Of a DNA stretch of 64,000 nt, positions 1 through 64,000 are shown piece by piece. The stretch spans positions 82,078 to 146,077 of the forward strand of contig CAMYLV010000013.1 of the NCBI GenBank assembly GCA_947259495.1. The letters run 5' to 3'. The DNA comes from an uncultured Desulfobacterales bacterium (lineage in GTDB: Bacteria; Desulfobacterota; Desulfobacteria; Desulfobacterales; JAHEIW01). Below the pieces are notes generated by a model, which saw only the letters and a program-made list of their open reading frames with translations, was not told the DNA's origin and did not search any database. Made by a program: the position numbers and the translations under genes. Numbering within the stretch: the stretch's first letter is position 1; the number at the start of each line of letters is the position of its first letter.

Positions 1-73
1 AGCTAAGGAAATCCTTCAGGGGCTGATCTTCGACCGCGACAATTGCTCATTAAGAGTACAGGTTAATAAAAAT

Positions 74-1081
74 ATGGCTGAAAAAGGCGCGAACCCAAAT
101 CTTCCCCGCAATGTGTATGTGGAGGTGACCAATCGATGTAACCTCAAATGCAACGCCTGTATTCTGTATCGGGGAAGCTGGGAATCGCCACGCGATTTGA
201 CATTTGACGAACTGGTCGGCATAACCGATCAATTGCCGCAACTTGAACGGATCGCCCTGCACGGTATCGGTGAGCCGCTACTGAATGAAGCATTGCCCGC
301 CATGATTCGCCATTTGAAAAATCGCAACACGTTTGTATTTTTTAATTCCAACGGAATTCTGCTGGATGAAAACCGGCAAAATGAGCTCATCGACGCCGGC
401 CTGGATGAACTGCGCATCTCTCTGGATGCCGCCTCAGCGCAAGGATACAAAGCCATGCGCAACAGCGACAGCTTTGATCAGATCGTTGCCAATTTACGCT
501 CTTTTGTTAACCGCATGCGATGGCAGCAGGTTTCCCGGCCGACACTTTCGCTCTGGTATCTGGGAACCCGTGAAAACATTAACGCGCTGCCGGAGTTTGT
601 GCAACTGGCCGCTGAAATCGGTGTCCCTCAGGTTTATCTGCAGCGGCTGGTATATTTCCAGGATGAAGACGGCTATGGACTGGCAACATCCGAAAACACC
701 CTGGTGGCATCGGACGGCAACATCCGGCACCTGGTAGAACAGGGTCAGGATCTGGCAAAACAGCTCGGTATCCAATTCAAGGCCTCGGGTATGAAGACTC
801 CCCTTGAAAGTGTTCAGGCAGATGTTGGTAACTTCCATTCCTGGAAAGAGTGCTTGCGACCCACAACCCTGATGTACATCACTGCAAATGGCAACGTCCT
901 GCCGTGTTGTATCTCCCCCTTTTCGACCTCTGATTATGCTTCCATCATATTGGGCAATGTGCTTGAAACCCCGCTAAAAGAAATTTGGCTGGGGTCGAAA
1001 TATCAATCCTTTAGAAAGTCCCACCAAACAGCCACCCCCCCAAAAAGCTGCCGCGGTTGCGGAGATCTCTGGAGCCTCTAA
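74..1081 (+). CDS. Radical SAM/SPASM domain protein
   Basis: A 335-residue radical SAM enzyme. The cluster-binding Cys-x3-Cys-x2-Cys motif is seen near residues 22-29 (CNLKCNAC), within VEVTNRCNLKCNAC. The C-terminal part has SPASM-like cysteines (C262 region, then VLPCCIS and SCRGCGDLW), which would hold auxiliary [4Fe-4S] clusters. Such proteins usually modify peptides or mature enzymes; the substrate cannot be named. The ATG at 74 has only a weak AGG about 12 bases upstream, and the frame is open back to base 2, so the true start may lie outside the window. It is followed after about 80 bases by a small membrane protein and a C39-like peptidase on the same strand, suggesting a maturation unit, but this is inference. 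Confidence 0.82.
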   Translation: MAEKGANPNLPRNVYVEVTNRCNLKCNACILYRGSWESPRDLTFDELVGITDQLPQLERIALHGIGEPLLNEALPAMIRHLKNRNTFVFFNSNGILLDENRQNELIDAGLDELRISLDAASAQGYKAMRNSDSFDQIVANLRSFVNRMRWQQVSRPTLSLWYLGTRENINALPEFVQLAAEIGVPQVYLQRLVYFQDEDGYGLATSENTLVASDGNIRHLVEQGQDLAKQLGIQFKASGMKTPLESVQADVGNFHSWKECLRPTTLMYITANGNVLPCCISPFSTSDYASIILGNVLETPLKEIWLGSKYQSFRKSHQTATPPKSCRGCGDLWSL

Positions 1082-1162
1082 AATTGACAATTTTGTGTTT
1101 TAAGGATACGATAAACAAATATTCGTTATCCCATGACAAAGAGAATCTGGAGGAGGCACAGA

Positions 1163-1570
1163 ATGAAATTAATTCGGCAACGATCGAAATCCCTTAGTGT
1201 TTTTCTGGTCATCTTGATGGTTCTGTTGACCGTACCCTATCAATCGGTGCTGGCCGCCATGGTCGAAACGGAAGCAACCCTGGCGATAACAGCCGCCGGA
1301 CAGGAGGCCCGCAACGCAATCAAAACGATCCTGGCACGTGAAGATGCGCAGGCTGTTTTAAGAGCCCAGGGAATCGACCCCCGCGAAGCCCTGGCACGCG
1401 TTGACAGCCTCACCGATGCAGAAGCCCGGCGTATTGCCGATCAAATCGAAGAACTCCCCGCCGGCGGCGGGTTCTTTGTGACATTCCTGATCGTCGTGGG
1501 TGTCATTATCATTATTTTGGCCATTACGGATGCCATGGGTTATACCAACGTCTTTACATTTATCCGATAA
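1163..1570 (+). CDS. PA2779-family small membrane protein
   Basis: A 135-residue protein with an N-terminal hydrophobic signal or anchor (about residues 13-32, ending near VLAAM), a charged helical middle, then a double-glycine stretch (ELPAGGG) directly before a second hydrophobic segment near the C-terminus (FFVTFLIVVGVIIIILA). The start at 1163 is chosen because GGAGGAGG precedes it; an earlier in-frame ATG at 1133 lacks a ribosome site. It resembles the PA2779 family of Pseudomonas, which is regularly encoded beside PA2778-type cysteine peptidases, as here. The biochemical role is unknown. The Gly-Gly motif ahead of a transmembrane peptide is suggestive of a processing site for the neighbouring C39-like peptidase, but this is only a hypothesis. 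Confidence 0.7.
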   Translation: MKLIRQRSKSLSVFLVILMVLLTVPYQSVLAAMVETEATLAITAAGQEARNAIKTILAREDAQAVLRAQGIDPREALARVDSLTDAEARRIADQIEELPAGGGFFVTFLIVVGVIIIILAITDAMGYTNVFTFIR

Positions 1571-2540
1571 TCGCAAAAGCAAACGGCACCGCACGCTGGA
1601 TCTATGGCAACGGTTGGTTCTCTGGGGTTGGGTTTTTGGACTGTTCATTTTTAGCGGATGCGCCACCACACCGACAGATAAATGGTACCAGGCCTTCGAT
1701 AACATCCCGCCCCGGCACCAATTGAATGCGGTGCCGTTTTACCCGCAAAAAGAATATCAATGCGGACCGGCATCCCTGGCTATGGTTCTTTCCTGGGGTG
1801 GCCTTCAGATCGGTCCGGATGAACTTACCCCCCAGGTATTCACTCCTTTCCTCAAGGGCAGTCTGCAGCCGGCGATGATTGCTGCAACCCGCCGGCAGGG
1901 AAGAGTTGCCTACCCGATCAGCGGAGCAAGCGTGCTGCTGCAGGAAATCGCAGCCGGACATCCGGTCATCGTGTTGCAAAACCTGGGGCTCGCCTGGATT
2001 CCGGTCTGGCATTATGCTGTGGTCATCGGTTATGACTTTAACGCGGATGTGATCATTTTACACTCCGGCGTCACAAGTCAGAAAAAAACGGCCTTAAGGA
2101 CTTTTGAAAATACGTGGGCTCGGGGTGACCACTGGGGCCTGCTGGTGTTGCCGCCGGATCGTTTGCCGGCGACGGCTGAAGAAAAAGCATGGGTTTCGGC
2201 CGTTGTGGGACTGGAGAAGGCCCAAAAGTGGGCGGCCGCAGCCGAAGGGTATCAAACCGCCTTGTACCGCTGGCCGCAAAGTTTTTCCGCCCATATCGGT
2301 TTAAGCAACAGCTATTATGCCAAGGGGGATTTGAAATCTGCGACAACCGTCCTGCAAAAAACGACGGTCCGATTCCCGCATGAAGGCGTGGTCTTTAACA
2401 ATCTGGCCCAGGTGTTATGGGAGCAGGGGAAAAAACAGGAAGCCATAAAAGCAGCCCGCCAGGCCGTACAGCTTGGCGGGCCATTTGTAGAACAATTTCA
2501 AAAGACCCTGGATGAAATCCAGGCGGGAGAACCCAAATAG
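1530..2540 (+). CDS. PA2778-type C39-like cysteine peptidase lipoprotein with TPR
   Basis: The protein has a lipobox (LFIFSGC) after a hydrophobic stretch, so it is probably a lipoprotein facing the periplasm. It then has a papain-like C39 domain: QCGPASLAMVLSWGG carries the catalytic Cys, and WIPVWHYAVVIGYD carries the His. The C-terminal third has tetratricopeptide-like helices (AHIGLSNSYYAKGDLKSA, VVFNNLAQVLWEQGKKQEA). The start is uncertain: a GTG at 1500 and an ATG at 1530 are both in frame and overlap the upstream gene; ATG 1530 is preferred. The overlap points to translational coupling with the PA2779-type gene. The C39 fold normally cleaves after Gly-Gly, which makes the upstream small protein a candidate substrate (inference). 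Confidence 0.75.
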   Translation: MPWVIPTSLHLSDNRKSKRHRTLDLWQRLVLWGWVFGLFIFSGCATTPTDKWYQAFDNIPPRHQLNAVPFYPQKEYQCGPASLAMVLSWGGLQIGPDELTPQVFTPFLKGSLQPAMIAATRRQGRVAYPISGASVLLQEIAAGHPVIVLQNLGLAWIPVWHYAVVIGYDFNADVIILHSGVTSQKKTALRTFENTWARGDHWGLLVLPPDRLPATAEEKAWVSAVVGLEKAQKWAAAAEGYQTALYRWPQSFSAHIGLSNSYYAKGDLKSATTVLQKTTVRFPHEGVVFNNLAQVLWEQGKKQEAIKAARQAVQLGGPFVEQFQKTLDEIQAGEPK

Positions 2541-2572
2541 GGGAAAATTGAGGTCAAAAAACCTCATCCAAA

Positions 2573-2610
2573 CCCGCCCGCCTCGCCTGCTTGGCTGGAG
2601 GGCGGGCGGG
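2573..2610. terminator. GC-rich hairpin between convergent genes
   Basis: CCCGCCCGCC pairs perfectly with GGCGGGCGGG across an 18-base loop, between the convergent peptidase and AsmA-like genes. There is no good T-run on either side, so it may act as a bidirectional transcription barrier or merely be a repeat. Confidence 0.5.
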
Positions 2611-2649
2611 TTTGCGTGCGTTGCGGCTGTACGACCGAAAAAAAATCAA

Positions 2650-3471
2650 TTAATCCTTTTTTTCGAACAATCCTTTCACCTTATCGGTCACACCTTCTGC
2701 TTCTTTACCGGCGCCCTCAACAACACCGGCTGCTCCCTTGGCGGCCTTTTCAACTGATTTGACGCCGACGCCGCCCAGATTCTTAAGCTGCTCGTTTAAA
2801 GCCCCCATCACATTCGGTGATTGAATTTTGCCGTAAAGGGCAGCAAAAATTTCCTTGGCCACTTCAGCCGGTGAGGCCCCGCCTTTCTTTTTGCCGATGT
2901 CTTTGAGGTGTATGTCGGGAAGATCAGCCTTGATTTCCTGGTCACCGAGCACCCCACCGGGCACGGCAACCGCCAGGTTCACCTTGCCATTTTTGACAAT
3001 AAAATTGTTAATGATCAGCTGCTTTCCCGGGCCCTCTTTTGCGGTCTCTTTTTTGGCAGAACCTTTTTGGGGCACATTTTTTTGCACATTGTTTAAAATC
3101 GATTGGAAATTATCGGTTTTACCCCGCTTTTCGTAAGTGATCTCAGGTCCGAGCACCTCGACGCTGTTAATAGTGATGGTATCTCTGGTAATTGAACCCT
3201 CATCGACATCCACATAGACGGAGCCGACTTTCATGGCGCTTGGTGATTTGAAGCCCTTCGGATTCCCCAGGAAAAACTTCTTGAGCTTGGCCTCGGCCGA
3301 AAATAGAGAAATTCCGACGTCATCCACCCGCAATTCTGTGTTCGTAATTTTAGGACCGTAGGTGTTAACCGCCATTTTAACCAGCGGGCCCAGCTTTGAA
3401 ATGCCCACAACCACCACAACGATTAGGAGGACGACAATAGCACCCAGACCGATAAATATCCATTTCTTCAT
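2650..3471 (-). CDS. AsmA/DUF748-like membrane-anchored protein
   Basis: A 273-residue protein with one N-terminal membrane helix (about residues 4-25, very Val-rich) and a large beta-rich exported part. Its pattern (KITNTELRVDDVGISLFSAEAKLKKFFLGNPKGF, here quoted only as a description of residues 40-75 in shorter pieces: TELRVDDVGIS, LKKFFLGNPKGF) is like AsmA/DUF748 proteins that bridge or organise the cell envelope. The C-terminal 40 residues are rich in Ala, Gly, Lys and Glu and probably form a helix. The start is supported by AAGGAG eight bases upstream. It stands alone between two convergent or co-oriented neighbours. The exact function is unknown; family assignment is by pattern recall only. 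Confidence 0.55.
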   Translation of the reverse strand: MKKWIFIGLGAIVVLLIVVVVVGISKLGPLVKMAVNTYGPKITNTELRVDDVGISLFSAEAKLKKFFLGNPKGFKSPSAMKVGSVYVDVDEGSITRDTITINSVEVLGPEITYEKRGKTDNFQSILNNVQKNVPQKGSAKKETAKEGPGKQLIINNFIVKNGKVNLAVAVPGGVLGDQEIKADLPDIHLKDIGKKKGGASPAEVAKEIFAALYGKIQSPNVMGALNEQLKNLGGVGVKSVEKAAKGAAGVVEGAGKEAEGVTDKVKGLFEKKD

Positions 3472-3631
3472 AATGTGATCTCCTTATTCATCTAAAAAAG
3501 ATATTTGATTTTAATGAGAAAAGGGTTCGAGAGAGAAGTTTTAAGGATGATTTTAGGAACGAAATAGGGATGTGTCAATATGAGAAGAGAAGAAAAATAA
3601 TTCGGTAATCAAGGCTGAACAGTCAACACTC

Positions 3632-6307
3632 TCATTGCTTGACGGCCCTGCCATGGCGGGCTGTATCGGGCGAAGATGGGTGCAGCAGCGGGCGATATGT
3701 TTTTCCTTCCACCTGTTTCAGGTAGCGCAACAATTGCTGTTCCAGCTCGGCCGCCAGCTGCGGTTTTTCTTCTACCCGGTTTTTTTTCTCCAGGGGATCC
3801 TCAGTCACATCGAATAACTGGATAAGATCCAGTTCGGCAAAATAGATATATTTCCATCGCCAGTTTCGAAACAGAAAATAGCGGCGTTTAAAAGAAGCCC
3901 GGCCGACGACATCTCTTTGAAGATAACGGGTGCGATCATCGTTTAAAATGAGCGGTACCAGTGATATCCCCATATGCGGGTCATCGTAAGGCGGATCAAT
4001 GACGTACCCGGCCAACTCGGCAATCGTGGGCGCCATATCCGCTGCAATAACGGCAACATCTTCAAAACGTCTTTGAATACCGTGTAATAATAGAATAGCC
4101 GGAATCCGAATTTCTTCTTCATAAAGGGTATGACCATGCAGGCTGGCGTCGTGCTCCCAGAATTGCTCACCGTGGTCGGAGGTAAACAGAATAACGGTTT
4201 TGTCGTAATAATGATTTGATTTCAGCCAGTTGATAAAGCGTTCAACGGCGCCGTCCAGATAGGACAGATTGTTGTCGTAGATATCTCTGGGCGAGTCACC
4301 GAAATTGATGCCTGCAGGTTTTTTCCACAGATCATTGTGCACATCCATCAAATGCAAAAAACAAAGGAAGCGCTCGCCAACGCTGATTTTGGTGATCGCT
4401 TCACGAGCCGCATTAAATACTTCATCTGCAGTGGCGGTACGCCGATCGCTCACCGCCCGGGGGGTGGTCAGCTCGGTGACCGGGTGTTCCGGCGGAAAGA
4501 TGGATCGTGGGCCAAAACCTTTCATCACCATATAATGCTGGATACCTTCTACCTGTGCAATTTTAAGGTATAGATTTTCTTTATATAAATCCGGTCCATA
4601 AAGGGTGAAACGACTTCTACCGGCGACCAGAAACGGAAATGCCGCAAAAGAGCCACCTCCCTGGCTGTAGGCCCGGCGAAACGAGACGGTCTCTTCTTTT
4701 GCCCATTTGTCCAAAAAGGGTGTCAGGTTACGAGGGTAGCCAGCGGAATGAAAAGCATCGCCCCTGAGCGCATCGACGACAATTACCATCAGGTTGAAAT
4801 CTTCCGGAAGCAGCGATGGACCCACTTTTTGCAGCTTCCAGGGTTGCGGCCAGGGATGGGGCTGCTGATTTAAGCCCGGGTTTTGCCCCAGCCGAACCCA
4901 GCGGTCAAGTTTGAATAAGCCGGCAAGCTCTCTGGCATAGGCCGCTTCCACCCGGGTCAGATCACTGAATTGCAGCAAAATTGTTTTAGCGTTCGGATAA
5001 TGATTCAGCAATCCAAAGGGAACAAACCCGACGAGGGCAACAACAACCAGGATCGCCCAGCGTTTTCCAAATCCGGATAACAGGACCTTTTCGGAAGAAA
5101 TCACTTCCTCAAAAATAAGTACCAGCGCCCCGGCCGTTACAATTGTAGATATTTTTAATAAGATGCTTTTCAGATAAGAAAAGGCGGTAAACCACGGATT
5201 GAATAAATCACCGTATAACAACACATAATTCACAAGGCCGCATTGCAACACAGTTGACAGAAGCAGCATGATCCAAACAGCGCGGCGATACCGTCTGGTA
5301 GTGATCAGCCAAAACAGCGGATAGATAACGAATACCCCCATTGAAACACAGACAAGTCCCACCGGACTGCGTTTTTGATTTTGGGGCAGGTATTTTAAAA
5401 TTTTCCAGTGAGCGTGTGACAGAAGGGCTCCGCCGGTTGCAGACAGCAAAAAAGCCAGTACAATGACAGCGGGTTTGAGGCCAAGCTTGTTGACCTGCCA
5501 TTCAATTGCAACCATCAGCGCTGATAGCGTGATAACGGAGTAAAAACCGCAAAGTAGAACAAAGGGCAGAAAAAAGTAAAATCCTTTCAGAGAGGCTTTG
5601 GCGTCCAACTTTTCCTGAAAAGAAGTCGACAGAGCAATTATGACCAGCGTTACGATACCAAACCACAATCCCGTTATACCGGCAAATAATGCGGGAATGA
5701 GTTTCTGCGGGACAATCGCGATACTTGAATTCAGGTGGATAAATTCATTTAAGCGGTGCCGGGAAGGATCCAGCTGGACAACGATGACATTTAAAATAAT
5801 GAGCAGCACCAGAAACAATAGCGTATGAGATTCTCTATGTCGCATGCGATAGGGGGTGTTCCTGTCATGGAATCTTTGATACCAGAAAACGGTATAACCC
5901 TGCACCAGAATTGTAGCCACCAAAAAAAAGGCCACCACAGATGTTAAATGATTCCAGCCTTTCAATACCACCGGCGCCAAAAGCCCAACGCATAGAAACT
6001 GAATGCTCGCCGATATTTTAAGCGTACCCGTATGGGGGGTTGCATTCGACTGGATCCAGAAATACTGCAATCCGCCGACAACGATCAAAAACCCTAAAGC
6101 CAGGCCCATTAAAAAAAACAAGTGTTCTCCAAGAAAAGCAAATCCCGGACTTTCACCGGCTGATATTTCGTGGCCCAGCTGGCTGTGGATGGCTACAAAA
6201 AGATAAACGAGCACAAAGATCAGACATGCCCCGCAAAGATGCAGACACGGAAGGGTTTTGGATAGTTTTTTTAGGAGTGCCGTATATTTGGGTTCAGTTG
6301 AGCTCAT
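3632..6307 (-). CDS. Multi-pass membrane sulfatase-fold protein
   Basis: About 891 residues. The N-terminal half (to about residue 470) has many hydrophobic segments, probably ten or more membrane helices. The C-terminal half is an alkaline phosphatase/sulfatase-type domain: VIVVDALRGDAF near residue 515 supplies the first metal ligand, a Ser-rich stretch (AYSQGGGSFAAFP) lies where the nucleophile is expected, and FTSDHGEQFWEH and MAPTIAELAG are the usual distal motifs. This organisation is like YejM/PbgA and LTA-synthase-type envelope enzymes rather than secreted sulfatases with formylglycine, because no C/S-x-P-x-R motif is visible. The start is set at 6307 (MSSTEPKY), skipping 38 residues that overlap the upstream gene. 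It probably ends a minus-strand operon. Confidence 0.75.
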   Translation of the reverse strand: MSSTEPKYTALLKKLSKTLPCLHLCGACLIFVLVYLFVAIHSQLGHEISAGESPGFAFLGEHLFFLMGLALGFLIVVGGLQYFWIQSNATPHTGTLKISASIQFLCVGLLAPVVLKGWNHLTSVVAFFLVATILVQGYTVFWYQRFHDRNTPYRMRHRESHTLLFLVLLIILNVIVVQLDPSRHRLNEFIHLNSSIAIVPQKLIPALFAGITGLWFGIVTLVIIALSTSFQEKLDAKASLKGFYFFLPFVLLCGFYSVITLSALMVAIEWQVNKLGLKPAVIVLAFLLSATGGALLSHAHWKILKYLPQNQKRSPVGLVCVSMGVFVIYPLFWLITTRRYRRAVWIMLLLSTVLQCGLVNYVLLYGDLFNPWFTAFSYLKSILLKISTIVTAGALVLIFEEVISSEKVLLSGFGKRWAILVVVALVGFVPFGLLNHYPNAKTILLQFSDLTRVEAAYARELAGLFKLDRWVRLGQNPGLNQQPHPWPQPWKLQKVGPSLLPEDFNLMVIVVDALRGDAFHSAGYPRNLTPFLDKWAKEETVSFRRAYSQGGGSFAAFPFLVAGRSRFTLYGPDLYKENLYLKIAQVEGIQHYMVMKGFGPRSIFPPEHPVTELTTPRAVSDRRTATADEVFNAAREAITKISVGERFLCFLHLMDVHNDLWKKPAGINFGDSPRDIYDNNLSYLDGAVERFINWLKSNHYYDKTVILFTSDHGEQFWEHDASLHGHTLYEEEIRIPAILLLHGIQRRFEDVAVIAADMAPTIAELAGYVIDPPYDDPHMGISLVPLILNDDRTRYLQRDVVGRASFKRRYFLFRNWRWKYIYFAELDLIQLFDVTEDPLEKKNRVEEKPQLAAELEQQLLRYLKQVEGKTYRPLLHPSSPDTARHGRAVKQ

Positions 6308-6354
6308 TGAATAATAAAATTCCAAATCTTGCAAATTCCACAAGGGACAGCACA

Positions 6355-6984
6355 CTAGCGGAAGGGCGTGAAAATCAAATCGCCCGTCAGTCGAAAGGCA
6401 ATGCTGTGGCATTGATGGCATTCGATTAACTTCTTCCTGGACAGCGACCAGGTGCCATTCGGCGTATAGCGCGCATAATTCCAGTCAACCGGAAAAAATG
6501 CTTCGGTGGCAAATATCGTCGCAGGCGCCAGTTTGGTCATGACCTCAATTTCTAAAAGTCTAGCGTCGACTGCGCGCGAAGCATCCCCCTTGTATCCTTC
6601 CAGAATGAGAGTAGCCCCAACCGGCCAGATTCGTAGCGAATCCGGCATGCCGGCATTTTTTATTACTTTCGTCCGCTTTAAGTCCGATTGACGGTAAAAG
6701 ATCCAGGCGCTCTGATCACTCGAAAAGCGGCGTGTTTTGATAAATTCTCTGGACCATCCCGCCCGCGGAGTTCCGGAAGCGCTCCGATATTGCGGCAGCT
6801 CCAGCTTCTGGTTTAAATAGTGATGGGTGGCAGGAATAACGGTTGCAGGCTCACTGAAAGGCCTTAGGCCCGGCGGTTTCAGCAGCCAATCCGAATCTGC
6901 CGTATCGCCCACCATCGCTGCCAGCAGAAAGCAAATGAGGATTAAACCCAAGCAAAAATAATTAATCTTTTTTTTCAATTTCAT
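6355..6984 (-). CDS. Exported cytochrome P460-like monoheme protein
   Basis: About 209 residues. A signal peptide or anchor (MKLKKKINYFCLG... hydrophobic to about residue 25) is followed by a domain containing WSREFIKTRRF and SAWIFYRQSD, and one CxxCH heme motif (CHQCH) close to the C-terminus, about 20 residues from the end. A late heme site in a ~200-residue beta-rich protein is typical of cytochrome P460-like proteins. The ATG at 6984 is chosen because it gives a good signal peptide; an in-frame TTG at 7029 would add 15 residues. The gene lies 47 bases upstream of the sulfatase-fold gene and about 110 bases downstream of a cytochrome c gene on the same strand. Family assignment is moderately sure; the physiological role is unknown. 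Confidence 0.55.
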   Translation of the reverse strand: MKLKKKINYFCLGLILICFLLAAMVGDTADSDWLLKPPGLRPFSEPATVIPATHHYLNQKLELPQYRSASGTPRAGWSREFIKTRRFSSDQSAWIFYRQSDLKRTKVIKNAGMPDSLRIWPVGATLILEGYKGDASRAVDARLLEIEVMTKLAPATIFATEAFFPVDWNYARYTPNGTWSLSRKKLIECHQCHSIAFRLTGDLIFTPFR

Positions 6985-7093
6985 CCTGAATTGGGATGAT
7001 GCAAATGGAACGGGCTCTGCAACCCTCAAAATATTAGCACAAAGCCCGGTCGTTAATTTCAGGAAAACGGCTTAAAAAAAAATTGGACAGATC

Positions 7094-8353
7094 TTATAGG
7101 GATTTCAAATAGTCAATAAGGACTTTAATTTTCAAATCTTCAAGATGCTTGAAAGGCGGCATCTTCCCACGCCCGTTGACGATCGTATCCCGGACGTTTT
7201 CTTCGCTGGTCGGTCGTCCCGATTTGGGGAGTTTGGGATTTTTGAATAGCCCCTGTAAGCCGGGTCCCACCTTTGTAACCTTGCGATCAGTGAAATGACA
7301 GCCCGAACAGTTGGCGGCAAACAGATCTTGGCCGGATTGAGTGGCCTTGGCATTTTGCAGCTTGGCAAAAACCCATTCGCCGGAGCGCTCGGGCAGCTGG
7401 AAACTGCCTTGCAAACGGATCTGGTTTTCCGGGCACGCCAATTGGAGTTCTGCCCTGCCCTTTACCCCTTTGAGCCGGAATTCCATTGTTACATTATTTT
7501 CTGTTTGCGCCATTTGATCGATCAGAATATCGCCCGCAAACTGCTTGCCGCTGAACTTTCCCGCCTGTTTCGGGGTAAATTGATAGACCTTGTCAAAGTT
7601 GGACTTCCAGATCCCGGCCACCTCGCATTTTAATTTTTCAGCATGGGCAACCGGCGGCTTGAGCACGGATTGATTCACACCGCTGTATATCGGGCCGTTG
7701 CTGCACTGATGATCCGCCACCACAAAAAGCCAGTTGTTCAGGTCTTCTCCATCAAGCGGCAGTGGAATAAAGGGAGAACCATATTCCCCGCTCGGAAAAT
7801 CCGCCTTTTTATCCTTCAGATCGCCGCTGTCCGGAGCCAGGCGGTAGGACCGATAACGCTGTGTGTCAATTGCCAGCATCTGGGGGCCCAGGTTGCTGTT
7901 GGGATCATCGACCCGCATTTTAATTTGAAAGACCTGATCGGAAATTTTATTAAAGCGAATGTTGGAGATACGCGGATCATCACCTGGATTGCCGTCGACA
8001 GGCAATACGACCGGGATCTCATTATCAACACCCGCTTTGATTTGCACCTGCAGCGGAAAGTAGATATAGCCTTCACTGTAAACATGCAAACCCCAGGGGC
8101 CGCCGCTCGGCAACGGTATTTTAAAAGTGCCGTCGGACCCGATAGCCCCGCCTGCGAGGAAGGCATCGTTGTGCAGTTCACCTTTTTCCAGCGCCACGGC
8201 TCCGCTCGCAACCACCTTGCCATCGGCGGTGATGACTTTGCCGGAAATGAAGGTTTGCCCCCATGCCTGGGGAAGATTCCAAAAGGCCAAACAGGCTAAT
8301 AGGCAACAAATAACAGTTCCCGAAATCCTTTTTGATGATCTTCGCGGTCTCAT
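7094..8353 (-). CDS. Exported carboxypeptidase-regulatory-like/cytochrome c protein
   Basis: About 419 residues. An N-terminal signal peptide (to about LPQAWGQ) is followed by a beta-sandwich resembling the carboxypeptidase regulatory domain (FISGKVITADGKVVASGAV), a longer unassigned beta-rich middle, and a C-terminal class I cytochrome c domain with CSGCH near residue 350 and KMPPF supplying the methionine ligand. The cytochrome domain is closely similar to that of the next gene upstream (shared CHFTD, TKVGPGL, SGRP, KMPPF). ATG 8353 has AAAGGA upstream and is preferred to an in-frame TTG at 8383. It probably passes electrons in the periplasm together with its neighbours; partners are not identified. 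Confidence 0.68.
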   Translation of the reverse strand: MRPRRSSKRISGTVICCLLACLAFWNLPQAWGQTFISGKVITADGKVVASGAVALEKGELHNDAFLAGGAIGSDGTFKIPLPSGGPWGLHVYSEGYIYFPLQVQIKAGVDNEIPVVLPVDGNPGDDPRISNIRFNKISDQVFQIKMRVDDPNSNLGPQMLAIDTQRYRSYRLAPDSGDLKDKKADFPSGEYGSPFIPLPLDGEDLNNWLFVVADHQCSNGPIYSGVNQSVLKPPVAHAEKLKCEVAGIWKSNFDKVYQFTPKQAGKFSGKQFAGDILIDQMAQTENNVTMEFRLKGVKGRAELQLACPENQIRLQGSFQLPERSGEWVFAKLQNAKATQSGQDLFAANCSGCHFTDRKVTKVGPGLQGLFKNPKLPKSGRPTSEENVRDTIVNGRGKMPPFKHLEDLKIKVLIDYLKSL

Positions 8354-8405
8354 TGTATGCTTTTTTCCTTTTGTTAGGTTCAAATTAATTTTTCAATATG
8401 CTGCT

Positions 8406-9113
8406 TCACAGTGTTTTTACATAATCGAGTAAGGCCTCGACCTGCTCTTCAGAAAGGTGCCCGAAGGGCGGCATTTTGCTGAAAGGCGTTTTTAAGATCT
8501 CTCGGAAGTTATCATCTGAAACCGGCCGGCCGCTGATGGGAAATTTATCCTGTTTGAAAACACCTTTCAATCCAGGTCCCACCTTGGTGGCCGTGCTGTC
8601 CGTAAAGTGACAGGCCGAGCAGTTTTGCTCGAAGAGCTGTTCGCCCCGGGCTGCCAGACCTGTGGCTTCTGCACCGGCGGGCTCGTGGGTTCCGTACACG
8701 AGTTCCCCGCCAAAATATCCCAGGCCGATTACGGTCAACAGGCAAAGCGTATAGATGGCCACAACCGTTTTGGTGAAACTGCCGGCCAAAGCACCGTAAA
8801 CCACGGCAACGAGAAGCAAAAATAACAGTATTGCGGCCAATACCAGTTTCATTTTGATCGCAAAAAGGTAGGCCCCGCCAAAGCGATGTTGCCAGTCCAT
8901 AAGCCCCAGCAGGATTGTGGGCAGCGCCATAATCAACGCTAAAATCAAACAATGACGTGCACTTTGGGCCAGGTTTTTGCGATTAAAAATCCAGGCAATC
9001 AGCGCGAATAGGAAGGCTCCAATGATAAGCCCGGCCGGCAGATGGGTGGCCGGTGGGTGCAGCGGATGCGTGTAGCCAATTTTGGCCAGAATTTGGTAAA
9101 TGGAATCAATCAT
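8406..9113 (-). CDS. DUF2231 membrane protein fused to cytochrome c
   Basis: A 235-residue protein. The first 140 residues carry four hydrophobic helices with HPLHPPATHLPAG at the start, the pattern of DUF2231, a heme-b-like membrane module. The rest is a cytochrome c domain with CSACH near residue 168 and KMPPFGHL giving the methionine ligand. The two parts together suggest a membrane anchored electron conduit. AAAGGGGC lies upstream of the ATG. The gene opens the minus-strand run of heme proteins and the sulfatase-fold gene. The cytochrome domain looks like a duplicate of the one in the downstream gene. Confidence 0.72.
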   Translation of the reverse strand: MIDSIYQILAKIGYTHPLHPPATHLPAGLIIGAFLFALIAWIFNRKNLAQSARHCLILALIMALPTILLGLMDWQHRFGGAYLFAIKMKLVLAAILLFLLLVAVVYGALAGSFTKTVVAIYTLCLLTVIGLGYFGGELVYGTHEPAGAEATGLAARGEQLFEQNCSACHFTDSTATKVGPGLKGVFKQDKFPISGRPVSDDNFREILKTPFSKMPPFGHLSEEQVEALLDYVKTL

Positions 9114-9594
9114 TTTTGAGCCCCTTTCTCTCTATACATAGAGATTGGTACCCATTTTGGAAATTGAGCAGGGTTGACAGGCGTGACACGCGGTTTATTG
9201 AGGGACAGTTAATGATTATCCCAACTGCAAGTGGCGTGTCAATTGGATTTTTCGCCACCCGTTGCTTTCAGCCGCGCATTCGCAAAGCCGCCTTCGAAAG
9301 GAAATTCGGATCTCGCTATTTTTTTAAAAAACGATTTCTGATTGCAAATTAACCGCTTCGTAATTAACTTTTTTGAATAAATCACGAGGCATTAAAAGTT
9401 CCGGAGCAAAATAAAGGTGTCAGGATTCAGAGGTCAGAAAAAAGCTGAAGTTAATGACCATCTACCTTTCCCCGGTCACATCAGACTTCTGTCATCTGAC
9501 CTCTGTTCTCTGATAGCTGAAACATTAGTTCCGATAATATGGGTATACCGAAATTGCGCGTCTGTAACAAATTGTAGCGTGGGAGGAAACAGCG
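9114..9594. other. 480-base intergenic region with TCTGACC inverted repeat
   Basis: No coding potential was found between the divergent cytochrome and thioesterase genes. An exact 11-base inverted repeat, CAGAGGTCAGA at 9428-9438 and TCTGACCTCTG at 9495-9505, sits in a stretch rich in TCTG words. A second smaller pair, TGACACGC at 9184-9191 and GCGTGTCA at 9233-9240, lies nearer the cytochrome gene. Promoters for both genes must lie here but none is clear. Confidence 0.5.
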
Positions 9595-10062
9595 ATGAGC
9601 GAAAAGGCAATCCAGGATTACTACCCCGATGAGTACAGTCATTGCTATGGCTGTGGGCGCTTAAACGAACATGGTTTGCAAATAAAAAGTTACTGGAACG
9701 GAGAGGAAAGCGTCTGTAAATTCCAGCCCAAACCCTACCACCTGGCATTGCCCGGTTTTGTTTATGGTGGCCTGATCGCCTCCTTAATCGATTGCCATGC
9801 CATCGGCACCGCTGCAGCCGCCAAATATGGTGCTGAAAAGCGCGCCCCGGGGACCGATCCGCCCTTGCGCTTTGTGACTGCCTCACTGCATGTCGATTAC
9901 CTGGCGCCGACACCGATTGATGCCGCTCTTGAGCTTCGCGGCCGAGTAAAAGAAGCTAAGGAACGCAAAGTGATTGTTGACGTTAGCCTTTCTGCCAACG
10001 GGCGCACATGCGCACGCGGAGAAGTTACGGGCGTCCTTATGCCTGAAAGCATGATGTCATAG
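9595..10062 (+). CDS. PaaI-type hotdog thioesterase
   Basis: A 155-residue hotdog-fold protein. The fold is indicated by LPGFVYGGLIASLIDCHA, which matches the helix with the conserved Gly-Gly and Asp of PaaI/YbgC-like acyl-CoA thioesterases, followed by SLHVDYLAPTPIDAALELRG. An N-terminal HCYGCGRLNEHGL motif is typical of a subgroup of these proteins. It is preceded by GGGAGGAAACAGCG. It probably hydrolyses an acyl-CoA in the cytoplasm; the substrate is not known. It is followed on the same strand by a NifU-type scaffold, but with a gap of more than 120 bases, so joint transcription is possible rather than shown. Confidence 0.78.
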   Translation: MSEKAIQDYYPDEYSHCYGCGRLNEHGLQIKSYWNGEESVCKFQPKPYHLALPGFVYGGLIASLIDCHAIGTAAAAKYGAEKRAPGTDPPLRFVTASLHVDYLAPTPIDAALELRGRVKEAKERKVIVDVSLSANGRTCARGEVTGVLMPESMMS

Positions 10063-10185
10063 ACGCAAACTGTTGCAGGTAAATTTAGCCACGAAAAGCT
10101 TGACCAATGCCACAAAGTGGTATAAGTTAATCAACAGAAAGAAACCAGAAAACAAACATTAACCCCAACCATCCAGGAGAAAAAA

Positions 10186-10404
10186 ATGAAAGAGCAGGTT
10201 CAAAGCGCGTTGGATGACATTCGGCCGTCACTTCAGGCAGATGGTGGTGATGTGGAACTGGTCGATGTGGTTGACGGCGTCGTCACCGTCAGATTGACGG
10301 GGGCCTGCGGCGGATGTCCCATGTCACAGATGACCCTCAAACAGGGTATCGAAACCTATGTTAAAAAGAAAATCCCTGAAATCGTCAGCGTAGAGTCCGT
10401 ATAA
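10186..10404 (+). CDS. NifU-like C-terminal domain Fe-S scaffold
   Basis: A 72-residue stand-alone NifU C-terminal (Nfu) domain. SLQADGGDVELVDV and the GACGGCPMSQMTLK motif with its Cys-x2-Cys are the family signature; the two cysteines bind a [4Fe-4S] cluster at a dimer interface for delivery to apo-proteins. AGGAG stands eight bases before the ATG. The length is normal for the single-domain form. It fits an organism loaded with Fe-S proteins, but the immediate neighbours (thioesterase, MFS transporter) give no special hint. Confidence 0.9.
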   Translation: MKEQVQSALDDIRPSLQADGGDVELVDVVDGVVTVRLTGACGGCPMSQMTLKQGIETYVKKKIPEIVSVESV

Positions 10405-10568
10405 TTTCGGCAAATCTTACATATCTTCATTCAGTGACCGCCGCGGTTGTCGTCCGGCCAAAAGTTTTTGTCCTTTCAAGGTCCTGTTTGCGATCACCAG
10501 TCTGATATGCGGGTCGCAAGCAGGGCGCTTGCTATATTTCCCATACACCGCCAAAAACCGACCTTCCC

Positions 10569-11792
10569 TCAATCGTTTGAAAAACGAACATCAGTGCCAA
10601 AACGTGCAAATCCGATGGTCCCCAGCACCCCGAATACAAATGCGACGATGAAATTGGTTGTCGGGCTAACCAGCCATAAAAAAGCACCGCCAAAAGCCGC
10701 GACGGAAACACACACATCACGGATAAAATAATATAGACCGTACATCCCCGCTTTGCAGGATTCCGGCGCCAAATCCAGTATAAGGGCTTTACGGGTCGGC
10801 TCACCAAACTCTTTTAATCCCCGGAGAACAAATGCTGGAATCAGCCACAGGAACGACTGGCAGAATATAAGCCCCAGCGGGAAAAATGTAAAAAAGATAA
10901 AGGTGATCACAACAAAAGGCTTTTTGGCGGTTTTATCTGCCAGGTGAGCGACCGGAATATAGACGAGCACCGCGGTGGCCATTTCAATAGCGGTCAGCAG
11001 GCCGAATTGAAAAGCCGTGACGGGTTGGGCAATCGTTTGCATGCACCAAACCACGACAAAGGCGTAAGGGATTTGCTCACAAAACCGAATGAGGATATCA
11101 GATACCAGCAAACGCTTCAGCGAAACATCCATCGATTGAAACAATTTCCAGGGATTTTTTTCAGGCGTGATGGTGCAATCGTCAGCAGATGTCGGTTGGG
11201 CATCATCTTCAATTAATTTTTGCTGCAACAAGACGGCCATAATTGACAAGGCCAACGCCACGCTAAAGGCGATGCGAACACCCCGCTCAACGCCCCATAC
11301 GCCGATGCACAACCCGCCCAGTATCGGTCCCAACGCCATTGGAAAGCGACGCACTAGCGAATGCATGGTGACGCCCATGGTTCTTTTGTTGGTCGGCAGC
11401 ACTTTTGCGATCAGGCCCATGGTTGCCGGAAGAGAAATGGCCGACCAGGCCAGAAAAAAAACAGCACCGATTAAAACCGCCTGCCAGGCCGGAATCAGAA
11501 TCACCATTAAAAAACCGGCCATGGCCATAAAATTAAACACCAATAGCGCACGCTTGGCGCCGATGCGCTCGGAAAGATAACCTCCCGGAAATGCATAAAT
11601 GGCCGATAGGAAATTATCCAGTCCATTTAACAGACCGATCGAAATCACCCCGCCACCTAAAGCCAGTAAATAAATAGGCAGGAAGCGCTCCGCCAAACGC
11701 TCGCCCATACCCACCAGAACCACCATAAACAACAACCCCACAGTGCTTTTGGTCAATCCGAGAAAGTTCGACACAATTGTGAGACGGCTCAT
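10569..11792 (-). CDS. MFS transporter
   Basis: A 407-residue protein with about twelve hydrophobic segments split by a charged central loop near residues 195-215. The motif GYLSERIGAKRALLVFNF, between the second and third helices, is the major facilitator signature (G-x3-D/E-R-x-G-x-R/K). The start is preceded by AGGAGACCCGCCG. The direction and substrate cannot be told from sequence. It is transcribed divergently from the superoxide dismutase gene. Confidence 0.8.
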   Translation of the reverse strand: MSRLTIVSNFLGLTKSTVGLLFMVVLVGMGERLAERFLPIYLLALGGGVISIGLLNGLDNFLSAIYAFPGGYLSERIGAKRALLVFNFMAMAGFLMVILIPAWQAVLIGAVFFLAWSAISLPATMGLIAKVLPTNKRTMGVTMHSLVRRFPMALGPILGGLCIGVWGVERGVRIAFSVALALSIMAVLLQQKLIEDDAQPTSADDCTITPEKNPWKLFQSMDVSLKRLLVSDILIRFCEQIPYAFVVVWCMQTIAQPVTAFQFGLLTAIEMATAVLVYIPVAHLADKTAKKPFVVITFIFFTFFPLGLIFCQSFLWLIPAFVLRGLKEFGEPTRKALILDLAPESCKAGMYGLYYFIRDVCVSVAAFGGAFLWLVSPTTNFIVAFVFGVLGTIGFARFGTDVRFSND

Positions 11793-11991
11793 CGGCGGGT
11801 CTCCTGAGGAGAGTAATCTCCGATCTATTCCTTAACTAACTGATATTTAATAGTTTTCTTAGTATGCATAAATAGTTGTCGGATCTATTTTAGTGCTTAT
11901 ACTTATTTTTGAATACAAAGTCTAACAATTAGAATGATCATTTCTTAATGTTTTCACCAACAGAATGACAACAATAATCGGAGGTGCCAAG

Positions 11992-12597
11992 ATGAGCCAT
12001 AAATTACCCGCGCTTCCATATGCATACAATGCTTTGGAGCCTTATTTTGATGAACAAACTATGCAAATTCACCATACCAAACACCACCAGACCTACGTCG
12101 ACAAACTCAATGCCGCTCTGGAGGGCCATGACGATTTACAGAAGAAAAGCGCAGAAGATCTCATAACGGATCTGAATGCCATCCCGGAGAAGATTCGAAC
12201 CGCTGTCAGAAATCACGGCGGCGGGCATGCCAACCATAGTTTTTTTTGGCCCCTGTTGTGGAAAGAGGTCGATTTTGACGGTGGCGTTGCAAAGGCCATA
12301 AAAGCCAAATTCGGCGATTATGATACCTTTAAAGAACGGTTTTCAAATTCAGCCGCCCTGCTTTTCGGCAGTGGCTGGACCTGGCTGGTCGTTAAAAACG
12401 GTGAACTTGAAATCACCACCACACCCAATCAGGACAGTCCCTTGAGTCAGGGTCAAATACCGATTCTGGGCCTGGATGTCTGGGAGCACGCGTATTATTT
12501 GAAATATCAGAATCGTCGACCGGAATATATTGCGGCATTTTTTAACGTGATCAACTGGGAAAAAGTTGATGAAAACTTTAAAAACGCGATCCAATAA
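11992..12597 (+). CDS. sodA: Mn-type superoxide dismutase
   Basis: A 201-residue Fe/Mn superoxide dismutase that converts superoxide to oxygen and hydrogen peroxide. Metal ligands are visible in [23 protein letters not shown] and [13 protein letters not shown]. The Gly in GGGHANHS together with NQDSPL is the combination usually seen in Mn-specific enzymes, while Fe enzymes have Gln in the first and Ala in the second. The start at 11992 follows GGAGGTGCCAAG; an in-frame ATG at 11965 has no ribosome site. The upstream region holds AATGATCATT, a short palindrome at 11934-11943, which could be a metal-regulator site. A superoxide reductase (desulfoferrodoxin) is also present elsewhere in the window. 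Confidence 0.92.
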
Positions 12598-12647
12598 GCT
12601 GCATTACACCCCTAAAGGTTAAAATAGGAACAGGCAGGCTGTAATTA

Positions 12648-12751
12648 GACCGCTTTCCATAATTGTGTTCCGATTCACGGAATTGCGGCATGAGTGGTTG
12701 TAGAAATAAACGTTTTAATATCGGAACGTTTTTTTGACAACCACTATAAAA
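12648..12751 (+). repeat. Miniature hairpin repeat, copy A
   Basis: One of six ~105-base copies in this window. The element starts ACCGCTTTCCATAA, has a variable middle with GGAATTG, then a long hairpin formed by AGTGGTTGT...AACG and CGTTTTTTT...ACAACCACT, ending in CTATA. This copy lies 50 bases after the sodA stop codon. Confidence 0.85.
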
Positions 12752-12755
12752 ATCC

Positions 12756-12788
12756 AAGAGGGCAGGTTAAATATTATCCTGCCCTCTT
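12756..12788 (+). terminator. Hairpin terminator after sodA
   Basis: AAGAGGGCAGG and CCTGCCCTCTT form a perfect 11-base-pair stem with an 11-base loop. The following GTTTCATT is only a weak T-tract. It is the first strong simple hairpin after sodA and probably ends that transcript, with the repeat element lying inside its 3' end. Confidence 0.65.
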
Positions 12789-12867
12789 GTTTCATTAGAA
12801 ATAGCATATCGGATGGGAATTCGACCGAGACGGACCTCAGGTAAATGACGAAGTTTTGTTACCTGTT

Positions 12868-13311
12868 TTAGACAGGGGCTCTCATCTTGCGCCAGCCCTC
12901 CTCCATAAACTTCTTTTCACGGTTCAGCCCCCATTCCTTCATGGCCTCGTAGTAAGCATGCAGATCGATTTTGGCAAGTTTTTGAATTTCAGCACGCTCT
13001 TGATTTCTTCTTTCTGTATCATCCGGTGTGATGCCGACCCAGGTGGCATAGCCCTGGTCGAAAACCCAATCGGCCGTCACTTCCTGGGGAGCGATTCCCA
13101 TAGATGCCGCATGGGTGCGCAAAACATCCATATCCAGCTCAAGAATCCAGTCGTTGTCCCAGACCCGATCCGAGCGCCCGGCGTCTATCTCTTGGCTGCA
13201 GACCGGGCAAAAAACCTTGGTCACCGAAGATTCCGCCAGAACCATCTTTCCGAAAAAAATCTCAGCCGTTTTTTGCCCGCAGACACAATTGGTTTTAAAG
13301 CTTTCACACAT
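12868..13311 (-). CDS. Hypothetical Cys-containing protein
   Basis: A 147-residue protein with no function that I recognise. The N-terminal 45 residues have cysteines in the pattern NCVCGQK and VFCPVCSQEID, likely a zinc-ribbon-like structure. The rest is acidic and helical with a Trp-rich patch (VWDNDWILELDMD) and ADWVFDQGYATWVG, ending in HAYYEAMKEWGLNREKKF. AGGAGG stands before the ATG, so translation is credible. It is probably cytoplasmic. It stands alone, convergent with sodA. Confidence 0.65.
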   Translation of the reverse strand: MCESFKTNCVCGQKTAEIFFGKMVLAESSVTKVFCPVCSQEIDAGRSDRVWDNDWILELDMDVLRTHAASMGIAPQEVTADWVFDQGYATWVGITPDDTERRNQERAEIQKLAKIDLHAYYEAMKEWGLNREKKFMEEGWRKMRAPV

Positions 13312-13482
13312 ATCTTAGCCTCCTGGTGGAGAAATGTAATGATTGTATCAAAAAATATTTATCAAAGACGTGAGAAAATCCAATTGATTTAGGTCAAATA
13401 ACCAAAGCCTGAAATGCATCTTTCAAATTTTAAAAAAGGGGGTAAACTGTTTATAGGGGCTGTTCATTGCCCAAATTTAAGC

Positions 13483-13830
13483 CTAATCCAACTTTTTCAG
13501 TATTGATAGTCCAACTAAGCGATGCCCCTTGTGTTTTTGCTTGTCAAGCGTCGTAATATGTTTAACTTCAGCCTTGTATATTCCAGAAGGGGCAGTGCCT
13601 TCGGGAGATATAAAATCGGCCTCCAAAATCTGACCGACTTCGATCATTTGCAAAAAAGCAGAATCCTCTTTTATCAGAAGCCCTGCACCTTTGATAGTTA
13701 CATTTATTACTCTGAATTGATAAATTGGTTTACCGACAAACTTAATTTCAATACGATAATTCCTTAGTTTCGCTCGTCTGGGTTCAGACCTTTTGTCTGT
13801 AGCGATGTTTTCCGGTAAATCCTTTTGCAT
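13483..13830 (-). CDS. PilZ domain protein
   Basis: About 115 residues. EPRRAKLRNYRIEIKF carries the RxxxR part of the cyclic-di-GMP binding motif, and VINVTIKGAGLLIK replaces the usual D/NxSxxG by NxTxxG, so binding is plausible. A stand-alone PilZ domain of this length normally acts as an adaptor that controls motility or secretion in response to c-di-GMP. ATG 13830 is chosen over an in-frame TTG at 13839. No motility gene is nearby. Confidence 0.7.
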   Translation of the reverse strand: MQKDLPENIATDKRSEPRRAKLRNYRIEIKFVGKPIYQFRVINVTIKGAGLLIKEDSAFLQMIEVGQILEADFISPEGTAPSGIYKAEVKHITTLDKQKHKGHRLVGLSILKKLD

Positions 13831-14100
13831 GTAACCCAATTCCGATATTTTGTTTAATCAAGCAGTCAACGAGAGGTTGCCATTAAAAAATGATCATCAC
13901 AATTTCAAGATATCTATAAATTACGAAGATGTTATTAATTTTACAGGTATGATCTGAATATCGCAAGGAATTTTAGATGGTGACACGGTATCGTCTAATG
14001 TGGAGGCTTTTGATTTGCAATTCAGGCTTAGATGGCAGCTGATGTTTTTACAGATTGCACAATGACAAATATACCCAATAATCGCCTCATAAAAGAGGTG

Positions 14101-14128
14101 GAGAGGAGCGAATGCTCCTCTCTTTTTT
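14101..14128 (+). terminator. Strong plus-strand intrinsic terminator without an upstream gene
   Basis: GAGAGGAGC and GCTCCTCTC form a nine-pair stem with a GAAT tetraloop, followed directly by six Ts. This is a textbook Rho-independent terminator for plus-strand transcription, yet no plus-strand gene lies between 13860 and 14100. The neighbouring genes on both sides are on the minus strand. Confidence 0.8.
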
Positions 14129-14139
14129 AAGGTATTGAT

Positions 14140-14349
14140 CTACTTTGCTTTCTTGATTTCAGCAATATGCTCTTCAACGGCCTTGGCTTCCTCCTGCAGA
14201 TCGGCCAGATGCTTTTCTAACCCGGCGATCCTTTGTTTTTTGGTCATAAATCGCGGCCTCAAATACGGAGGCTCATCGCATCCGCAAAAACAGACATTTT
14301 GATGTCCCCATCTCTGTAATCCCTGATGGCTGCCCGTGGTACAACACAT
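14140..14349 (-). CDS. Small Cys-rich DUF5320-like protein
   Basis: A 69-residue protein with a Cys/Gly/His-rich N-terminal half (MCCTTGSHQGLQRW, VCFCGCDEPPY) and a coiled-coil C-terminal half (about residues 35-69, ending EEHIAEIKKAK). The arrangement is like DUF5320 proteins found beside metal-related genes in anaerobes. The start at 14349 has an excellent GAGGAGGTG site; an in-frame upstream ATG does not. The gene lies directly downstream of, and shares an operator-like motif with, the ArsR-type regulator, so it is probably its target. Metal binding by the cysteines is inference. Confidence 0.68.
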   Translation of the reverse strand: MCCTTGSHQGLQRWGHQNVCFCGCDEPPYLRPRFMTKKQRIAGLEKHLADLQEEAKAVEEHIAEIKKAK

Positions 14350-14387
14350 ATTTTCACCTCCTCTCGTAGAATAGTTTTCGAATATTC

Positions 14388-14401
14388 GCATATACTAATA
14401 T
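14388..14401 (+). promoter_or_regulatory. Putative ArsR-family operator, target gene
   Basis: GCATATACTAATAT lies about 40 bases upstream of the DUF5320-like start codon. The same 14-mer with one change (GCATATACTGATAT, minus strand, 14741-14754) lies directly before the arsR-type gene. AT-rich sites of this type are usual for ArsR/SmtB repressors. Confidence 0.55.
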
Positions 14402-14425
14402 AATTGAGTAAAAAAAAGCGCCCGC

Positions 14426-14734
14426 CTATACAAACTCTTCGCCCAGCGTTTCCCGGAGTGCGGCCCTATATTTATTCAGTCCATCCGGATCAAGTGCGTA
14501 GTGCATAAAGGCGCCATGTCGATCACCGCGAACCAAACCCGCCTGTCTTAAGATGCGCAAATGCTGCGAAACGGCCGATTGTGTGACACCGAGCTGGTGA
14601 GCCAAAGCATTGACGCATAAAGGTCCGCCCTTACAAACTCCCGGTTGGCAGTCGTTTAGCAGCTTAACCAATCTTAAGCGGGTTGGATCTGATAGGGCTT
14701 TGAAAATCTCAACCAGTTTCTCTACTTCATCCAT
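14426..14734 (-). CDS. ArsR-family transcriptional regulator
   Basis: A 102-residue winged-helix repressor. LSDPTRLRLVKLL begins the fold, and LAHQLGVTQSAVSQHLRILRQAGL is the recognition helix region. Cysteines in CQPGVCKGGPLCVN near residues 29-40 resemble a metal- or thiol-sensing site, placed before the DNA-binding helix. The family usually represses detoxification genes until metal binding or oxidation releases it. A possible operator lies seven bases upstream of its own start and a matching one precedes the next gene, indicating autoregulation and control of the DUF5320-like gene. The inducer cannot be deduced. Confidence 0.85.
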   Translation of the reverse strand: MDEVEKLVEIFKALSDPTRLRLVKLLNDCQPGVCKGGPLCVNALAHQLGVTQSAVSQHLRILRQAGLVRGDRHGAFMHYALDPDGLNKYRAALRETLGEEFV

Positions 14735-14740
14735 AACAGT

Positions 14741-14754
14741 ATATCAGTATATGC
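14741..14754 (-). promoter_or_regulatory. Putative ArsR-family operator, autoregulatory
   Basis: Minus-strand GCATATACTGATAT, differing at one base from the copy at 14388-14401. Its position just before the ATG would let the repressor block its own transcription start or initiation complex. Confidence 0.55.
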
Positions 14755-14823
14755 TAATATGCTAAATATTATGTCGTCCTGACAAAATTGTCAAGAGGAA
14801 ATTGCCCTGAACTGGACAAATGA

Positions 14824-16254
14824 TTATGTCTTTATTTTGGGGGATAGAATGTGCGTGGCGCTGCCCAGATAGAGTTCGGCGGCTTCGCCTTCGGTTTCTG
14901 AAAGAGTGGGATGCGGATGAATGCTCAAGGCCATATCCTCGGCCAGAGCGCCTATCTCAATGGCCAGAACACCTTCAGAAATGAGTCCCTCCGTATTGCG
15001 GCCGCATATCCCAACGCCTACAATCCGACCGGTTTCCGGATCAGCAATGATTTTGGTCAGGCCTTCGGGGGCGCCCATAGTCGTGGCGCGACCTGAAAAT
15101 TTCCAGGGAAATCGCAGCACCTTAATCGGAATCTTTTCAGCGCGGGCCTGTTCTTCGGTCAGGCCGCACCAGGCGATCTGCGGGTCAGTATAGACTACGG
15201 CCGGGATAGCACGCACATCAAATGCGGACGGTTTCCCGGCAATCACCTCTGCCGCGACCTTGCCCTCACGGGTGGCCTTATGGGCCAGCATGAGACCGCC
15301 GGCCACATCTCCGACCGCAAAAATGCGCTCATCGGTGGTGCGCAGTTGATCATCGACCTTTATAAAGCCCCTGTCGTCAAGTTCCACCTTGGTTTTTTCC
15401 AATCCGATATCCGTGACAGAGACCTCACGGCCGATGGCCACCAGCACGCGATCAAATCGCTGTTCGGGTTTTTCCACATCACCTTCCAATATGACCGCCA
15501 CCCCATCATCTGTTTCTTGCAGGGAGGCCACTTTGGTTTTTAGATGGATCGATTCAAAAATCGTGTTTAGCCGGCGTTGCAACGGCTCAACCAGATCCGC
15601 GTCAACACCGGATAGCAGACGGCCTTCAAGTTCAACCAGACTCACCCGGCTGCCCAGCGCCGCGTATACTGTTCCAAGTTCCAGGCCGACATATCCGCCG
15701 CCGACAATGAGCAAACTCTGCGGCACATCCGCCAGCGCCAGAGCGCCGGATGAGCTCATGATGCGGCCGCCGGGTTTAAAATCTGTGCCCGGAAACGGAA
15801 TCGGACGGGAACCGGTTGCAATAATGGCATGCCGAAATTTGATGTGACTGACTTCACAATCATGCAGTCGCGCTGTATTGGCGCTTTCAAACTGCGCGCG
15901 CCCCTGCAATAATTGAACGCCGCGCCTATTGCTTAGACTGACCAGACCGTCGGCCATCGTATCGATAACGTTAGCCTTCCATTCACGCAGGGCCTTCAGA
16001 TCGATGCGAGGCTTGTCAAAGGTAATTCCCATCCTTTCGGCGCGCCGGGCATCATGAATCAGTTCGGCTAAAAAAAGAAACGTTTTTGAGGGAATACAGC
16101 CTTTGTACAGGCACACCCCTCCCGGCCGCTGGGCCGGATCTACCATGGTCACGTCCAGCCCCAGGTCGGCAGCGCGAAAAGCGGCCGCATAGCCACCCGG
16201 TCCGCTGCCGATGACCAATAGTTCAGCTTCCTGCTCTAACTCACCCATTACCAT
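14824..16254 (-). CDS. lpdA: Dihydrolipoyl dehydrogenase (E3)
   Basis: A 476-residue flavoprotein disulfide reductase that reoxidises dihydrolipoyl groups of E2 with NAD+. LLVIGSGPGGYAAAFRAA is the FAD-binding loop, GGVCLYKGCIPSK holds the redox-active Cys pair, LLIVGGGYVGLELG is the NAD-binding loop, IFAVGDVAG the second FAD motif, and SIHPHPTLSE the catalytic His-Glu pair near the C-terminus. The start at 16254 follows AAAGG; longer starts would add a non-conserved segment. It is the last gene of the dehydrogenase cluster but is separated from E2 by 419 bases holding two repeat elements, so it may have its own promoter. Confidence 0.93.
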   Translation of the reverse strand: MVMGELEQEAELLVIGSGPGGYAAAFRAADLGLDVTMVDPAQRPGGVCLYKGCIPSKTFLFLAELIHDARRAERMGITFDKPRIDLKALREWKANVIDTMADGLVSLSNRRGVQLLQGRAQFESANTARLHDCEVSHIKFRHAIIATGSRPIPFPGTDFKPGGRIMSSSGALALADVPQSLLIVGGGYVGLELGTVYAALGSRVSLVELEGRLLSGVDADLVEPLQRRLNTIFESIHLKTKVASLQETDDGVAVILEGDVEKPEQRFDRVLVAIGREVSVTDIGLEKTKVELDDRGFIKVDDQLRTTDERIFAVGDVAGGLMLAHKATREGKVAAEVIAGKPSAFDVRAIPAVVYTDPQIAWCGLTEEQARAEKIPIKVLRFPWKFSGRATTMGAPEGLTKIIADPETGRIVGVGICGRNTEGLISEGVLAIEIGALAEDMALSIHPHPTLSETEGEAAELYLGSATHILSPKIKT

Positions 16255-16368
16255 ATCTAAGCCTTTGATTTGTTTGTCGTTAGTTGTTTGTTGTGCGTTG
16301 CTTGCAGCTTCTATTTTTGGACTGCTGGCCACTGGCCTCTGGCTTCATGCTTTTGGTTATTAGCCGCA

Positions 16369-16473
16369 TATAGTGGTTGTCAAAAAAACGTTCCGTCATT
16401 CCAACGTTTTTTTCTACAACCACTTATACCCCAATTCCGTATTTCGAAATATTAATATGGAAAGCGGTATAAA
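16369..16473 (-). repeat. Miniature hairpin repeat, copy B
   Basis: A minus-orientation copy of the ~105-base element, beginning on this strand with TATAGTGGTTGTC and ending in GGAAAGCGGTATAAAA. It lies between the E2 stop codon and the E3 start codon. Confidence 0.85.
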
Positions 16474-16529
16474 ATCTGTTGCTGTCCAAAATGAGGGCTT
16501 TTTGCCAATGTATCGATAATTGAGGATTA

Positions 16530-16671
16530 GTTTGTGTTTAGAAATGAGGATTTTTTTTATTGTGCAAGGCCGCACAAGGATTTTAGCCTTCGGCGTACTT
16601 GAAGTACATTGAAGGCTGAAATCCGCGGAGAACGCCGCACAACGTAAAAAAGACCATTTCTAAACGCAAAC
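16530..16671 (-). other. Stop-codon-anchored structured element, type 1 (E2 gene)
   Basis: A 142-base nested palindrome beginning two bases after the E2 stop codon. The outer stem pairs GTTTGCGTTTAGAAATG with CATTTCTAAACACAAAC, the middle stem TTGTGC with GCACAA, and the inner stem AGCCTTC with GAAGGCT. Unpaired blocks TTCTCCGCGGATTTC, AAAATCCTTGTGCGG and GTACGCC are kept in the second copy at 63086-63232 while all three stems differ in sequence there but still pair. This suggests selection on RNA or DNA structure. Confidence 0.8.
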
Positions 16672-16673
16672 TA

Positions 16674-17957
16674 TTAGATCATGGAGATAAGAAGTTCATC
16701 CGGATCTTCCAGGGCTTCGATAACCATTTTCAAGAATTTAATGGCATCGGCACCGTCCAACACACGGTGATCGATGCAAAGCACGATCGGCATGATCAGA
16801 CGCGCGGCAATTTCATGCTCGCCGTTGTCTTTATCAATGACAGCCGGTTGCAGGCGCCCCTGGCCCATTCCCAGGATGGCCACCTCGGGAAAATTGATAA
16901 TCGGCGCGAAATATCCCCCGCCCATGGCACCGGCATTGGTGATTGTAAATGTTCCGCCCTGCAACTCCTCCAGCGAAACCTTACGGGACCGAGTCCGCTG
17001 GACCAGATCGTGCAATTCGATGGCAAGCTCTTTGATGCTTTTGCGGTCAACATCGCGAACCACCGGCACAATCAAACCATTGTCAGTGTTCACCGCAACG
17101 CCGATATGAAAGTAATTCTTAAGGACGATTTCGCCGGCGGCAACATCAAGGGCTGCATTAAATTGCGGATAGGTCTTAAGCGCGGTGGCAACCGCCTTTA
17201 AGGCAAATACCGTCATCGTCAATCGACCGCCCTCAGCCTCGATGTCGACCTTGTGTTTCTGGCGAAAAGCTTCCAGCTTGGTGATGTCGACCTCATCCTG
17301 ACTGGTCACATGGGGTATTTGAGTCCAGGCAATAACCATCTGTTTGGCGGTTGCCCGACGAATGGAGCGAAATGGCACCCTTTTGACAGGGCCCCAGCGG
17401 GAAAAATCGGGCAGTGTTGGTGATGGAATAATGACCTCAGCCTCCGGGATCGCATCAGGAACAGCCGGCGGTCCGACCGTTTCCGGGCCCGTTTCGGCAA
17501 AGGCGCGAACATCATCAGCTGTGACCAGACCGCTGGGACCGGTTGGCGTGAGGCGGTGAAGATCAACGCCCAATTCCCGTGCCAGGCGGCGGGTTGCCGG
17601 TGACGCCGGCACCGGCCCTTTTCTTTTGGCGGTCTCCGCAACGGTTACCTCTGCTTCGGCTAAAGTGGCCTCTGCGGGCGCTTCTACCGGTTTTTCAGTC
17701 TCAACCCCATCCGCTGCTTCGCCGTTGCTAAAGGTTATCATCACATCCCCGACCTTTACCGTATCTCCGGCTTTTACCAGCACCTCGGCCACTGTTCCGG
17801 TAAACGGTGACGGAATTTCCACCGCGGCTTTATCGGTCTCGACCTCTAGTATGATATCGTCTTCTTTAACCTCCTGACCCACAGAGACATGCACGGCAAG
17901 CACCTCTCCCTCATGAACGCCTTCGCCTAGATCCGGTAATTTAAATGCTCTGGCCAT
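16674..17957 (-). CDS. pdhC: Dihydrolipoamide acyltransferase (E2)
   Basis: A 427-residue E2. Residues 1-80 form a lipoyl domain with the modified lysine in EVETDKAAVE. A Pro/Ala/Glu-rich linker leads to a peripheral subunit-binding domain (ATRRLARELGVDLHRL, near residue 130), a second linker, and the acyltransferase domain ending in IDHRVLDGADA with the catalytic His. It moves the acyl group from E1 to CoA. There is a single lipoyl domain, as in many bacterial pyruvate or branched-chain complexes. ATG 17957 follows GGGAGGAAAC. It is separated from E1b by about 210 bases containing TCCTCTG repeats. Confidence 0.92.
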   Translation of the reverse strand: MARAFKLPDLGEGVHEGEVLAVHVSVGQEVKEDDIILEVETDKAAVEIPSPFTGTVAEVLVKAGDTVKVGDVMITFSNGEAADGVETEKPVEAPAEATLAEAEVTVAETAKRKGPVPASPATRRLARELGVDLHRLTPTGPSGLVTADDVRAFAETGPETVGPPAVPDAIPEAEVIIPSPTLPDFSRWGPVKRVPFRSIRRATAKQMVIAWTQIPHVTSQDEVDITKLEAFRQKHKVDIEAEGGRLTMTVFALKAVATALKTYPQFNAALDVAAGEIVLKNYFHIGVAVNTDNGLIVPVVRDVDRKSIKELAIELHDLVQRTRSRKVSLEELQGGTFTITNAGAMGGGYFAPIINFPEVAILGMGQGRLQPAVIDKDNGEHEIAARLIMPIVLCIDHRVLDGADAIKFLKMVIEALEDPDELLISMI

Positions 17958-18130
17958 GTTTCCTCCCAACAGTGCCTATCAAGTTCTTTAAAAAAAACTG
18001 TATATGCTTAATGCCGATATACTTTGGCAACGATTCGGCTTCAGGCCGGTGGCCGCTTGCTTCTGGCTTGGACCTGGTTGAGATGTCACTATTTGTCCAT
18101 TGTCTTCTGATCTCTGCCATCTGATTTCTG

Positions 18131-18158
18131 TCCTCTGTCCTCTGTCCTCTGTCCTCTG
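18131..18158. repeat. TCCTCTG tandem repeat (4 units)
   Basis: Four exact head-to-tail copies of the seven-base unit TCCTCTG, preceded by degenerate TCTG words (TCTGATCTCTGCC), in the gap between E1b and E2 inside the dehydrogenase operon. Related TCTG-rich words occur at 9481-9519. Confidence 0.8.
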
Positions 18159-18168
18159 TTTTCCGACG

Positions 18169-19152
18169 CTAAGAGGCTGCCAGCACCTTTCTGGCGGCGC
18201 GCAATATGCGTTCGGTATTGGGCAAATAGGCCTTTTCGCGGTTAAACAATGGAATAACGATATCATATCCGGTAACCCGCTCTATCGGGGCCTCCAGATA
18301 ATAAAAGGCTTTTTCCATCAGACGGGACATAATTTCGGCAGCGGGTCCAAAACTGCGCGGGGCTTCATGAATCACGACTGCCCGACCGGTTTTCTTTACT
18401 GATTGGATTAAAATTTTTTCGGCCAGCGGTGAAATTGTCAGCAGATCGATGACCTCTGCCGCAATCCCGTCTGTATCTTGCAGCTGCTGAGCTGCTTCAA
18501 GCGTGGGTCGCATCATAGCCCCGTAAGATATCAGAGTTAAATCCTCGCCTTCCCTGACCCGTTGCGGTTCACCGATCGGCAGTGCCTCTTCTGCTTCGGG
18601 CACTTCCTCTCTGAACGCTCGGTACAGGGCTTTGGATTCATAAAAAATCACCGGATCCGGGTCCCGCATAGCGCTGACCAACAGGGCACGCGCATTACGG
18701 GGGCCGGAGGGAATGACCATTTTGAGCCCCGGCGTATGAGCCCAGTATGCTTCCCGGCTTTCGGAGTGATGTTCGAGTGCTCTGACACCACCGCCGTACG
18801 GCGTTCGCAGGACCATGGGAACAGTGAACCGCCCACGCGAGCGCCAGCGCAAACGGGCGGCATGATTTTCGATCTGGTGAAAGTTTTGATAACTGAAACC
18901 GGAAAATTGAATCTCGCAAACCGGTCTGAGCCCATAGGCCGCCATACCGATGGACATACCGACAATGGCAGATTCAGCCAGCGGCGTATCCAGCACGCGC
19001 TGGTCACCGAATTGTTTGATCAGACCGTCGGTTACCCTGAAGACACCACCGTCAACCCCGACATCTTCTCCCAGAACGATCACGCGATCATCTTTTTCCA
19101 TTTCCTGCTGTAGGGCCAGATTGAGGGCCTGAACCATGGTCATTTTAGCCAT
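18169..19152 (-). CDS. pdhB: 2-oxoacid dehydrogenase E1 beta subunit
   Basis: A 327-residue transketolase-like beta subunit. VIVLGEDVGVDGGVFRVT near residue 30 and LDTPLAESAIVGMSIG are the family landmarks; PYGGGVRALEHHSESREAYWAH and GLKMVIPSGP follow. With E1a it forms the thiamine-diphosphate enzyme that decarboxylates pyruvate or a similar 2-oxoacid. The ATG at 19152 overlaps the last eight bases of E1a and has GAGGAGGG, so the two subunits are translationally coupled, giving the 1:1 ratio. Confidence 0.93.
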   Translation of the reverse strand: MAKMTMVQALNLALQQEMEKDDRVIVLGEDVGVDGGVFRVTDGLIKQFGDQRVLDTPLAESAIVGMSIGMAAYGLRPVCEIQFSGFSYQNFHQIENHAARLRWRSRGRFTVPMVLRTPYGGGVRALEHHSESREAYWAHTPGLKMVIPSGPRNARALLVSAMRDPDPVIFYESKALYRAFREEVPEAEEALPIGEPQRVREGEDLTLISYGAMMRPTLEAAQQLQDTDGIAAEVIDLLTISPLAEKILIQSVKKTGRAVVIHEAPRSFGPAAEIMSRLMEKAFYYLEAPIERVTGYDIVIPLFNREKAYLPNTERILRAARKVLAAS

Positions 19153-20251
19153 CTTTGCCCTCCTCTGCGCTTTCGGATAACGCATGCGTCAACTCTTCTT
19201 TTTGCTCTTTTAAAGAAGATGGCATCTCAGCAAAGGTATTATCGAACATATCAATGGGATCGCCCATTGCTTCCATCTGTTTTTCCGCACGGTCTATGGC
19301 CGTCTGAATTTCTTCCAGAATTTCCGATTCAACCGCATTGCGTTTCTCTTCAGTCAGCAACCCCTTGTCGATAAGGTATTTCTCGAAGCGTGGCAATGGA
19401 TCGCGCTGGTTCCACTGTTCAACTTCTTCATCTGTCCGATAGCGTTTGGGGTCGTCTGCGGTGGTGTGCATCAGCAAGCGATAGGTGACGCACTCAATTA
19501 AGGTGGGCCCGTCACCGCTGCGCGCCCTTTGGACAGCCTCTTGAGCGGCAGCATATACAGCCAGGATATCATTGCCATCCACCTGAATACCCGGCATTCC
19601 ATAGGCCAGGGCCTTTTGCGCCAGAGTTTTCGATCGGGTCTGCTGCGAAACCGGTATCGAGATGGCCCATTGATTGTTTTGACACACAAAAATCACCGGG
19701 GTCTGGAAAACGGCAGCAAAATTTAGCGCTTCATGAAAATCGCCTTGCGAGGTGGCACCATCGCCAAAGTATGTCATCGCAACGTCATCCTTCTGCCGGT
19801 ATTTGGCAGCCCAGCCCAGTCCAACGGCATGAATCATCTGAGAACCCACAGGAACGGATATGGGAAAATCATTGCGGTCATCCGGGATCGCAACGCCCTC
19901 GTTAAACCCGTTGTTGTAGATGATAACGCTTTCAAGGGATCGACCGCGCCAGAGTTCAGCCGCTGTTTCACGAAAGGCCGGCACCATCCAATCACCGGGG
20001 CGCAGATGTGCAATGGTGCCCAGCTGAGCGGCCTCCTGCCCCTTTATGGGTGCAAAGGTGCCAATGCGGCCCTGCCGTTGAAGACTCAACAGGCGTTCAT
20101 CAAATTTGCGCGCCAGCAGCATGGTCCGATGCAACTGAAAAAGAACATCTTCTGCAATGTCGGGTTCAAGTTTTTCGTCCAAGCGTCCTTTTTCGTCTAA
20201 AATGGAAAGGGCTTCAACTTTTTCGGAAATGGTTATCTTTTTGCGCGGCAT
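19145..20251 (-). CDS. pdhA: 2-oxoacid dehydrogenase E1 alpha subunit
   Basis: A 368-residue alpha subunit with the thiamine-diphosphate motif YFGDGATSQGDFHEALNFA, ending with QNNQW. The region TRSKTLAQKALAYGMPG and LIECVTYRLLMHTTADDPKRY correspond to the phosphorylation-loop area of the eukaryotic homologues. The match is to the two-subunit, Gram-positive/mitochondrial type of E1 rather than the single-chain AceE. Pyruvate is the likely substrate, but branched-chain oxoacids cannot be excluded from sequence alone. AAGGAGATATGTG precedes the ATG at 20251, and it is the first gene of the operon. Confidence 0.9.
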   Translation of the reverse strand: MPRKKITISEKVEALSILDEKGRLDEKLEPDIAEDVLFQLHRTMLLARKFDERLLSLQRQGRIGTFAPIKGQEAAQLGTIAHLRPGDWMVPAFRETAAELWRGRSLESVIIYNNGFNEGVAIPDDRNDFPISVPVGSQMIHAVGLGWAAKYRQKDDVAMTYFGDGATSQGDFHEALNFAAVFQTPVIFVCQNNQWAISIPVSQQTRSKTLAQKALAYGMPGIQVDGNDILAVYAAAQEAVQRARSGDGPTLIECVTYRLLMHTTADDPKRYRTDEEVEQWNQRDPLPRFEKYLIDKGLLTEEKRNAVESEILEEIQTAIDRAEKQMEAMGDPIDMFDNTFAEMPSSLKEQKEELTHALSESAEEGKDG

Positions 20252-20480
20252 CACATATCTCCTTGCGTATATCGCTTGTAAAATACTGGGATACCCTATC
20301 TGGTAACGAATTTTTGCTTTACTTCCGCCGATTAAATTTATCACGCTAATAATGATGCGGATTTTTGCTTAGTCAAGCGTCGAAAGCGATAAGCCATAGA
20401 ATATAGTAGATATATTTTCAATAATGGCGACGATAAACGTTGAATACAGCAAAGTACGCTATTCAAACGACTTCCAGAAT

Positions 20481-20586
20481 TTATACCGCTTTTCATAATA
20501 ATGTTCCCAATTACGGAATTGGGGTATAAGTGGTTGTAGAAAAAACGTTGGCATAACGGAACGTTTTTTTGACAACCACTATAAAA
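20481..20586 (+). repeat. Miniature hairpin repeat, copy C
   Basis: A plus-orientation copy, TTATACCGCTTTTCATAA through GACAACCACTATAAAA. It sits in the 574-base region upstream of the dehydrogenase operon, where no gene was found. Confidence 0.85.
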
Positions 20587-20825
20587 TAAATGTTTAGATC
20601 AGAATTTCGAAGCAGAAAAAGGACACCTGGATAGATGTCTTTTTAAGAGGGCTTTTAATTACATTCGGAGAGATTTTTGAAAGAAATAATATGTTGCTCA
20701 CTGGGAATGAGTCTATACCCGGCAAAACCCTATCTCATGAAACATTTCAGCCGGGTTGAGTCGTTCAGCAATTTGAAAATGGAGGCGAATTAGCGACAAA
20801 TTGGATAAAAATTTCAAGGTAAAGG

Positions 20826-21062
20826 CTACTCTACAATTTCAAGAACGGTGCGTTTGTGTTCCTTGGCCGATGCAGCGCCTAAAATGGTGCGAATCGACTT
20901 GGCTGTCCGTCCTTGTTTGCCAATAATTTTTCCCAGGTCCTCCTTGGCCACTTTCAGTTCCAATACGGTCGCCTGGCTTCCTTCGAGGGCCGTGACGGTA
21001 ACCTGCTCAGGACTATCCACCAGTGCCTCAGCAATACGTTGAATCAGATCTTTCATTTCCAT
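20826..21062 (-). CDS. khpA: KH-domain RNA-binding protein (KhpA-like)
   Basis: A 78-residue single KH domain with the GxxG loop [13 protein letters not shown]. Stand-alone KH proteins of this size (KhpA/YlqC) bind RNA, often together with KhpB/EloR, and affect cell elongation and sRNA or mRNA stability. Two near ATGs are possible; 21062 is chosen because it stands five bases after GGAGGGG. In many bacteria this gene follows rpsP; here it stands alone, with about 360 empty bases upstream. Confidence 0.88.
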
Positions 21063-21426
21063 GAGCCCCTCCAATGCCTGTCCAACATGAAGATCAAATA
21101 GGATTCTGCATCAAAAAAAATCCATTAAACGCACAGAGTGAAATGCAAACTTTTGGAAACTGGCTTGGTTAGTGCATTGAAATAAGGGTAACCCTCCGTC
21201 GATGACGGTAAAATCTGGTTCAGCTTATATTAAGTACGGAAACTGTTTACCGATTTGATAGCATTATACTGCAACACTTCGTCTAAGTACTATTTTACGC
21301 CGGTTTTGTAAATTATAAAATTGCCCGTCTTGTTTTTTTAATGTTTATGTCTATACTGGCTAGAAGGTATTACCGTTTCATTTGCTTCGGCATCCTGTCG
21401 TCTTCGTTTCAAAAAAAGGAGCAAGC
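21063..21426. other. Intergenic region between khpA and acyl-CoA dehydrogenase
   Basis: No gene was found in this divergent gap. Two short palindromes stand side by side: AGGGTAACCCT at 21185-21195 and CGTCGATGACG at 21197-21207. They could be operator sites for the acyl-CoA dehydrogenase gene, but there is no direct support. Confidence 0.35.
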
Positions 21427-22572
21427 ATGGATTTTACAGTTCCGGAAGCGCTTTCAAAAGATCTCATCGAGTTTAAACAATTTCTTAAAGACCGTGTCCA
21501 ATTGCAGTTGCCGGGATGGTACCAGCGCCAGGAAATTCCGGCTGACTTTTTCCGCGAAATGGGTGATGGTAACTGGTATGGAATTGGGATAGAGGCAGGC
21601 CGGTTGATCAAAAGCAGTGCCTTAAGGGAAGCGTTAATCGCAGAGGAATTGGCCAAGATCTCGCCGGGTGTGGCAGTGGCGGCACTGGCCCAAGTCGACC
21701 TGGGACTGATAGCGCTGTTGCTGTTCGGTTCTGATGATTTAAAGGCGCGCTATGGCAAATCCGCTGCCGGGGGAAAAACATTGATGTGTGTGGGCAGCAC
21801 CGAGCGAATGGCCGGCAGCGATGTGGCCGGCATCGAAATGCGCGCCCGCAAAGTTAAAGGCGGCTGGCTGCTCAACGGCACCAAAGCTTATGTCACCAAC
21901 GGGTATATCAGCGACCTGGCAGTGATTACAGCGGTCTCACATCCTCGGGCTTCAAGAAACAGGCGAATTTCCATGTATCTGGTGGATTTGCATGCCGAGG
22001 GCGTTAAAAGAAAAAAACTCACCAAACAGGTCTGGATCCCCTCTGACCTGACCCGCCTGCAGTTCACCGATGTCTTCGTCCGGCAGGATCATCTTCTGGG
22101 CCATCAGGGGCAGGGGCTTCAGCAGGTGTTGACGGTCTTCACCTTCAGCCGGGTTCCCATTGCCGCAATGACCCTGGGAACGGCGGTCGGAGCCTTTGAA
22201 CTGGCCCTGGCACATGCCAAAAAACGCAAGATTTTCGGTCAAACCATCACGGAATTTCAAGCGAAAGCTTTTGAAGCTTCCGATTTTTATGCAAAAATTG
22301 AAGCAGCGCGGCTAATGCTCTGGAAGGCCTGCTGGAAAATGGACCGGAATGAAAATTTCAGGCAGGAATCGTCTCTGGCAAAATATCTGGCGGTTGAGAT
22401 TGCCCGCAGCGTCACCGCCTGGGCCGCAGATATTTTTGGCGCCGCATCCGTCATCCAGGAGCATCCCATTCATAAATTCCCCATGGACGCCTGGGCATCT
22501 TCTTTGGGGGAGGGCACCCAGGATGTTCAAAAATTAGTGATTTTCAGGGAAATGATGAAAAACTATGGATAG
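21427..22572 (+). CDS. Acyl-CoA dehydrogenase
   Basis: A 381-residue flavoprotein of normal family length that oxidises an acyl-CoA to the 2-enoyl-CoA. The FAD-contact block is seen in CVGSTERMAGSDVAGIEMRA and GTKAYVTNGYISD, and the C-terminal SLGEGTQDVQKLVIFREM carries the usual catalytic-base Glu in GEGTQD. The start at 21427 follows AAAGGAGCAAGC. No electron-transfer flavoprotein or other beta-oxidation gene is close by, so chain-length specificity and pathway cannot be assigned. The unusual ERMAGSD in place of the more common E-P-x-x-G-S-D is noted. Confidence 0.88.
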   Translation: MDFTVPEALSKDLIEFKQFLKDRVQLQLPGWYQRQEIPADFFREMGDGNWYGIGIEAGRLIKSSALREALIAEELAKISPGVAVAALAQVDLGLIALLLFGSDDLKARYGKSAAGGKTLMCVGSTERMAGSDVAGIEMRARKVKGGWLLNGTKAYVTNGYISDLAVITAVSHPRASRNRRISMYLVDLHAEGVKRKKLTKQVWIPSDLTRLQFTDVFVRQDHLLGHQGQGLQQVLTVFTFSRVPIAAMTLGTAVGAFELALAHAKKRKIFGQTITEFQAKAFEASDFYAKIEAARLMLWKACWKMDRNENFRQESSLAKYLAVEIARSVTAWAADIFGAASVIQEHPIHKFPMDAWASSLGEGTQDVQKLVIFREMMKNYG

Positions 22573-22734
22573 GGCCTGTTGTCCGTAGTTGGTTGTCCGT
22601 CGCAGAATAAATGCAATCTCCTATCTGATGCTGTCGATACATGCATTTACAACGAACAACTGACCACTGACAACGGACGGTGTATAATGAACAGAATAAT
22701 CGGTGACGCCGGAATATTTTGAACGTGAAAAAAT

Positions 22735-23763
22735 TCATGGCGTTAAGACAATCTTCCCCAACTGCTGCCCCCTCTCCATTATCTCGTAAGCCTGGCGTCC
22801 TTCGCTAAGTGACATCACCCGATCGATTACGGGTTTAAGTTTGCCGGCCCAGAGCATGCCAACCACATCTTTAAAATCCTGATGGCTTCCCATGGTACTG
22901 CCAATCAGGCTGATCTGTTTGCCGAAAATGAAGCGGATATCGATTTCCGTTTGGGGCCCACTCGTGTTGCCGACAATGACGATACGGCCGCCGCGCGCCA
23001 AAGCCTGCATGCTGGCAGTCAGTGTGGCCTGACCGACATTATCAACGACCACATCAACGCCCCGCTTTCCGGTAAGCTTGTATATTTGGCGACCCCAGTC
23101 GACCTGGGAGCGATCCAGCACCACATCGGCACCCAATTCTTTCGCCAGCTGCGCTTTTTGATCATTGCTCGCTACCGCATATACAAATGCACCGGCGAGT
23201 TTGGCAATCTGAATGGACATGCTGTTGACTCCGCCGCCGGAGCCCACAACCAACACGGATTCACCGGCACGCAGCCCTGCCCGGTGGATGAGCATGCGCC
23301 AGGTAGTAAGGGTCACCAGCAGGGGGGCGGCCGCTTCTGGATAATCCACATCATCCGGCATGGCTGCCAGGCCTTTGGTTGGCAGCACAATGTATTCGGC
23401 GGCACCACCACGCTGGTGTTCGCCAATTACGTGATAACCCGGACTCAGGCAATCTTCACCCCGGGCGGTAAATTCATCTTCAAATAAATTAATGCCCGGA
23501 TCCCCCACAACCCGCTGTCCCACTTGCCATTCGGATACACCATTCCCGAGCTCAACGACATCGCCGGCCACATCGGCACCGCACCAATGAGGCATTTCCA
23601 GCTTTAACCCGGGCCAGCCGCGCCGTACCCAGATGTCCAAATAATTCAGAGCCGTTGCTCGCACCCGCACCTTAACCTGCCCGGGCCCGGGCTCCGGTTC
23701 GGGTACATCGCCATAATGAATGACATCCAACTCACCATGCTCTTCAAAATATAACGCTTTCAT
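22735..23763 (-). CDS. Zinc-type alcohol dehydrogenase/quinone oxidoreductase
   Basis: A 342-residue medium-chain dehydrogenase/reductase. The N-terminal catalytic domain has LNYLDIWVRRGWPG and PHWCGADVAGDVVELG, and the Rossmann domain has VLVVGSGGGVNSMSIQIAK. Asp rather than Arg after the nucleotide fold cannot be judged, so NADH or NADPH preference is open. A cysteine (DCLSPGYHV) lies in the structural-zinc area but the full four-Cys lobe is missing. AAAGGATGGG precedes the ATG. It is probably an enoyl or quinone reductase type; the substrate is unknown. It is convergent with the acyl-CoA dehydrogenase gene. Confidence 0.78.
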   Translation of the reverse strand: MKALYFEEHGELDVIHYGDVPEPEPGPGQVKVRVRATALNYLDIWVRRGWPGLKLEMPHWCGADVAGDVVELGNGVSEWQVGQRVVGDPGINLFEDEFTARGEDCLSPGYHVIGEHQRGGAAEYIVLPTKGLAAMPDDVDYPEAAAPLLVTLTTWRMLIHRAGLRAGESVLVVGSGGGVNSMSIQIAKLAGAFVYAVASNDQKAQLAKELGADVVLDRSQVDWGRQIYKLTGKRGVDVVVDNVGQATLTASMQALARGGRIVIVGNTSGPQTEIDIRFIFGKQISLIGSTMGSHQDFKDVVGMLWAGKLKPVIDRVMSLSEGRQAYEIMERGQQLGKIVLTP

Positions 23764-23810
23764 AATGTCCCATCCTTTGTAATCTACAGCAAATCGATAA
23801 ATTTAGCGTA

Positions 23811-23870
23811 GCGCAGAGCGTTAAAAATTGAATCCCCTTCTTTTACACCGAACGTTTTGCCCCCTACGCC
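23811..23870. repeat. GCGCAGAGCG word repeat, copy 1
   Basis: Begins GCGCAGAGCGTTAAAAATTG and continues through CCTTCTTTTA to a GTTTTGC/TACGCC arm. Nearly the same 36-base block occurs at 51024-51058. Both are imperfect inverted repeats built from GCGCA/TGCGC-type words. It lies between the oxidoreductase start and the cNMP-binding gene. Confidence 0.6.
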
Positions 23871-23938
23871 GTGCGATATGCCCTATTTCCCGTGGCGAAC
23901 ACCGCTCAAAGAAATAAGGGGCCACCTCCGACAACTGA

Positions 23939-24472
23939 CTAAATGGAGCCGATATCGAACGCCTCCCCCCACGTCTCAATCAATTTATCGGTCCGGTTGC
24001 GAAGTCGCTTGGCAATAATGTCGCACAGGCGATGCATGATGATATATCCCAGGGTGTGGTCCATATCAAACATGGCTTTCAGCCGATCGGCCGGTATGGC
24101 GATAACCCGGCTGTTTTGCGAACATTCGGCGTTGACGGTGCGCTTTGAAGGCCCCACAATCGAAGCCCATCCGAACACCTGGCCCGCGGCAACGGTATCG
24201 ACAATGATCTCCTTTTCCTCGTCAACAATGGTCGCCTGGATGGCTTCTTCGTATTCGATATCCGTTTTTAGAACTTTGTCCTTAAAAATAAGGACTAAAT
24301 CGACTTCGCCCTCCAAAAGACCATAAAAATGCGTCGCCGGCTCATCTACATGAAATATGATGTCTTGCGCCTTAAACTCTAAGATTTCGCCTTTTTGGGC
24401 AATCGCTTCCAAGGTATCCGAATCGACTTCAGAAAAAAAAGAAAATTTGGCCAGTACATTTTTCTCCGGCAT
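23939..24472 (-). CDS. Cyclic nucleotide-binding domain protein
   Basis: A 177-residue protein consisting of one cNMP-binding beta-barrel (KGEILEFKAQDIIFHVDEPA, FYGLLEGEVDLVL, GQVFGWASIVGPSKRTV) and a C-terminal helix pair. No helix-turn-helix follows, so it does not look like a Crp-type DNA-binding regulator; it more likely acts by protein contact. The ATG at 24472 lies two bases after the SdhB stop codon with GGAGG overlapping the end of sdhB, so it belongs to the sdhA-sdhB operon and may regulate or assist that enzyme (inference). Confidence 0.75.
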   Translation of the reverse strand: MPEKNVLAKFSFFSEVDSDTLEAIAQKGEILEFKAQDIIFHVDEPATHFYGLLEGEVDLVLIFKDKVLKTDIEYEEAIQATIVDEEKEIIVDTVAAGQVFGWASIVGPSKRTVNAECSQNSRVIAIPADRLKAMFDMDHTLGYIIMHRLCDIIAKRLRNRTDKLIETWGEAFDIGSI

Positions 24473-24474
24473 TA

Positions 24475-25185
24475 TCACCCTCCTTTGTCTTTCTGCTTAA
24501 CGGCCCGTTTGATCTGTCCCAGACATTTGGTGATCGGGATCTCTTTGGGACAGACCTCGGTGCACCACCACATGGTTTTACAGCCCCAGATGCCGTCTTC
24601 GGTATCAATTCTTTCCAAACGCTCTTCAGTTATGGAATCGCGCGAGTCAAAAATATAGCGAAAAGCACGCAACAATGCGGCCGGGCCCAAATAATCCGGA
24701 TTGGCCCTGTTAATCGGGCAACCGGCGGTACAGGAGGCACACAGGATGCATCTGAGTGCAGGTTCAATAAACTCCTGATTTTCAGCCTGCTGGATAAATT
24801 CTTTATCCGAATCGTTCTTGCCAGGTTTCAGATAGGGCTGCACCTGGCGATATTTTTCAAAAAAGGGCTCCAGATCGACAATTAAGTCCTTGACCACTTC
24901 AAACAATGGCAAGGGTTCAATGACAAAATTGTTTCCGGTTTTAAAATCGCGTACGAGTTTCTGGCAGGCCAGCTCAACCCGGCCGTTGATCATCAAGGCA
25001 TCGGAGCCGCAAATTCCGTGGGCGCAGGAAGAACGAAAAGCCAGAGTCGCATCCTGCTCCCATCTGATTTTGTTTAAACAATCTAAAATCTTGTCGGTGG
25101 GTTCGGCATCAATGCGATACTCATGATAACGCGGCTTTTTATCTGCTTGGGGGTTAAATCGATAGACCGTAAAGTGGCACTGCAT
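24475..25185 (-). CDS. sdhB: Succinate dehydrogenase/fumarate reductase Fe-S subunit
   Basis: A 236-residue Fe-S subunit. The plant-type [2Fe-2S] ligands are in SSCAHGICGSDA and ELAC (with Asp in one Cys position, as known for several SdhB proteins). The second domain has CILCASCTAGCP and WWCTEVCPKEIPITKC, binding [4Fe-4S] and [3Fe-4S] clusters. It passes electrons between the flavin subunit and the quinone-binding anchor. The start MQCHFTVYRF at 25185 lies one base after the SdhA stop, with AGAGGA upstream. No membrane anchor gene is next to it. Confidence 0.92.
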   Translation of the reverse strand: MQCHFTVYRFNPQADKKPRYHEYRIDAEPTDKILDCLNKIRWEQDATLAFRSSCAHGICGSDALMINGRVELACQKLVRDFKTGNNFVIEPLPLFEVVKDLIVDLEPFFEKYRQVQPYLKPGKNDSDKEFIQQAENQEFIEPALRCILCASCTAGCPINRANPDYLGPAALLRAFRYIFDSRDSITEERLERIDTEDGIWGCKTMWWCTEVCPKEIPITKCLGQIKRAVKQKDKGG

Positions 25186-25186
25186 C

Positions 25187-26914
25187 TTAATATGTCCTCT
25201 CTTTGGGTTCAAATTTGGTAAGGGTAACCGGCTTGGTAAATATCTGCGGCCCTTTAACTGCATCGTATCGGGCCAGGGTGTGGGCCAGAAAAGTTTTATC
25301 GTCACGCTCCGGAAAGTCTTCCCGCGAATGGGCACCGCGGCTTTCTTCACGATGAAGGGCACCCCGCGTAATGACTTCAGCCAGATCCAGCAAATGACCC
25401 AGCTCGATGGCATCCAAAAGGTCGCGGTTAAAGCAGTTGCCTTTGTCCTGAATGGAAAGATTTTGATAACGCTTTTTGAGCTGCGCTATTTTAGCGAGCG
25501 CTGTGTTCAAGGAGTCTTTTTGACGGAAAACAGACACGTTTTCCATCATGCTTTCCTGAAGCTCGGCTCTTATAGGCCCACTGGTCTCTTTGCCAGTACT
25601 GTTCATCAAGGCTTGAATCGTGTCCGCGTCATTTTTTTCCGGCTTGGCAGGCAGTTTCGGCCGGGCAACCGATTGATTAAATGCTTTTAGGGCCATGCCG
25701 GCCCGCCGGCCGAAGACCAGCGTATCGAGCAGGGCATTGCATCCCAGCCGATTGGCCCCGTGTACGGACACACAGGCACACTCACCGGCCGCATAAAGTC
25801 CGGCAAAAGGGGTATTTTGCTCATCAACAATGACGCGACCATCGGCATCCGTTGCAATACCGCCCATCATGTAGTGGCAGGTGGGCTGCACCGGTATCGG
25901 CTCTTTAACCGGATCGACACCGGCATAGGTGCGTGCAAAGCTGGTAATCTCGGCTAACTTTTTTTCAATCACATCTTCACCCAGGTGTGTCAGACTCAGG
26001 TGAAAATAGTCTTTTCCATCGATTCCCCTGCCGGCGCGCATTTCCTCAAGCATGCAGCGTGAAATCATATCGCGCGGCGCTAAATCTTTGATGACCGGTG
26101 CGTATCTTTCCATGAAACGTTCACCTTCATTGTTCAATAAAATGCCGCCTTCACCCCGCGCTGCCTCGCTGATGAGAATACCCAGCTTATAAATTCCAGT
26201 AGGATGAAACTGAACAAATTCCATATCTTCCAGAGGCGCACCGGCTCGATAGGCAATGGCCATGCCATCACCGGTACTGGCAAAAGCATTGGACGTGGTC
26301 TTGTAAATTTTACCGGCACCGCCGGTGGCCAGCATAACGGCTTTGCAATGAAACGTATGTAGCTTACCGGTGGACAATTCATAGGCCACCACACCGCAAC
26401 ACTGCCCATCCTGACCGATCAAAGACAACATCTGGAACTCGTCAAAAAATTCAATCCCTCTCTGTAAGCTTTGCTCCCAGAGCGTGTCTAAAATAACTCT
26501 GCCGGTTCGCGTCGCTGCATAGCAGGCCCGCTTGACAGGCGCCTCGCCATAGTTGCGGGTATGCCCGCCGAAGGCCCTTTGAGCGATCTTGCCCTCTGAA
26601 GTGCGATTAAAGGGGACTCCGAGGTTTTCCAACTCATAAATCGCCCGGGGCGCGTCGTTGGCCAGAATCTCGATGGCATCCTGATCCCCCAGATAATCAC
26701 TGCCCTTGACCGTATCAAACATGTGCCATTCACAATGGTCTTCTTCTTCATTGCCTAAAGCGGCGCCGATTCCCCCCTGGGCCGCCCCGGAGTGAGAGCG
26801 CGTGGCAAAAACTTTAGTGAGAACGGCGACATGAGCATCTTTTCCGATCTCAACCGCTGCCCGCAGTCCGGCGAGTCCAGCGCCCACAATAATCACATCA
26901 TATTGGTGTTTCAT
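25187..26914 (-). CDS. sdhA: Succinate dehydrogenase/fumarate reductase flavoprotein
   Basis: A 575-residue flavoprotein that interconverts succinate and fumarate. VIIVGAGLAGLRAAVE is the FAD-binding loop, and TRSHSGAAQGGI carries the histidine that is normally linked covalently to FAD. Active-site elements are seen in FVQFHPTGIY, ARGEGGILLNNEGERFMERY and TCHYMMGGI. The start follows GAGGTATCGC. The order flavoprotein, Fe-S subunit, cNMP-binding protein, without a cytochrome b subunit, is unusual; the 564 bases upstream hold no gene. The direction of reaction in vivo is not known. Confidence 0.93.
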   Translation of the reverse strand: MKHQYDVIIVGAGLAGLRAAVEIGKDAHVAVLTKVFATRSHSGAAQGGIGAALGNEEEDHCEWHMFDTVKGSDYLGDQDAIEILANDAPRAIYELENLGVPFNRTSEGKIAQRAFGGHTRNYGEAPVKRACYAATRTGRVILDTLWEQSLQRGIEFFDEFQMLSLIGQDGQCCGVVAYELSTGKLHTFHCKAVMLATGGAGKIYKTTSNAFASTGDGMAIAYRAGAPLEDMEFVQFHPTGIYKLGILISEAARGEGGILLNNEGERFMERYAPVIKDLAPRDMISRCMLEEMRAGRGIDGKDYFHLSLTHLGEDVIEKKLAEITSFARTYAGVDPVKEPIPVQPTCHYMMGGIATDADGRVIVDEQNTPFAGLYAAGECACVSVHGANRLGCNALLDTLVFGRRAGMALKAFNQSVARPKLPAKPEKNDADTIQALMNSTGKETSGPIRAELQESMMENVSVFRQKDSLNTALAKIAQLKKRYQNLSIQDKGNCFNRDLLDAIELGHLLDLAEVITRGALHREESRGAHSREDFPERDDKTFLAHTLARYDAVKGPQIFTKPVTLTKFEPKERTY

Positions 26915-27478
26915 GCGATACCTCTTTTTTGATCCAAGAAATATTTTTAATTGAAATTTGAGCTGTTAAAACATTAGATTACCATTCCAACAGACAAGCA
27001 AAAGGAGCAGATCCACGCACGTTCAGACGGTTGAATGGATAAGATAAGAAACACAATTATTTACTTACGCTTATAATTCAGGCGGGTTGAAAATGTAAAG
27101 AATTTTTTGGCGGCCAGCCCAATGCCGTGTCTGACGAACGAATAAAAGATGATGCTTGACTTTGTCATTCCAATTGATAGTTTTATAGGTATCAGCAGGG
27201 GTATTTTCTTATAATTGCTGGCCATTTCCGATTTTCATTCATCTTAGCGGCTCATCTATTCGAATCGAAACGATTCCGTATCTGACCTTGCTTTTTACCT
27301 GGATTTATGACGGAAGCTAACCGCCACAGGCGAAGACATCATTTTTTGCGTGTACGGATTTTTAAATTTGTCTCAAATGAAATAAACTAGGACGGACAAT
27401 GTCAAAGACAAAATTAATTATTGCCTGTATCTTGGTAAAAAAGTCGAACAGGCAAATTTTATACCGTTATAAGACACA
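26915..27478. other. Gene-free region upstream of sdhA and archease
   Basis: No coding frame was found here. It must hold divergent promoters for sdhA and the archease gene. A short AATCG-AA-CGATT palindrome lies near 27263. No membrane anchor of succinate dehydrogenase, full or broken, could be recognised. Confidence 0.5.
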
Positions 27479-27883
27479 ATGGGATTTCAGGAAATTGAAC
27501 ATACAGCAGACCGCGCCTTGAAAATATTTGGCGGGAACCTCAAAGAGCTGTTCATCAGTGCTGCCGAAGGGATGACGTCTCTGATGGTCGCGGATATGTC
27601 TGGCGTTTCGGGGGAAATCGAAAAGACCATTGAAATGGATGCCATCGATACAGAAAGCCTTCTGGTGGAATGGCTGAGCGAGCTGGCTTATTGGGCTGAA
27701 GCTGAAATGCTGATTTTTAAAACATTCAGGATTCAAAACATAACCGTGGACCATCTTGCAGCCAGCGTCATTGGTGGAAAATTGCCCGCACTTGAAAAGC
27801 ATATAAAGGCGGTGACCTATCACAATCTCAAGATTATAAAGTCCCGCCGGGGATTGGAAGCGACTATCGTCTTTGATGTCTAA
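27479..27883 (+). CDS. Archease
   Basis: A 134-residue archease with the metal-binding start GFQEIEHTADRALKIFG and the matching C-terminal acidic end TIVFDV. Archease activates the RNA ligase RtcB by helping transfer GMP to it and by widening its nucleotide range. No clear ribosome site precedes the ATG. The rtcB gene follows on the same strand after 213 bases, the expected partner. The gap holds a 30-base perfect inverted repeat whose first arm begins directly after the stop codon. Confidence 0.9.
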   Translation: MGFQEIEHTADRALKIFGGNLKELFISAAEGMTSLMVADMSGVSGEIEKTIEMDAIDTESLLVEWLSELAYWAEAEMLIFKTFRIQNITVDHLAASVIGGKLPALEKHIKAVTYHNLKIIKSRRGLEATIVFDV

Positions 27884-28031
27884 TACCTGAATCTTGCATG
27901 AAAATTAATGCGAAGCTGGGATTACATTTAAAGACAGCGCATTAAAATTAAAGACCTACAACAAAATATCTGTTGGGTAAAAATGGATGAAAATCATTTT
28001 ATCGCATTAATTTTCATGCAAGATTCAGGTA
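27884..28031. repeat. 148-base palindrome with 30-base perfect inverted repeats
   Basis: Arm 27884-27913 begins TACCTGAATCTTGCATG and arm 28002-28031 is its exact reverse complement over 30 bases, with an 88-base spacer. It begins at the base after the archease stop codon and ends 65 bases before rtcB. Shorter relatives occur at 31249-31275 and 45386-45415. Confidence 0.92.
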
Positions 28032-28096
28032 ATATCTTTGTTGAGCGTTTCAAATTAAAAATAAGGTCCGCGATCTTTTGAATCAAGGGGGATAAA

Positions 28097-29548
28097 ATGG
28101 TTGCGATTCATGATTTCAAACAGCTCGACGAATATCTATTTGAAGTGCCCGCCGCATTCCGCAAAGACATGCGCGTGCCGGCTCGCTTTTATTCCGATGC
28201 AGAGCTGTTAAAAGGCGTCATAACGGACAACAGTCTGCTGCAGCTGATCAACACCGCAACTTTACCCGGAATTGTTAAATATGCGCTGGCCATGCCGGAC
28301 ATCCATCAGGGCTATGGATTTCCCATCGGTGGCGTAGTGGCCACCGAGTTGCCGGATGGGATTATTTCTCCGGGCGGCGTCGGTTATGACATCAATTGCG
28401 GCGTGCGTCTGCTGGCCACGCATTTAAACCATGAGGAAATCGGCCCCTTTGTGGATGATCTGGCTACAATTCTCTATACCAACTGCCCCAGTGGTGTCGG
28501 CAAAGGGGGCAGCATCCAATTGATGGCCGGCGAGCTCGATCAGGTGATGTCGCAGGGTGCGCGCTGGGCTGTCAAAAAAGGATTCGGCTCTGAAGCGGAC
28601 CTGGAGCGCACCGAGGAAAGCGGCTGTCTTGACGGCGCAAACCCCGCAAAAGTCAGTCCGCGCGCCAAGGACCGCGGCCAAAAGCAGGTGGGAACGCTGG
28701 GCGCCGGAAACCATTTCATCGAATTGGATTCCGTTGAAAAGGTCCTGGACGCAGACGTTGCACAACGAATCGGTCTTTTTGAGGGGCAAATCGTGGTTCA
28801 AATCCATTGTGGATCACGCGGCTTGGGGCATCAGGTGTGCGGCGATTACGTGAAGCGCTTCCAAAAAATGATTGCGCGGTACGGACTGAACCTGCCGGAC
28901 CGGGAACTGGTCTGCGCCCCGCTGAGCAGCGCTGAAGGCCAGGATTATCTGGCGGCCATGAAGGCCGCGGCCAATTATGCCTTTGCCAACCGCCAGGTGC
29001 TGGCCTATCATATCCGGCGCAGTTTCGAGCAGGTACTGGCCGGCAAAGTTTCCAACCATCATATTTTCCAGATTTATGATATTGCGCACAATATGGCCAA
29101 AGTCGAAACCCATCGGATAGCGGGCAAAAAGGTACGGCTCTGCGTTCATCGCAAGGGTGCCACACGAGCATTCGGGCCCGGAGCACCGGAACTGCCGCCG
29201 GCTTACCGTGACATCGGGCAGCCTGTATTGGTTCCCGGATCAATGGGAACCGCTTCCTGGGTTCTGGTCGGCACCCGGGAATCGATGGCCCGAACTTTCG
29301 GATCGACCTGTCACGGGGCCGGGCGGACAATGAGCCGAAAAAAAGCCAGGAAAACCATCCGTGGCTTGACACTGCGCGAAGAACTCGAGGGTCGCGGCAT
29401 CCACATCCGGGCGGGGAGCATGTCCGGTCTGGCGGAAGAAGCACCGGCGGCTTATAAAGATGTGGACCGGGTCGTTAAAGTTGTGCACGAAGCGGGCATT
29501 GCGAAAAAGGTTGCAAAACTGAAGCCTATAGCCGTCATCAAGGGCTAA
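28097..29548 (+). CDS. rtcB: RtcB RNA-splicing ligase
   Basis: A 483-residue RtcB that joins 2',3'-cyclic phosphate or 3'-phosphate RNA ends to 5'-OH ends with GTP and Mn2+. The hallmarks are [14 protein letters not shown] near residue 95 with the metal-binding Asp and Cys, [41 protein letters not shown] and [14 protein letters not shown] with the guanylated-His region. AGGGGG precedes the start. In bacteria it repairs broken tRNA or rRNA. With archease it forms a two-gene RNA repair unit; no RtcA or RtcR regulator is present. Confidence 0.95.
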
Positions 29549-29671
29549 ACTTAATCTCAAAAAGGAATTTTACCCGAGGCGGGCAGGCGCCCAGGGGCTG
29601 CATTGCTTGACGCCCTAATCGGCTTGAGTGAATTAAAATTAATAAAAACGAGCAAAAAAGGAGAACGTGCC

Positions 29672-30589
29672 ATGAGAGTACAAATGAAGAATATCCTTTG
29701 TGCCACGGACTTTTCCGATTTCTCCAATTATACCATCCCCTATGGTGTGGCCCTGGCCAGAGAGTTCGATGCTAAATTGTATATCTGCCACGTAATCGAT
29801 TTATCTTCGATTGCAATTTATGGCGAGTTTCAGCTGAATCCGGTCGACCAGCAAAACCGCATTAAAAAACAGGCCGCCGAGCAACTGAACGATATCATCG
29901 GCAAACAGGCGGTGCGTTGGGAGCCTCTGATTACCGTAGGCCATACCGCTGATGAAGTGTCAAGACTGGTTACAGAAAAGAAAATTGATCTGGTCATTGC
30001 CGCCACCCGCGGCCGCTCAGGTCTGAAGCGCTTAATACTCGGATCGGTTACCGAACGTCTGATGCGCGTACTGACATGCCCTTTGCTGGTGGTTCACAGC
30101 CCGGAACACAAATTTGTGGATCCGGTCAATCAGAAAATAACCCTCAAAAAAATTTTGGTCGGATGCGATTTCTCGCCTGATTCCGACCTGGCCTTTCAGC
30201 ATGCGTTGAGCCTGGCGCAGGAATTCGAGGCTGACCTGCACCTGGCCCATGTGATTGAGCCTTCCGCTTCCAGCGAACTGCTGAAACCGGACAAGTTGCT
30301 GAGCGAAGAAATCGACCAGAAATGGCATCCACGCTTAACCGAAAGGCTTGCGGCCATGGTTCCGGAAGAAGCCCGGAACTGGTGCACACCGGAAACGCAG
30401 ATCTTAAAAGGTCAACCCTATGAGGCTTTAGGGCAGTACGCGAAAGCCAATGAAATGGATATGATTGTGCTGGGTGTTCGCGGTCACGGGCTGGTGAAAA
30501 CGCTCTTTCTGGGGTCAACCACAGACCGGGTGGCGCGTCAGGCCCCCTGTCCGGTTCTTTCAGTGAGCACTAAAGCTCAAAGCGAGTAA
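29672..30589 (+). CDS. Universal stress protein, tandem Usp domains
   Basis: A 305-residue protein with two Usp domains of about 140 residues each. Both carry the ATP-binding type motif G-x2-G-x9-GS: RGRSGLKRLILGSVTERL in the first and RGHGLVKTLFLGSTTDRV in the second. Each domain begins with the usual beta-strand (NILCATDFSD and KILVGCDFSP). Tandem Usp proteins are cytoplasmic stress proteins that bind ATP; the specific role is unknown. AAAAAGGAGAACGTGCC precedes the ATG at 29672. It is convergent with the TlpA-type gene. Confidence 0.87.
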   Translation: MRVQMKNILCATDFSDFSNYTIPYGVALAREFDAKLYICHVIDLSSIAIYGEFQLNPVDQQNRIKKQAAEQLNDIIGKQAVRWEPLITVGHTADEVSRLVTEKKIDLVIAATRGRSGLKRLILGSVTERLMRVLTCPLLVVHSPEHKFVDPVNQKITLKKILVGCDFSPDSDLAFQHALSLAQEFEADLHLAHVIEPSASSELLKPDKLLSEEIDQKWHPRLTERLAAMVPEEARNWCTPETQILKGQPYEALGQYAKANEMDMIVLGVRGHGLVKTLFLGSTTDRVARQAPCPVLSVSTKAQSE

Positions 30590-30612
30590 ATACCGATCCC
30601 GCCCAACAGGAT

Positions 30613-31236
30613 TCACGACCCGGTTTGGGTCGCAAGATGTTCGGTGCGGCTGTTGATCAAAAATTCAAAAAGCTCAGTCGATGCCTGATGGTCCCATTCT
30701 CTCGGTCCCAGCGCCAGGCCCAGTATCCTTCCTTTTTTATCCAGAACAAAGGTCGTTGGAAGCGCGCTGACGGCCAACCCGGACGCAACTTCTCCACTGG
30801 AATCCAGCAATGCGGTAAACGACAGTTTAAATTTTTCGAAAAACGATTTTACCTGCGCTTCGCTTTCCTGTAAATTAACGGCGATCATGGCAAAGTTCTG
30901 ATCTTTGAACCGGCGATGCAATTTTTCCATCGCCGGCATCTCGACAACACAGGTGGGACACCAGGTGGCCCAAAAATTAAGGAACACAATTTTCCCGCGG
31001 AAATCCGACAAACTGACCTTATTACCCGTAATATCTTTAAGCTGAATTTCCAATGGGCGATTAGCATGCGGCATTTTAAGAACGCCCATCTCGCCAAACA
31101 GTCGCTCTAGCTCCTGTTCCGGAGAGCCGGCTATGGCAACATATTGGGTATAAAACAGAAAAAATCCAACTCCCACCACAGCAACCAGGATAAAAGGAAA
31201 AATATAAAATTTAAATGAAAGCGTCTTTTTTAGCAT
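30613..31236 (-). CDS. TlpA-like membrane-anchored thioredoxin
   Basis: About 207 residues: one N-terminal membrane helix (IFPFILVAVVGVGFFLF) followed by a periplasmic thioredoxin domain with the redox motif FWATWCPTCVVEMPAM and the cis-proline region SALPTTFVLDKKG. It would reduce or oxidise extracytoplasmic thiols. An alternative ATG at 31251 lies inside a repeat and is not preferred. It is downstream of the ABC ATPase, permease and DUF2318 genes on the same strand; TlpA-like proteins accompany the same set in the Campylobacter cj1658-cj1665 iron uptake locus. Confidence 0.85.
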   Translation of the reverse strand: MLKKTLSFKFYIFPFILVAVVGVGFFLFYTQYVAIAGSPEQELERLFGEMGVLKMPHANRPLEIQLKDITGNKVSLSDFRGKIVFLNFWATWCPTCVVEMPAMEKLHRRFKDQNFAMIAVNLQESEAQVKSFFEKFKLSFTALLDSSGEVASGLAVSALPTTFVLDKKGRILGLALGPREWDHQASTELFEFLINSRTEHLATQTGS

Positions 31237-31248
31237 ATCAATACTTCT

Positions 31249-31275
31249 CATTAATTTTCATGCAAGATTCAGGTA
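31249..31275. repeat. Half-copy of the TACCTGAATC inverted repeat
   Basis: CATTAATTTTCATGC followed by AAGATTCAGGTA matches 27 bases of the 30-base arm found between archease and rtcB. No second arm is present. It covers the possible upstream start codon of the TlpA-type gene. Confidence 0.8.
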
Positions 31276-31376
31276 TTAAGTTGTTCATGCAACCACAGCC
31301 ATGCGCAGCTGATACGATCGTTTTGAATTAAAGACCTGGTCAGGATATACGGTGACCGTATTCTTTGTCAAGACGC

Positions 31377-32078
31377 TCAATTTGCCAGATGCTTGCCCGA
31401 CATTGGTTGATCCGCAACAATTTTACCATCGGACACCCGCATCAACCGGCGGGCGTATCGGGCACATGCCTCACTGTGCGTGACCATGATGATGGTCATA
31501 CCATCGCTGTTAAAATTTTGTAGTAATTTCATGATATCCGCTGAAGTTTTGCTGTCCAGGTTACCCGTGGGCTCGTCTGCCAGTAAAACCGGCGGCTCGT
31601 TGACAATCGCCCGGGCAATCGCCACGCGCTCTTTTTCACCGCCGGAAATCTGGTTCTGCAAACGCGCTGCCTTTTCCAGCAATCCCACCTGTGAAAGCGC
31701 GTTTTCGACCATCACCTGTTTTTGTTTGCGGCTTTTTCTCACAATGGTCAACGGAAGCATGACATTTTCAAAGACCGTCAGGTAGGGCACCAGGCAAAAG
31801 TCCTGAAATATGAAACCCAAAAATTCTCTGCGAAAATCCGCCTGTTGCTCCGAGCTAAGGCTGTAAATGTTGATCTCATCGACCACAAAGCTTCCGGAAG
31901 TCGGCGCGTTCATGGCCCCCATTATGGAGAGCAGCGTAGATTTGCCGGCGCCGGATTCGCCCATCAGACCGACAAATTCACCCGCCTCGATTTGAAAGCT
32001 GACATCGCAGACTGCTGAAACCACAGCATCGCCGCGGCCGTATGTTTTTATAAGATTTTCTGCCGTAATGTAACTCAT
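31377..32078 (-). CDS. ABC transporter ATP-binding protein (LolD/MacB type)
   Basis: A 233-residue ATPase with Walker A GESGAGKST, Q-loop FIFQDFCLVP, signature ISGGEKERVAIARA (Glu in place of the common Gln), Walker B VLLADEPTGNLDS and the switch His in MVTHS. The D-loop NLDS and size match the LolD/MacB/FtsE group that works with FtsX-type permeases. AAAGGATGAGGTG precedes the start. It lies 34 bases downstream of such a permease, and both belong to the DUF2318 cluster. Confidence 0.9.
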   Translation of the reverse strand: MSYITAENLIKTYGRGDAVVSAVCDVSFQIEAGEFVGLMGESGAGKSTLLSIMGAMNAPTSGSFVVDEINIYSLSSEQQADFRREFLGFIFQDFCLVPYLTVFENVMLPLTIVRKSRKQKQVMVENALSQVGLLEKAARLQNQISGGEKERVAIARAIVNEPPVLLADEPTGNLDSKTSADIMKLLQNFNSDGMTIIMVTHSEACARYARRLMRVSDGKIVADQPMSGKHLAN

Positions 32079-32112
32079 TTATCACCTCATCCTTTAATAT
32101 GGACAATACCGT

Positions 32113-33270
32113 TTATAACGATCTGAGAGCTTCACCGGGATCCAGCCGTGCTGCCATGACTGCCGGATAGGCGCTGGAGACCAGACCGATAAACAGTGCT
32201 AAAATGAAGGCCCCGGCTGCCAATTCGAGATTAAAGGGCACAATGCCGGAATGTCCGTCAACAAAAAATTGAACCGCCGCCTTGGCGCTCCCCCAGCCCA
32301 GCAGATAGCCAACAATGCCGGCCAGACCGGACACGATTGCCGCCTCCAAAAATATAATCTGCATGACATGACGTTTGCGAAACCCGATGGCGCGAAAAAT
32401 GCCGATTTCATCCGTACGCTCTCTGACACTGCTCATCATGGTTACCAGAACCACAAGGCTGCCAATCAGCAAGATCACGCCGGATATGCCGACTGAAAAT
32501 TTTTTAAACTGCCCCAGCGTCTGCATGCGGCCTTTAACCACCTGTTGAATGGCCATCACCTTGGCTCCCGGCAGGGCATCTGAGATCTGCCTGACCATCT
32601 CTTCGATGGGGCAGTCCTGACATAACGCTGCCACCTCGGCCATTGAGACCCGACCGCCTTTGTCAAACAGCGCTTGCGCGGTGCTCAAACGCGCAAACAC
32701 CAGCTGGTCGTCCTGCGAGCCGGTGGGCTGCAAAATCCCTGAAACCACAAAATGCCGATCTTTGGTTTCGAAGCTGTCTCCCGTGCTCAATTTCAGGATA
32801 CGAGCGGCCTCAGCACCTAAGATGACACCGTTCTCATCGGGCAGTTCACCCTGCAATTGCCACCAGGGCTTTAAAATCGTCGATGCTTTAAAATCGACAC
32901 CCGCCAGCAGAACTTTATGCGAATTAACATCTACCACCCCCAGCACTAACGGACCTAAAGCGGCAATATTGCGCGCATTTTTTATAGAACTCACCTGCGC
33001 CAGCTTAGCCTCACGGATTTCCTGCATTTCAAAAGACACGCCGCCCAGAGAAAGTCCGCCATAGGTGAGGGTTAAATTCTCGGTCCGGGGCACAATTAAA
33101 ATGTTGGCACCATATTTTTCCAGTTTGTGATTGATGTCGTTGGTCATCGCCTCAATATAACTGATGATTCCAACAACCGTTGATACACCAATGACCAACC
33201 CGGCCAAAACAAAGAATGCTTTGCCTTTGCGCCGAATCAGATTTTTAATGGATATGTGTTTAAGTGTCAT
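32113..33270 (-). CDS. FtsX/MacB-type ABC permease
   Basis: A 385-residue permease with one N-terminal helix (AFFVLAGLVIGVSTVVG), a large periplasmic domain of about 220 residues, and three C-terminal helices with FRAIGFRKRHVMQIIFLEA, the MacB/FtsX layout. It contains a Cys pair (ALCQDCPIEE) in the periplasmic domain. The start at 33270 follows GGGGAAACG. Such transporters move lipoproteins or peptides or transmit mechanical signals; in the Campylobacter iron locus homologous permeases support iron acquisition through the periplasm. The substrate is not known here. Confidence 0.87.
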   Translation of the reverse strand: MTLKHISIKNLIRRKGKAFFVLAGLVIGVSTVVGIISYIEAMTNDINHKLEKYGANILIVPRTENLTLTYGGLSLGGVSFEMQEIREAKLAQVSSIKNARNIAALGPLVLGVVDVNSHKVLLAGVDFKASTILKPWWQLQGELPDENGVILGAEAARILKLSTGDSFETKDRHFVVSGILQPTGSQDDQLVFARLSTAQALFDKGGRVSMAEVAALCQDCPIEEMVRQISDALPGAKVMAIQQVVKGRMQTLGQFKKFSVGISGVILLIGSLVVLVTMMSSVRERTDEIGIFRAIGFRKRHVMQIIFLEAAIVSGLAGIVGYLLGWGSAKAAVQFFVDGHSGIVPFNLELAAGAFILALFIGLVSSAYPAVMAARLDPGEALRSL

Positions 33271-33425
33271 CGTTTCCCCTGAATTAAACTTCATTTAAAA
33301 TTTTAATATAATTGGTTTTTTGTTCTCAAACCAAACCGCCAACCTCGCTTAGAGCAGATTGGTGAAACATTATCATGACCTCTCTTTGCGGCTTTGCGTG
33401 AGGACGTTCTTTTTTTGTATTTAGC

Positions 33426-34022
33426 TTAAACCTTTCCTGAAAAATTAAAATACTGCCGGCCTTCCAGGATATCCTTGACCTCGATGATGACCTTTCCATT
33501 TTCAACGTGACGATTTAAGGGCGCCGGGTTGCAACCCCCTTTGACCTCATTAACGAGGACCGAAGCAAATTTCCGACCGCAGTTGCGGCACACCATATAA
33601 TCGCCTTCCTGATAATAGCCCTTGCCCGCCGGCCAGCAAACATCACAGGCATCAAAAGCCGCCCGAATAATGCCATCGGAGCTTTTCAGAACAAAATATT
33701 TAATCTTGAATTTTCCGGCTACATGCTCAAAGTGCCGGGCTTTGCCGTCTTCAAAAAGACTTGCCGGCAAACTGACCTGAGAGGCGATATTTTCAGCAGT
33801 AAAGCTGGCGGCCACCGGTGAGTTTTCCGCACGATCGTAAGTGGCATAGTAGATTCCGCCGCCGATAATCAGAACGGAGCAGACAATTGCAACCATAAGC
33901 GGCAGACGCCCTTTTTTCTCAGTGCCCAGAACAGCATCTTTTTTGGCCTGCCGTTTTTCATGTGTCATTATCGTGGTTCGTTTTTTCTGTGATTGCGCAT
34001 TTTTTTTGCTTCTTTTAGACAT
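33426..34022 (-). CDS. DUF2318 membrane-anchored protein
   Basis: About 198 residues: a basic cytoplasmic N-terminus, one membrane helix (LPLMVAIVCSVLIIGGGIYY) and a periplasmic DUF2318 domain with FDACDVCWPAGKGYYQEGD and VCRNCGRKFASVLVNEVKGGCNP, giving two Cys-x2-Cys pairs and a further Cys. The domain is known from the Fe-S-like protein next to Ftr1 iron permeases (FtrD, Cj1660). The start at 34022 is fixed by AAGGAGAAACG. It opens a cluster with permease, ATPase and TlpA-type genes. No Ftr1 or P19 gene is visible in the window. Confidence 0.85.
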   Translation of the reverse strand: MSKRSKKNAQSQKKRTTIMTHEKRQAKKDAVLGTEKKGRLPLMVAIVCSVLIIGGGIYYATYDRAENSPVAASFTAENIASQVSLPASLFEDGKARHFEHVAGKFKIKYFVLKSSDGIIRAAFDACDVCWPAGKGYYQEGDYMVCRNCGRKFASVLVNEVKGGCNPAPLNRHVENGKVIIEVKDILEGRQYFNFSGKV

Positions 34023-34238
34023 AATACGTTTCTCCTTCATCAATTTGAATTCAGAATATTCCAATTTCATCCCGCATAGAAAACCGTGTCCCGTTCAGCG
34101 ATGGGCAAGCGCAGGGATTACTGTAAATGGGCTTTGGCGTGGTCTTTTTGTTTGTTTTTCCCGGTGAAGAACAAGATAACGATTCGAGCTTCAATTATCC
34201 TGTCCACAATCACCGGATAAATGAACCCGGCCATACGT

Positions 34239-34374
34239 TTATACCGCTTTCCATAATAGTGTTCCGATATATGGAATTGAGGCATAAGTGGTTGTAGAAA
34301 AAAACGTTGGAATACCGAAACGTTTTTTGACAACCACTATATACCGCTTTCCATAATAGTGTTCCGATATTTGG
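34239..34374 (+). repeat. Miniature hairpin repeat, copy D plus partial tandem copy
   Basis: A full plus-orientation copy spans 34239-34341. It is directly followed by a second left end, ATACCGCTTTCCATAATAG, which stops at about 34374 (GATATTTGG). This end-to-end partial duplication marks the element boundary. It lies between the DUF2318 gene and the small exported protein. Confidence 0.87.
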
Positions 34375-34413
34375 TTAAACAAACAGGAAAGATAAACCCT
34401 GCACTTATAGGGT

Positions 34414-34818
34414 TCAACACAGAAGGGAGAGCGTGAGTAGATAGATGGGAGGGGTCTTGTTTAATTGACCAGCAATGAAACGCAAACCGACTGGCATTTT
34501 TTGGATATGATCTGAATCGGCATCGCTTGAGATAATCCCGAGACCGATCCATTTAGGAAACACCGTCGGGTGACTCATAATTGAACACTCAGGAATATCG
34601 ACCTGCGGGGCACTGTTCATCTCACAGGTGCTTTGCATGGCCCCTGAACAGCAGTTCGGCACTCGCAGACTTACGAATCCCATCGCAGCAGATGGATGGG
34701 CCTTCGCCATCTCACGCATGCATTTAACCGCGCAGTCAGAATAGCCTGAAGCGCCGGATATGAGCACCGTAATGCCCAACAAAAAAATTAATGTTATGGC
34801 AACGAATTTTTTCATCAT
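34414..34818 (-). CDS. Small exported Cys-rich protein
   Basis: About 134 residues. An N-terminal signal peptide (FVAITLIFLLGITVLISGASG) is followed by a mature part with six or more cysteines (YSDCAVKCMREMAK, VPNCCSGAMQSTCEM, IPECSIM) and then a poorly conserved tail. I do not recognise the family. The cysteines and export suggest metal binding or a disulfide-rich fold. Two adjacent ATGs (34818, 34815) are possible with AGGA upstream. It precedes the DUF2318-ABC-TlpA cluster on the same strand but is separated from it by repeat D, so it is a possible but unproven member. Confidence 0.58.
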   Translation of the reverse strand: MMKKFVAITLIFLLGITVLISGASGYSDCAVKCMREMAKAHPSAAMGFVSLRVPNCCSGAMQSTCEMNSAPQVDIPECSIMSHPTVFPKWIGLGIISSDADSDHIQKMPVGLRFIAGQLNKTPPIYLLTLSLLC

Positions 34819-35156
34819 CGACTTAATGATTCCTATCTTTTTAGTATGATATAAAAACCCGATTTTTCTGTCAAGTGGATTTTTTGGCATCGGATTGTAC
34901 GCTGTTCGGTTTGTTGGCGAGTCGATAGCAAAAAGCCCTGAATTTAATAATATTTTAGCGCAAGCCCCCTATTCGCCACATAAAACCGATATATATGTTT
35001 ATGAACACGCTGTCGGAGGTGTGGTTTAGGAACTTTACAAAACCCGGGATCATACGTATATTAGCGAAAACGTTATTATATTTGGTAATGAGCATTGTTT
35101 GTCGGCAATACAATTGCGATTTACGCTGAAACTTTAGATATCGGAAAGGAAGCAAA

Positions 35157-35633
35157 ATGAGTTACGATTTCAATGCAGACGAGGTTTTTGAAATGGCCGA
35201 GCAAATGGAACGCAATGGGGCCAAATTTTATCGTGATGCCGCCGAAAACACCGCGGATCCAGCCAACAAAGAAATGTTGATCGGCCTTTCCAAGATGGAG
35301 GAAACTCATGAGGAAATGTTTGAATCCATGCGGGCCGAACTCTCGTCAGCAGCAAAAGCCTCGACGGTTTTCGACCCATCGGGCGAGGCCGCTCTTTATT
35401 TGCGAGCCCTGGTTGACGGCCGCGTATTTTTTGAGAAGGAAATCGATGTAACATCCATGGTGGAGATTCTCAAATCGGCCATCGAAGCCGAAAAAGACTC
35501 CATTGTTTTTTATTTAGGGATGAAAGCGGCCGTACCGAAAAATTTGGGTAGCAATCGCATCGAAGCCATCATCAAAGAGGAAATGGGCCATATTCAGATG
35601 CTGACCAAGCACCTTGTCGCCCAGGCCCGTTAA
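35157..35633 (+). CDS. Ferritin-like (rubrerythrin-type) diiron protein
   Basis: A 158-residue four-helix bundle protein. The diiron ligands appear as FEMAEQMERNGAKFY, KMEETHEEMF, SAIEAEKDSIVFY and IKEEMGHIQML, that is, two E-x2-H-type pairs and two single Glu helices. There is no rubredoxin domain. Proteins of this type reduce peroxide or store iron in anaerobes. GGAAAGGAAGC precedes the ATG. It begins the oxygen and metal defence island and is convergent with the Crp/Fnr-type gene. Confidence 0.85.
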   Translation: MSYDFNADEVFEMAEQMERNGAKFYRDAAENTADPANKEMLIGLSKMEETHEEMFESMRAELSSAAKASTVFDPSGEAALYLRALVDGRVFFEKEIDVTSMVEILKSAIEAEKDSIVFYLGMKAAVPKNLGSNRIEAIIKEEMGHIQMLTKHLVAQAR

Positions 35634-35713
35634 GCGAGTTGCAAAACCGTTGCCGTTTCAGCGATCCGAATGCAAAATTCAGGATTTCATCCGGCGCCCA
35701 AGCAGCTGATTTT

Positions 35714-36421
35714 TTATTCAAAATCCTTTGTGTATTCGGCCAGGTTTTCAATACCCTCGCGGTCCAGCAATATAATCTTCGGGCCCTCGACACGAATTAA
35801 ATTTTGCCCGGACAATTTGGCGAAAATCCGGGACAGCGTTTCGGGAATCGTGCCCAGCAGGCTGGCCAGCTGGCCCTTGGACACATTTAAAACAACTGCA
35901 TCCTCGGTGCCCTGCTCTTCTGCAAGATAAATCAGATAGGAGGCCAGACGCGCCGGAATTTCTTTGAGGGACAGGTTTTCGATTTGGGCCGCAAATTGAC
36001 GCAGCTTTTTTGACATGATGGCCAGCAAATTCAGCGCAAGGGAGGTGTTGGACGTCACCAGCTCAACAAAAGCAGTTCGCGCGAAAAGAAGAAGATTTGT
36101 TTTGGCAAGGGTTTGCGCATTGGCCGGCATCTGCTGCCCGGTAAAAACCGTCACCTCTCCAAATGACTGCCCGGCTTCAAAAATGTGCAGGATCTGTTCT
36201 TTGCCCTCTGATGACACCTTATAAATTTTGACCCGGCCATCAACGATCACAAAGAACCCGGTAGCTTTATCTCCTTCTGAAAATATTGTCTGACCTTTGT
36301 TAAAGCGCTTTTCGACCGCAATCTGACGAATCGCGTCTAGCTGCTCGGTAGGCAGACCGTTAAATAGAGGGATAGCCGAAATTAAATTTAAAACGTTTTT
36401 CATATCTTCTTTTGCATCCAT
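35714..36421 (-). CDS. Crp/Fnr-family transcriptional regulator
   Basis: A 235-residue regulator with an N-terminal sensory barrel (FNKGQTIFSEGDKATGFFVI, FEAGQSFGEVTVF) and a C-terminal helix-turn-helix (SKGQLASLLGTIPETLSRIF). It has no Cys cluster for an FNR-type [4Fe-4S] and the cAMP-binding Arg-Ser pair is absent, so the signal may be heme or NO, as in DNR/HcpR regulators of Desulfobacterota. This is inference. ATG 36421 or 36403 may be the start. Two TTGAT-N4-GTCAA sites lie in the divergent promoter region, suiting this regulator. Confidence 0.85.
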   Translation of the reverse strand: MDAKEDMKNVLNLISAIPLFNGLPTEQLDAIRQIAVEKRFNKGQTIFSEGDKATGFFVIVDGRVKIYKVSSEGKEQILHIFEAGQSFGEVTVFTGQQMPANAQTLAKTNLLLFARTAFVELVTSNTSLALNLLAIMSKKLRQFAAQIENLSLKEIPARLASYLIYLAEEQGTEDAVVLNVSKGQLASLLGTIPETLSRIFAKLSGQNLIRVEGPKIILLDREGIENLAEYTKDFE

Positions 36422-36423
36422 TT

Positions 36424-36437
36424 TTGATCTATGTCAA
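36424..36437. promoter_or_regulatory. TTGAT-N4-GTCAA site, proximal
   Basis: TTGATCTATGTCAA, three bases from the first possible start of the Crp/Fnr-type gene. The half sites are typical of FNR/DNR/HcpR operators. Its place implies self-repression. Confidence 0.65.
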
Positions 36438-36465
36438 GGTCAGAGAGGTTTCAATGGTCTAAATC

Positions 36466-36479
36466 TTGATTTAAGTCAA
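36466..36479. promoter_or_regulatory. TTGAT-N4-GTCAA site, distal
   Basis: TTGATTTAAGTCAA, 42 bases from the first site centre to centre and about 100 bases upstream of the HD-domain gene. Four helical turns of separation put both sites on the same DNA face. Confidence 0.65.
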
Positions 36480-36576
36480 TGTCATCGGCACGTTAATATC
36501 TTATAGTTTACGAAAACTGGCCATTAGAAAAGTCATCAGCCGAGGCCGGAACGAGTTTAACCAAAGGGAAAATACC

Positions 36577-37308
36577 ATGAAATGCCCTGGACAAGATACC
36601 ATGTACTGGAAGCCGGGCGCAATTTTTGAAACCAAGTGTCCGAAATGCAAAACTACGGTTGAGTTTTTTAAAGACGACACCACCCGCAAGTGCGATAAAT
36701 GCGGCCACCGCTTCGTGAACCCGGAAATGGATTTTGGCTGTGCAGCTTACTGCCAGTATGCCGAACAATGTATCGGGGATTTGCCGCCGGAACTTATTGC
36801 CCAAAAAGAAGACCTGCTCAAAGATCGCGTGGCCGTTGAAATGAAACGGTACTTTAAAAGCGATTTTAAACGCATTGCACATGCCGGTCGGGTGGCCCGT
36901 TACGCCGAGCGGATCGGTAAAAAAGAAAAAGGCAGCCTGGCCGTCATATTGCCGGCAGCATATTTACACGACATCGGCATCCATGAAGCGGAAAGAAAAC
37001 ACGGCAGTACGGCCGCAGAATTTCAGGAGGCGGAAGGCCCGCCCATCGCCAGATCCATATTGGAAAAGCTGGGTGCCAACGAAGAATTAATCGAAGAAAT
37101 TTGTGATATCATCGGACACCATCATCACCCGCGGTCCGACGACGGCCTGAATTTCAAGGTGGTCTACGATGCAGATCTTCTGGAAAATCTGGATGAAAAG
37201 CAAAAAAAAGCACCGCGCGCCAAAGAAGAAATTGAGCCCGTTATCGAGCGCTCATTTCTTACCGACGCTGGTCGGGAAGCAGCCAGAGAAATGCTGCTGG
37301 GCGGATAA
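36577..37308 (+). CDS. HD-domain phosphohydrolase with zinc ribbon
   Basis: A 243-residue protein. Residues 1-70 carry cysteines in the pattern KCPKCKTTV, KCDKCGHRF and GCAAYCQYAEQC, so one or two metal-binding knuckles. The rest is an HD domain: RIAHAGRVARYAERI, AAYLHDIGIHEAE, IIGHHHHPRS and YDADLLENL give the metal-binding H...HD...H...D set. HD enzymes hydrolyse phosphoesters such as nucleotides; the substrate is unknown. AGGGAAAATACC precedes the start. It is transcribed away from the Crp/Fnr gene with two putative operator sites between them, and is followed by a ferredoxin-type gene. Confidence 0.82.
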   Translation: MKCPGQDTMYWKPGAIFETKCPKCKTTVEFFKDDTTRKCDKCGHRFVNPEMDFGCAAYCQYAEQCIGDLPPELIAQKEDLLKDRVAVEMKRYFKSDFKRIAHAGRVARYAERIGKKEKGSLAVILPAAYLHDIGIHEAERKHGSTAAEFQEAEGPPIARSILEKLGANEELIEEICDIIGHHHHPRSDDGLNFKVVYDADLLENLDEKQKKAPRAKEEIEPVIERSFLTDAGREAAREMLLGG

Positions 37309-37421
37309 AAAAAGCAACGCTGTGCCGGACACCACCGATTGTAACAAAGACACCCATTCGCCAATTTATAGCAAAATCTAAAATAAAATCCATTTGAAAT
37401 TTAACAGCAAGAGGAGCAACC

Positions 37422-38201
37422 ATGAAAACCGTACGTAAAATTATCGAAATTGATGAAGAACTCTGTGACGGATGCGGCAACTGTGTCCCATCCTGCGCAG
37501 AGGGTGCGCTGCAAATCATAGATGGCAAAGCTCGCGTCATCGCGGAAATGTATTGTGACGGACTGGGCGCCTGTCTGGGAGAATGTCCCCTGGGCGCGCT
37601 TAAAATCATCGAGCGCGAAGCCGACGAATTCGATGAAGAAGCCGTTGAAAAGCTGCTGGAAAAGAAAACGCAAGAAGAACCCAGCAGGCAGGCACCGGCT
37701 TTTTCAGGCGGATGTCCGTCCGCCAGGCTGCAGTCATTCGGATCGCCCCAGCCCGCAGCTGCCCCCGCACCTCAGGCAGATCTATCGGCTTCGGATGCAG
37801 CAGGCTTGGCACAATCGGCTCTTTCCCATTGGCCGGTTCAAATCATGCTGGTCCCGCCGACTGCACCATTTTTAAAAGGTGCCGATTTGCTGGTTCTGGC
37901 AGATTGCGTGCCGGTGGCATTTCCCACGGTGCATCGTGACTTCATTAAAGGTAAAGCCGTGATGATGGGCTGTCCCAAGCTGGATAATGCTCAATATTAC
38001 ATTGAGAAATTTGCCCAGATCTGTAAAGAATCCGGTATCAAAAGCATCACCAGCGTTATCATGGAAGTGCCCTGCTGTGGCGGCCTTCCCATGATTGTCA
38101 AAAAAGGTATGGAAATGTCCGGTGTGAATATCCCCATGGAACAGGTCGTCATCAGCACACGCGGTCAGATTCTGGAGCGCAGGCAGGTCGTTGCGGCCTA
38201 A
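37422..38201 (+). CDS. Two-cluster ferredoxin-like Fe-S protein
   Basis: A 259-residue protein. The N-terminal 65 residues form a dicluster ferredoxin (CDGCGNCVPSCAEGA and CDGLGACLGECPLGA). A Gln/Pro/Ala-rich linker with GGCPSARL follows, then a C-terminal domain of unknown role with VMMGCPKLDNAQYY and MEVPCCGGLPMIV. Proteins of this design are common in strict anaerobes, often beside hybrid-cluster-protein regulators, and are thought to serve in redox or nitrosative stress. It is 113 bases downstream of the HD-domain gene. GAGGAGC precedes the start. Confidence 0.82.
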   Translation: MKTVRKIIEIDEELCDGCGNCVPSCAEGALQIIDGKARVIAEMYCDGLGACLGECPLGALKIIEREADEFDEEAVEKLLEKKTQEEPSRQAPAFSGGCPSARLQSFGSPQPAAAPAPQADLSASDAAGLAQSALSHWPVQIMLVPPTAPFLKGADLLVLADCVPVAFPTVHRDFIKGKAVMMGCPKLDNAQYYIEKFAQICKESGIKSITSVIMEVPCCGGLPMIVKKGMEMSGVNIPMEQVVISTRGQILERRQVVAA

Positions 38202-38249
38202 TATGGATAAAGGACTGAAACGTAATTGAATCAAAAATAGGCTTAAGGC

Positions 38250-38305
38250 GCAGGGCTGAGCAAAAAAAGATAAAATCATTTTTTAATCTTTGGCCTCGGC
38301 CCTGC
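38250..38305 (+). terminator. Long hairpin after the dicluster ferredoxin gene
   Basis: GCAGGGCTGAG pairs with CTCGGCCCTGC (one G-U pair) and an inner A/T-rich stem extends the pairing. ACTTTATTTC follows, with moderate T content. It probably ends the HD-ferredoxin transcript. Confidence 0.6.
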
Positions 38306-38439
38306 ACTTTATTTCATATTCCACCTTCCGCATTCCGAAATCGTCATTCAAAATCCCCTGTCCTCAGCTTGTCTTATGAGACATTTGTGTTTCAAAATTA
38401 TTCTGAGACCGTATTGCAATGTCATTTTTATTATGATAT

Positions 38440-38519
38440 CCAGGCATTATCTTTGCAACGCACTGATATTCCGCTAAATCATTATCGTTGCATGTATCGC
38501 AATGATATCAAATGCCTGG
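38440..38519. other. Nested palindrome 1 in a 519-base gap
   Basis: Outer arms CCAGGCATT (38440-38448) and AATGCCTGG (38511-38519) enclose inner arms TGCAACG (38454-38460) and CGTTGCA. The two strands between the stems are of unequal length, the layout seen in the stop-anchored elements of this window. The gap 38202-38720 otherwise shows no gene. Confidence 0.65.
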
Positions 38520-38625
38520 GCGCTTAGCGGGTCCATGATTGTCGGGAATTTTTGCTCAACCTCCGATATTCGTAAATTTAGCCCGTATGACCCGGAAAGG
38601 GGATCCGGGTTTTTCTCCTGGCACA

Positions 38626-38703
38626 GAATTTGAACGCTTTGTCAGGGCGGTTCCAACAAGCTGTCTATTTTCCCCTCCGGGGGAAATAGACGTTTCAAAT
38701 TCA
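38626..38703. other. Nested palindrome 2 before the small gene
   Basis: An outer pair GAATTTGAACG/CGTTTCAAATTC encloses a 26-base one-sided bulge and an inner 13-base-pair stem GTCTATTTTCCCC (38663-38675)/GGGGGAAATAGAC (38679-38691) with a three-base loop. It ends about 17 bases before the GTG of the next gene, so it could affect its translation. Confidence 0.65.
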
Positions 38704-38720
38704 GCCCGGGAGATAATTCA

Positions 38721-38930
38721 GTGAAACCCTGCAATATGCATATAAGTCGGACCTTAAGTTTGGTTGAGGAAATGATGGCCCTGGCTGACCAGGGCGATGC
38801 CGATCGCGAAGACAACGGTTGCGGCATTCTCTATGGGGTTTTAAGGGATTCGGCCTACAAATTAAAAAAACTGGCTGAAGAAGAAAGGCAGAATCATATT
38901 CTCAAAGGCTGGTGGCAAGAACAATCATAA
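38721..38930 (+). CDS. Small conserved-looking hypothetical protein
   Basis: A 69-residue protein with GTG start preceded by GGGAGATAATTC; an ATG 15 bases further (MHISRTLSL) is the alternative. The sequence is helical and acidic (SLVEEMMALADQGDADRED) with NGCGILYGVLRDSAYKLKKLAEEE and a KGWW end. I do not recognise the family by function. It lies 50 bases upstream of rubrerythrin on the same strand, so it may belong to the redox-defence operon. Confidence 0.6.
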   Translation: MKPCNMHISRTLSLVEEMMALADQGDADREDNGCGILYGVLRDSAYKLKKLAEEERQNHILKGWWQEQS

Positions 38931-38981
38931 TCCATCCAACCGACTTAATCATCAATCTATAAAGATAACGGAGGAACATTT

Positions 38982-39557
38982 ATGGGAACGCTAAAGGGGA
39001 CCCAAACCGAAAAGAACATTCTAACCGCCTTTGCCGGCGAATCTCAGGCCCGCAACCGTTATACGTATTTTGCCAGTCAGGCCAAAAAAGACGGCTATGT
39101 GCAAATTTCTGAAATTTTTACAGAGACCGCCAATCAGGAAAAAGAACACGCTAAAAGATTGTTCAAACTATTGGAAGGTGGTGAAGTTGAAGTCGCCGCA
39201 GCCTTTCCGGCCGGTGTCATCGGTACCACACTGGACAATTTGAAAGAAGCCGCCGGTGGCGAAAATTATGAATATACCGAAATGTACCCCGGATTCGCAA
39301 ATATTGCCAGCGAAGAAGGATTTGAAAAAATCGCCGAGATCTTTAAAGCAATTGCCGTGGCTGAAAAACAACATGAAAAACGGTATTTAGCACTTGCTGT
39401 CAACATAGAAAAAGGTATCGTTTTTAAAAGGGAAAAATCGGTGATCTGGTGTTGCCGCAATTGCGGATATTTGCATGAAGGCAACGATGCGCCGGAAGAA
39501 TGTCCGGCGTGTGCACATCCTACTGCGCATTTCGAATTGCTCGGTGAAAACTACTAA
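38982..39557 (+). CDS. rbr: Rubrerythrin
   Basis: A 191-residue rubrerythrin, a cytoplasmic peroxide reductase of anaerobes. The diiron bundle is shown by [38 protein letters not shown] and [10 protein letters not shown]. The C-terminal rubredoxin-like Fe site is in [12 protein letters not shown] and ECPACAHP. Electrons probably come from one of the rubredoxins encoded a few kilobases downstream. GGAGGAAC precedes the ATG. A structured element starts exactly at its stop codon. Confidence 0.96.
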
Positions 39558-39700
39558 AACTTGCATCTAAGACTCATCTATTGTCCGCTGGCTGTGTTAT
39601 AAACCGTTTTAAAATACTCGCGTACTACCGTGTACGCTCCGCTTTCAAAACGGTTTACGCCGTGCCAGCGAACAAAATCTAAGCCTTATATGCAAGTTTA
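39557..39700 (+). other. Stop-codon-anchored structured element, type 2 (rubrerythrin)
   Basis: A nested palindrome starting at the last base of the rubrerythrin stop codon. The outer pair is AAACTTGCAT/ATGCAAGTTT, the middle CGCTGGC/GCCAGCG, the inner AAACCGTTTT/AAAACGGTTT. Unpaired GCTGTGTTATA, AATACTCGC and ACGCC are shared with the copy at 60385-60526, in which the middle and inner stems are changed but still pair. Confidence 0.8.
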
Positions 39701-39775
39701 AGTTAGAAAAAATTAATAATTCTTACTTTTACGTATTCAGAAATATATTGGAACAAAAAACGAAAGGAGGACACA

Positions 39776-40150
39776 ATGGCAGAAAGACTGGAAGTTTATA
39801 AATGCGAGGCCTGCGGCAATATTGTTGAAGTGTTGCACGGCGGCGGCGGTGAACTGGTGTGCTGTGGACAACCCATGGAAAGACTGGTTGAAAATACGGT
39901 TGATGCGGCCAAGGAAAAACATGTTCCGGTTATCGAAAAAATTGGCGGCGGCGTTAAAGTAAAAGTCGGTGATGTTGCGCATCCAATGGAAGCCGAACAC
40001 TATATCGAGTGGATTGAGGTCATTGCAGGCGGCAAAGCCGATCGCCAGTTTCTAAATCCCGGAGAAGCGCCTGAGGCCGAATTTAAAGGTGCATCTGAAA
40101 ATGTGACCGCCCGGGAATATTGCAATCTTCACGGTCTTTGGAAAGGATAG
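39776..40150 (+). CDS. dfx: Desulfoferrodoxin (superoxide reductase)
   Basis: A 124-residue two-domain desulfoferrodoxin. Residues 1-36 form the rubredoxin-like Fe centre I ([18 protein letters not shown] then VCCGQPM). The second domain is the superoxide reductase centre II, with four His and one Cys seen in [18 protein letters not shown] and [11 protein letters not shown]. It reduces superoxide to peroxide in the cytoplasm. AAAGGAGGACAC precedes the start. Ferritin begins five bases after its stop, so both are made from one message. Confidence 0.96.
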
Positions 40151-40155
40151 TAACG

Positions 40156-40671
40156 ATGTTAACAGATAAAATGCAAAAAGCACTCAACGGCCAAATGAAT
40201 GCAGAGCTTTATTCTTCTTACCTGTATCTTTCCATGAATGCCTACTTCAAGTCAGTTAATCTGGATGGCTTTGCCAACTGGATGTATTACCAGGCCCGGG
40301 AAGAAATGGAACACGCCATGAAATTTTATGATTTTATCGGCCAGCGCGGCGGCAGGATTCATTTAGCGCAGATAGAAGCACCACCATCTGAGTGGAATTC
40401 GCCATTGGCCGTCTTCGAAGATACCCTGGCGCATGAACAAAAAGTTACGGGTTTGATTAATGGTCTGGTGGAAATCGCCCATGAGGAACGCGATCATGCC
40501 TCCCAAATATTCCTGCAGTGGTTTGTTTCCGAACAAGTAGAAGAAGAAGATAGCGTCGGCGGCGTTTTGGAGCAGTTAAAACTGATGGGGGAAGCCAAGG
40601 GCGGTCTGTTTATGATGGACCGTGAAATGGCCAAACGTCGTCCATCTGCAGGCGCCGCTGAATCAGATTAG
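40156..40671 (+). CDS. ftn: Ferritin
   Basis: A 171-residue non-heme ferritin. The ferroxidase ligands are in MNAELYSSYLYLSM, AREEMEHAMKFYDF, LAHEQKVT and FLQWFVSEQVEEE. It stores iron as a mineral and limits Fenton chemistry. The start at 40156 follows AAAGGATAGTAACG, five bases after the desulfoferrodoxin stop. The downstream rubredoxin-like gene is 46 bases away, so the operon continues. Confidence 0.94.
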   Translation: MLTDKMQKALNGQMNAELYSSYLYLSMNAYFKSVNLDGFANWMYYQAREEMEHAMKFYDFIGQRGGRIHLAQIEAPPSEWNSPLAVFEDTLAHEQKVTGLINGLVEIAHEERDHASQIFLQWFVSEQVEEEDSVGGVLEQLKLMGEAKGGLFMMDREMAKRRPSAGAAESD

Positions 40672-40717
40672 GATGGGGTCGAATGGCGACCTGACAAATT
40701 AAAACGGAGGAATGAAA

Positions 40718-40885
40718 ATGGCCAGCTGGAAATGCTCAAATTGCGGGTATACCTTTGATGCGGATGCCCACCCCAACGAGTGCCCATCCTGCAAAGAGAA
40801 ATGCGAATTTTTAGACAATACCTGTTACACACCGGATTGCGCTGCAGAGGGCACCGACGATAGAATCGCCGGTCCGAAAAAATAA
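40718..40885 (+). CDS. Small rubredoxin-like protein
   Basis: A 55-residue protein with WKCSNCGYTFDAD and ECPSCKEKCEF, the two knuckles of a rubredoxin-type iron site, but shorter between them than a true rubredoxin, and a further DNTCYTPDC. It resembles the detached rubredoxin domain of rubrerythrin. The start at 40718 has GGAGG eight bases upstream; an ATG at 40712 is too close to it. It lies between ferritin and flavodoxin and probably carries electrons to the diiron proteins. Confidence 0.85.
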   Translation: MASWKCSNCGYTFDADAHPNECPSCKEKCEFLDNTCYTPDCAAEGTDDRIAGPKK

Positions 40886-40954
40886 TTTTGCACTGGCAGA
40901 AGCGGCGGATAACGTTATCTTTCTTATCCAAAAAGAATTGTTGGGAGGACAACC

Positions 40955-41389
40955 ATGGCCAAAGCCCTAATCGTATATGCCACCCGAACCGGAGAAACCC
41001 AACAAATTGCCGATCTGATTGCAGAGGGAATTCGATTTTCCGGCCATGCGGCAGAGGTGATCGAATCCAAGGCTATTAAAAGTGAAGCTGACCTTGAAGG
41101 CTATGATGCCTATGCGTTTGGGTCCTCCACCTATCATGGCGAAATGCTGCAGGCCATGAAAAACTTTTTGTTTATTGCTGAAAAAGCAAACCTTGAAGGC
41201 AAGGCCGGCGGCGCTTTCGGATCCTTTGGGTGGAGCGGAGAGGCCAATGATCGCATTTTCGACACGATGAAGCACATTTTAAAAATGGATATGGTGGGAG
41301 ACACCCTGCGTCTAAAATCAAGCTCTTTGGAAGGTGGTTTGCAAATGGCCCAGGATTACGGGCGCGAAATTGCAAAAAAGTTTGGATAG
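40955..41389 (+). CDS. Flavodoxin
   Basis: A 144-residue flavodoxin. The FMN phosphate loop is ALIVYATRTGETQQIADL, and the isoalloxazine loops are FGSSTYHGEM and FGSFGWSGEA. It is a cytoplasmic one- or two-electron carrier that can replace ferredoxin. TTGGGAGGACAACC precedes the start. Its place in the island suggests it feeds the reductases here. Confidence 0.93.
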   Translation: MAKALIVYATRTGETQQIADLIAEGIRFSGHAAEVIESKAIKSEADLEGYDAYAFGSSTYHGEMLQAMKNFLFIAEKANLEGKAGGAFGSFGWSGEANDRIFDTMKHILKMDMVGDTLRLKSSSLEGGLQMAQDYGREIAKKFG

Positions 41390-41420
41390 CAAAATATAAC
41401 GCATTTAATGGAGGTAATTT

Positions 41421-41636
41421 ATGGCTGACACAACATCCACACCCCAGCATTGCCCAGGATATCAAAACTTTAAAACCCTTAAGTCATTCACCTGCAAATG
41501 CCCCAAATGCGGTGAAGCCAAAGAAATCTTTTCAGATGAATTTGACCGGCCGCACACCTGCAGCGCTTGCAACGAGCCCATCGATTTTGCAGAATGTCAA
41601 CTGGAAGGCGAAGGCAAAAGCATTTCTCCGCGCTGA
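41421..41636 (+). CDS. Small zinc-ribbon-like protein
   Basis: A 71-residue protein with CKCPKCGEAKEIF and HTCSACNEPID, giving two Cys-x2-Cys knuckles, plus HCPGYQNFK and DFAECQLEG. It probably binds zinc or iron. GGAGG precedes the ATG, 32 bases after flavodoxin. I do not know its function; it is likely part of the same operon. Confidence 0.7.
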   Translation: MADTTSTPQHCPGYQNFKTLKSFTCKCPKCGEAKEIFSDEFDRPHTCSACNEPIDFAECQLEGEGKSISPR

Positions 41637-41798
41637 CAGGTCGGGATTACCTGCCGGCGACAACAACTAATTTGTCTCGAGGCCGGGAAAGGGCCTATCC
41701 GGCTACCCGGCCGAGCAAATACGGGTTCGTCCGGGGTGAGCTGCAAGCTGCCTTCAATCGTAAATGTGAAAGAAGCTGAGTTGAATCGGAGATCATTG

Positions 41799-42164
41799 AT
41801 GACAATACGAGTATGCCTGCTGCTGGTAGCGGCAATGCTGGTGTTTGCAGCAGCCTCAATCGCTTTAAGCGGCGCTCCTGTCGAAAACAAAGGGGCCGCT
41901 GAAATCAAACTTCCCGGTGGCACACGCGGACCTGTTCCGTTTCCCCATCATCAGCATCAGAACCAGCTGGTAGACTGCAAAATTTGTCATTCCCTTTATC
42001 CTCAAAAACCGGGTATTATCGCGGAGCTAAAAGCTGCGGGCACTTTAAAGAAGAAGCAGGTGATGAACAAACAATGCACCCAATGTCACAAGCAAAAGAA
42101 AAAAGAAGGCTTAAAAGCTGGCCCCACGACATGCGCTAAATGCCATATTAAAGAAAAGAAATAA
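41799..42164 (+). CDS. Triheme cytochrome c7-like protein
   Basis: A 121-residue exported protein. A signal peptide (VCLLLVAAMLVFAAASIALS) is followed by three CxxCH heme motifs (CKICH, CTQCH, CAKCH) and histidines that can serve as distal ligands (FPHHQHQ). The pattern fits the class III/c7 periplasmic cytochromes of Desulfobacterota, which shuttle electrons from hydrogenase or formate dehydrogenase. The start at 41799 follows CGGAGATC. The next gene starts three bases after its stop. Confidence 0.9.
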   Translation: MTIRVCLLLVAAMLVFAAASIALSGAPVENKGAAEIKLPGGTRGPVPFPHHQHQNQLVDCKICHSLYPQKPGIIAELKAAGTLKKKQVMNKQCTQCHKQKKKEGLKAGPTTCAKCHIKEKK

Positions 42165-42167
42165 ATT

Positions 42168-43139
42168 ATGCTCGTACTCGGCTTTCAGGGAAGTCCGCGA
42201 AGAAAAGGGAATACATCTTTTTTGCTTGCCACCTTTATGCAGGCCGCAGAAAAACTGGGCGCTCAAACCCGGATCGTTGAGGTCACCCGCAAAAATATCA
42301 TCCCCTGCAAGGAACTCGTGGTCTGTGAAAAAAAAGGATACTGCCCGATCGATGATGATGTCAAAGCCGAAATTTACCCGTTGATCCGGCAGGCCGAAGT
42401 CGTCGTATTGGCCACCCCCATTTTCTTTTTTAATATGACAGCTCAGCTCAAAGCTGTTGTCGATCGCTGCCAGTTGTTCTGGGCACGAAAATATAGGTTA
42501 AAGTTAACCGATCCCGCACGGAAGACCAAACGCGGGTTTCTTCTTTCGGTGGGTGCCAGTAAAGGCAAAAGTCTTTTTGAAGGTCTGCAACTGACGGCCA
42601 AATATTTCTTCGATGCCATCGATGCACGCTTTGACGGCAGCCTGACCTACCACGAGATCGAAGGCCCCAAGGATATGGCCCACCACGCGACTGTAACGGC
42701 GGACGTTGAAAAAGCGGCCGCTGATCTCATCGGGCCTCTGATCGGCAGAAAAAAAATATTGTTTGCCTGCCGCGAAAACGCCTGCCGCAGCCAGATGGCC
42801 AGTGCCTTTGCCCAATCTCTGGCCGGGGATAAAATCGAAGTGCTCACCGGCGGCAGCCAACCGGCTGAAAAAATTAATCCGGATATGGTCAAGGCCATGC
42901 AAGAAAAAGGTCTCGACATGGCGTTTCGAACACCGCAGAGTATCGAGTCCGCCATATCAGGCAATCGCCCGGAAGTCATCGTCACTATGGGGTGCGGCGA
43001 AGAATGCCCCTTTGTGCCCGGAGCACAGATGCTGGACTGGGATCTGGCGGATCCGGCCGGCAAACCGCTTGAATTCATGCGCTCGGTCCGTGATGAAATC
43101 GAAAAAAGAGTACAGAAATTAATTCAGGAATTGGTTTAA
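42168..43139 (+). CDS. Flavoprotein-arsenate reductase fusion
   Basis: A 323-residue two-domain protein. Residues 1-185 are an NADPH-dependent FMN reductase/iron-sulfur-flavoprotein-like domain (VLGFQGSPRRKGNTSFLL, LATPIFFFNMTAQLKAVVDR, with CKELVVCEKKGYCPI). Residues 190-323 are a low-molecular-weight phosphatase-type arsenate reductase (FACRENACRSQMASAF with the C-x5-R loop, and VTMGCGEECPFVPGAQ with two further cysteines). A flavin domain joined to a thiol-dependent arsenate reductase suggests that electrons are supplied inside one chain. The ATG lies three bases after the cytochrome stop and has a poor ribosome site, so coupling is likely. Confidence 0.82.
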   Translation: MLVLGFQGSPRRKGNTSFLLATFMQAAEKLGAQTRIVEVTRKNIIPCKELVVCEKKGYCPIDDDVKAEIYPLIRQAEVVVLATPIFFFNMTAQLKAVVDRCQLFWARKYRLKLTDPARKTKRGFLLSVGASKGKSLFEGLQLTAKYFFDAIDARFDGSLTYHEIEGPKDMAHHATVTADVEKAAADLIGPLIGRKKILFACRENACRSQMASAFAQSLAGDKIEVLTGGSQPAEKINPDMVKAMQEKGLDMAFRTPQSIESAISGNRPEVIVTMGCGEECPFVPGAQMLDWDLADPAGKPLEFMRSVRDEIEKRVQKLIQELV

Positions 43140-43157
43140 TTAACCTGAAATTATTAT

Positions 43158-43247
43158 CTCACGCAAAGCCGCAACGCTCGCTAAGAAAAATAGTTTTTAA
43201 TCATAAATGTCTCACAAAATCTTGGCGCCTTTGCGTCTTGGCGTGAG
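43158..43247. repeat. CGCAAAG/CTTTGCG inverted repeat
   Basis: The arm CTCACGCAAAGCCGCAACG (from 43158) faces CGCCTTTGCGTCTTGGCGTGAG (to 43247), an imperfect palindrome. A matching segment TTGCGGCTTTGCGTGAG occurs at about 33386-33402. Its place is between the fusion gene and rubredoxin. Confidence 0.6.
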
Positions 43248-43268
43248 GCTATCATTTGAGGAGGATAA

Positions 43269-43448
43269 ATGGCTGAACCGCATGAAATGTATCAATGCCA
43301 GACCGTTAACTGCGGATATATTTATGATCCCGACAGAGGTGACCGCAGGGGGAAAATCCCCAAGGGCACCGCGTTTAAAGACCTGCCGGATGACTGGAAA
43401 TGTCCGGTCTGCGGCGCCGGCAAAAAAATGTTTAAAGCGCTGTGTTGA
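43269..43448 (+). CDS. Rubredoxin with extended first knuckle (Rd-2 type)
   Basis: A 59-residue rubredoxin. The second knuckle CPVCGAG is usual, but the first is [13 protein letters not shown], a C-x4-C spacing in place of C-x2-C. This enlarged loop is known from rubredoxin-2 of Desulfovibrio desulfuricans. GAGGAGGATAA precedes the ATG. The TGA stop is followed by a further 46 codons open in the same frame (to a TAA at about 43585). The protein probably passes electrons to rubrerythrin, superoxide reductase or the flavodiiron protein. Confidence 0.88.
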
Positions 43449-43597
43449 TCAAATTCATCAGAAGCTATATCAAAAATAGACTTGAAACTGTTCAATGAAC
43501 AGGTTAAAAAAAATTGGGCATCAAATTGGAAGGAAGGTCGCCAGTTTTTGTATGACGGCTTTACCGGTACCAACTCATTAACATAAGGAGGATTATA

Positions 43598-43756
43598 ATG
43601 GACAGGTATGTATGTTCGATCTGCGGGTATGTTTACGATCCAGAACAGGGGGATCCAGACAACGGTGTGGCCCCCGGCACCAAGTGGGAAGATGTGCCGG
43701 ATGATTGGGAATGCCCGGTGTGCGGAGCTTCCAAGGCCGATTTTGAAAAAGAATAA
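43598..43756 (+). CDS. rub: Rubredoxin
   Basis: A 52-residue classical rubredoxin, with [16 protein letters not shown] and [12 protein letters not shown] holding one iron by four cysteines. AAGGAGGATTATA precedes the ATG. It lies upstream of the flavodiiron protein FprA, its usual partner in oxygen or NO reduction, and is followed by a strong hairpin. Confidence 0.96.
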
Positions 43757-43796
43757 TTAACCAACTGTCATCAGACCTTTAAGCATAAGCCAATTC

Positions 43797-43841
43797 GATG
43801 CCCTTTTAGGCCGACAAATATGCGCGGATTAAAAGGGCATC
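43797..43841 (+). terminator. Hairpin terminator after rubredoxin
   Basis: GATGCCCTTTTA and TAAAAGGGCATC form a perfect 12-base-pair stem with a 21-base loop, followed by AATTGTTTTTG. It probably ends the rubredoxin transcript, so fprA would have its own promoter. Confidence 0.7.
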
Positions 43842-43851
43842 AATTGTTTTT

Positions 43852-43906
43852 GCAACCTGTTGCAAACGTCGTAAAATCTGCTGTTTGACTCTTTTACGCA
43901 GGTTGC
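43852..43906. other. Small nested palindrome upstream of fprA
   Basis: GCAACCTG/CAGGTTGC outer arms and GTAAAA/TTTTAC inner arms with a one-sided 11-base bulge. It follows the terminator directly and may be another structured element. Confidence 0.55.
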
Positions 43907-44011
43907 GCCGCCTGTAAACATGTTTATGTTTTGTCCTTGTGTCGGATCATCAATAAAAATTTAATATCGCACGAACCAGAGCAAAACGGCTTAAATCACC
44001 TGGAGAGGGAT

Positions 44012-45196
44012 ATGGAACCACTAGAAATTGCACCCGGTGTTTATGATGTGGGTGTCATCGACTGGAATATACGGGACTTTCACGGCTATTCGACTGATTT
44101 GGGGACGACCTACAATTCATTTTTGATCGTTGATGAGAAAATTGCATTGCTCGATACGGTTAAAAAGGAATTTGCAGACCAACTGCTGGAAAATATTTCC
44201 GCAATTGTTGACCCTAAAAAGATTGACTATGTCATCAGCAACCACACCGAACTCGACCATTCCGGCGGGTTAGCCCGGGTCATGCACCGGATTGGAGAAA
44301 ACAAGCCGTTGTTTTGCTCAAAAATGGGGCACAAAAATTTGCCGCGCCATTTTGCACGCAACTGGAACTACCATCCCGTCGAGACCGGCCAGGAGCTGAA
44401 TCTGGGAAGCAAAACACTCAGTTTTATGGAAACCCGGATGGTTCACTGGCCCGATAGCATGTTTACCTATTTAAAAGAGGACAAGGTTCTTTTTTCCAGC
44501 GATGGGTTCGGCCAGCACTTTGCAGGTCCCGAGCGGTTCGACGATCAGGTCGGAGATTCGATCATGATCCACGCGAAGAAATACTTTGCAAACATTTTGC
44601 TGCTGTATGTCCCGTTAATAAAAAAATACCTTCAAAATGTTATCGATGCGGGTATGGAATTTAACATGATCTGCCCTGACCATGGGATCATCTGGCGCAA
44701 GAACCCGTCCAAAATTATTAATGCCTACATAAAATGGTGCCAGCAAGAACCGGACAAAAAGGCGGTGGTCATATACGATACCATGTGGCACAGCACCGAA
44801 AAAATGGCTGAAGCCATTGCCGCCGGCATCAATAAAGAAGGGGTGCCGACCAAGCCTTTGCATCTGAGAAAATGGCACCGCAGTGAAGTGATGACAGAAG
44901 TCTTCGATGCCAGGGCAGTGGTGGTTGGCGGACCGACCCTCAACAACGGACTGTTTCCATCGCTGGCAGATTTTTTATGCTACATGAAAGGGTTAAAGCC
45001 TTTAAATAAAATCGGCGCCGCATTTGGGTCCTACGGCTGGAGTGGTGAGTCTGTAAAGATCATCACCCAGGAGCTCGAGGCAATGAAATTTAATATGATC
45101 GATCCGGGTTTAAAAATACAGTATGTTCCTGACAAACAGGGCATTGAAATTTGCTACGAGTATGGCCGCAAAATTGGAAAAGCGGTTAACGAATAA
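44012..45196 (+). CDS. fprA: Flavodiiron protein (FprA/rubredoxin-oxygen oxidoreductase)
   Basis: A 394-residue flavodiiron protein that reduces oxygen to water or NO to N2O in the cytoplasm. The diiron site is in NHTELDHSGG (H-x-E-x-D-H) with further ligands in MVHWPDSMF, FSSDGFGQHF and CPDHGIIW. The C-terminal flavodoxin domain has IYDTMWHSTEKMAEA and FGSYGWSGESVK. The start at 44012 follows GGAGAGGG; an in-frame ATG at 43931 is not preferred. The electron donor is probably the rubredoxin upstream. A one-cluster ferredoxin begins two bases after the stop. Confidence 0.95.
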   Translation: MEPLEIAPGVYDVGVIDWNIRDFHGYSTDLGTTYNSFLIVDEKIALLDTVKKEFADQLLENISAIVDPKKIDYVISNHTELDHSGGLARVMHRIGENKPLFCSKMGHKNLPRHFARNWNYHPVETGQELNLGSKTLSFMETRMVHWPDSMFTYLKEDKVLFSSDGFGQHFAGPERFDDQVGDSIMIHAKKYFANILLLYVPLIKKYLQNVIDAGMEFNMICPDHGIIWRKNPSKIINAYIKWCQQEPDKKAVVIYDTMWHSTEKMAEAIAAGINKEGVPTKPLHLRKWHRSEVMTEVFDARAVVVGGPTLNNGLFPSLADFLCYMKGLKPLNKIGAAFGSYGWSGESVKIITQELEAMKFNMIDPGLKIQYVPDKQGIEICYEYGRKIGKAVNE

Positions 45197-45197
45197 A

Positions 45198-45386
45198 ATG
45201 AAAGCCCCGATTGTTGAACTCAGTGATTGTATCGTCTGCGGTGTATGCGTGGAAACATGTCCCCAGGTGTTCCGGTTAAATGATACCGGTTATATCGAGG
45301 TTGTTGATTTGGCCGTCTATCCCGAACCTGAGGTAAATGACGCCATAAAATATTGCCCGGTTGACTGTATACACTGGGACTCCTAA
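45198..45386 (+). CDS. Single-cluster ferredoxin
   Basis: A 62-residue ferredoxin with CIVCGVCVETCPQVF and a later CPVDCI, the Cys-x2-Cys-x2-Cys...Cys-Pro pattern of one [4Fe-4S] cluster. The ATG lies two bases after the FprA stop with no separate ribosome site, so translation is coupled and it may feed or receive electrons from FprA. A small hairpin (TACCTG/CAGGTA) begins at its stop codon. Confidence 0.9.
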   Translation: MKAPIVELSDCIVCGVCVETCPQVFRLNDTGYIEVVDLAVYPEPEVNDAIKYCPVDCIHWDS

Positions 45387-45415
45387 TACCTGGAGTTGCA
45401 TGAAAATTCAGGTAT
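45386..45415. repeat. Reduced TACCTG hairpin after the ferredoxin stop
   Basis: ATACCTG (45386-45392) and CAGGTAT (45409-45415) enclose TTGCATGAAAATT, words also present in the arms of the archease-rtcB palindrome. It looks like a shrunken copy in the same stop-adjacent position. Confidence 0.7.
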
Positions 45416-45434
45416 CATAGTTAAAAATTTAATT

Positions 45435-46130
45435 ATGAGGAAGAACCAACAGACGGGGCGTCAACTTAAAATTGAGATTCAACAGCTTCTCCTGCAAAAA
45501 GACTTCGAAAGAGGACTGGCAGATATTGCCGGTGTACCGGCCAGAAGAGCCGTCAACCCTCTTTTTTCATTTTTGTGCAGTGTCGATGAAACCCTGAAAT
45601 GGCGGTCGGTAACCGCTATGGGAGAAGTTGTCGACAGGCTGGCTGCGGCGGACATCGAGTCTGCCCGGGTGATCATGCGCCGATTGATGTGGCACCTCAA
45701 CGATGAATCCGGGGGGATTGGCTGGGGGTGTCCGGAGGCTATGGGGGAGATCATGGCTCGCAATGAGAAGCTGGCTGATGAATTCTGGTGTATATTGATC
45801 TCTTATATCCAGCCCGATGGAAACTTCCTTGAACATAAAACCCTGCAACGGGGCCTATTATGGGGAATCGGTCGACTGGCGCACGCACGGCCGCACCTTT
45901 TAAAGGATGCCGCCGAATACCTGCATCCTTTTATGCAGGCCGGCGACCCTTATTTGCGCGGCCTGGCCACCTGGGCTGCTGGTGCTTTGCAAAACACACG
46001 CACCCAGAAACTGCTTAATGGCTTAAAGGCCGATATGGCAGAATTAAACATCTACGTTGATCGGCAGATGACCTCATGTTCGGTGGCTGAACTGGCCATA
46101 ACCGCGCTGGAAAAAGCACATAAATCATGA
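45435..46130 (+). CDS. DVU0298-type HEAT-repeat protein
   Basis: About 231 residues of helical repeats (KWRSVTAMGEVVDRLAA, GGIGWGCPEAMGEIMA, LQRGLLWGIGRLAHAR, YLRGLATWAAGALQ). These match the DVU0298 family known from Desulfovibrio, in which HEAT-like repeats make a curved scaffold. The biochemical role is unknown. The start is unsure: ATG 45435 or 45396, neither with a good ribosome site, the latter inside the hairpin repeat. It follows the FprA-ferredoxin pair on the same strand. Confidence 0.75.
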   Translation: MRKNQQTGRQLKIEIQQLLLQKDFERGLADIAGVPARRAVNPLFSFLCSVDETLKWRSVTAMGEVVDRLAAADIESARVIMRRLMWHLNDESGGIGWGCPEAMGEIMARNEKLADEFWCILISYIQPDGNFLEHKTLQRGLLWGIGRLAHARPHLLKDAAEYLHPFMQAGDPYLRGLATWAAGALQNTRTQKLLNGLKADMAELNIYVDRQMTSCSVAELAITALEKAHKS

Positions 46131-46340
46131 CCCGCCGCCAGTAGATAGCGTTGCTCCGTTTCATTCTAACTGCTCATAGATAATCGATCTACGGCTGTTT
46201 CGTTTGTTGCAACACCACTTGAAGACCGCCGAAGCATCCATGCCGTCCCGCTTGTAAACTCTGAAATGGATTATTATATTAGGACCTGCGCGAAAGCTGT
46301 GGATTCGGCGCAGCAGCAAATCACCTCAGAGGAAATTCAG

Positions 46341-47144
46341 ATGAAATGGACGCCGGAGGCCGAAGAAGCCATCAAAAAAGTTCCTTTTTTCGTTCGCAAA
46401 CGCGTGCGGACCCGCGTCGAGAAAGAGGCTGAAGCGGCCGGCAATCCCCTGGTTTCATTGACAGATGTAAAGGCGACTCAGGCCCGTTATCTTGCCAATA
46501 TGAGTTCAGAAATCAAGGGTTATCAAATTGAGACTTGCTTCGGGCCCAGTGGATGCCCCAACCGCGCCATCATCAGCGATCAACTGGAAGCCCGGATTGA
46601 AGCCGATGTTCAGAAAGAAGATTTACTCGGTTTTTTAAAGCAACATGTAAAGGGTGATCTTAAATTTCATCATGAATTTCGAATCACCCTGGCGGACTGC
46701 CCGAATGCATGCTCCCAGCCGCAAATAAAAGACATCGGAATCATCGGCGCCTGTGCACCTGTCGTAACCGACGCGCCCTGTTCATTATGTGAGGCGTGCG
46801 TTGAAGCTTGCAAGGAAGATGCTATTCGTATTGATACCGCAAAAGAAGTCCCGGTCATCGATGATGATTTGTGCCTCAAGTGCGGCAAGTGTATTCCGGC
46901 ATGTCCGACCGGCACGCTGGCGGAAGGTCAAAAAGGATTTCGCGTCCAGCTGGGCGGAAAGCTCGGCCGGCATCCCCAGCTTGCCAAAGAGCTGCCCGGT
47001 GTTTACAGTGCAGAGCAGGTGCGACTGATTGTTAAAGATTGTATTCGCTTTTATAAACAGCACAGCAAACTTGGCAGACGCTTTGCGCAAATTCTGCAAC
47101 CAGCGGATATTGAAGCGATTGCCAGACGTTATCCGGAAATCTAA
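46341..47144 (+). CDS. PCP_red/siroheme domain ferredoxin
   Basis: A 267-residue protein in three parts. Residues 1-50 are a PCP_red domain (WTPEAEEAIKKVPFFVRKRV), known from light-independent protochlorophyllide reductase. Residues 70-145 have the siroheme-[4Fe-4S] site of nitrite/sulfite reductases: CFGPSGC (C-x5-C) and CPNAC (C-x3-C). Residues 155-205 are a two-cluster ferredoxin (CSLCEACVEACKEDA, CLKCGKCIPACPTGT). It could be a small assimilatory-type or electron-transfer sulfite reductase, comparable to AsrC. AGAGGAAATTC precedes the start at 46341. It stands before copper and sulfate-assimilation-related genes. Confidence 0.82.
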   Translation: MKWTPEAEEAIKKVPFFVRKRVRTRVEKEAEAAGNPLVSLTDVKATQARYLANMSSEIKGYQIETCFGPSGCPNRAIISDQLEARIEADVQKEDLLGFLKQHVKGDLKFHHEFRITLADCPNACSQPQIKDIGIIGACAPVVTDAPCSLCEACVEACKEDAIRIDTAKEVPVIDDDLCLKCGKCIPACPTGTLAEGQKGFRVQLGGKLGRHPQLAKELPGVYSAEQVRLIVKDCIRFYKQHSKLGRRFAQILQPADIEAIARRYPEI

Positions 47145-47167
47145 CCAAACAAGGGAGGTTTTTCAAC

Positions 47168-47371
47168 ATGACTCAAAAAACATTTTCAATCCCCGGCATA
47201 TCGTGCGGTCACTGTGTTAATGCTATCAAAACCGAATTGACGGAACTCGATGGGGTTTCAAAGGTAGAAGGAAACATCGAAGGTAAAAGTGTCGAGGTGG
47301 AATGGGACGCTCCGGCCACCGAAGAGATGATTAAGAATAAGTTAACCGAAATCAATTATCCGGCCGTCTAA
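47168..47371 (+). CDS. copZ: Heavy-metal-associated (HMA) copper chaperone
   Basis: A 67-residue HMA domain with the metal-binding ISCGHCVNAIKTEL loop. Such chaperones deliver copper to P1B-type ATPases, and CopA is encoded one gene downstream. AGGGAGG precedes the ATG. Confidence 0.88.
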   Translation: MTQKTFSIPGISCGHCVNAIKTELTELDGVSKVEGNIEGKSVEVEWDAPATEEMIKNKLTEINYPAV

Positions 47372-47408
47372 CGGAATTCGATTCAGCCTTAGATATGAGC
47401 GGAAAACA

Positions 47409-48257
47409 ATGAACTTAAATCCGTACATTTTGCGTTCAATCCAGGCGGCTATCGCCGCCGGCAATGCTATCATCGCGGTGTACCGTTCAGAGGATTTCGG
47501 AGTGGAATACAAGTCCGACAAATCCCCGTTAACCATTGCCGATCAAAAATCCCATGAAATCATAACGGGTGCTTTAAGTGACTATGATCTTCCGGTTCTC
47601 AGTGAAGAAGGCAAAGATAGGCCCTATGCGCAACGCAAAAAATGGGGGCGCTTCTGGCTTGTGGATCCGTTGGACGGGACCAAGGAATTTATCAAGCGCA
47701 ACGGCGAGTTTACGGTCAACATTGCTTTAATCGAAAATAGCCGGCCGGTACTGGGCACTATTTTCGTGCCGGATCGACATACGCTGTATTTTGCAGCGCA
47801 TGATATTGGCGCCTATAAACTCGAAGACGGCCCTTTCAAAGAACTGCAGAGCGCCGCTGCCGATTCAGACGAAGAAGCCGGCACTCTGCTCGGTCAAATT
47901 GTGGAACGATCCACCCGACTGCCCGTGCAGCACCCCCGGGACGCAGCATTGACGATTGTCGGCAGCCGCTCACACAAGACGGCCGAACTGGAGGCCTATG
48001 TCGCGGAAAAGCGCAAAGCGTTCGGCGATGTCGCGTTTATTTCGGCGGGCAGTTCGTTGAAAATCTGTCTGGTGGCAGAGGGCAAGGCGGATATATATCC
48101 GCGCTTGGGTCCCACCATGGAATGGGATACGGCTGCCGGCCAGGCAATTGCGGAGGCTGCCGGTGCCGGAGTCTACGAGTACGATACCCCCAAACCGCTG
48201 ATTTATAATAAAGAGAATCTGCTCAATCCCTGGTTTATCGTGCAGAAGGAAGTATAA
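47409..48257 (+). CDS. cysQ: 3'(2'),5'-bisphosphate nucleotidase CysQ
   Basis: A 282-residue member of the inositol-monophosphatase fold. Metal sites are visible in VLSEEGKDR, WLVDPLDGTKEFIK and EWDTAAGQAIAEAAG. CysQ removes 3'-phosphate from PAP formed during sulfate assimilation. It lies between a copper chaperone and CopA, with AGCGGA before the ATG. The location is odd for its role, although the siroheme protein upstream also concerns sulfur. Confidence 0.92.
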   Translation: MNLNPYILRSIQAAIAAGNAIIAVYRSEDFGVEYKSDKSPLTIADQKSHEIITGALSDYDLPVLSEEGKDRPYAQRKKWGRFWLVDPLDGTKEFIKRNGEFTVNIALIENSRPVLGTIFVPDRHTLYFAAHDIGAYKLEDGPFKELQSAAADSDEEAGTLLGQIVERSTRLPVQHPRDAALTIVGSRSHKTAELEAYVAEKRKAFGDVAFISAGSSLKICLVAEGKADIYPRLGPTMEWDTAAGQAIAEAAGAGVYEYDTPKPLIYNKENLLNPWFIVQKEV

Positions 48258-48324
48258 TCCATACAAGCCGGCTCGTGTGCGGCGGGAATCCCGATATCGG
48301 AACATAACCAGATAGGTAAATAAA

Positions 48325-48406
48325 CCACAGAGAGCACGAAGGACACAAAGAAAGACATATCAAAATAAGGTTAAGGTCCTTTGTGAACTTCGTGCCCTTC
48401 GTGGTG
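48325..48406. repeat. ACGAAGG/CCTTCGT inverted repeat
   Basis: Arm CCACAGAGAGCACGAAGG (from 48325) and arm CTTTGTGAACTTCGTGCCC continuing to 48406 are imperfect reverse complements around 28 bases. It lies between cysQ and copA. Words of this kind are widespread in many genomes with unknown purpose. Confidence 0.65.
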
Positions 48407-48436
48407 AAATAAACAATCAATACCGGATCACAAAGT

Positions 48437-50884
48437 ATGTCTGACGACAAAATCACCCTGCCGGTAACAGGTATGACCTGTGCCAACTGTGCCATGAACA
48501 TCGAACGCACGCTTAAAAAACTGAGCGGCGTTTCCGATGCACAGGTTAACTTTGCCGCCGAACGGGCCGCCGTCTCATTTGACCCAGAGCAGCTGCACGT
48601 CAAAGATGTCATTACTCAGATCAAAGGATCGGGATTTTCGGTTCCCACCCAAAAGATGGAGCTGGCGGTTACCGGCATGACCTGCGCCAACTGTGCCGCC
48701 AACATTGAACGCGCTTTAAACAAGAAGGTTTCGGGGGTTGTTAAGGCCAGTGCAAATTTTGCCAGCGAGCGCGTCGCATTAGAATATATTCCGGGAGTCG
48801 CCGATCTGCCGGATATGATCCGGGCCATTGAAGCTGCCGGCTACGGCGTCATTACGCCTGAGGATACTTCAGACGAGGAGGATGCCGAACAACACGCCCG
48901 TGAGGCTGAAATCCGGGATCAAACCCGGAAATTTATCGTTGGTGTTATCTTTGCGCTACCCCTGTTTGTTTTTAGCATGGCCAGGGATTTCAACCTCATA
49001 GGTGCCTGGAGCCATGCGGCCTGGGTCAACTGGTTTTTCTGGGCGCTGGCCACACCGGTGCAGTTCTATACCGGCTGGGATTATTATATCAACGGATTTA
49101 AAAGCCTTAAAAATAAAAGCGCCAACATGGATGTTCTGGTCGCCATGGGTTCTTCGGTGGCTTATTTTTATTCGCTGGCACTGCTCATTTTCCCGGTCCT
49201 GGGTCAACACGTTTATTTTGAAACCTCAGCCGTCATCATCACCCTGATCAAACTCGGCAAGATGCTGGAATCCAGAACCAAAGGGCGCACCGGCGGGGCT
49301 ATTCGTAAATTGATCGGCCTGAGACCTAAAACCGCCACGATAATTGAAAATGATGCTGAAAAAGAGATCCCCATCGCCCGGGTCCAGCTGGAAGATACGG
49401 TGCTGGTCCGCCCGGGTGAGCGCATACCGGTGGACGGTATCGTCATCGAAGGAATCTCCTCGGTGGACGAATCCATGCTCAGCGGTGAGCCGCTGCCGGT
49501 AGACAAAGATGTTGGGGACAAAGTGGTAGGGGGTACCATAAATGGTGAAGGCCTTTTACAATTTAAGGCTGCTGCGGTGGGCAAAGATACGGTCCTGGCC
49601 CAAATCATCCGACTGGTTCAGGAAGCCCAGGGCAGCAAAGCCCCCATCCAAGCCCTGGCCGATAAGGTAGCTGCTATTTTCGTCCCGACCATCATCGGAC
49701 TGGCAATCGTGGTGTTTTTGGCCTGGTGGGGCATTTCCGGAGAATTTGTGCCCGCCATGATCCGCCTGGTGGCCGTACTCGTCATCGCCTGCCCCTGTGC
49801 ATTAGGACTGGCCACCCCGACCGCTATCATGGCCGGCACCGGCAAAGCCGCCGAAAAGGGAATTCTGTTTAAAAACAGCGAAGCATTAGAGATGGCCACC
49901 AAACTCGATACCATCGTACTGGATAAAACTGGCACCATTACCATCGGCAAGCCGACTGTGACGGATCTCATTCCAATTGAACTGCAATGCAAAACGGCAG
50001 CGGATCTGCTAAAACTGGGCGCAACCGTTGAAAAAGGCTCGGAACATCCACTTGGGAAAGCGATCGTTAGACATGCTGAATCCCAGGGACTCAATCTTGC
50101 AACTCCACAGGAATTTAAAGCATCCGGCGGACGGGGGGTTCAAGCACGCATTAACGGCAGTATGGTGATGGTGGGAAAACCCGACTGGTTCAAAGAATTG
50201 ACAATTTCCATCGAATCGATTTCCGAGCGGATTCAGCAGCTGCAATCCCAGGGCAAAACGGTGATGGTGGTCGCCCGGAACAACCAGCTTTGCGGACTGA
50301 TTGCCGTCTCCGATGCGCTTAAATCCGACTCACCGGAGGCCATTCGGGAGCTGCAGGATCAGCACCTAAAGGTGGTTATGCTTACCGGAGACAATCTGGA
50401 AACGGCACAAACCATAGGCGATCAGGTCAATATTAAGGATATCTTTGCGGAAATCAAACCGGATGAAAAATCATCCAAAGTCAAAGAATTGCAGAAAAAA
50501 GGCGAACGGGTCGGCATGGTGGGCGACGGCATCAACGATGCCCCGGCTCTGGCACAGGCCGATGTCGGGCTGGCCATTGGTACCGGCACCGATGTGGCCA
50601 TAGAAACCGCCGGAGTCATTCTTTCCAGCGGCAGCCTCAGCGGTGTGTCCCGAACCATTCGGTTAAGCCGCGCCACCATGAAAACCATCAAACAAAACCT
50701 GTTCTGGGCCTTTGGTTACAATGTGATTTTAATTCCGGTGGCCGCCGGAATCCTGTATCCCTTTGAATCTCTGCCCAATATGTTGCGCCAGCTGCACCCT
50801 ATCCTGGCCGCCCTGGCTATGGCCTTCAGCAGCGTTTCGGTGGTCACCAACTCTCTACGCCTTTATAGAACCAAAATCAGCTAA
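48437..50884 (+). CDS. copA: Copper-exporting P-type ATPase CopA
   Basis: An 815-residue P1B-type ATPase that pumps Cu+ out of the cytoplasm. Two N-terminal HMA domains have GMTCANC each. The membrane metal motif is [13 protein letters not shown], the phosphorylated Asp is in LDKTGTI, the actuator loop is LSGEPLPV, and the nucleotide and hinge motifs are [10 protein letters not shown] and [20 protein letters not shown]. Eight hydrophobic segments follow the family layout. The start has a weak ribosome site. CopZ-like and CysQ genes lie upstream on the same strand. Confidence 0.95.
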
Positions 50885-51023
50885 CACCGAACAACAGGAT
50901 ATCAGCTCACCGTTAATACCTTGATTTATTTTTTTGGAACAAAAAATGAGATAGTTTTTGCAAGGTCAAGGAAATTTAGGGAATGGGCGGAGGCGTGCTC
51001 AATCGCAAAGAGCTAAGCGCAAA

Positions 51024-51081
51024 GCGCAGAGCGTTACAAATTGAATTTCCTTCTTTTTAATCAAAACGCTTTGCTCTATGC
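51024..51081. repeat. GCGCAGAGCG word repeat, copy 2
   Basis: GCGCAGAGCGTTACAAATTG with TTTCCTTCTTTTTA matches the block at 23811-23846. GCGCAAAGCGC-type arms on one side and CGCTTTGCTCTATGCGCC on the other form an imperfect palindrome. Confidence 0.6.
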
Positions 51082-51099
51082 GCCATGCACTTTGCTTAT

Positions 51100-51159
51100 T
51101 TTTCGCTTTCTGACGAGGGATTTTCTTGATGAGTTCGATTACCGCTCAGAAAGCGAAAA
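51100..51159. repeat. 14-base perfect inverted repeat upstream of the Tat ferredoxin
   Basis: TTTTCGCTTTCTGA (51100-51113) and TCAGAAAGCGAAAA (51146-51159) are exact reverse complements with a 32-base spacer. They lie about 95 bases before the TTG start of the next gene. The gap 50885-51253 shows no gene. Confidence 0.75.
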
Positions 51160-51253
51160 TTTTGTAACGGATTGGGAGAGCCTGGTTCTTTATGGGCAAC
51201 GATTCAAAAGGAAGACTTACTTACGACGTTTTTCACCCGAAAGGAGATTAAAA

Positions 51254-52228
51254 TTGGGGCAAGAAATTTCAAGAAGAACTTTTCTAAGAGGCGGAATCGC
51301 CGCAGCAGCCGGGGTGGCAGCCGGCAGTCTCCCGGGCGCTGCTGCCGCAACCGGGCCCGAAGACAAAACACAACTGGCCACCTTACTGGACATTAGCAAG
51401 TGCATCGGTTGCGGTGCTTGCGTAGAAGCCTGCAAAGAAACCAATGCCCACAAATACCCGAATCCCCAAAAACCCTTCCCCAAAATGGTCCCGGCCCGGG
51501 CCAAGGTATCGGATTGGTCCGACAAACAGGATATCACCGATCGTCTAACGCCTTACAACTGGCTTTATATTCAGCATGCCAGCGTCAATGTCAATGGCGA
51601 AGAAACCGAGCTGACGATTCCGCGCCGCTGCATGCACTGCGTGAATCCGCCCTGTGTTAAACTGTGTCCCTGGGGCGCGGCCAAACAGCTCGAAAACGGT
51701 ATCTCCAGAATCGACCCGGATATCTGTCTGGGTGGCTCCAAATGTAATGCGGTCTGCCCCTGGGACATCCCCCAGCGTCAGACCGGTGTGGGGCTGTATC
51801 TGGATATACTGCCCAATTTTGCCGGAAACGGTGTGATGTTCAAATGCGACCGCTGCTACGAGCAAATTGCGGCGGGCCAATTGCCAGCCTGTATCGAGGC
51901 CTGCCCTGAAGATGTGCAAACCATCGGACCGCGCGATGAAATCGTCAAAAAAGCCCGTCAACTGGCGAAAGACACAAACGGCTACATCTACGGTGAAACC
52001 GAAAACGGCGGAACCAACACCTTCTATGTTTCGCCGGTGCCTTTTGAGGCGTTGGACCAAGCGATTGAAAAAGGCAAGGGCAAAACGCATCTGGCCGCCG
52101 TTTCCGATCGAATGGCAGATGCCAATAACCTGGCCGCCGCTATGGTTATCGCGCCGCTGGCCGGAATCGCCGCCGCAGCCAGGAGAATTTATAATTTTAC
52201 TAAAAAATCCAATAAGGAGGGTGTCTGA
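51254..52228 (+). CDS. Tat-exported four-cluster ferredoxin with C-terminal anchor
   Basis: A 324-residue HybA/FdnH-like electron-transfer subunit. A Tat signal is seen right after the start (ISRRTFLRGGIAAAAG). Four clusters are bound by CIGCGACVEACKE, CMHCVNPPCVKLCP, CLGGSKCNAVCP and CDRCYEQIAAGQLPACIEACP. A hydrophobic segment (AAAMVIAPLAGIAAAA) near the end anchors it to the membrane. The start is taken as TTG 51254 because AAGGAG stands seven bases before it and the Tat motif then follows at the N-terminus; the frame is open further upstream without a good start. The next gene overlaps by one base (TGATG). Confidence 0.85.
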   Translation: MGQEISRRTFLRGGIAAAAGVAAGSLPGAAAATGPEDKTQLATLLDISKCIGCGACVEACKETNAHKYPNPQKPFPKMVPARAKVSDWSDKQDITDRLTPYNWLYIQHASVNVNGEETELTIPRRCMHCVNPPCVKLCPWGAAKQLENGISRIDPDICLGGSKCNAVCPWDIPQRQTGVGLYLDILPNFAGNGVMFKCDRCYEQIAAGQLPACIEACPEDVQTIGPRDEIVKKARQLAKDTNGYIYGETENGGTNTFYVSPVPFEALDQAIEKGKGKTHLAAVSDRMADANNLAAAMVIAPLAGIAAAARRIYNFTKKSNKEGV

Positions 52229-52710
52229 TGAAAGCAGCCGCTATTTCGCTCGCAAACCCAAACAGCCAAAACCGATCGATGCGTTTCATGTATCTGCTGA
52301 CCGTTTTTTTCCTGGCCTTGACCGGTTTCGGCCAGATGCCGATTTATAAACGCTACTACCTGTCGGATATCCCCGGATTCGGCTGGCTTGCCAATTTCTG
52401 GACCACCCGCTATGTGCACTATGCCGGGGCTGCCATGCTGCTGGCGATTGTCGCCTATATGATCGTTCAGTATGCAGCCTTAAATCGAAGGCAGCGTCAA
52501 ATTTCTATTAGCGGTTATCTGCGAGGAGTGCTCCTACTGGGCATCGTGCTGACCGGAATATTATTTGTGATCAAAAATTTTCCGGTGTTCGTCTTTTCGC
52601 CTGAATTCATCATTGCTTTAAACCTGAGTCATCTGGGTTTTGTCATGGCGTTTTTGCTGGTCAACCTGTATTGTCTGGTTTTTAAAAAACAGTGGACAAA
52701 TGCCCGCTGA
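52228..52710 (+). CDS. Cytochrome b-like membrane subunit
   Basis: A 160-residue integral membrane protein with four hydrophobic segments (FMYLLTVFFLALTGFGQM, YAGAAMLLAIVAYMIVQ, GVLLLGIVLTGILFVI, LGFVMAFLLVNLYCLVF). Histidines RYVHYAGA and SHLGF could bind heme b, as in the gamma subunits of formate dehydrogenases and hydrogenases. It shares a TGATG overlap with the ferredoxin gene and has AAGGAGGGTG upstream. The two would form a quinone-reactive module; no catalytic subunit is next to them. Confidence 0.78.
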   Translation: MKAAAISLANPNSQNRSMRFMYLLTVFFLALTGFGQMPIYKRYYLSDIPGFGWLANFWTTRYVHYAGAAMLLAIVAYMIVQYAALNRRQRQISISGYLRGVLLLGIVLTGILFVIKNFPVFVFSPEFIIALNLSHLGFVMAFLLVNLYCLVFKKQWTNAR

Positions 52711-52738
52711 GATCTTATGAATACCGAGGAGTGTGAAT

Positions 52739-52828
52739 ATGAAGGGGTTTATCATTATGCTGGCCATTGTGGGGTTCTGGTATCTCCTGCAGGCCTATAT
52801 CCTGCCTAAATTGGGCATTTCGACCTGA
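52739..52828 (+). CDS. 29-residue membrane peptide
   Basis: A very short protein made of one membrane helix (MKGFIIMLAIVGFWYLLQA) and a short tail ending in LGIST. GAGGAG stands eight bases before the ATG, and it follows the cytochrome b-like gene by 28 bases on the same strand. Its size and place suggest a small stabilising subunit of the ferredoxin-cytochrome module. No family is recognised. Confidence 0.62.
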   Translation: MKGFIIMLAIVGFWYLLQAYILPKLGIST

Positions 52829-52859
52829 CTGAAAGATTCTTGTCAGGTGACAAGCAATC

Positions 52860-53477
52860 ATGACCGCACCCAAGCGAGCGAACCGCAAAGAGATAAAAGA
52901 TAAAGATTTTGAGCTCATACGGGCTATCAATGCCGGCCAATTCGATCGGTTTCCGGACCTTGTCAAACGCTACGAGCAAAAGCTGTACAATTTCAGCCTC
53001 AGAATGTGCCGGGATGCAGCCGACGCCGAAGACACGGTTCAAGAAACTTTTATAAATGTTTTCAGGTATTTGAAAGATTTCCGGTTCGAAACTAAATTTA
53101 AAAACTGGCTTTACCGGGTGGCAGCCAGCACCTGTATCAAAAAAAGAAGAAGATCAAAATTTGCCCCGCAACGGGAACTATCCCTGGATGAGTTTTACCC
53201 CCAGAGTTATACCGAGGTTCCCCATCAGGTTCCCGATTGGGCGCAAATGCCACTGGATAAACTGCTGAGCAATGAGCTTTTGGACAAGATCAACGAGGCG
53301 ATTTTTACGCTTCCGGAAAAGTATCGACTGGTAATCGTATTGCGCGACATTGAAGGGTTCAGCACGGCCGAAACCGCCCAGATTTTGAATTTGTCGGATG
53401 CGAATGTGAAAGTCAGATTACACCGGGCACGCTTATTTTTAAGGGACAGGTTGAAAGGATATTTTGAAAATGAGTAA
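52860..53477 (+). CDS. ECF-type RNA polymerase sigma factor
   Basis: A 205-residue sigma factor. Region 2 is seen in FPDLVKRYEQKLYNFSLRM and DAEDTVQETFINVFRYL; region 4 in LPEKYRLVIVLRDIEGFS and AETAQILNLSDANVKVRLHRAR. Its anti-sigma factor follows with an eight-base overlap. CAGGTGAC precedes the ATG at 52860. The signal is unknown; the neighbours suggest envelope, redox or metal stress. Confidence 0.92.
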   Translation: MTAPKRANRKEIKDKDFELIRAINAGQFDRFPDLVKRYEQKLYNFSLRMCRDAADAEDTVQETFINVFRYLKDFRFETKFKNWLYRVAASTCIKKRRRSKFAPQRELSLDEFYPQSYTEVPHQVPDWAQMPLDKLLSNELLDKINEAIFTLPEKYRLVIVLRDIEGFSTAETAQILNLSDANVKVRLHRARLFLRDRLKGYFENE

Positions 53478-53736
53478 GGACGAGCACGATCACAGACACT
53501 GCCTGGAGCTGTTTGAAAAACTGTCCGAGTATCTGGATAATGAGCTGGATGAGGTGGCCTGCAAGGATATCGAAAAACACATCAAAGAATGCGTGCCCTG
53601 TTTTGTGTGCCTGCAGACCCTTAAACGGACAGTTGACCTGTGCAAACAGGCGGAAAACAGGATGGTCCCCGAAGATTTTTCAAAAAAATTAAAAGAAGTT
53701 CTTCAAAATATGCCCAAAACCCCACCCGCCGGTTAA
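53470..53736 (+). CDS. Zinc-finger anti-sigma factor
   Basis: An 88-residue protein with the ZAS-type motif H-x3-C-x2-C in HIKECVPCFVC and an upstream His (HRHCLELF). It lacks a membrane helix, so it is a soluble, probably redox-sensitive anti-sigma factor that holds the ECF factor until its zinc site is changed. The start overlaps the end of the sigma gene with AAAGGA upstream. Confidence 0.88.
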   Translation: MSKDEHDHRHCLELFEKLSEYLDNELDEVACKDIEKHIKECVPCFVCLQTLKRTVDLCKQAENRMVPEDFSKKLKEVLQNMPKTPPAG

Positions 53737-53791
53737 TCAAGTGTAGTGTCCCTTATGTAATTTGCAAACGTAAGTAAACGAATTTTGTAGG

Positions 53792-54352
53792 TTATTTCTG
53801 CGAGGACACACCATGTTTTCGGGTTTTGTGGGAGGATGCCATCTGCCGCTTTCTTTTTTCTAAATCTTCAAGGCATGCCGTTATGTAATCGCCGCAGCGG
53901 TTTGCGGTATCACCGTTTTCGCAATGGCGCCGAAAACCTCTGAGCCACGCTTTACCACCACGGGGGCAAATTTCCATAAACTCCACAAAATTAATCAGCC
54001 GGTCAATAATGGTTTTCGAGATCGCATGCTCGACCTTGCAGGCCGCTTCTTCGGCTTCGATCTTATCGATTAACAGGATTTTGACGAAAAATTCCTTCAG
54101 GGCTGCATGCCTTCGGACGATTTCTGTGGCCAGCACCTTGCCTTTTGTCGTCAGGGTAATGATATCGTAGGGGGCATAGTTCACCAGGCCTTTCTCGGAA
54201 AGCGAACGCAAGGCACCGGTTACAGATGATTTGTTCACCTGCACCCGATCGGCAATGTCTTTGGCGCGTGCGGCCTGTTTTTCCTCCGAAATGTGAAAAA
54301 TCGCCTCCAGATAATCTTCCATATTGGCACTTAACGGTTCTGCAGGGCTCAT
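53792..54352 (-). CDS. DtxR/MntR-family metal-dependent regulator
   Basis: A 186-residue iron- or manganese-dependent repressor. The winged helix is AKDIADRVQVNKSSVTGALRSL, and the dimer/metal region contains EAEEAACKVEHAIS, EICPRGG and RRHCENGD. The start at 54352 overlaps nothing but lies one base after the FeoB-associated gene stop and has AAGGAATCC upstream. As the last gene of the feo operon it probably controls ferrous iron uptake, including its own operon. Confidence 0.88.
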   Translation of the reverse strand: MSPAEPLSANMEDYLEAIFHISEEKQAARAKDIADRVQVNKSSVTGALRSLSEKGLVNYAPYDIITLTTKGKVLATEIVRRHAALKEFFVKILLIDKIEAEEAACKVEHAISKTIIDRLINFVEFMEICPRGGKAWLRGFRRHCENGDTANRCGDYITACLEDLEKRKRQMASSHKTRKHGVSSQK

Positions 54353-54353
54353 T

Positions 54354-54560
54354 TTAGGATTCCTTAAAGGACGTTTGAGATTCACTCTGCCGAGCGGCAA
54401 CTGGCTCGTCATCCGGATTTTTTTCACAGGAAGCTTCTTCCGCCGGGCAGGACGAACATCCGCAACTGCAGGCGTCTTCCTGTTTAAATTTTTTTAAAAA
54501 ATTTCGAATCAGAAAAGCTGCGGCAATGGCAACAACTAATATAACGAGAACCGTTTGCAT
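54354..54560 (-). CDS. FeoB-associated Cys-rich membrane protein
   Basis: A 68-residue protein with one N-terminal membrane helix (VLVILVVAIAAAFLIRNFL) and a cytoplasmic tail with CSCGCSSCPAEEASC. The family is found next to feoB in many anaerobes and may bind iron or help assemble the transporter. Its ATG lies one base after the feoB stop codon. Confidence 0.9.
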   Translation of the reverse strand: MQTVLVILVVAIAAAFLIRNFLKKFKQEDACSCGCSSCPAEEASCEKNPDDEPVAARQSESQTSFKES

Positions 54561-54561
54561 T

Positions 54562-56784
54562 TTATTTCACCAAAAGCCCCAGGATGGATCCTATTTGAAA
54601 GATGAACACCGCTAAAGCAAATGCCAGCACCGTATTAAATGCCATGGCGAAGACCCCCCATTTCCATGAGCCCGATTCTCGCGAAATACAGATGACAGAT
54701 ACAAAACAGGGCGAATAAAACATCGTAAAGACAATCAAGCCCACAGCCATTAACGGTGACCAGGCCGGGTCTCTGGCCAGGGTTGCGGACAGAGAGTCGG
54801 TTTCCTCCGGATCCACCGCTCCCAGAGAATAGGCCGTGCCAAGGGTTGAGACCACCACCTCTTTGGCGGCAAAGCCGCCGACCAGGGCGATATTGGTTCG
54901 CCAATCAAAGCCCGCCCATTTCGATACGGCTTCCAAAGCACTACCCATGCGACCGGCAATTGAATATCGCAACCCGGCTTCGGCTTCAGCCGCATCGATA
55001 CGCTGGAGCCTTTCTTTAAGGTTGCGTGCCGGGTCGGAAAGCGCAGTGTCCTCATGAGAGGCTTCCAGTTGAGCGACAATTCCAGCCGGCACACGGCTCA
55101 TTTCATCCTGGCGTAGTTTTGCAAATTCAGCAACCGTTGAATCCGGCAGTCCGGGAAAAGTCATCATGGCCCACAGGACAATCGACAACCCCAGAATCAC
55201 CGTGCCGGCTTTTTTGATATATTGCCAGGTGCGTTCCCAGGTGTGAATGGCCAAACCCTTGAACGTCGGCATGCGGTAAGGGGGAAGCTCCATTACAAAC
55301 GGCGTCGCCGCTCCTTTGATCACCGTAATGCGCAGCAGTTTCGCAACCAGCAGCGCACCCCCCCAGGCGCCGAGGGTGATCAAAAACATAATGACCGCCT
55401 CATACTTGGCAAAAAACGTGGCAATCAACAGGGCAAATACGGGCAATTTGGCGCCGCAGTTCATAAAGGGCACGGTCAGCAGGGTCGCCAGGCGTTCACG
55501 CGGTGACTTGAGAGTGCGGGTTGCCATCACCCCCGGTACGGCACAGCCCCCGGCAATGCCGCCGGATACGATAAAGGCCATCACAGAGCTGCCGTGCAAG
55601 CCAAACAGGCGAAATATCCGATCCAGCATGAAGGCCACCCGGGCCAGGTAACCGGAATCCTCCAGTATGGCAATACCGAAAAACATAAACATTATCAAAG
55701 GTACAAAGCCCAGGACGCCGCCGACGCCATCAATGATGCCGGATACGATCAGCGATTGCAGCAATCCCTCCGGCATAACGGTCGACAGAGTTGATGCCAG
55801 CCAGCCAAAAAAAGATTCCAACCATCCCACCGGCAGCTTGCTGTAAGTAAAGGTAAAATGATAAAGCCCGGCAATCACCGCCAGCATGATCAAGGGGCCT
55901 AAAAAACGATTGGTCAGCACTTTATCGATTCGATCCGAGCTGTAAAGCCGGTTGCGGTCGTATTTGTGGTGGACCACCCCCTGCTTCATAATTGAATTGA
56001 TATACCCGTAGCGTTGATCGGCAATTACGGCCTCCGGATACGTTTCCAGCGTATTTTGCAGATGCCGGGATACCTTGTTCACCTGATCTTCCAGTCGGCC
56101 GGAAAGATCTGCATCGGTTTTTCGGCCGAGGGTAAGGATTTGTTCGTCATTTTCCATATATTTTAAGGCAATCCAGCGCGCCCGGTAGATGTCGGTTAGA
56201 AAATGGTTTTGCGCGATTTCTTTTTCCATTTCAACGAGCACCGGGTCGATATCCGCCCCGTAGGAAATTTTGAGTGGATTCAGTTGCTGATGTTCATGGA
56301 TGATTTGAAAGGCATTGTCCATGAGTTCCTTTTTGCCTTTACCCGTACGGGCAACCGTTGGAATCACAGGTACGCCCAGCAGGGATGAAAGTTTTTCAGC
56401 ATTAACTTTGATGCCCCGTTTTTTAGCCACATCTATCATATTCAAAGCGATGCATATGGGTATACCCATCTCCAGAAATTGAACGGCCAGATATAGATTG
56501 CGATCCAGGTTGGAAGCATCAACGATGTTGATGACCACTTCCGGTTTCTGGTTGACCAGAAAATCGCGGGCCACAACTTCTTCCAGAGAATAGGCCGTTA
56601 GGGAGTAAGTGCCGGGAAGATCAACAATATGCAGCCTGAACCCGTCGCGCACATAAGTGCCTTCTTTTTTTTCAACCGTCACACCCGGATAATTTCCGAC
56701 GTGCTGCCGGGATCCGGTCAGTTCATTAAAAAGAGTGGTTTTGCCGGCGTTCGGGTTGCCGGCCAATGCAACCGTTGGTGCCAT
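54562..56784 (-). CDS. feoB: Ferrous iron transporter FeoB
   Basis: A 740-residue protein. The N-terminal GTPase has ALAGNPNAGKTTLFNELTG (G1), VDLPGTYSL (G3) and LNMIDVAKK (G4). The membrane half has two Gate motifs (ILEDSGYLARVAFMLDR and FMNCGAKLPVF, and AVPGVMATRT) with about ten helices. It takes Fe2+ into the cytoplasm. It begins three bases after the FeoA stop codon. The length is normal for the family. Confidence 0.96.
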   Translation of the reverse strand: MAPTVALAGNPNAGKTTLFNELTGSRQHVGNYPGVTVEKKEGTYVRDGFRLHIVDLPGTYSLTAYSLEEVVARDFLVNQKPEVVINIVDASNLDRNLYLAVQFLEMGIPICIALNMIDVAKKRGIKVNAEKLSSLLGVPVIPTVARTGKGKKELMDNAFQIIHEHQQLNPLKISYGADIDPVLVEMEKEIAQNHFLTDIYRARWIALKYMENDEQILTLGRKTDADLSGRLEDQVNKVSRHLQNTLETYPEAVIADQRYGYINSIMKQGVVHHKYDRNRLYSSDRIDKVLTNRFLGPLIMLAVIAGLYHFTFTYSKLPVGWLESFFGWLASTLSTVMPEGLLQSLIVSGIIDGVGGVLGFVPLIMFMFFGIAILEDSGYLARVAFMLDRIFRLFGLHGSSVMAFIVSGGIAGGCAVPGVMATRTLKSPRERLATLLTVPFMNCGAKLPVFALLIATFFAKYEAVIMFLITLGAWGGALLVAKLLRITVIKGAATPFVMELPPYRMPTFKGLAIHTWERTWQYIKKAGTVILGLSIVLWAMMTFPGLPDSTVAEFAKLRQDEMSRVPAGIVAQLEASHEDTALSDPARNLKERLQRIDAAEAEAGLRYSIAGRMGSALEAVSKWAGFDWRTNIALVGGFAAKEVVVSTLGTAYSLGAVDPEETDSLSATLARDPAWSPLMAVGLIVFTMFYSPCFVSVICISRESGSWKWGVFAMAFNTVLAFALAVFIFQIGSILGLLVK

Positions 56785-56787
56785 CTG

Positions 56788-57018
56788 TTATTCGACCTCC
56801 ACTTCGATATAATCAGCTTCATTGTTGCGCAGTGTCAGGGTGGCGCCGCGAACCCTTACTGCCACTGGGTCATACAAGGGCGCACGCCCTTGAATTTTAA
56901 TTTCGATCCCCGGTACCAGACCCATATCGCGAATACGCCGGCCAAGTTCACCGCTGACCTTGATACTGGCAATCGTGCCCACTTGGTTATCAAGCATGTT
57001 ACGCAGGTTGATTCGCAT
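56788..57018 (-). CDS. feoA: FeoA
   Basis: A 76-residue SH3-like FeoA, with GELGRRIRDMGLVPGIEIKI in the middle, working with FeoB on the cytoplasmic side. GGAGG precedes the ATG. It opens the four-gene feoA-feoB-FeoB-associated-dtxR operon. Confidence 0.93.
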   Translation of the reverse strand: MRINLRNMLDNQVGTIASIKVSGELGRRIRDMGLVPGIEIKIQGRAPLYDPVAVRVRGATLTLRNNEADYIEVEVE

Positions 57019-57067
57019 TTCGATTCAATCCTCCAAAAACGACGGGAAAAAGCTTGAATAAAAAAGT

Positions 57068-57096
57068 TAGTTACACCAAACTTTATACGGTGTCAA
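57068..57096 (-). promoter_or_regulatory. Possible feo promoter with ACACC/GGTGT dyad
   Basis: On the minus strand TTGACA is followed after 17 bases by TAACTA, about 50 bases before feoA. An ACACC-N11-GGTGT dyad lies in the spacer, a possible repressor site for the DtxR-type protein. The -10 match is poor. Confidence 0.35.
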
Positions 57097-57138
57097 TAAA
57101 AATCTTCGGCTGCCTGAATTTTACCGAAATAGGACATT

Positions 57139-57242
57139 TTCCGTTTTCCATCATAATGTTCCGGAATACGAAAGTGCGGCTTAAGGAGTTGTAGGAAAAA
57201 ACGTTTGAATACAGCAACGCTTTTTTTGACAACCCCTATATA
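57139..57242 (+). repeat. Miniature hairpin repeat, copy E (divergent)
   Basis: A plus-orientation copy with more changes: CCGTTTTCCATCATAATG at the left and GACAACCCCTATATA at the right. The hairpin arm reads AAGGAGTTGT, changed with its partner ACAACCCCT at some but not all pairs. Copy F lies 650 bases away in opposite orientation. Confidence 0.8.
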
Positions 57243-57465
57243 AACCACTTATTGCTCCAAATTAATTGAGGGGATGAGTTGAACCGATAATCGTAATACC
57301 TGCAAAGGGAAAAGTGGTGGGAATGGTTCGCGACTGGTGCATCTGAAAACATAATATTCCGTACAAAGAGGCAATTAGGCGGTGGCGCGTTATTTTGCAG
57401 GGCAACTCAAGTCAGAGACCTTCCCATCCGAAGGCCTTCTTAATTCGTATAATATAGGGCTGCGA

Positions 57466-57867
57466 TCAGTTTTTAAATTCCAGAAACACATTTGCGTCTT
57501 CGCCATCGATTTCCGGCCTGTTCTTCATCCAGTTCAAAATGCGGCAGCCGTCGGTAGCGCCGTTAGGGGTTGAACAACTGATGTAGGGCATAATCGGATC
57601 ACCGGCAATCGATTTGTAATATAGCATTCGCGCGCGGTCGCTGGGAAATTCCTCAAGTTCCAGAAGATGCACGATATAAATCATGCAGTCACCGTCAAAT
57701 AAATCACTTTTTCCACGTGAATCGATGATGCATGTTTTAAAAGATTCAACCGCCGCCTGGCTGTCTTCAGCCTCAACGATCAGGTTGAATTCTCCATGTC
57801 TTCTTTCCGATTCTTGTTTCGCCTGCTGATTGGTCATATGCAGAAATTTACCAAGATAGAGCATCAT
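57466..57867 (-). CDS. Hypothetical protein between inverted repeats
   Basis: A 133-residue cytoplasmic-looking protein. ESERRHGEFNLIVEAEDSQ at the start, then SFKTCIIDSRGKSDLFDGD and MIYIVHLLELEEF suggest an alpha/beta fold; ISCSTPNGATDGCRILNW holds two cysteines. I do not recognise the family. AAAGGGTAA precedes the ATG. It stands alone, with inverted copies E and F of the miniature repeat on its two sides, 220 and 26 bases away. Confidence 0.65.
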   Translation of the reverse strand: MMLYLGKFLHMTNQQAKQESERRHGEFNLIVEAEDSQAAVESFKTCIIDSRGKSDLFDGDCMIYIVHLLELEEFPSDRARMLYYKSIAGDPIMPYISCSTPNGATDGCRILNWMKNRPEIDGEDANVFLEFKN

Positions 57868-57892
57868 TTACCCTTTCTGTGTTCCAATCGGT

Positions 57893-57996
57893 TTTATAAT
57901 GGTTGTTAAAAAACCGTTCCGGCATTTTAACGCTTTTTTCTACAACCACTTATGCCGCACTTCCTTATTTCAGAACATTATGATGGAATACGGTAT
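57893..57996 (-). repeat. Miniature hairpin repeat, copy F
   Basis: A minus-orientation copy beginning TTATAATGGTTGTTAAAAAA on the plus strand and ending in GATGGAATACGGTATA. It lies just upstream of the hypothetical gene and mirrors copy E. The rest of 57868-58193 shows no gene. Confidence 0.82.
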
Positions 57997-58193
57997 ATCC
58001 CAAAGCGGTACCATTTACCTGCAACCGTTTCCATCTGACCGCTTAGCATCTTAGACCTTCCAGATTGTTTTGTCCAGAGCCTGGTAGGTTTTTGAAACCT
58101 GAGTCGCTGCACCGGTGTCTTTCCACCTAAGCCGCCGCGCAGCAGGTAATTTCACAGGCACAAAATCTACTTCCAACCTAACTAAAATTTCAA

Positions 58194-59249
58194 TCAATCC
58201 AAGAGGAGCGTTTGGCCGTGTTGGGGCACTAAAAAATCTTCCTGTGGAATCTGATTTTTCTGCAATGCGCTGGCCAGCCGTTTAGGGGGTTCATCCAGCG
58301 GTTCATCGGTTAAAATAAAGGTGCCCCAATGTATGGCCACTGATTTTTGTGTGCGAAGCTCCTTGTGGATTTGAACCGCTTCTTCGGGATTCACATGGTG
58401 ATTTTTCATAAACCAGCGCGGCTCGTAAGCACCGATGGGGATGGCCGCCAGATCGAAGGGACCCAGTTTTTCGCCGATTTCCTTAAAGTGCGATGCATAC
58501 CCGGTGTCGCCCACAAACATGAACCGAAAAGCCTTGGCATTGATCACCCAGCCGGCCCAGAGCGTTTTGTTTCTGGAAAAAAGGCTGCGTTTGCTCCAGT
58601 GCTGCACCGGCACGGCAATGATCTCAAGATCTCCGTCCCGCTGCCGGTCCCACCAGTCCATTTCGATTACCTGATCGACGCCGCGAATGGCAAACCAATT
58701 CTTTAACCCCAGGGGAATGTAAAAACGGGTTTTTTCTCCGCCGGGTCTCTGGCGCAATTTCTTGATGGTTTGCTCATCCAGGGAATCATAATGATCATGC
58801 GAGATCACAACGATATCAATGGGGGGCAGCTCCTCAAGTGCCAGCCCCAGGGGGGCCACTCTTTCCGGGCCGGCCCACTGGACCGGTGACGCCCGTTTGG
58901 AAAAGTGAGGATCAGTCAGAATATTGTAGCCCGCCACCTGCAGCAATAGGGTGGCATGCCCGATCCAGGTCACAGTGTTCTTATCTCGATTTTGCTTTAA
59001 GAAACCCGGATCGTTTTTTGCCAGAGGAAAATGGTAGCTTTCCGGACCCGGGATTTCCTTTTTGGCCCTTTCGCGGCGCCATTTTACAAAATCCCCAAAA
59101 CCATTTTCCTCATACACATGGACATTTCTGAACCCGCCGGGGGTATGGTGGGGTTTGTCCGCTGAAGGGCTCTGGGCCGCACAGTTTAATGCCGTCATGT
59201 AAATAAAACCCAATGTCAGATATTTTAAACCGTTAGTTGAGTTCAACAT
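58194..59249 (-). CDS. Metallo-beta-lactamase-fold, NAPE-PLD-like hydrolase
   Basis: A 351-residue protein with a hydrophobic N-terminus (LTLGFIYMTALNCAAQ) that may be a signal peptide, and a metallo-beta-lactamase core: VVISHDHYDSLDE (HxHxDxxD type), VPVQHWSKRS, FMFVGDTGYASHF and VAIHWGTFILTDEP. The mammalian enzyme NAPE-PLD and bacterial RomA-like proteins share these motifs, suggesting phosphodiester cleavage of a phospholipid. The substrate is not known. No clear ribosome site is seen. Confidence 0.82.
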   Translation of the reverse strand: MLNSTNGLKYLTLGFIYMTALNCAAQSPSADKPHHTPGGFRNVHVYEENGFGDFVKWRRERAKKEIPGPESYHFPLAKNDPGFLKQNRDKNTVTWIGHATLLLQVAGYNILTDPHFSKRASPVQWAGPERVAPLGLALEELPPIDIVVISHDHYDSLDEQTIKKLRQRPGGEKTRFYIPLGLKNWFAIRGVDQVIEMDWWDRQRDGDLEIIAVPVQHWSKRSLFSRNKTLWAGWVINAKAFRFMFVGDTGYASHFKEIGEKLGPFDLAAIPIGAYEPRWFMKNHHVNPEEAVQIHKELRTQKSVAIHWGTFILTDEPLDEPPKRLASALQKNQIPQEDFLVPQHGQTLLLD

Positions 59250-59289
59250 AGATATATCGGTAGCATTGCCGAGACTGTGTTTTTCATCT

Positions 59290-59371
59290 CGGAGAACACA
59301 GAGATCACAGAGACTAAATTCTTTAGAACCCTAATGGCCCCCTGTTTTAGCTTTCTCTGTGCACTCTGCGG
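59290..59371. repeat. CACAGAG/CTCTGTG inverted repeat
   Basis: GGAGAACACAGAGATCACAG (from 59291) faces CTTTCTCTGTGCACTCTGCG (to 59370), an imperfect palindrome between the K+ channel stop and the hydrolase start. It belongs to the same word-like class as 48325-48406. Confidence 0.6.
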
Positions 59372-59388
59372 TTAGAATTCATAATTCC

Positions 59389-60207
59389 TCATAATCTGGA
59401 CCCGCAATACTTGCAGAATTTGGCGTCTTTGTCATGTCCTTCGGCGCTGCACTCCGGACAGGCCTGGGTGGAAATCTGGCGTTTAAACGCTTGCGCCAAT
59501 TCCACCGTTACGATCCCGGTTGGAACCGCGATGATACCGTATCCTAAAATCATGATCACCGACGAAAGCAACTGGCCCAGGATGGTCTGAGGCGATATAT
59601 CCCCGTAACCGACAGTGGTCAGGGTTACAATTGACCAGTAGATGCTCTTGGGTATGCTGGTGAAACCATGCTTTGGCTCTTCGATCAAATATATCAATGC
59701 GCCGAAGATGGTTACCAGCGTCAAAACGGTAAACAGAAAAACAATAATTTTGCGCATGCTGGCACGCAGCGCCTGGATAAGCAGCCGGGCCTCGCCCAGA
59801 TATTGCACCAGTTTCAGAATCCGGAAAATACGCAGAACCCGCAATATCCGAATAACCAGCAAATACTGCGCCCCCGGGAAAAAATAGCTCAGATAGGTGG
59901 GCAATATGGCCAGAAGATCGACAACACCGAAAAAACTGGTGGCATAGGCGGTTGGTCGCCCCACGCTCAGCAGTCGCAGCAGGTATTCGACTGTAAATAA
60001 AATGGTAAAAAACCACTCGCCGGCCAACAAGACTTGACCGTACATCTCTTGAATGCTGCTGACACTGTCGAGCATCACCAGCAAGACACTGGTCAGGATG
60101 GCCAGAATCAGCAAGACGTCAAACCATTTTCCGGCCGGTGTATCGGCTTCAAAAATAACCTCATGCACCTTCAGCCGCCATCTACGCTGCGTACCATTTT
60201 CTTTCAT
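59389..60207 (-). CDS. Voltage-gated-type K+ channel with C-terminal zinc ribbon
   Basis: A 272-residue six-helix channel. The voltage-sensor S4 helix is RILRVLRIFRILKLV with regularly spaced arginines, and the pore filter is LTTVGYGD. After S6 the tail ends with a zinc-ribbon pattern (CPECSAEGHDKDAKFCKYCG). It would conduct K+ in response to voltage in the inner membrane. GAGGGCC precedes the ATG. The zinc ribbon is an uncommon addition. Confidence 0.9.
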   Translation of the reverse strand: MKENGTQRRWRLKVHEVIFEADTPAGKWFDVLLILAILTSVLLVMLDSVSSIQEMYGQVLLAGEWFFTILFTVEYLLRLLSVGRPTAYATSFFGVVDLLAILPTYLSYFFPGAQYLLVIRILRVLRIFRILKLVQYLGEARLLIQALRASMRKIIVFLFTVLTLVTIFGALIYLIEEPKHGFTSIPKSIYWSIVTLTTVGYGDISPQTILGQLLSSVIMILGYGIIAVPTGIVTVELAQAFKRQISTQACPECSAEGHDKDAKFCKYCGSRL

Positions 60208-60384
60208 AAGGCCCTCGATATGTCATCAACAAATAAAAGTTGAATGAGCATAGAAAACAGAATAATAGAACTAGCCGATTTGTAACAATTTGATATGGGA
60301 ACACGTTGTGGGTGTGAGTTTATGCTCGATACTTCTTACTTCATTTCTTTTACTTTTTTCACGGTGTTATTAAAACCAAACATA

Positions 60385-60526
60385 GAAGCGGTTTCATAGG
60401 TTTAGATAATGTTCGATAGCAAGGCGTAAATCGATTCAATAACGGAGAATACACGTCAGTATGCGAGTATTTTGAATCGATTTATAACACAGCTATCGGG
60501 CATTAGATGGCCGATGAAAACGCTTC
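60385..60526 (-). other. Stop-codon-anchored structured element, type 2 (TraB/GumN gene)
   Basis: On the minus strand it starts right after the stop codon of the TraB/GumN gene. The outer pair is GAAGCG..TTTCAT/ATGAAA..CGCTTC, the middle CGATAGC/GCTATCG, the inner AAATCGATTC/GAATCGATTT. The stretches GCTGTGTTATAAA, AAAATACTCGC and TTTACGCC equal those after rubrerythrin, while both stems differ by compensating changes. The rest of 60208-60384 shows no gene. Confidence 0.8.
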
Positions 60527-61434
60527 TATTGTTGTTTAACCTCATGGCCATTCTTCCTCAACAAATCGACGACACTTTCGGGGCCAACCAAATGGCCCGC
60601 ACCCACCACAAAAAAAACATTTTTATTTTTGCGCATCGCGTCTTCAACTTTCTTAACCCATTTTATATTGCGCTGAATCAGCAGACGATTATTTAGATCC
60701 GGGTAATCTTTAAAGCTCTTGTGTAACAGTTTGTGCAGTTTATCGGCATTGCCGGATTTCCAATTTTTTACCAGGTCAGCGGCCAGTTCGCTGACCAATT
60801 CCAGATCTTTTAAGGTCTGACTTAAAAAGTCGTTTTGATCCTTCTCGGCCATGTTGCCCAGCAGGCTTATCTGATACTCCGGAGGTTCTAAAAACCCAAT
60901 TTCTTTGCCACCGCTTTGGGCCTTGTTAAAAAAGTAAACATCAATCCCATATTGGGGGTTGTAACCCAGACGCTGCAATTCCAATGTTGTCAGGGTGAGT
61001 GCTACAAACCAGGGTTTAAATCGTGAAAATGCCTGCAGGGGCAGCCCGAGTGCGCTCATTTTTTTCTCGAGCTGCTGACGCGTAACGCCCGCAAGGTTCT
61101 GAAACAGGGTCTGCCCGTCCGGATACATCCCTAGCTCCAGCATTTTGGCCTGCATGGCCGGATCTTGCATGGCTGCAATATCGGTTTCAAAAATGATACG
61201 CTGGCTGTCGGCATAAGCTCTTTCGATTGCGGCGGCCAACGGATAAGTTTCCTGCTTGAGGACATGCAGAGAGCCCAACAAATAAATTTTGTTCGATTGG
61301 CTTTGAATCGACCATAGACAATTTTTACTGGCCTGCTGGACGGCGACTGTCTTCGCCGGCAAGAGCGTTGTCAGCAGAAAAATAACAAATAAAACAAAAC
61401 TTAATGCATATTTAAAAAAATGTCGTTCTGGCAT
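60526..61434 (-). CDS. TraB/GumN-family exported protein
   Basis: About 302 residues. A signal peptide (YALSFVLFVIFLLTTLLPA) precedes a TraB/GumN domain with IYLLGSLHVLKQETYPL at the start and FFVVGAGHLVGPESVV at the end, the two GxxH signatures of this Tiki-like metalloprotease-related family. The true activity in bacteria is unproven. The start at 61434 follows GGAAAGGAATC. The gene lies 41 bases downstream of the YqeY gene on the same strand. Confidence 0.87.
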   Translation of the reverse strand: MPERHFFKYALSFVLFVIFLLTTLLPAKTVAVQQASKNCLWSIQSQSNKIYLLGSLHVLKQETYPLAAAIERAYADSQRIIFETDIAAMQDPAMQAKMLELGMYPDGQTLFQNLAGVTRQQLEKKMSALGLPLQAFSRFKPWFVALTLTTLELQRLGYNPQYGIDVYFFNKAQSGGKEIGFLEPPEYQISLLGNMAEKDQNDFLSQTLKDLELVSELAADLVKNWKSGNADKLHKLLHKSFKDYPDLNNRLLIQRNIKWVKKVEDAMRKNKNVFFVVGAGHLVGPESVVDLLRKNGHEVKQQ

Positions 61435-61475
61435 GCAGATTCCTTTCCGAAACGGATCACACCTTTCAGGTGTTT

Positions 61476-61970
61476 TTATTGCCATTTCTGCAGGATCTCA
61501 TTGACCATCTTGCCATCCGCCTGCTTGCCGAATTGCTTCATGATGGCACCCATGGCCTGCATTTTGTTTTTGTATTCGGAGAAATCGATGTTTTCCTTGA
61601 TCCAGGCAATGATCTCTTCGCGGCCGGCCATACGGGGCAAATACAATTGAAGAATACTTAGATATTCGGAAGATTCTTCCTTTTTAGCCACCAACACCAT
61701 TCGTTCGGATTTGGCCAACCCCTGGATGATCCCGACGATGTCATCGTTGGTAATCTCTGCACTGGTTTTGAGCCGGGTGGATTTTTTCCCGCTTTCCAGA
61801 GTGATGGGTACCGTCAGTCTCGGAAATTCAGCCATAATTTGCCGGATAGCGCTGCGTGCGGCCACATCCTTTTTCAACATGGCCTGCTTAAGGTCGGTTT
61901 TGAGTTTAACCAGCAAAGGCATGTCCATATCCGCATTCCATCCGTATGTTTGGGTTTGGGTCTCACTCAT
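61476..61970 (-). CDS. GatB/YqeY domain protein
   Basis: A 164-residue YqeY-type protein, all helical. KLKTDLKQAMLKKDVAARSAIR is the N-terminal signature, LQLYLPRMAGREEI the middle, and MGAIMKQFGKQADGKMVNEIL the C-terminal one. It resembles the tRNA-contacting tail domain of GatB, and the stand-alone form is thought to work in tRNA metabolism, but the role is not settled. GGAGAGGC precedes the start. Confidence 0.88.
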   Translation of the reverse strand: MSETQTQTYGWNADMDMPLLVKLKTDLKQAMLKKDVAARSAIRQIMAEFPRLTVPITLESGKKSTRLKTSAEITNDDIVGIIQGLAKSERMVLVAKKEESSEYLSILQLYLPRMAGREEIIAWIKENIDFSEYKNKMQAMGAIMKQFGKQADGKMVNEILQKWQ

Positions 61971-61995
61971 CAGCCTCTCCTATGTAATCCGGTTT

Positions 61996-62463
61996 TTAGT
62001 CGATAAATTTCGGGGGCAGCGGTGGATCGGCTGCAATTGCTTTGCCGGGTAAAATAATCACCGTCGATGTCCCATGTGCCAGAACCTTGCCCTGCTGATC
62101 TGTAACCTGCGCTTCAGCATAGCCGAGGGTCCGGCCGACTTTAATCTGGTGTCCGCTGGCAATTAATTTGCCGGATACGGCCGGCGCAAGATAGTTTAGT
62201 TTCAAATCAACGGTTGTAATGCCGGCATCCGGATCCTTTATCCCGTAATAAACCGACCAAAAAGCGGCCGCATCGATGATCGATGCAAAGACACCGCCGT
62301 GCACCACGCCGAATGGCTGTAAATGCTTTTGGGCAAGTTCGATTTCAAGCGATGAATACCCGATTCCAACATCCATCAACTTCATCGAAAGTAAATCAAA
62401 GTACGGGCAGATGTTTACGATTTCATTAATTCGCTTTATGTATTCAGGATTGGGTTTTTTCAT
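61996..62463 (-). CDS. PaaI-type hotdog thioesterase
   Basis: A 155-residue hotdog-fold protein. GVVHGGVFASIIDAAAFW contains the His-Gly-Gly and Asp of the PaaI group, and VDLKLNYLAPAVSGKL and GRTLGYAEAQVTDQQGK are the later strands. It probably hydrolyses acyl-CoA. It starts six bases after the dihydrofolate reductase stop and may be co-transcribed with YqeY and TraB/GumN genes. It is a distant relative of the thioesterase at 9595-10062. Confidence 0.87.
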   Translation of the reverse strand: MKKPNPEYIKRINEIVNICPYFDLLSMKLMDVGIGYSSLEIELAQKHLQPFGVVHGGVFASIIDAAAFWSVYYGIKDPDAGITTVDLKLNYLAPAVSGKLIASGHQIKVGRTLGYAEAQVTDQQGKVLAHGTSTVIILPGKAIAADPPLPPKFID

Positions 62464-62469
62464 ATAATC

Positions 62470-62955
62470 TCATTTGATTCGTTTATAAATGTAAAAATCG
62501 TAGGGTTCAATGCCCGCGACCGCAATAGTTTCAGATTTGATCACCCGAAATTCAGTTGCTGGAATTTCCGGAAAATAGGTATCTCCCGCTATGTCCCTGG
62601 GTATCACCGTCAAATAAATGCGATCCGCCATTGCAAATGCAGCCTGATACAACTGCCCGCCCCCGCAAATAAAAGCTTCATCTTCATTTTGCGGACAGCT
62701 TTTTAAGGCTTGCAAAAGATCGTGAACGACGATGCATCCGTCGGCAACATAATCCTTTTGGCGCGTAACGATGATATTCGTTCTATCCGGAAGAGAGCGT
62801 TTAAGAGATTCGAAGGTTTTTCTTCCCATGATCACCGCATGACCGAGCGTGATTTTCTTGAACAGCTTCTGCTCTCCCGGTATTTTCCAGGGAATATCGC
62901 CTTGCCGCCCGATTACCCGGTTTTTTGCCATAGCCGCAATCAACGATATTTTCAT
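62470..62955 (-). CDS. folA: Dihydrofolate reductase
   Basis: A 161-residue enzyme that reduces dihydrofolate with NADPH. MKISLIAAMAKNRVIGRQGDIPW, seen here in pieces as LIAAMAKNRVIG and GDIPWKIPGE, is the substrate loop; VIMGRKTFESLKRSLPDRTN is the cofactor part and FICGGGQLYQAA the phosphate-binding turn. The length is normal. GGAGATTTC lies upstream of the ATG. No thymidylate synthase gene is close by. Confidence 0.94.
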   Translation of the reverse strand: MKISLIAAMAKNRVIGRQGDIPWKIPGEQKLFKKITLGHAVIMGRKTFESLKRSLPDRTNIIVTRQKDYVADGCIVVHDLLQALKSCPQNEDEAFICGGGQLYQAAFAMADRIYLTVIPRDIAGDTYFPEIPATEFRVIKSETIAVAGIEPYDFYIYKRIK

Positions 62956-63085
62956 TCCCTGAAATCTCCTAAAACCAGTATCATTTGGCTAAACTGTCAT
63001 TATCGACTTCAGATCATGGAGCCCGGCATTGTCCTCAGCGTGAAAACCAACCCGATTAGAATAAAATGCCGACAAAATAAATGTT

Positions 63086-63232
63086 GTTTCCATTTCAGAG
63101 ATGAGAGATTTTTTTCGATGAGCTAGACCGCACAAGGATTTTGGATTTTGGCGTACTGGGTCGTACGTCAAAATCCAGAAATCCGCGGAGAACACAGCTC
63201 ATCGGAAAAAGATCCATTTCTGAAATGGAAAC
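63086..63232 (-). other. Stop-codon-anchored structured element, type 1 (SDR gene)
   Basis: On the minus strand it starts at the last base of the SDR stop codon. The outer pair is GTTTCCATTTCAGA/TCTGAAATGGAAAC, the middle CGATGAGCT/AGCTCATCG, the inner TGGATTTTG/CAAAATCCA. TTCTCCGCGGATTTC, GTACGCC and AAAATCCTTGTGCGG are the same as in the copy after E2. Confidence 0.82.
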
Positions 63233-63978
63233 TAGACGTAGCCGCCGTTAACATGGATCGACTGCCCCGTAATCCATCTGGCTGCTTCACTTGCCAGAAA
63301 CGCCACGGCGTCCGCTATATCCTGCACCTGCCCGATGCGGCCCAGAGCGGCCATTTGAGCCATCTGTTGAATCTGTTCTTCTGATTTGCCATCACGGAAA
63401 AGATCGGTATCCACCGGCCCCGGAGAAACTGCGTTAACGGTGATATTCCGCCCGCCCAGTTCCTTTGCCAGCGCCCGGGTGATCTGATCGACGGCTCCTT
63501 TGCTGGCGGCATAAATGGAATAGCCGGGCAACATCATGCGCGTCACGGCTGATGAAACATTGATGATCTTTCCACCATCGGAAAGCCGGCGGGCTGCTTG
63601 TTGACAGGCAAAAAATGTTCCCTTCACATTGATGGCAAACAGCCGGTCAAATTCTGCTTCTTTGATGTCGGCAACATTTTTGCTGATGCGGATACCGGCG
63701 TTGTTTATTAAAACATCAAGCCGGCCAAAGTGTTCGATTGTCTGATCGAAAAGCCCTTGAATGTCTTCAAGCTTTGAGACATCCCCTTGCAGGGCGATGG
63801 CCGCACCGCCGGCGGTCTCAATGCCCGCAACAACTTCTCGAGCGCTATTTGAGTTGTTGACATAGTTGATTGCAACGGAAGCACCCTCGCGGCTCAATCG
63901 TTCGGCCATCGCGCGCCCGATTCCCCGGGATGATCCGGTCACCAGCGCAATTTTGCCGGACAGATTTTTGGGGCTCAT
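63232..63978 (-). CDS. Short-chain dehydrogenase (3-oxoacyl-ACP reductase-like)
   Basis: A 248-residue SDR. ALVTGSSRGIGRAMAERL is the NAD(P)-binding loop, LINNAGI the following turn, and the catalytic Ser-Tyr-Lys is in VSSAVTRMMLPGYSIYAASKG. The C-terminal WITGQSIHVNGGYV is usual for FabG-like reductases. The Arg/Ser after the first glycine loop suggests NADPH. The substrate may be an acyl carrier protein ketone or another small ketone. AAAAGGAGAACC precedes the ATG at the right window edge. Confidence 0.9.
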   Translation of the reverse strand: MSPKNLSGKIALVTGSSRGIGRAMAERLSREGASVAINYVNNSNSAREVVAGIETAGGAAIALQGDVSKLEDIQGLFDQTIEHFGRLDVLINNAGIRISKNVADIKEAEFDRLFAINVKGTFFACQQAARRLSDGGKIINVSSAVTRMMLPGYSIYAASKGAVDQITRALAKELGGRNITVNAVSPGPVDTDLFRDGKSEEQIQQMAQMAALGRIGQVQDIADAVAFLASEAARWITGQSIHVNGGYV

Positions 63979-64000
63979 TTGGTTCTCCTTTTGGACACTT

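Follow-up and report, generated by a model that had tools for sequence, protein, structure and literature searches.

Integron attC sites lie behind stop codons, fold on the bottom strand and have variable stems; group IIC introns and other target-primed retroelements insert near gene ends and have one precise end; and the REP/BIME sequences, with their RAYT (Y1) transposases, are extragenic hairpins that follow a single-strand logic. To our knowledge, no mobile element is known that locates the end of an open reading frame (ORF) exactly, irrespective of its sequence. The elements described here lie behind stop codons, fold on the bottom strand and have variable stems, as attC sites do; unlike attC sites they have a conserved centre and form no cassette arrays, and G000, G003 and G004 (see below) have no integron integrase over the cut-off. 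As with group IIC introns and target-primed retroelements, they are found near gene ends and have one precise end; unlike group IIC introns, they occur in seven genomes without an RVT_1 match, and the window had no Rfam match at gathering score. They share with REP/BIME sequences the extragenic hairpin and the single-strand logic (in part, PMC2817692 and PMC3733652), whereas REPs measure 20–40 bp (PMC3733652) and, unlike in the REP/RAYT pairing, Y1_Tnp does not track the present elements. Finally, PMC2229807 describes ERIC/IRU/RU-1, RUP and Correia/NEMIS as dispersed stable stem-loops of ~100–200 nt, mostly with TA termini, which is also how many type 2 copies end; unlike ERIC, RUP and Correia, the present elements anchor exactly to native stop codons in one orientation, have a core common to distant classes, and fold on the strand opposite the gene. 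A literature search that covered few subscription papers returned no description of stop-anchored elements of such kind.

The window, that is, the whole 64,000-nt stretch of DNA that we analysed, comes from the 4.4-Mb genome of an uncultured Desulfobacterales bacterium (G000; G001–G005 are five relatives, and L-numbers are locus labels). It contains two type 2 elements. Copy A (39557..39699, plus strand; outer stem pairing 39557 with 39699) is flush with the TAA stop codon (39555–39557) of a rubrerythrin gene (38982..39557, plus strand) and carries a conserved apical core, CTCGCGTACTNNCGTGTACGCTCC, at 39617..39640 (plus strand). Copy B (60384..60527, minus strand; outer stem pairing 60527 with ~60384) is flush with the TAG stop codon (60528–60526) of a TraB/PrgY/gumN gene (60526..61485, minus strand; profile positions 2–263 of 263). 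A preliminary description of this DNA had claimed such a stop-flush pair, together with specific middle and inner stems and kept blocks; both copies do begin on a stop codon, and the stems and blocks are found in each. Its further statement that four of four window copies sit at stop codons is right, since the two type 1 elements in the window are also stop-flush: one (16528..16673, minus strand) lies behind a 2-oxoacid dehydrogenase acyltransferase gene with its stop at 16676–16674, and the other (63086..63231, minus strand) behind an SDR gene with its stop at 63234–63232. Copies A and B form a 112-nt inverted pair with 79% complementarity, and the core pattern, with up to 3 mismatches allowed, matches at 2 places in the window, where 0.01 matches are expected. 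Folded in the gene sense, copy A reaches −55.9 kcal/mol (z −8.6) and copy B −50.3 kcal/mol (z −7.0), with none of 200 shuffles as low in either case. Searches of Rfam at E up to 5 returned nothing relevant for copy A, the only matches being two microRNA models at chance level, and copy A had no match in the plasmid and phage collections that were queried.

The window also holds other repeats. A dispersed ~104-nt repeat (TATACCGCTTTCCAT...TGACAACCACTATA) is present in six copies and a partial one (12644–12747, 20480–20583, 34238–34374 and 57135–57238 on the plus strand; 16369–16471 and 57895–57997 on the minus strand); a distance of 57 nt separates one of these copies from the type 1 element at 16528. 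A short repeat with CTGAATCTTGCATGAAAATTAATGCG occurs in both orientations at 27881–27915, 28002–28034 and 31244–31278, and its words recur in G002, where they follow a truncated type 1 copy (L267).

In the source genome, BLAST returned 34 rows for copy A and 30 rows for a type 1 copy; rows L024 and L049 (the query place, other strand) and L054 (the centre of the L033 copy, other strand) were dropped, and the 29 type 2 copies on the resulting list were aligned (alignment A2 is without L016, L020, L027 and L029, and alignment A3 is without these and L018 and L028). A covariance model, for which 23 type 2 copies were taken in antisense orientation, yielded 85 rows, which, after 24 opposite-strand doubles are subtracted, represent 61 places; copy A (C13:121630–121780) scored 156.9 bits and copy B (C13:142458–142607) 139.5 bits, each with a stop offset of +2. 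Most of the 61 places are full length, at ~150 nt, with an outer stem that pairs one end with the other. At 31 of the 61 places (TAA 22, TAG 9) an upstream ORF with 60 or more codons had its stop codon within −6 to +6 nt of the element, whereas a flush ORF stop on the far side was found at 2 of 61. At the other places the ORF reads 7–25 nt into the element (4/61), is separated from it by a gap (22/61), or is absent (4/61). Of 18 non-flush places looked at individually, three are flush once the true left end is taken, namely the composites L016 and L020, whose left arm carries an insert, and L367; L340 is at a contig end, with an open frame running into its TAG; L346 has CAG where other copies have TAG; L370 has a TAA one base ahead of the element; and the rest are still non-flush or undecided. 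Thus the distances to stop codons, whether taken with the model in the source genome or in samples of other genomes, are not random: where an upstream gene is clear, the gene-proximal end of most copies lies on or directly behind the native stop, and the orientation to that gene is fixed. The copies are short, non-coding, present many times and bounded by terminal inverted repeats, as in bacterial MITEs, and they are scattered over contigs rather than collected in cassette arrays. They are stop-anchored elements of a bacterial MITE-like kind, and types 1, 2 and further subtypes are best read as one superfamily of non-autonomous, imperfectly palindromic, MITE-like elements of ~145–155 nt.

Judged by profile matches, the stops ahead of the elements are native where testable. 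Of ten upstream proteins scanned, eight extend to the last residues of a curated model, although several of these matches score below the model's naming cut-off (GDH, 445/445; 3-hydroxybutyryl-CoA dehydrogenase, 282/283; rubrerythrin, 194/194; LivF, 237/237; PurH-like, 510/510; PA0069 radical SAM, 348/348; LptD, 778/783; DsrO-like, 234/235); of the others, L010 has no model and L025 partial models only. The rubrerythrin orthologue in G001 matches the NCBIfam rubrerythrin model over positions 1–194 of 194.

Beyond the source genome, the core pattern matched at least 108 stretches in the GTDB collection; among the matches listed were Deltaproteobacteria and Desulfobacterales MAGs, Lysobacterales, Rhodanobacter, other Gammaproteobacteria and Proteobacteria MAGs, and one contig of a Nitrospiria MAG, the only match in that genome. 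The distribution is patchy, with the core present in 4/4 genomes of the bacterium's own genus, 2/2 other members of the family and 1/52 other members of the order; in a phylum sample of 297 genomes it occurred in G000 only, and viral contigs gave no match. Among 188 distinct copies, 169 have an upstream ORF, and in 91 of these the stop lies 57–61 nt from the core; for 110 named copies the far side has no comparable distance peak. A distance of 54–61 nt was found in 77/125 AT-richer and 20/44 GC-rich copies with an ORF, and in 10 further GC-rich copies the stop is 43–53 nt away, inside the element.

The preliminary description had the elements structured, stop-anchored, fixed in their orientation to the gene, built of compensated stems and perhaps related by descent, all of which stood; its assignment of the fold to the gene-sense strand did not. 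An alignment of 25 copies in the gene sense folds at −33.9 kcal/mol with 41 pairs, 31 of them with a two-sided pair-keeping change, whereas an antisense alignment of 23 copies folds at −65.3 kcal/mol with 53 pairs, 36 of them so supported and many of them G–U; the stems thus carry compensated changes in either alignment. The antisense energy was the lower in 29/29 type 2 copies and 21/22 type 1 copies of the source genome (the exception, L053, has a long insert that was cut for folding), and across taxa in 135/140 AT-richer and 37/47 GC-rich copies. When 188 copies were aligned with G–T and A–C scored alike, the gene strand showed 463 A–C, 136 G–T, 302 C–T and 68 A–G mismatches; A–C exceeded G–T in 143 copies, G–T exceeded A–C in 18, and 27 were tied. 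On the structure predicted for the sense strand, too, A–C (36) exceeded G–T (13). Because A–C and C–T on the gene strand are G–U and G–A on the other strand, and because the antisense energy is lower, the constrained fold is opposite the gene, where it forms a conserved three-helix structure whose most conserved columns, including the invariant ones, are central and not at the base. Strand-biased mutation is a possible alternative source of the mismatch asymmetry.

Type 1 elements follow a similar rule of position: of 24 loci examined in the source genome, 23 have a core match (L052 does not), and 15 of the 23 have the core 39–43 nt downstream of the stop. That the two types descend from a common ancestor, as the preliminary description had hinted, is supported by comparison of their consensus sequences, because the two align in the same orientation with a score of 43, which none of 2000 mononucleotide shuffles reached (maximum 37), and have in common the blocks CGATG-GCTGTGTT and GCCTTGC-C-TCGAA; in the opposite orientation the score is 23. 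The two types are homologous.

Several observations bear on how copies are composed. At ~57.5–57.85 kb on contig C25 of the source genome, two convergent genes each have their own element at the end: one gene is followed by a type 1 copy (L047), the other by an intact further-subtype copy that is flush with a TAA; the match L057 is this separate further-subtype copy, distinct from L047. L047 and its orthologue in G002 (L278), both type 1, are near-identical in their outer parts and differ in their inner stems; the inner stem of L278 matches that of L043, which suggests an exchange of inner hairpins. A ~50-nt module (ACACCTTAAT...GATGTGAAATCCCGC or its reverse complement) is inserted in either arm in opposite orientations, namely in the left arm of type 2 copies L016, L020 and L027 and in the right arm of type 1 copies L039, L046 and L052; similar words occur in other flanks too.

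Comparison of orthologous stops, for which a joined query of 14 coding ends was searched in the five relatives, showed that the same stops in different species carry empty, truncated, retained or different-type copies. No visible element was found at L003, L004, L009, L014 and L041 in some relatives, with the stop at or near the same codon. At L004 the next gene starts within ~20 nt in G001 and G002. Whether or not the element is present there, the gene downstream looks homologous by eye; the operon is therefore kept. Remnants truncated at the 3′ side, in which the stop-proximal part is kept, occur at L009 in G003, L017 in G002, L032 in G002 and G004, L033 in G002, and L037 in G001, G004 and G005, and L013 in G003 has an internal deletion. 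The coding-end search favours such left-part remnants, so that the polarity is partly one of ascertainment; free of that bias are four half elements from a genome-wide type 1 search (L055, L056, L058 and L059), all of which are left, stop-proximal arms broken in, or just ahead of, the inner-stem arm. L056 and L059 lie directly behind an ORF stop, L058 has a stop 8 nt before the match, and L055 has none. Replication slippage at the bottom-strand hairpin could also be the source of this polarity. Right-sided remnants exist as well: at L330, found by the type 2 search and of the contrary polarity, a GDH gene is followed by a type 1 element, then by right-arm remnants of type 2 and then of type 1, an arrangement that would fit the replacement of older copies by newer ones inserted at the stop. 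Types also differ between genomes at a given stop. The L013 stop has type 2 in G000 and, in G001, type 1 followed by a leftover type 2 right arm; the L044 stop has type 1 in G000 and type 2 in G002; a further subtype occupies the same stop at L043 in G001 and G002 and at L047 in G001; and where L036 and L180 place type 1 and type 2 at the same stop, the length and C-terminus of the gene are equal. Empty orthologous sites are diverged or have extra sequence at the 3′ junction, and at L009 and L004 the filled interval holds additional sequence too. Low-complexity filler, such as GTGTCAGGTTTCAGG and GCGCATAGCGCATAG runs, was seen at L244, L245, L254, L279 and L282 and at the broken ends of L055, L056 and L059, that is, between genes as well as where truncated elements break off.

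The reading that we favour, at a probability of roughly 0.4, is a polar, stop-directed insertion of the folded bottom strand by a putative enzyme. In particular, we infer that the bottom strand, folded and most likely in the form of single-stranded DNA, would be the substrate of a putative trans-acting enzyme that joins it to a gene end in a polar way, such that the gene-side junction is precise and the distal junction ragged. The joining step would be directed to stop codons; the direction might come from the terminating ribosome, from a mark that gene ends carry, or from another source. Speaking for this reading are the stop anchoring, the native stops, the strand of the fold, the turnover at orthologous stops, the polarity of truncation and the persistence of copies. 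Speaking against it are the lack of a mover among the enzymes searched for, the 22 gapped and 4 ORF-less model places, which individual inspection explained in part, the right-arm remnants at L330, and the conservation of retained copies. A terminator, an attC site and a simple TA-target MITE each explain only parts of the findings.

A host device at gene ends, for whose sake copies are kept, would use the antisense strand (in the form of RNA or of DNA) to block or process antisense transcription or to mark where the gene ends. As the main driver it seems to us rather improbable, although the retained copies speak for it. Among 19 orthologous pairs, picked by hand from the ortholog clusters rather than taken from all of them, 10 have an element identity of at least 0.86; by comparison, 210 same-genome pairs reach at most 0.83, and random cross-genome pairs reach 0.86 in 1/300. 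In the 10 retained pairs the mean identity is 0.90–0.94 in the five full element bins (0.67 over the last few bases), 0.77–0.84 in the CDS bins and 0.58–0.68 in the first 160 nt downstream, a figure that is biased upward for the element because these pairs were chosen for an element identity of at least 0.86. When changes are counted from Watson–Crick pairs in either member and in both directions, the 10 retained pairs show 33 A–C against 9 G–T (p = 3e-4), 23 other single changes and 9 two-sided changes that keep the pair; all 19 pairs show 77 A–C against 28 G–T (p = 2e-6), 76 other single changes, 119 two-sided changes that keep the pair (each seen from both sides) and 15 other two-sided changes. 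We prefer this unbiased recount to one with pairs taken from the antisense fold, which favours antisense wobble (87 A–C and 11 G–T in the 19 pairs). Because identity is higher in the element than in the neighbouring CDS, and because the changes show the antisense-strand bias, persisting copies appear to be constrained in place, and such conservation points to a host role, which a purely selfish element would not need. A weak minus-strand terminator-like site in copy A would also fit a host device, but copy B has none, and the counts of terminator-like sites around copies A and B (2 vs 1.6 and 0 vs 0.9 in shuffles) are within noise; since type 1 elements, moreover, have no T-run directly after the outer stem, an intrinsic terminator was rejected. 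Also against a host device are the many empty orthologous sites and the genes that follow: of 97 flush copies, 59 have a same-strand gene next and 28 a convergent one, with 10 too short to tell.

An ordinary MITE of the RUP, ERIC or Correia kind, moved by an IS630-type transposase, with ends in TA and with TA within TAA or TAG as its target, is in our judgement unlikely. Many type 2 ends read TARAA...TTYTA; TGA is depleted at the flush stops of the AT-richer group (4/79 vs 108/328 in the background, p = 4e-8); and PMC2229807 describes TA termini and target duplications for most known bacterial MITEs. However, TA is frequent between genes, and in-frame stops would therefore be expected to make up a minority of the sites used. 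Type 1 3′ ends mostly lack TA, TGA is not depleted at the flush stops of the GC-rich group (14/18 vs 142/202 in the background), and no TA duplication is legible at the empty sites, whose divergence is high enough to hide one.

Less probable still is a retroelement, in which antisense RNA would be copied from its 3′ end with a primer that ends at the stop, with distal ends lost, as in target-primed reverse transcription. The antisense-strand fold with G–U pairs and the precise gene-proximal but truncated distal end are what it would predict, and RVT_1 matches are present in G000 and G002–G005. However, RVT_1 (E up to 0.001) was absent from G001, which has 40 core matches and for which alone a completeness figure, 97%, is available, and from all six named element-bearing genomes (25, 8, 1, 4, 43 and 10 core matches), which makes reverse transcriptase an unlikely mover, even if the RVT_1 model could miss its distant classes. 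Y1_Tnp occurs in 52 of 58 relatives, including G000–G005, against the core in only 7, and is thus not discriminating; it is present in four and absent from two of the six named element-bearing genomes. Integron integrase over the cut-off was found in G001, G002 and G005. None of the three enzymes, whether reverse transcriptase, Y1 transposase or integron integrase, follows the distribution of the elements, and all three were rejected as movers. Integron attC-like cassette sites that recombine as bottom strands would account for the stop-proximal position, fixed orientation, bottom-strand fold and variable compensated stems, but we consider them very improbable, given the three genomes without integrase over the cut-off, the scattered copies without cassette arrays, the operon at L004 kept with and without the element, and the conserved columns at the centre rather than at the base.

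If polar, stop-directed insertion of the bottom strand is the correct reading, then these sequences may, as we suggest tentatively, represent a class of mobile elements that is directed to the stops of intact genes via a folded bottom strand and that needs neither reverse transcriptase nor Y1 transposase nor integron integrase, the three movers tested; in effect they would be an integration system that reads gene ends, present in at least two bacterial phyla and in a third if the Nitrospiria contig is not misbinned. Two properties merit further study: the way in which stops are found, and the reason for the constrained fold lying opposite the gene. If insertion is stop-directed, some cue tied to translation termination or to gene ends must guide it, and the position behind genes would offer a natural and neutral site for insertion, of use in tagging. 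If the anchoring reflects selection instead, gene ends would carry a kind of functional element that has gone unrecognised, one that folds on the antisense strand.
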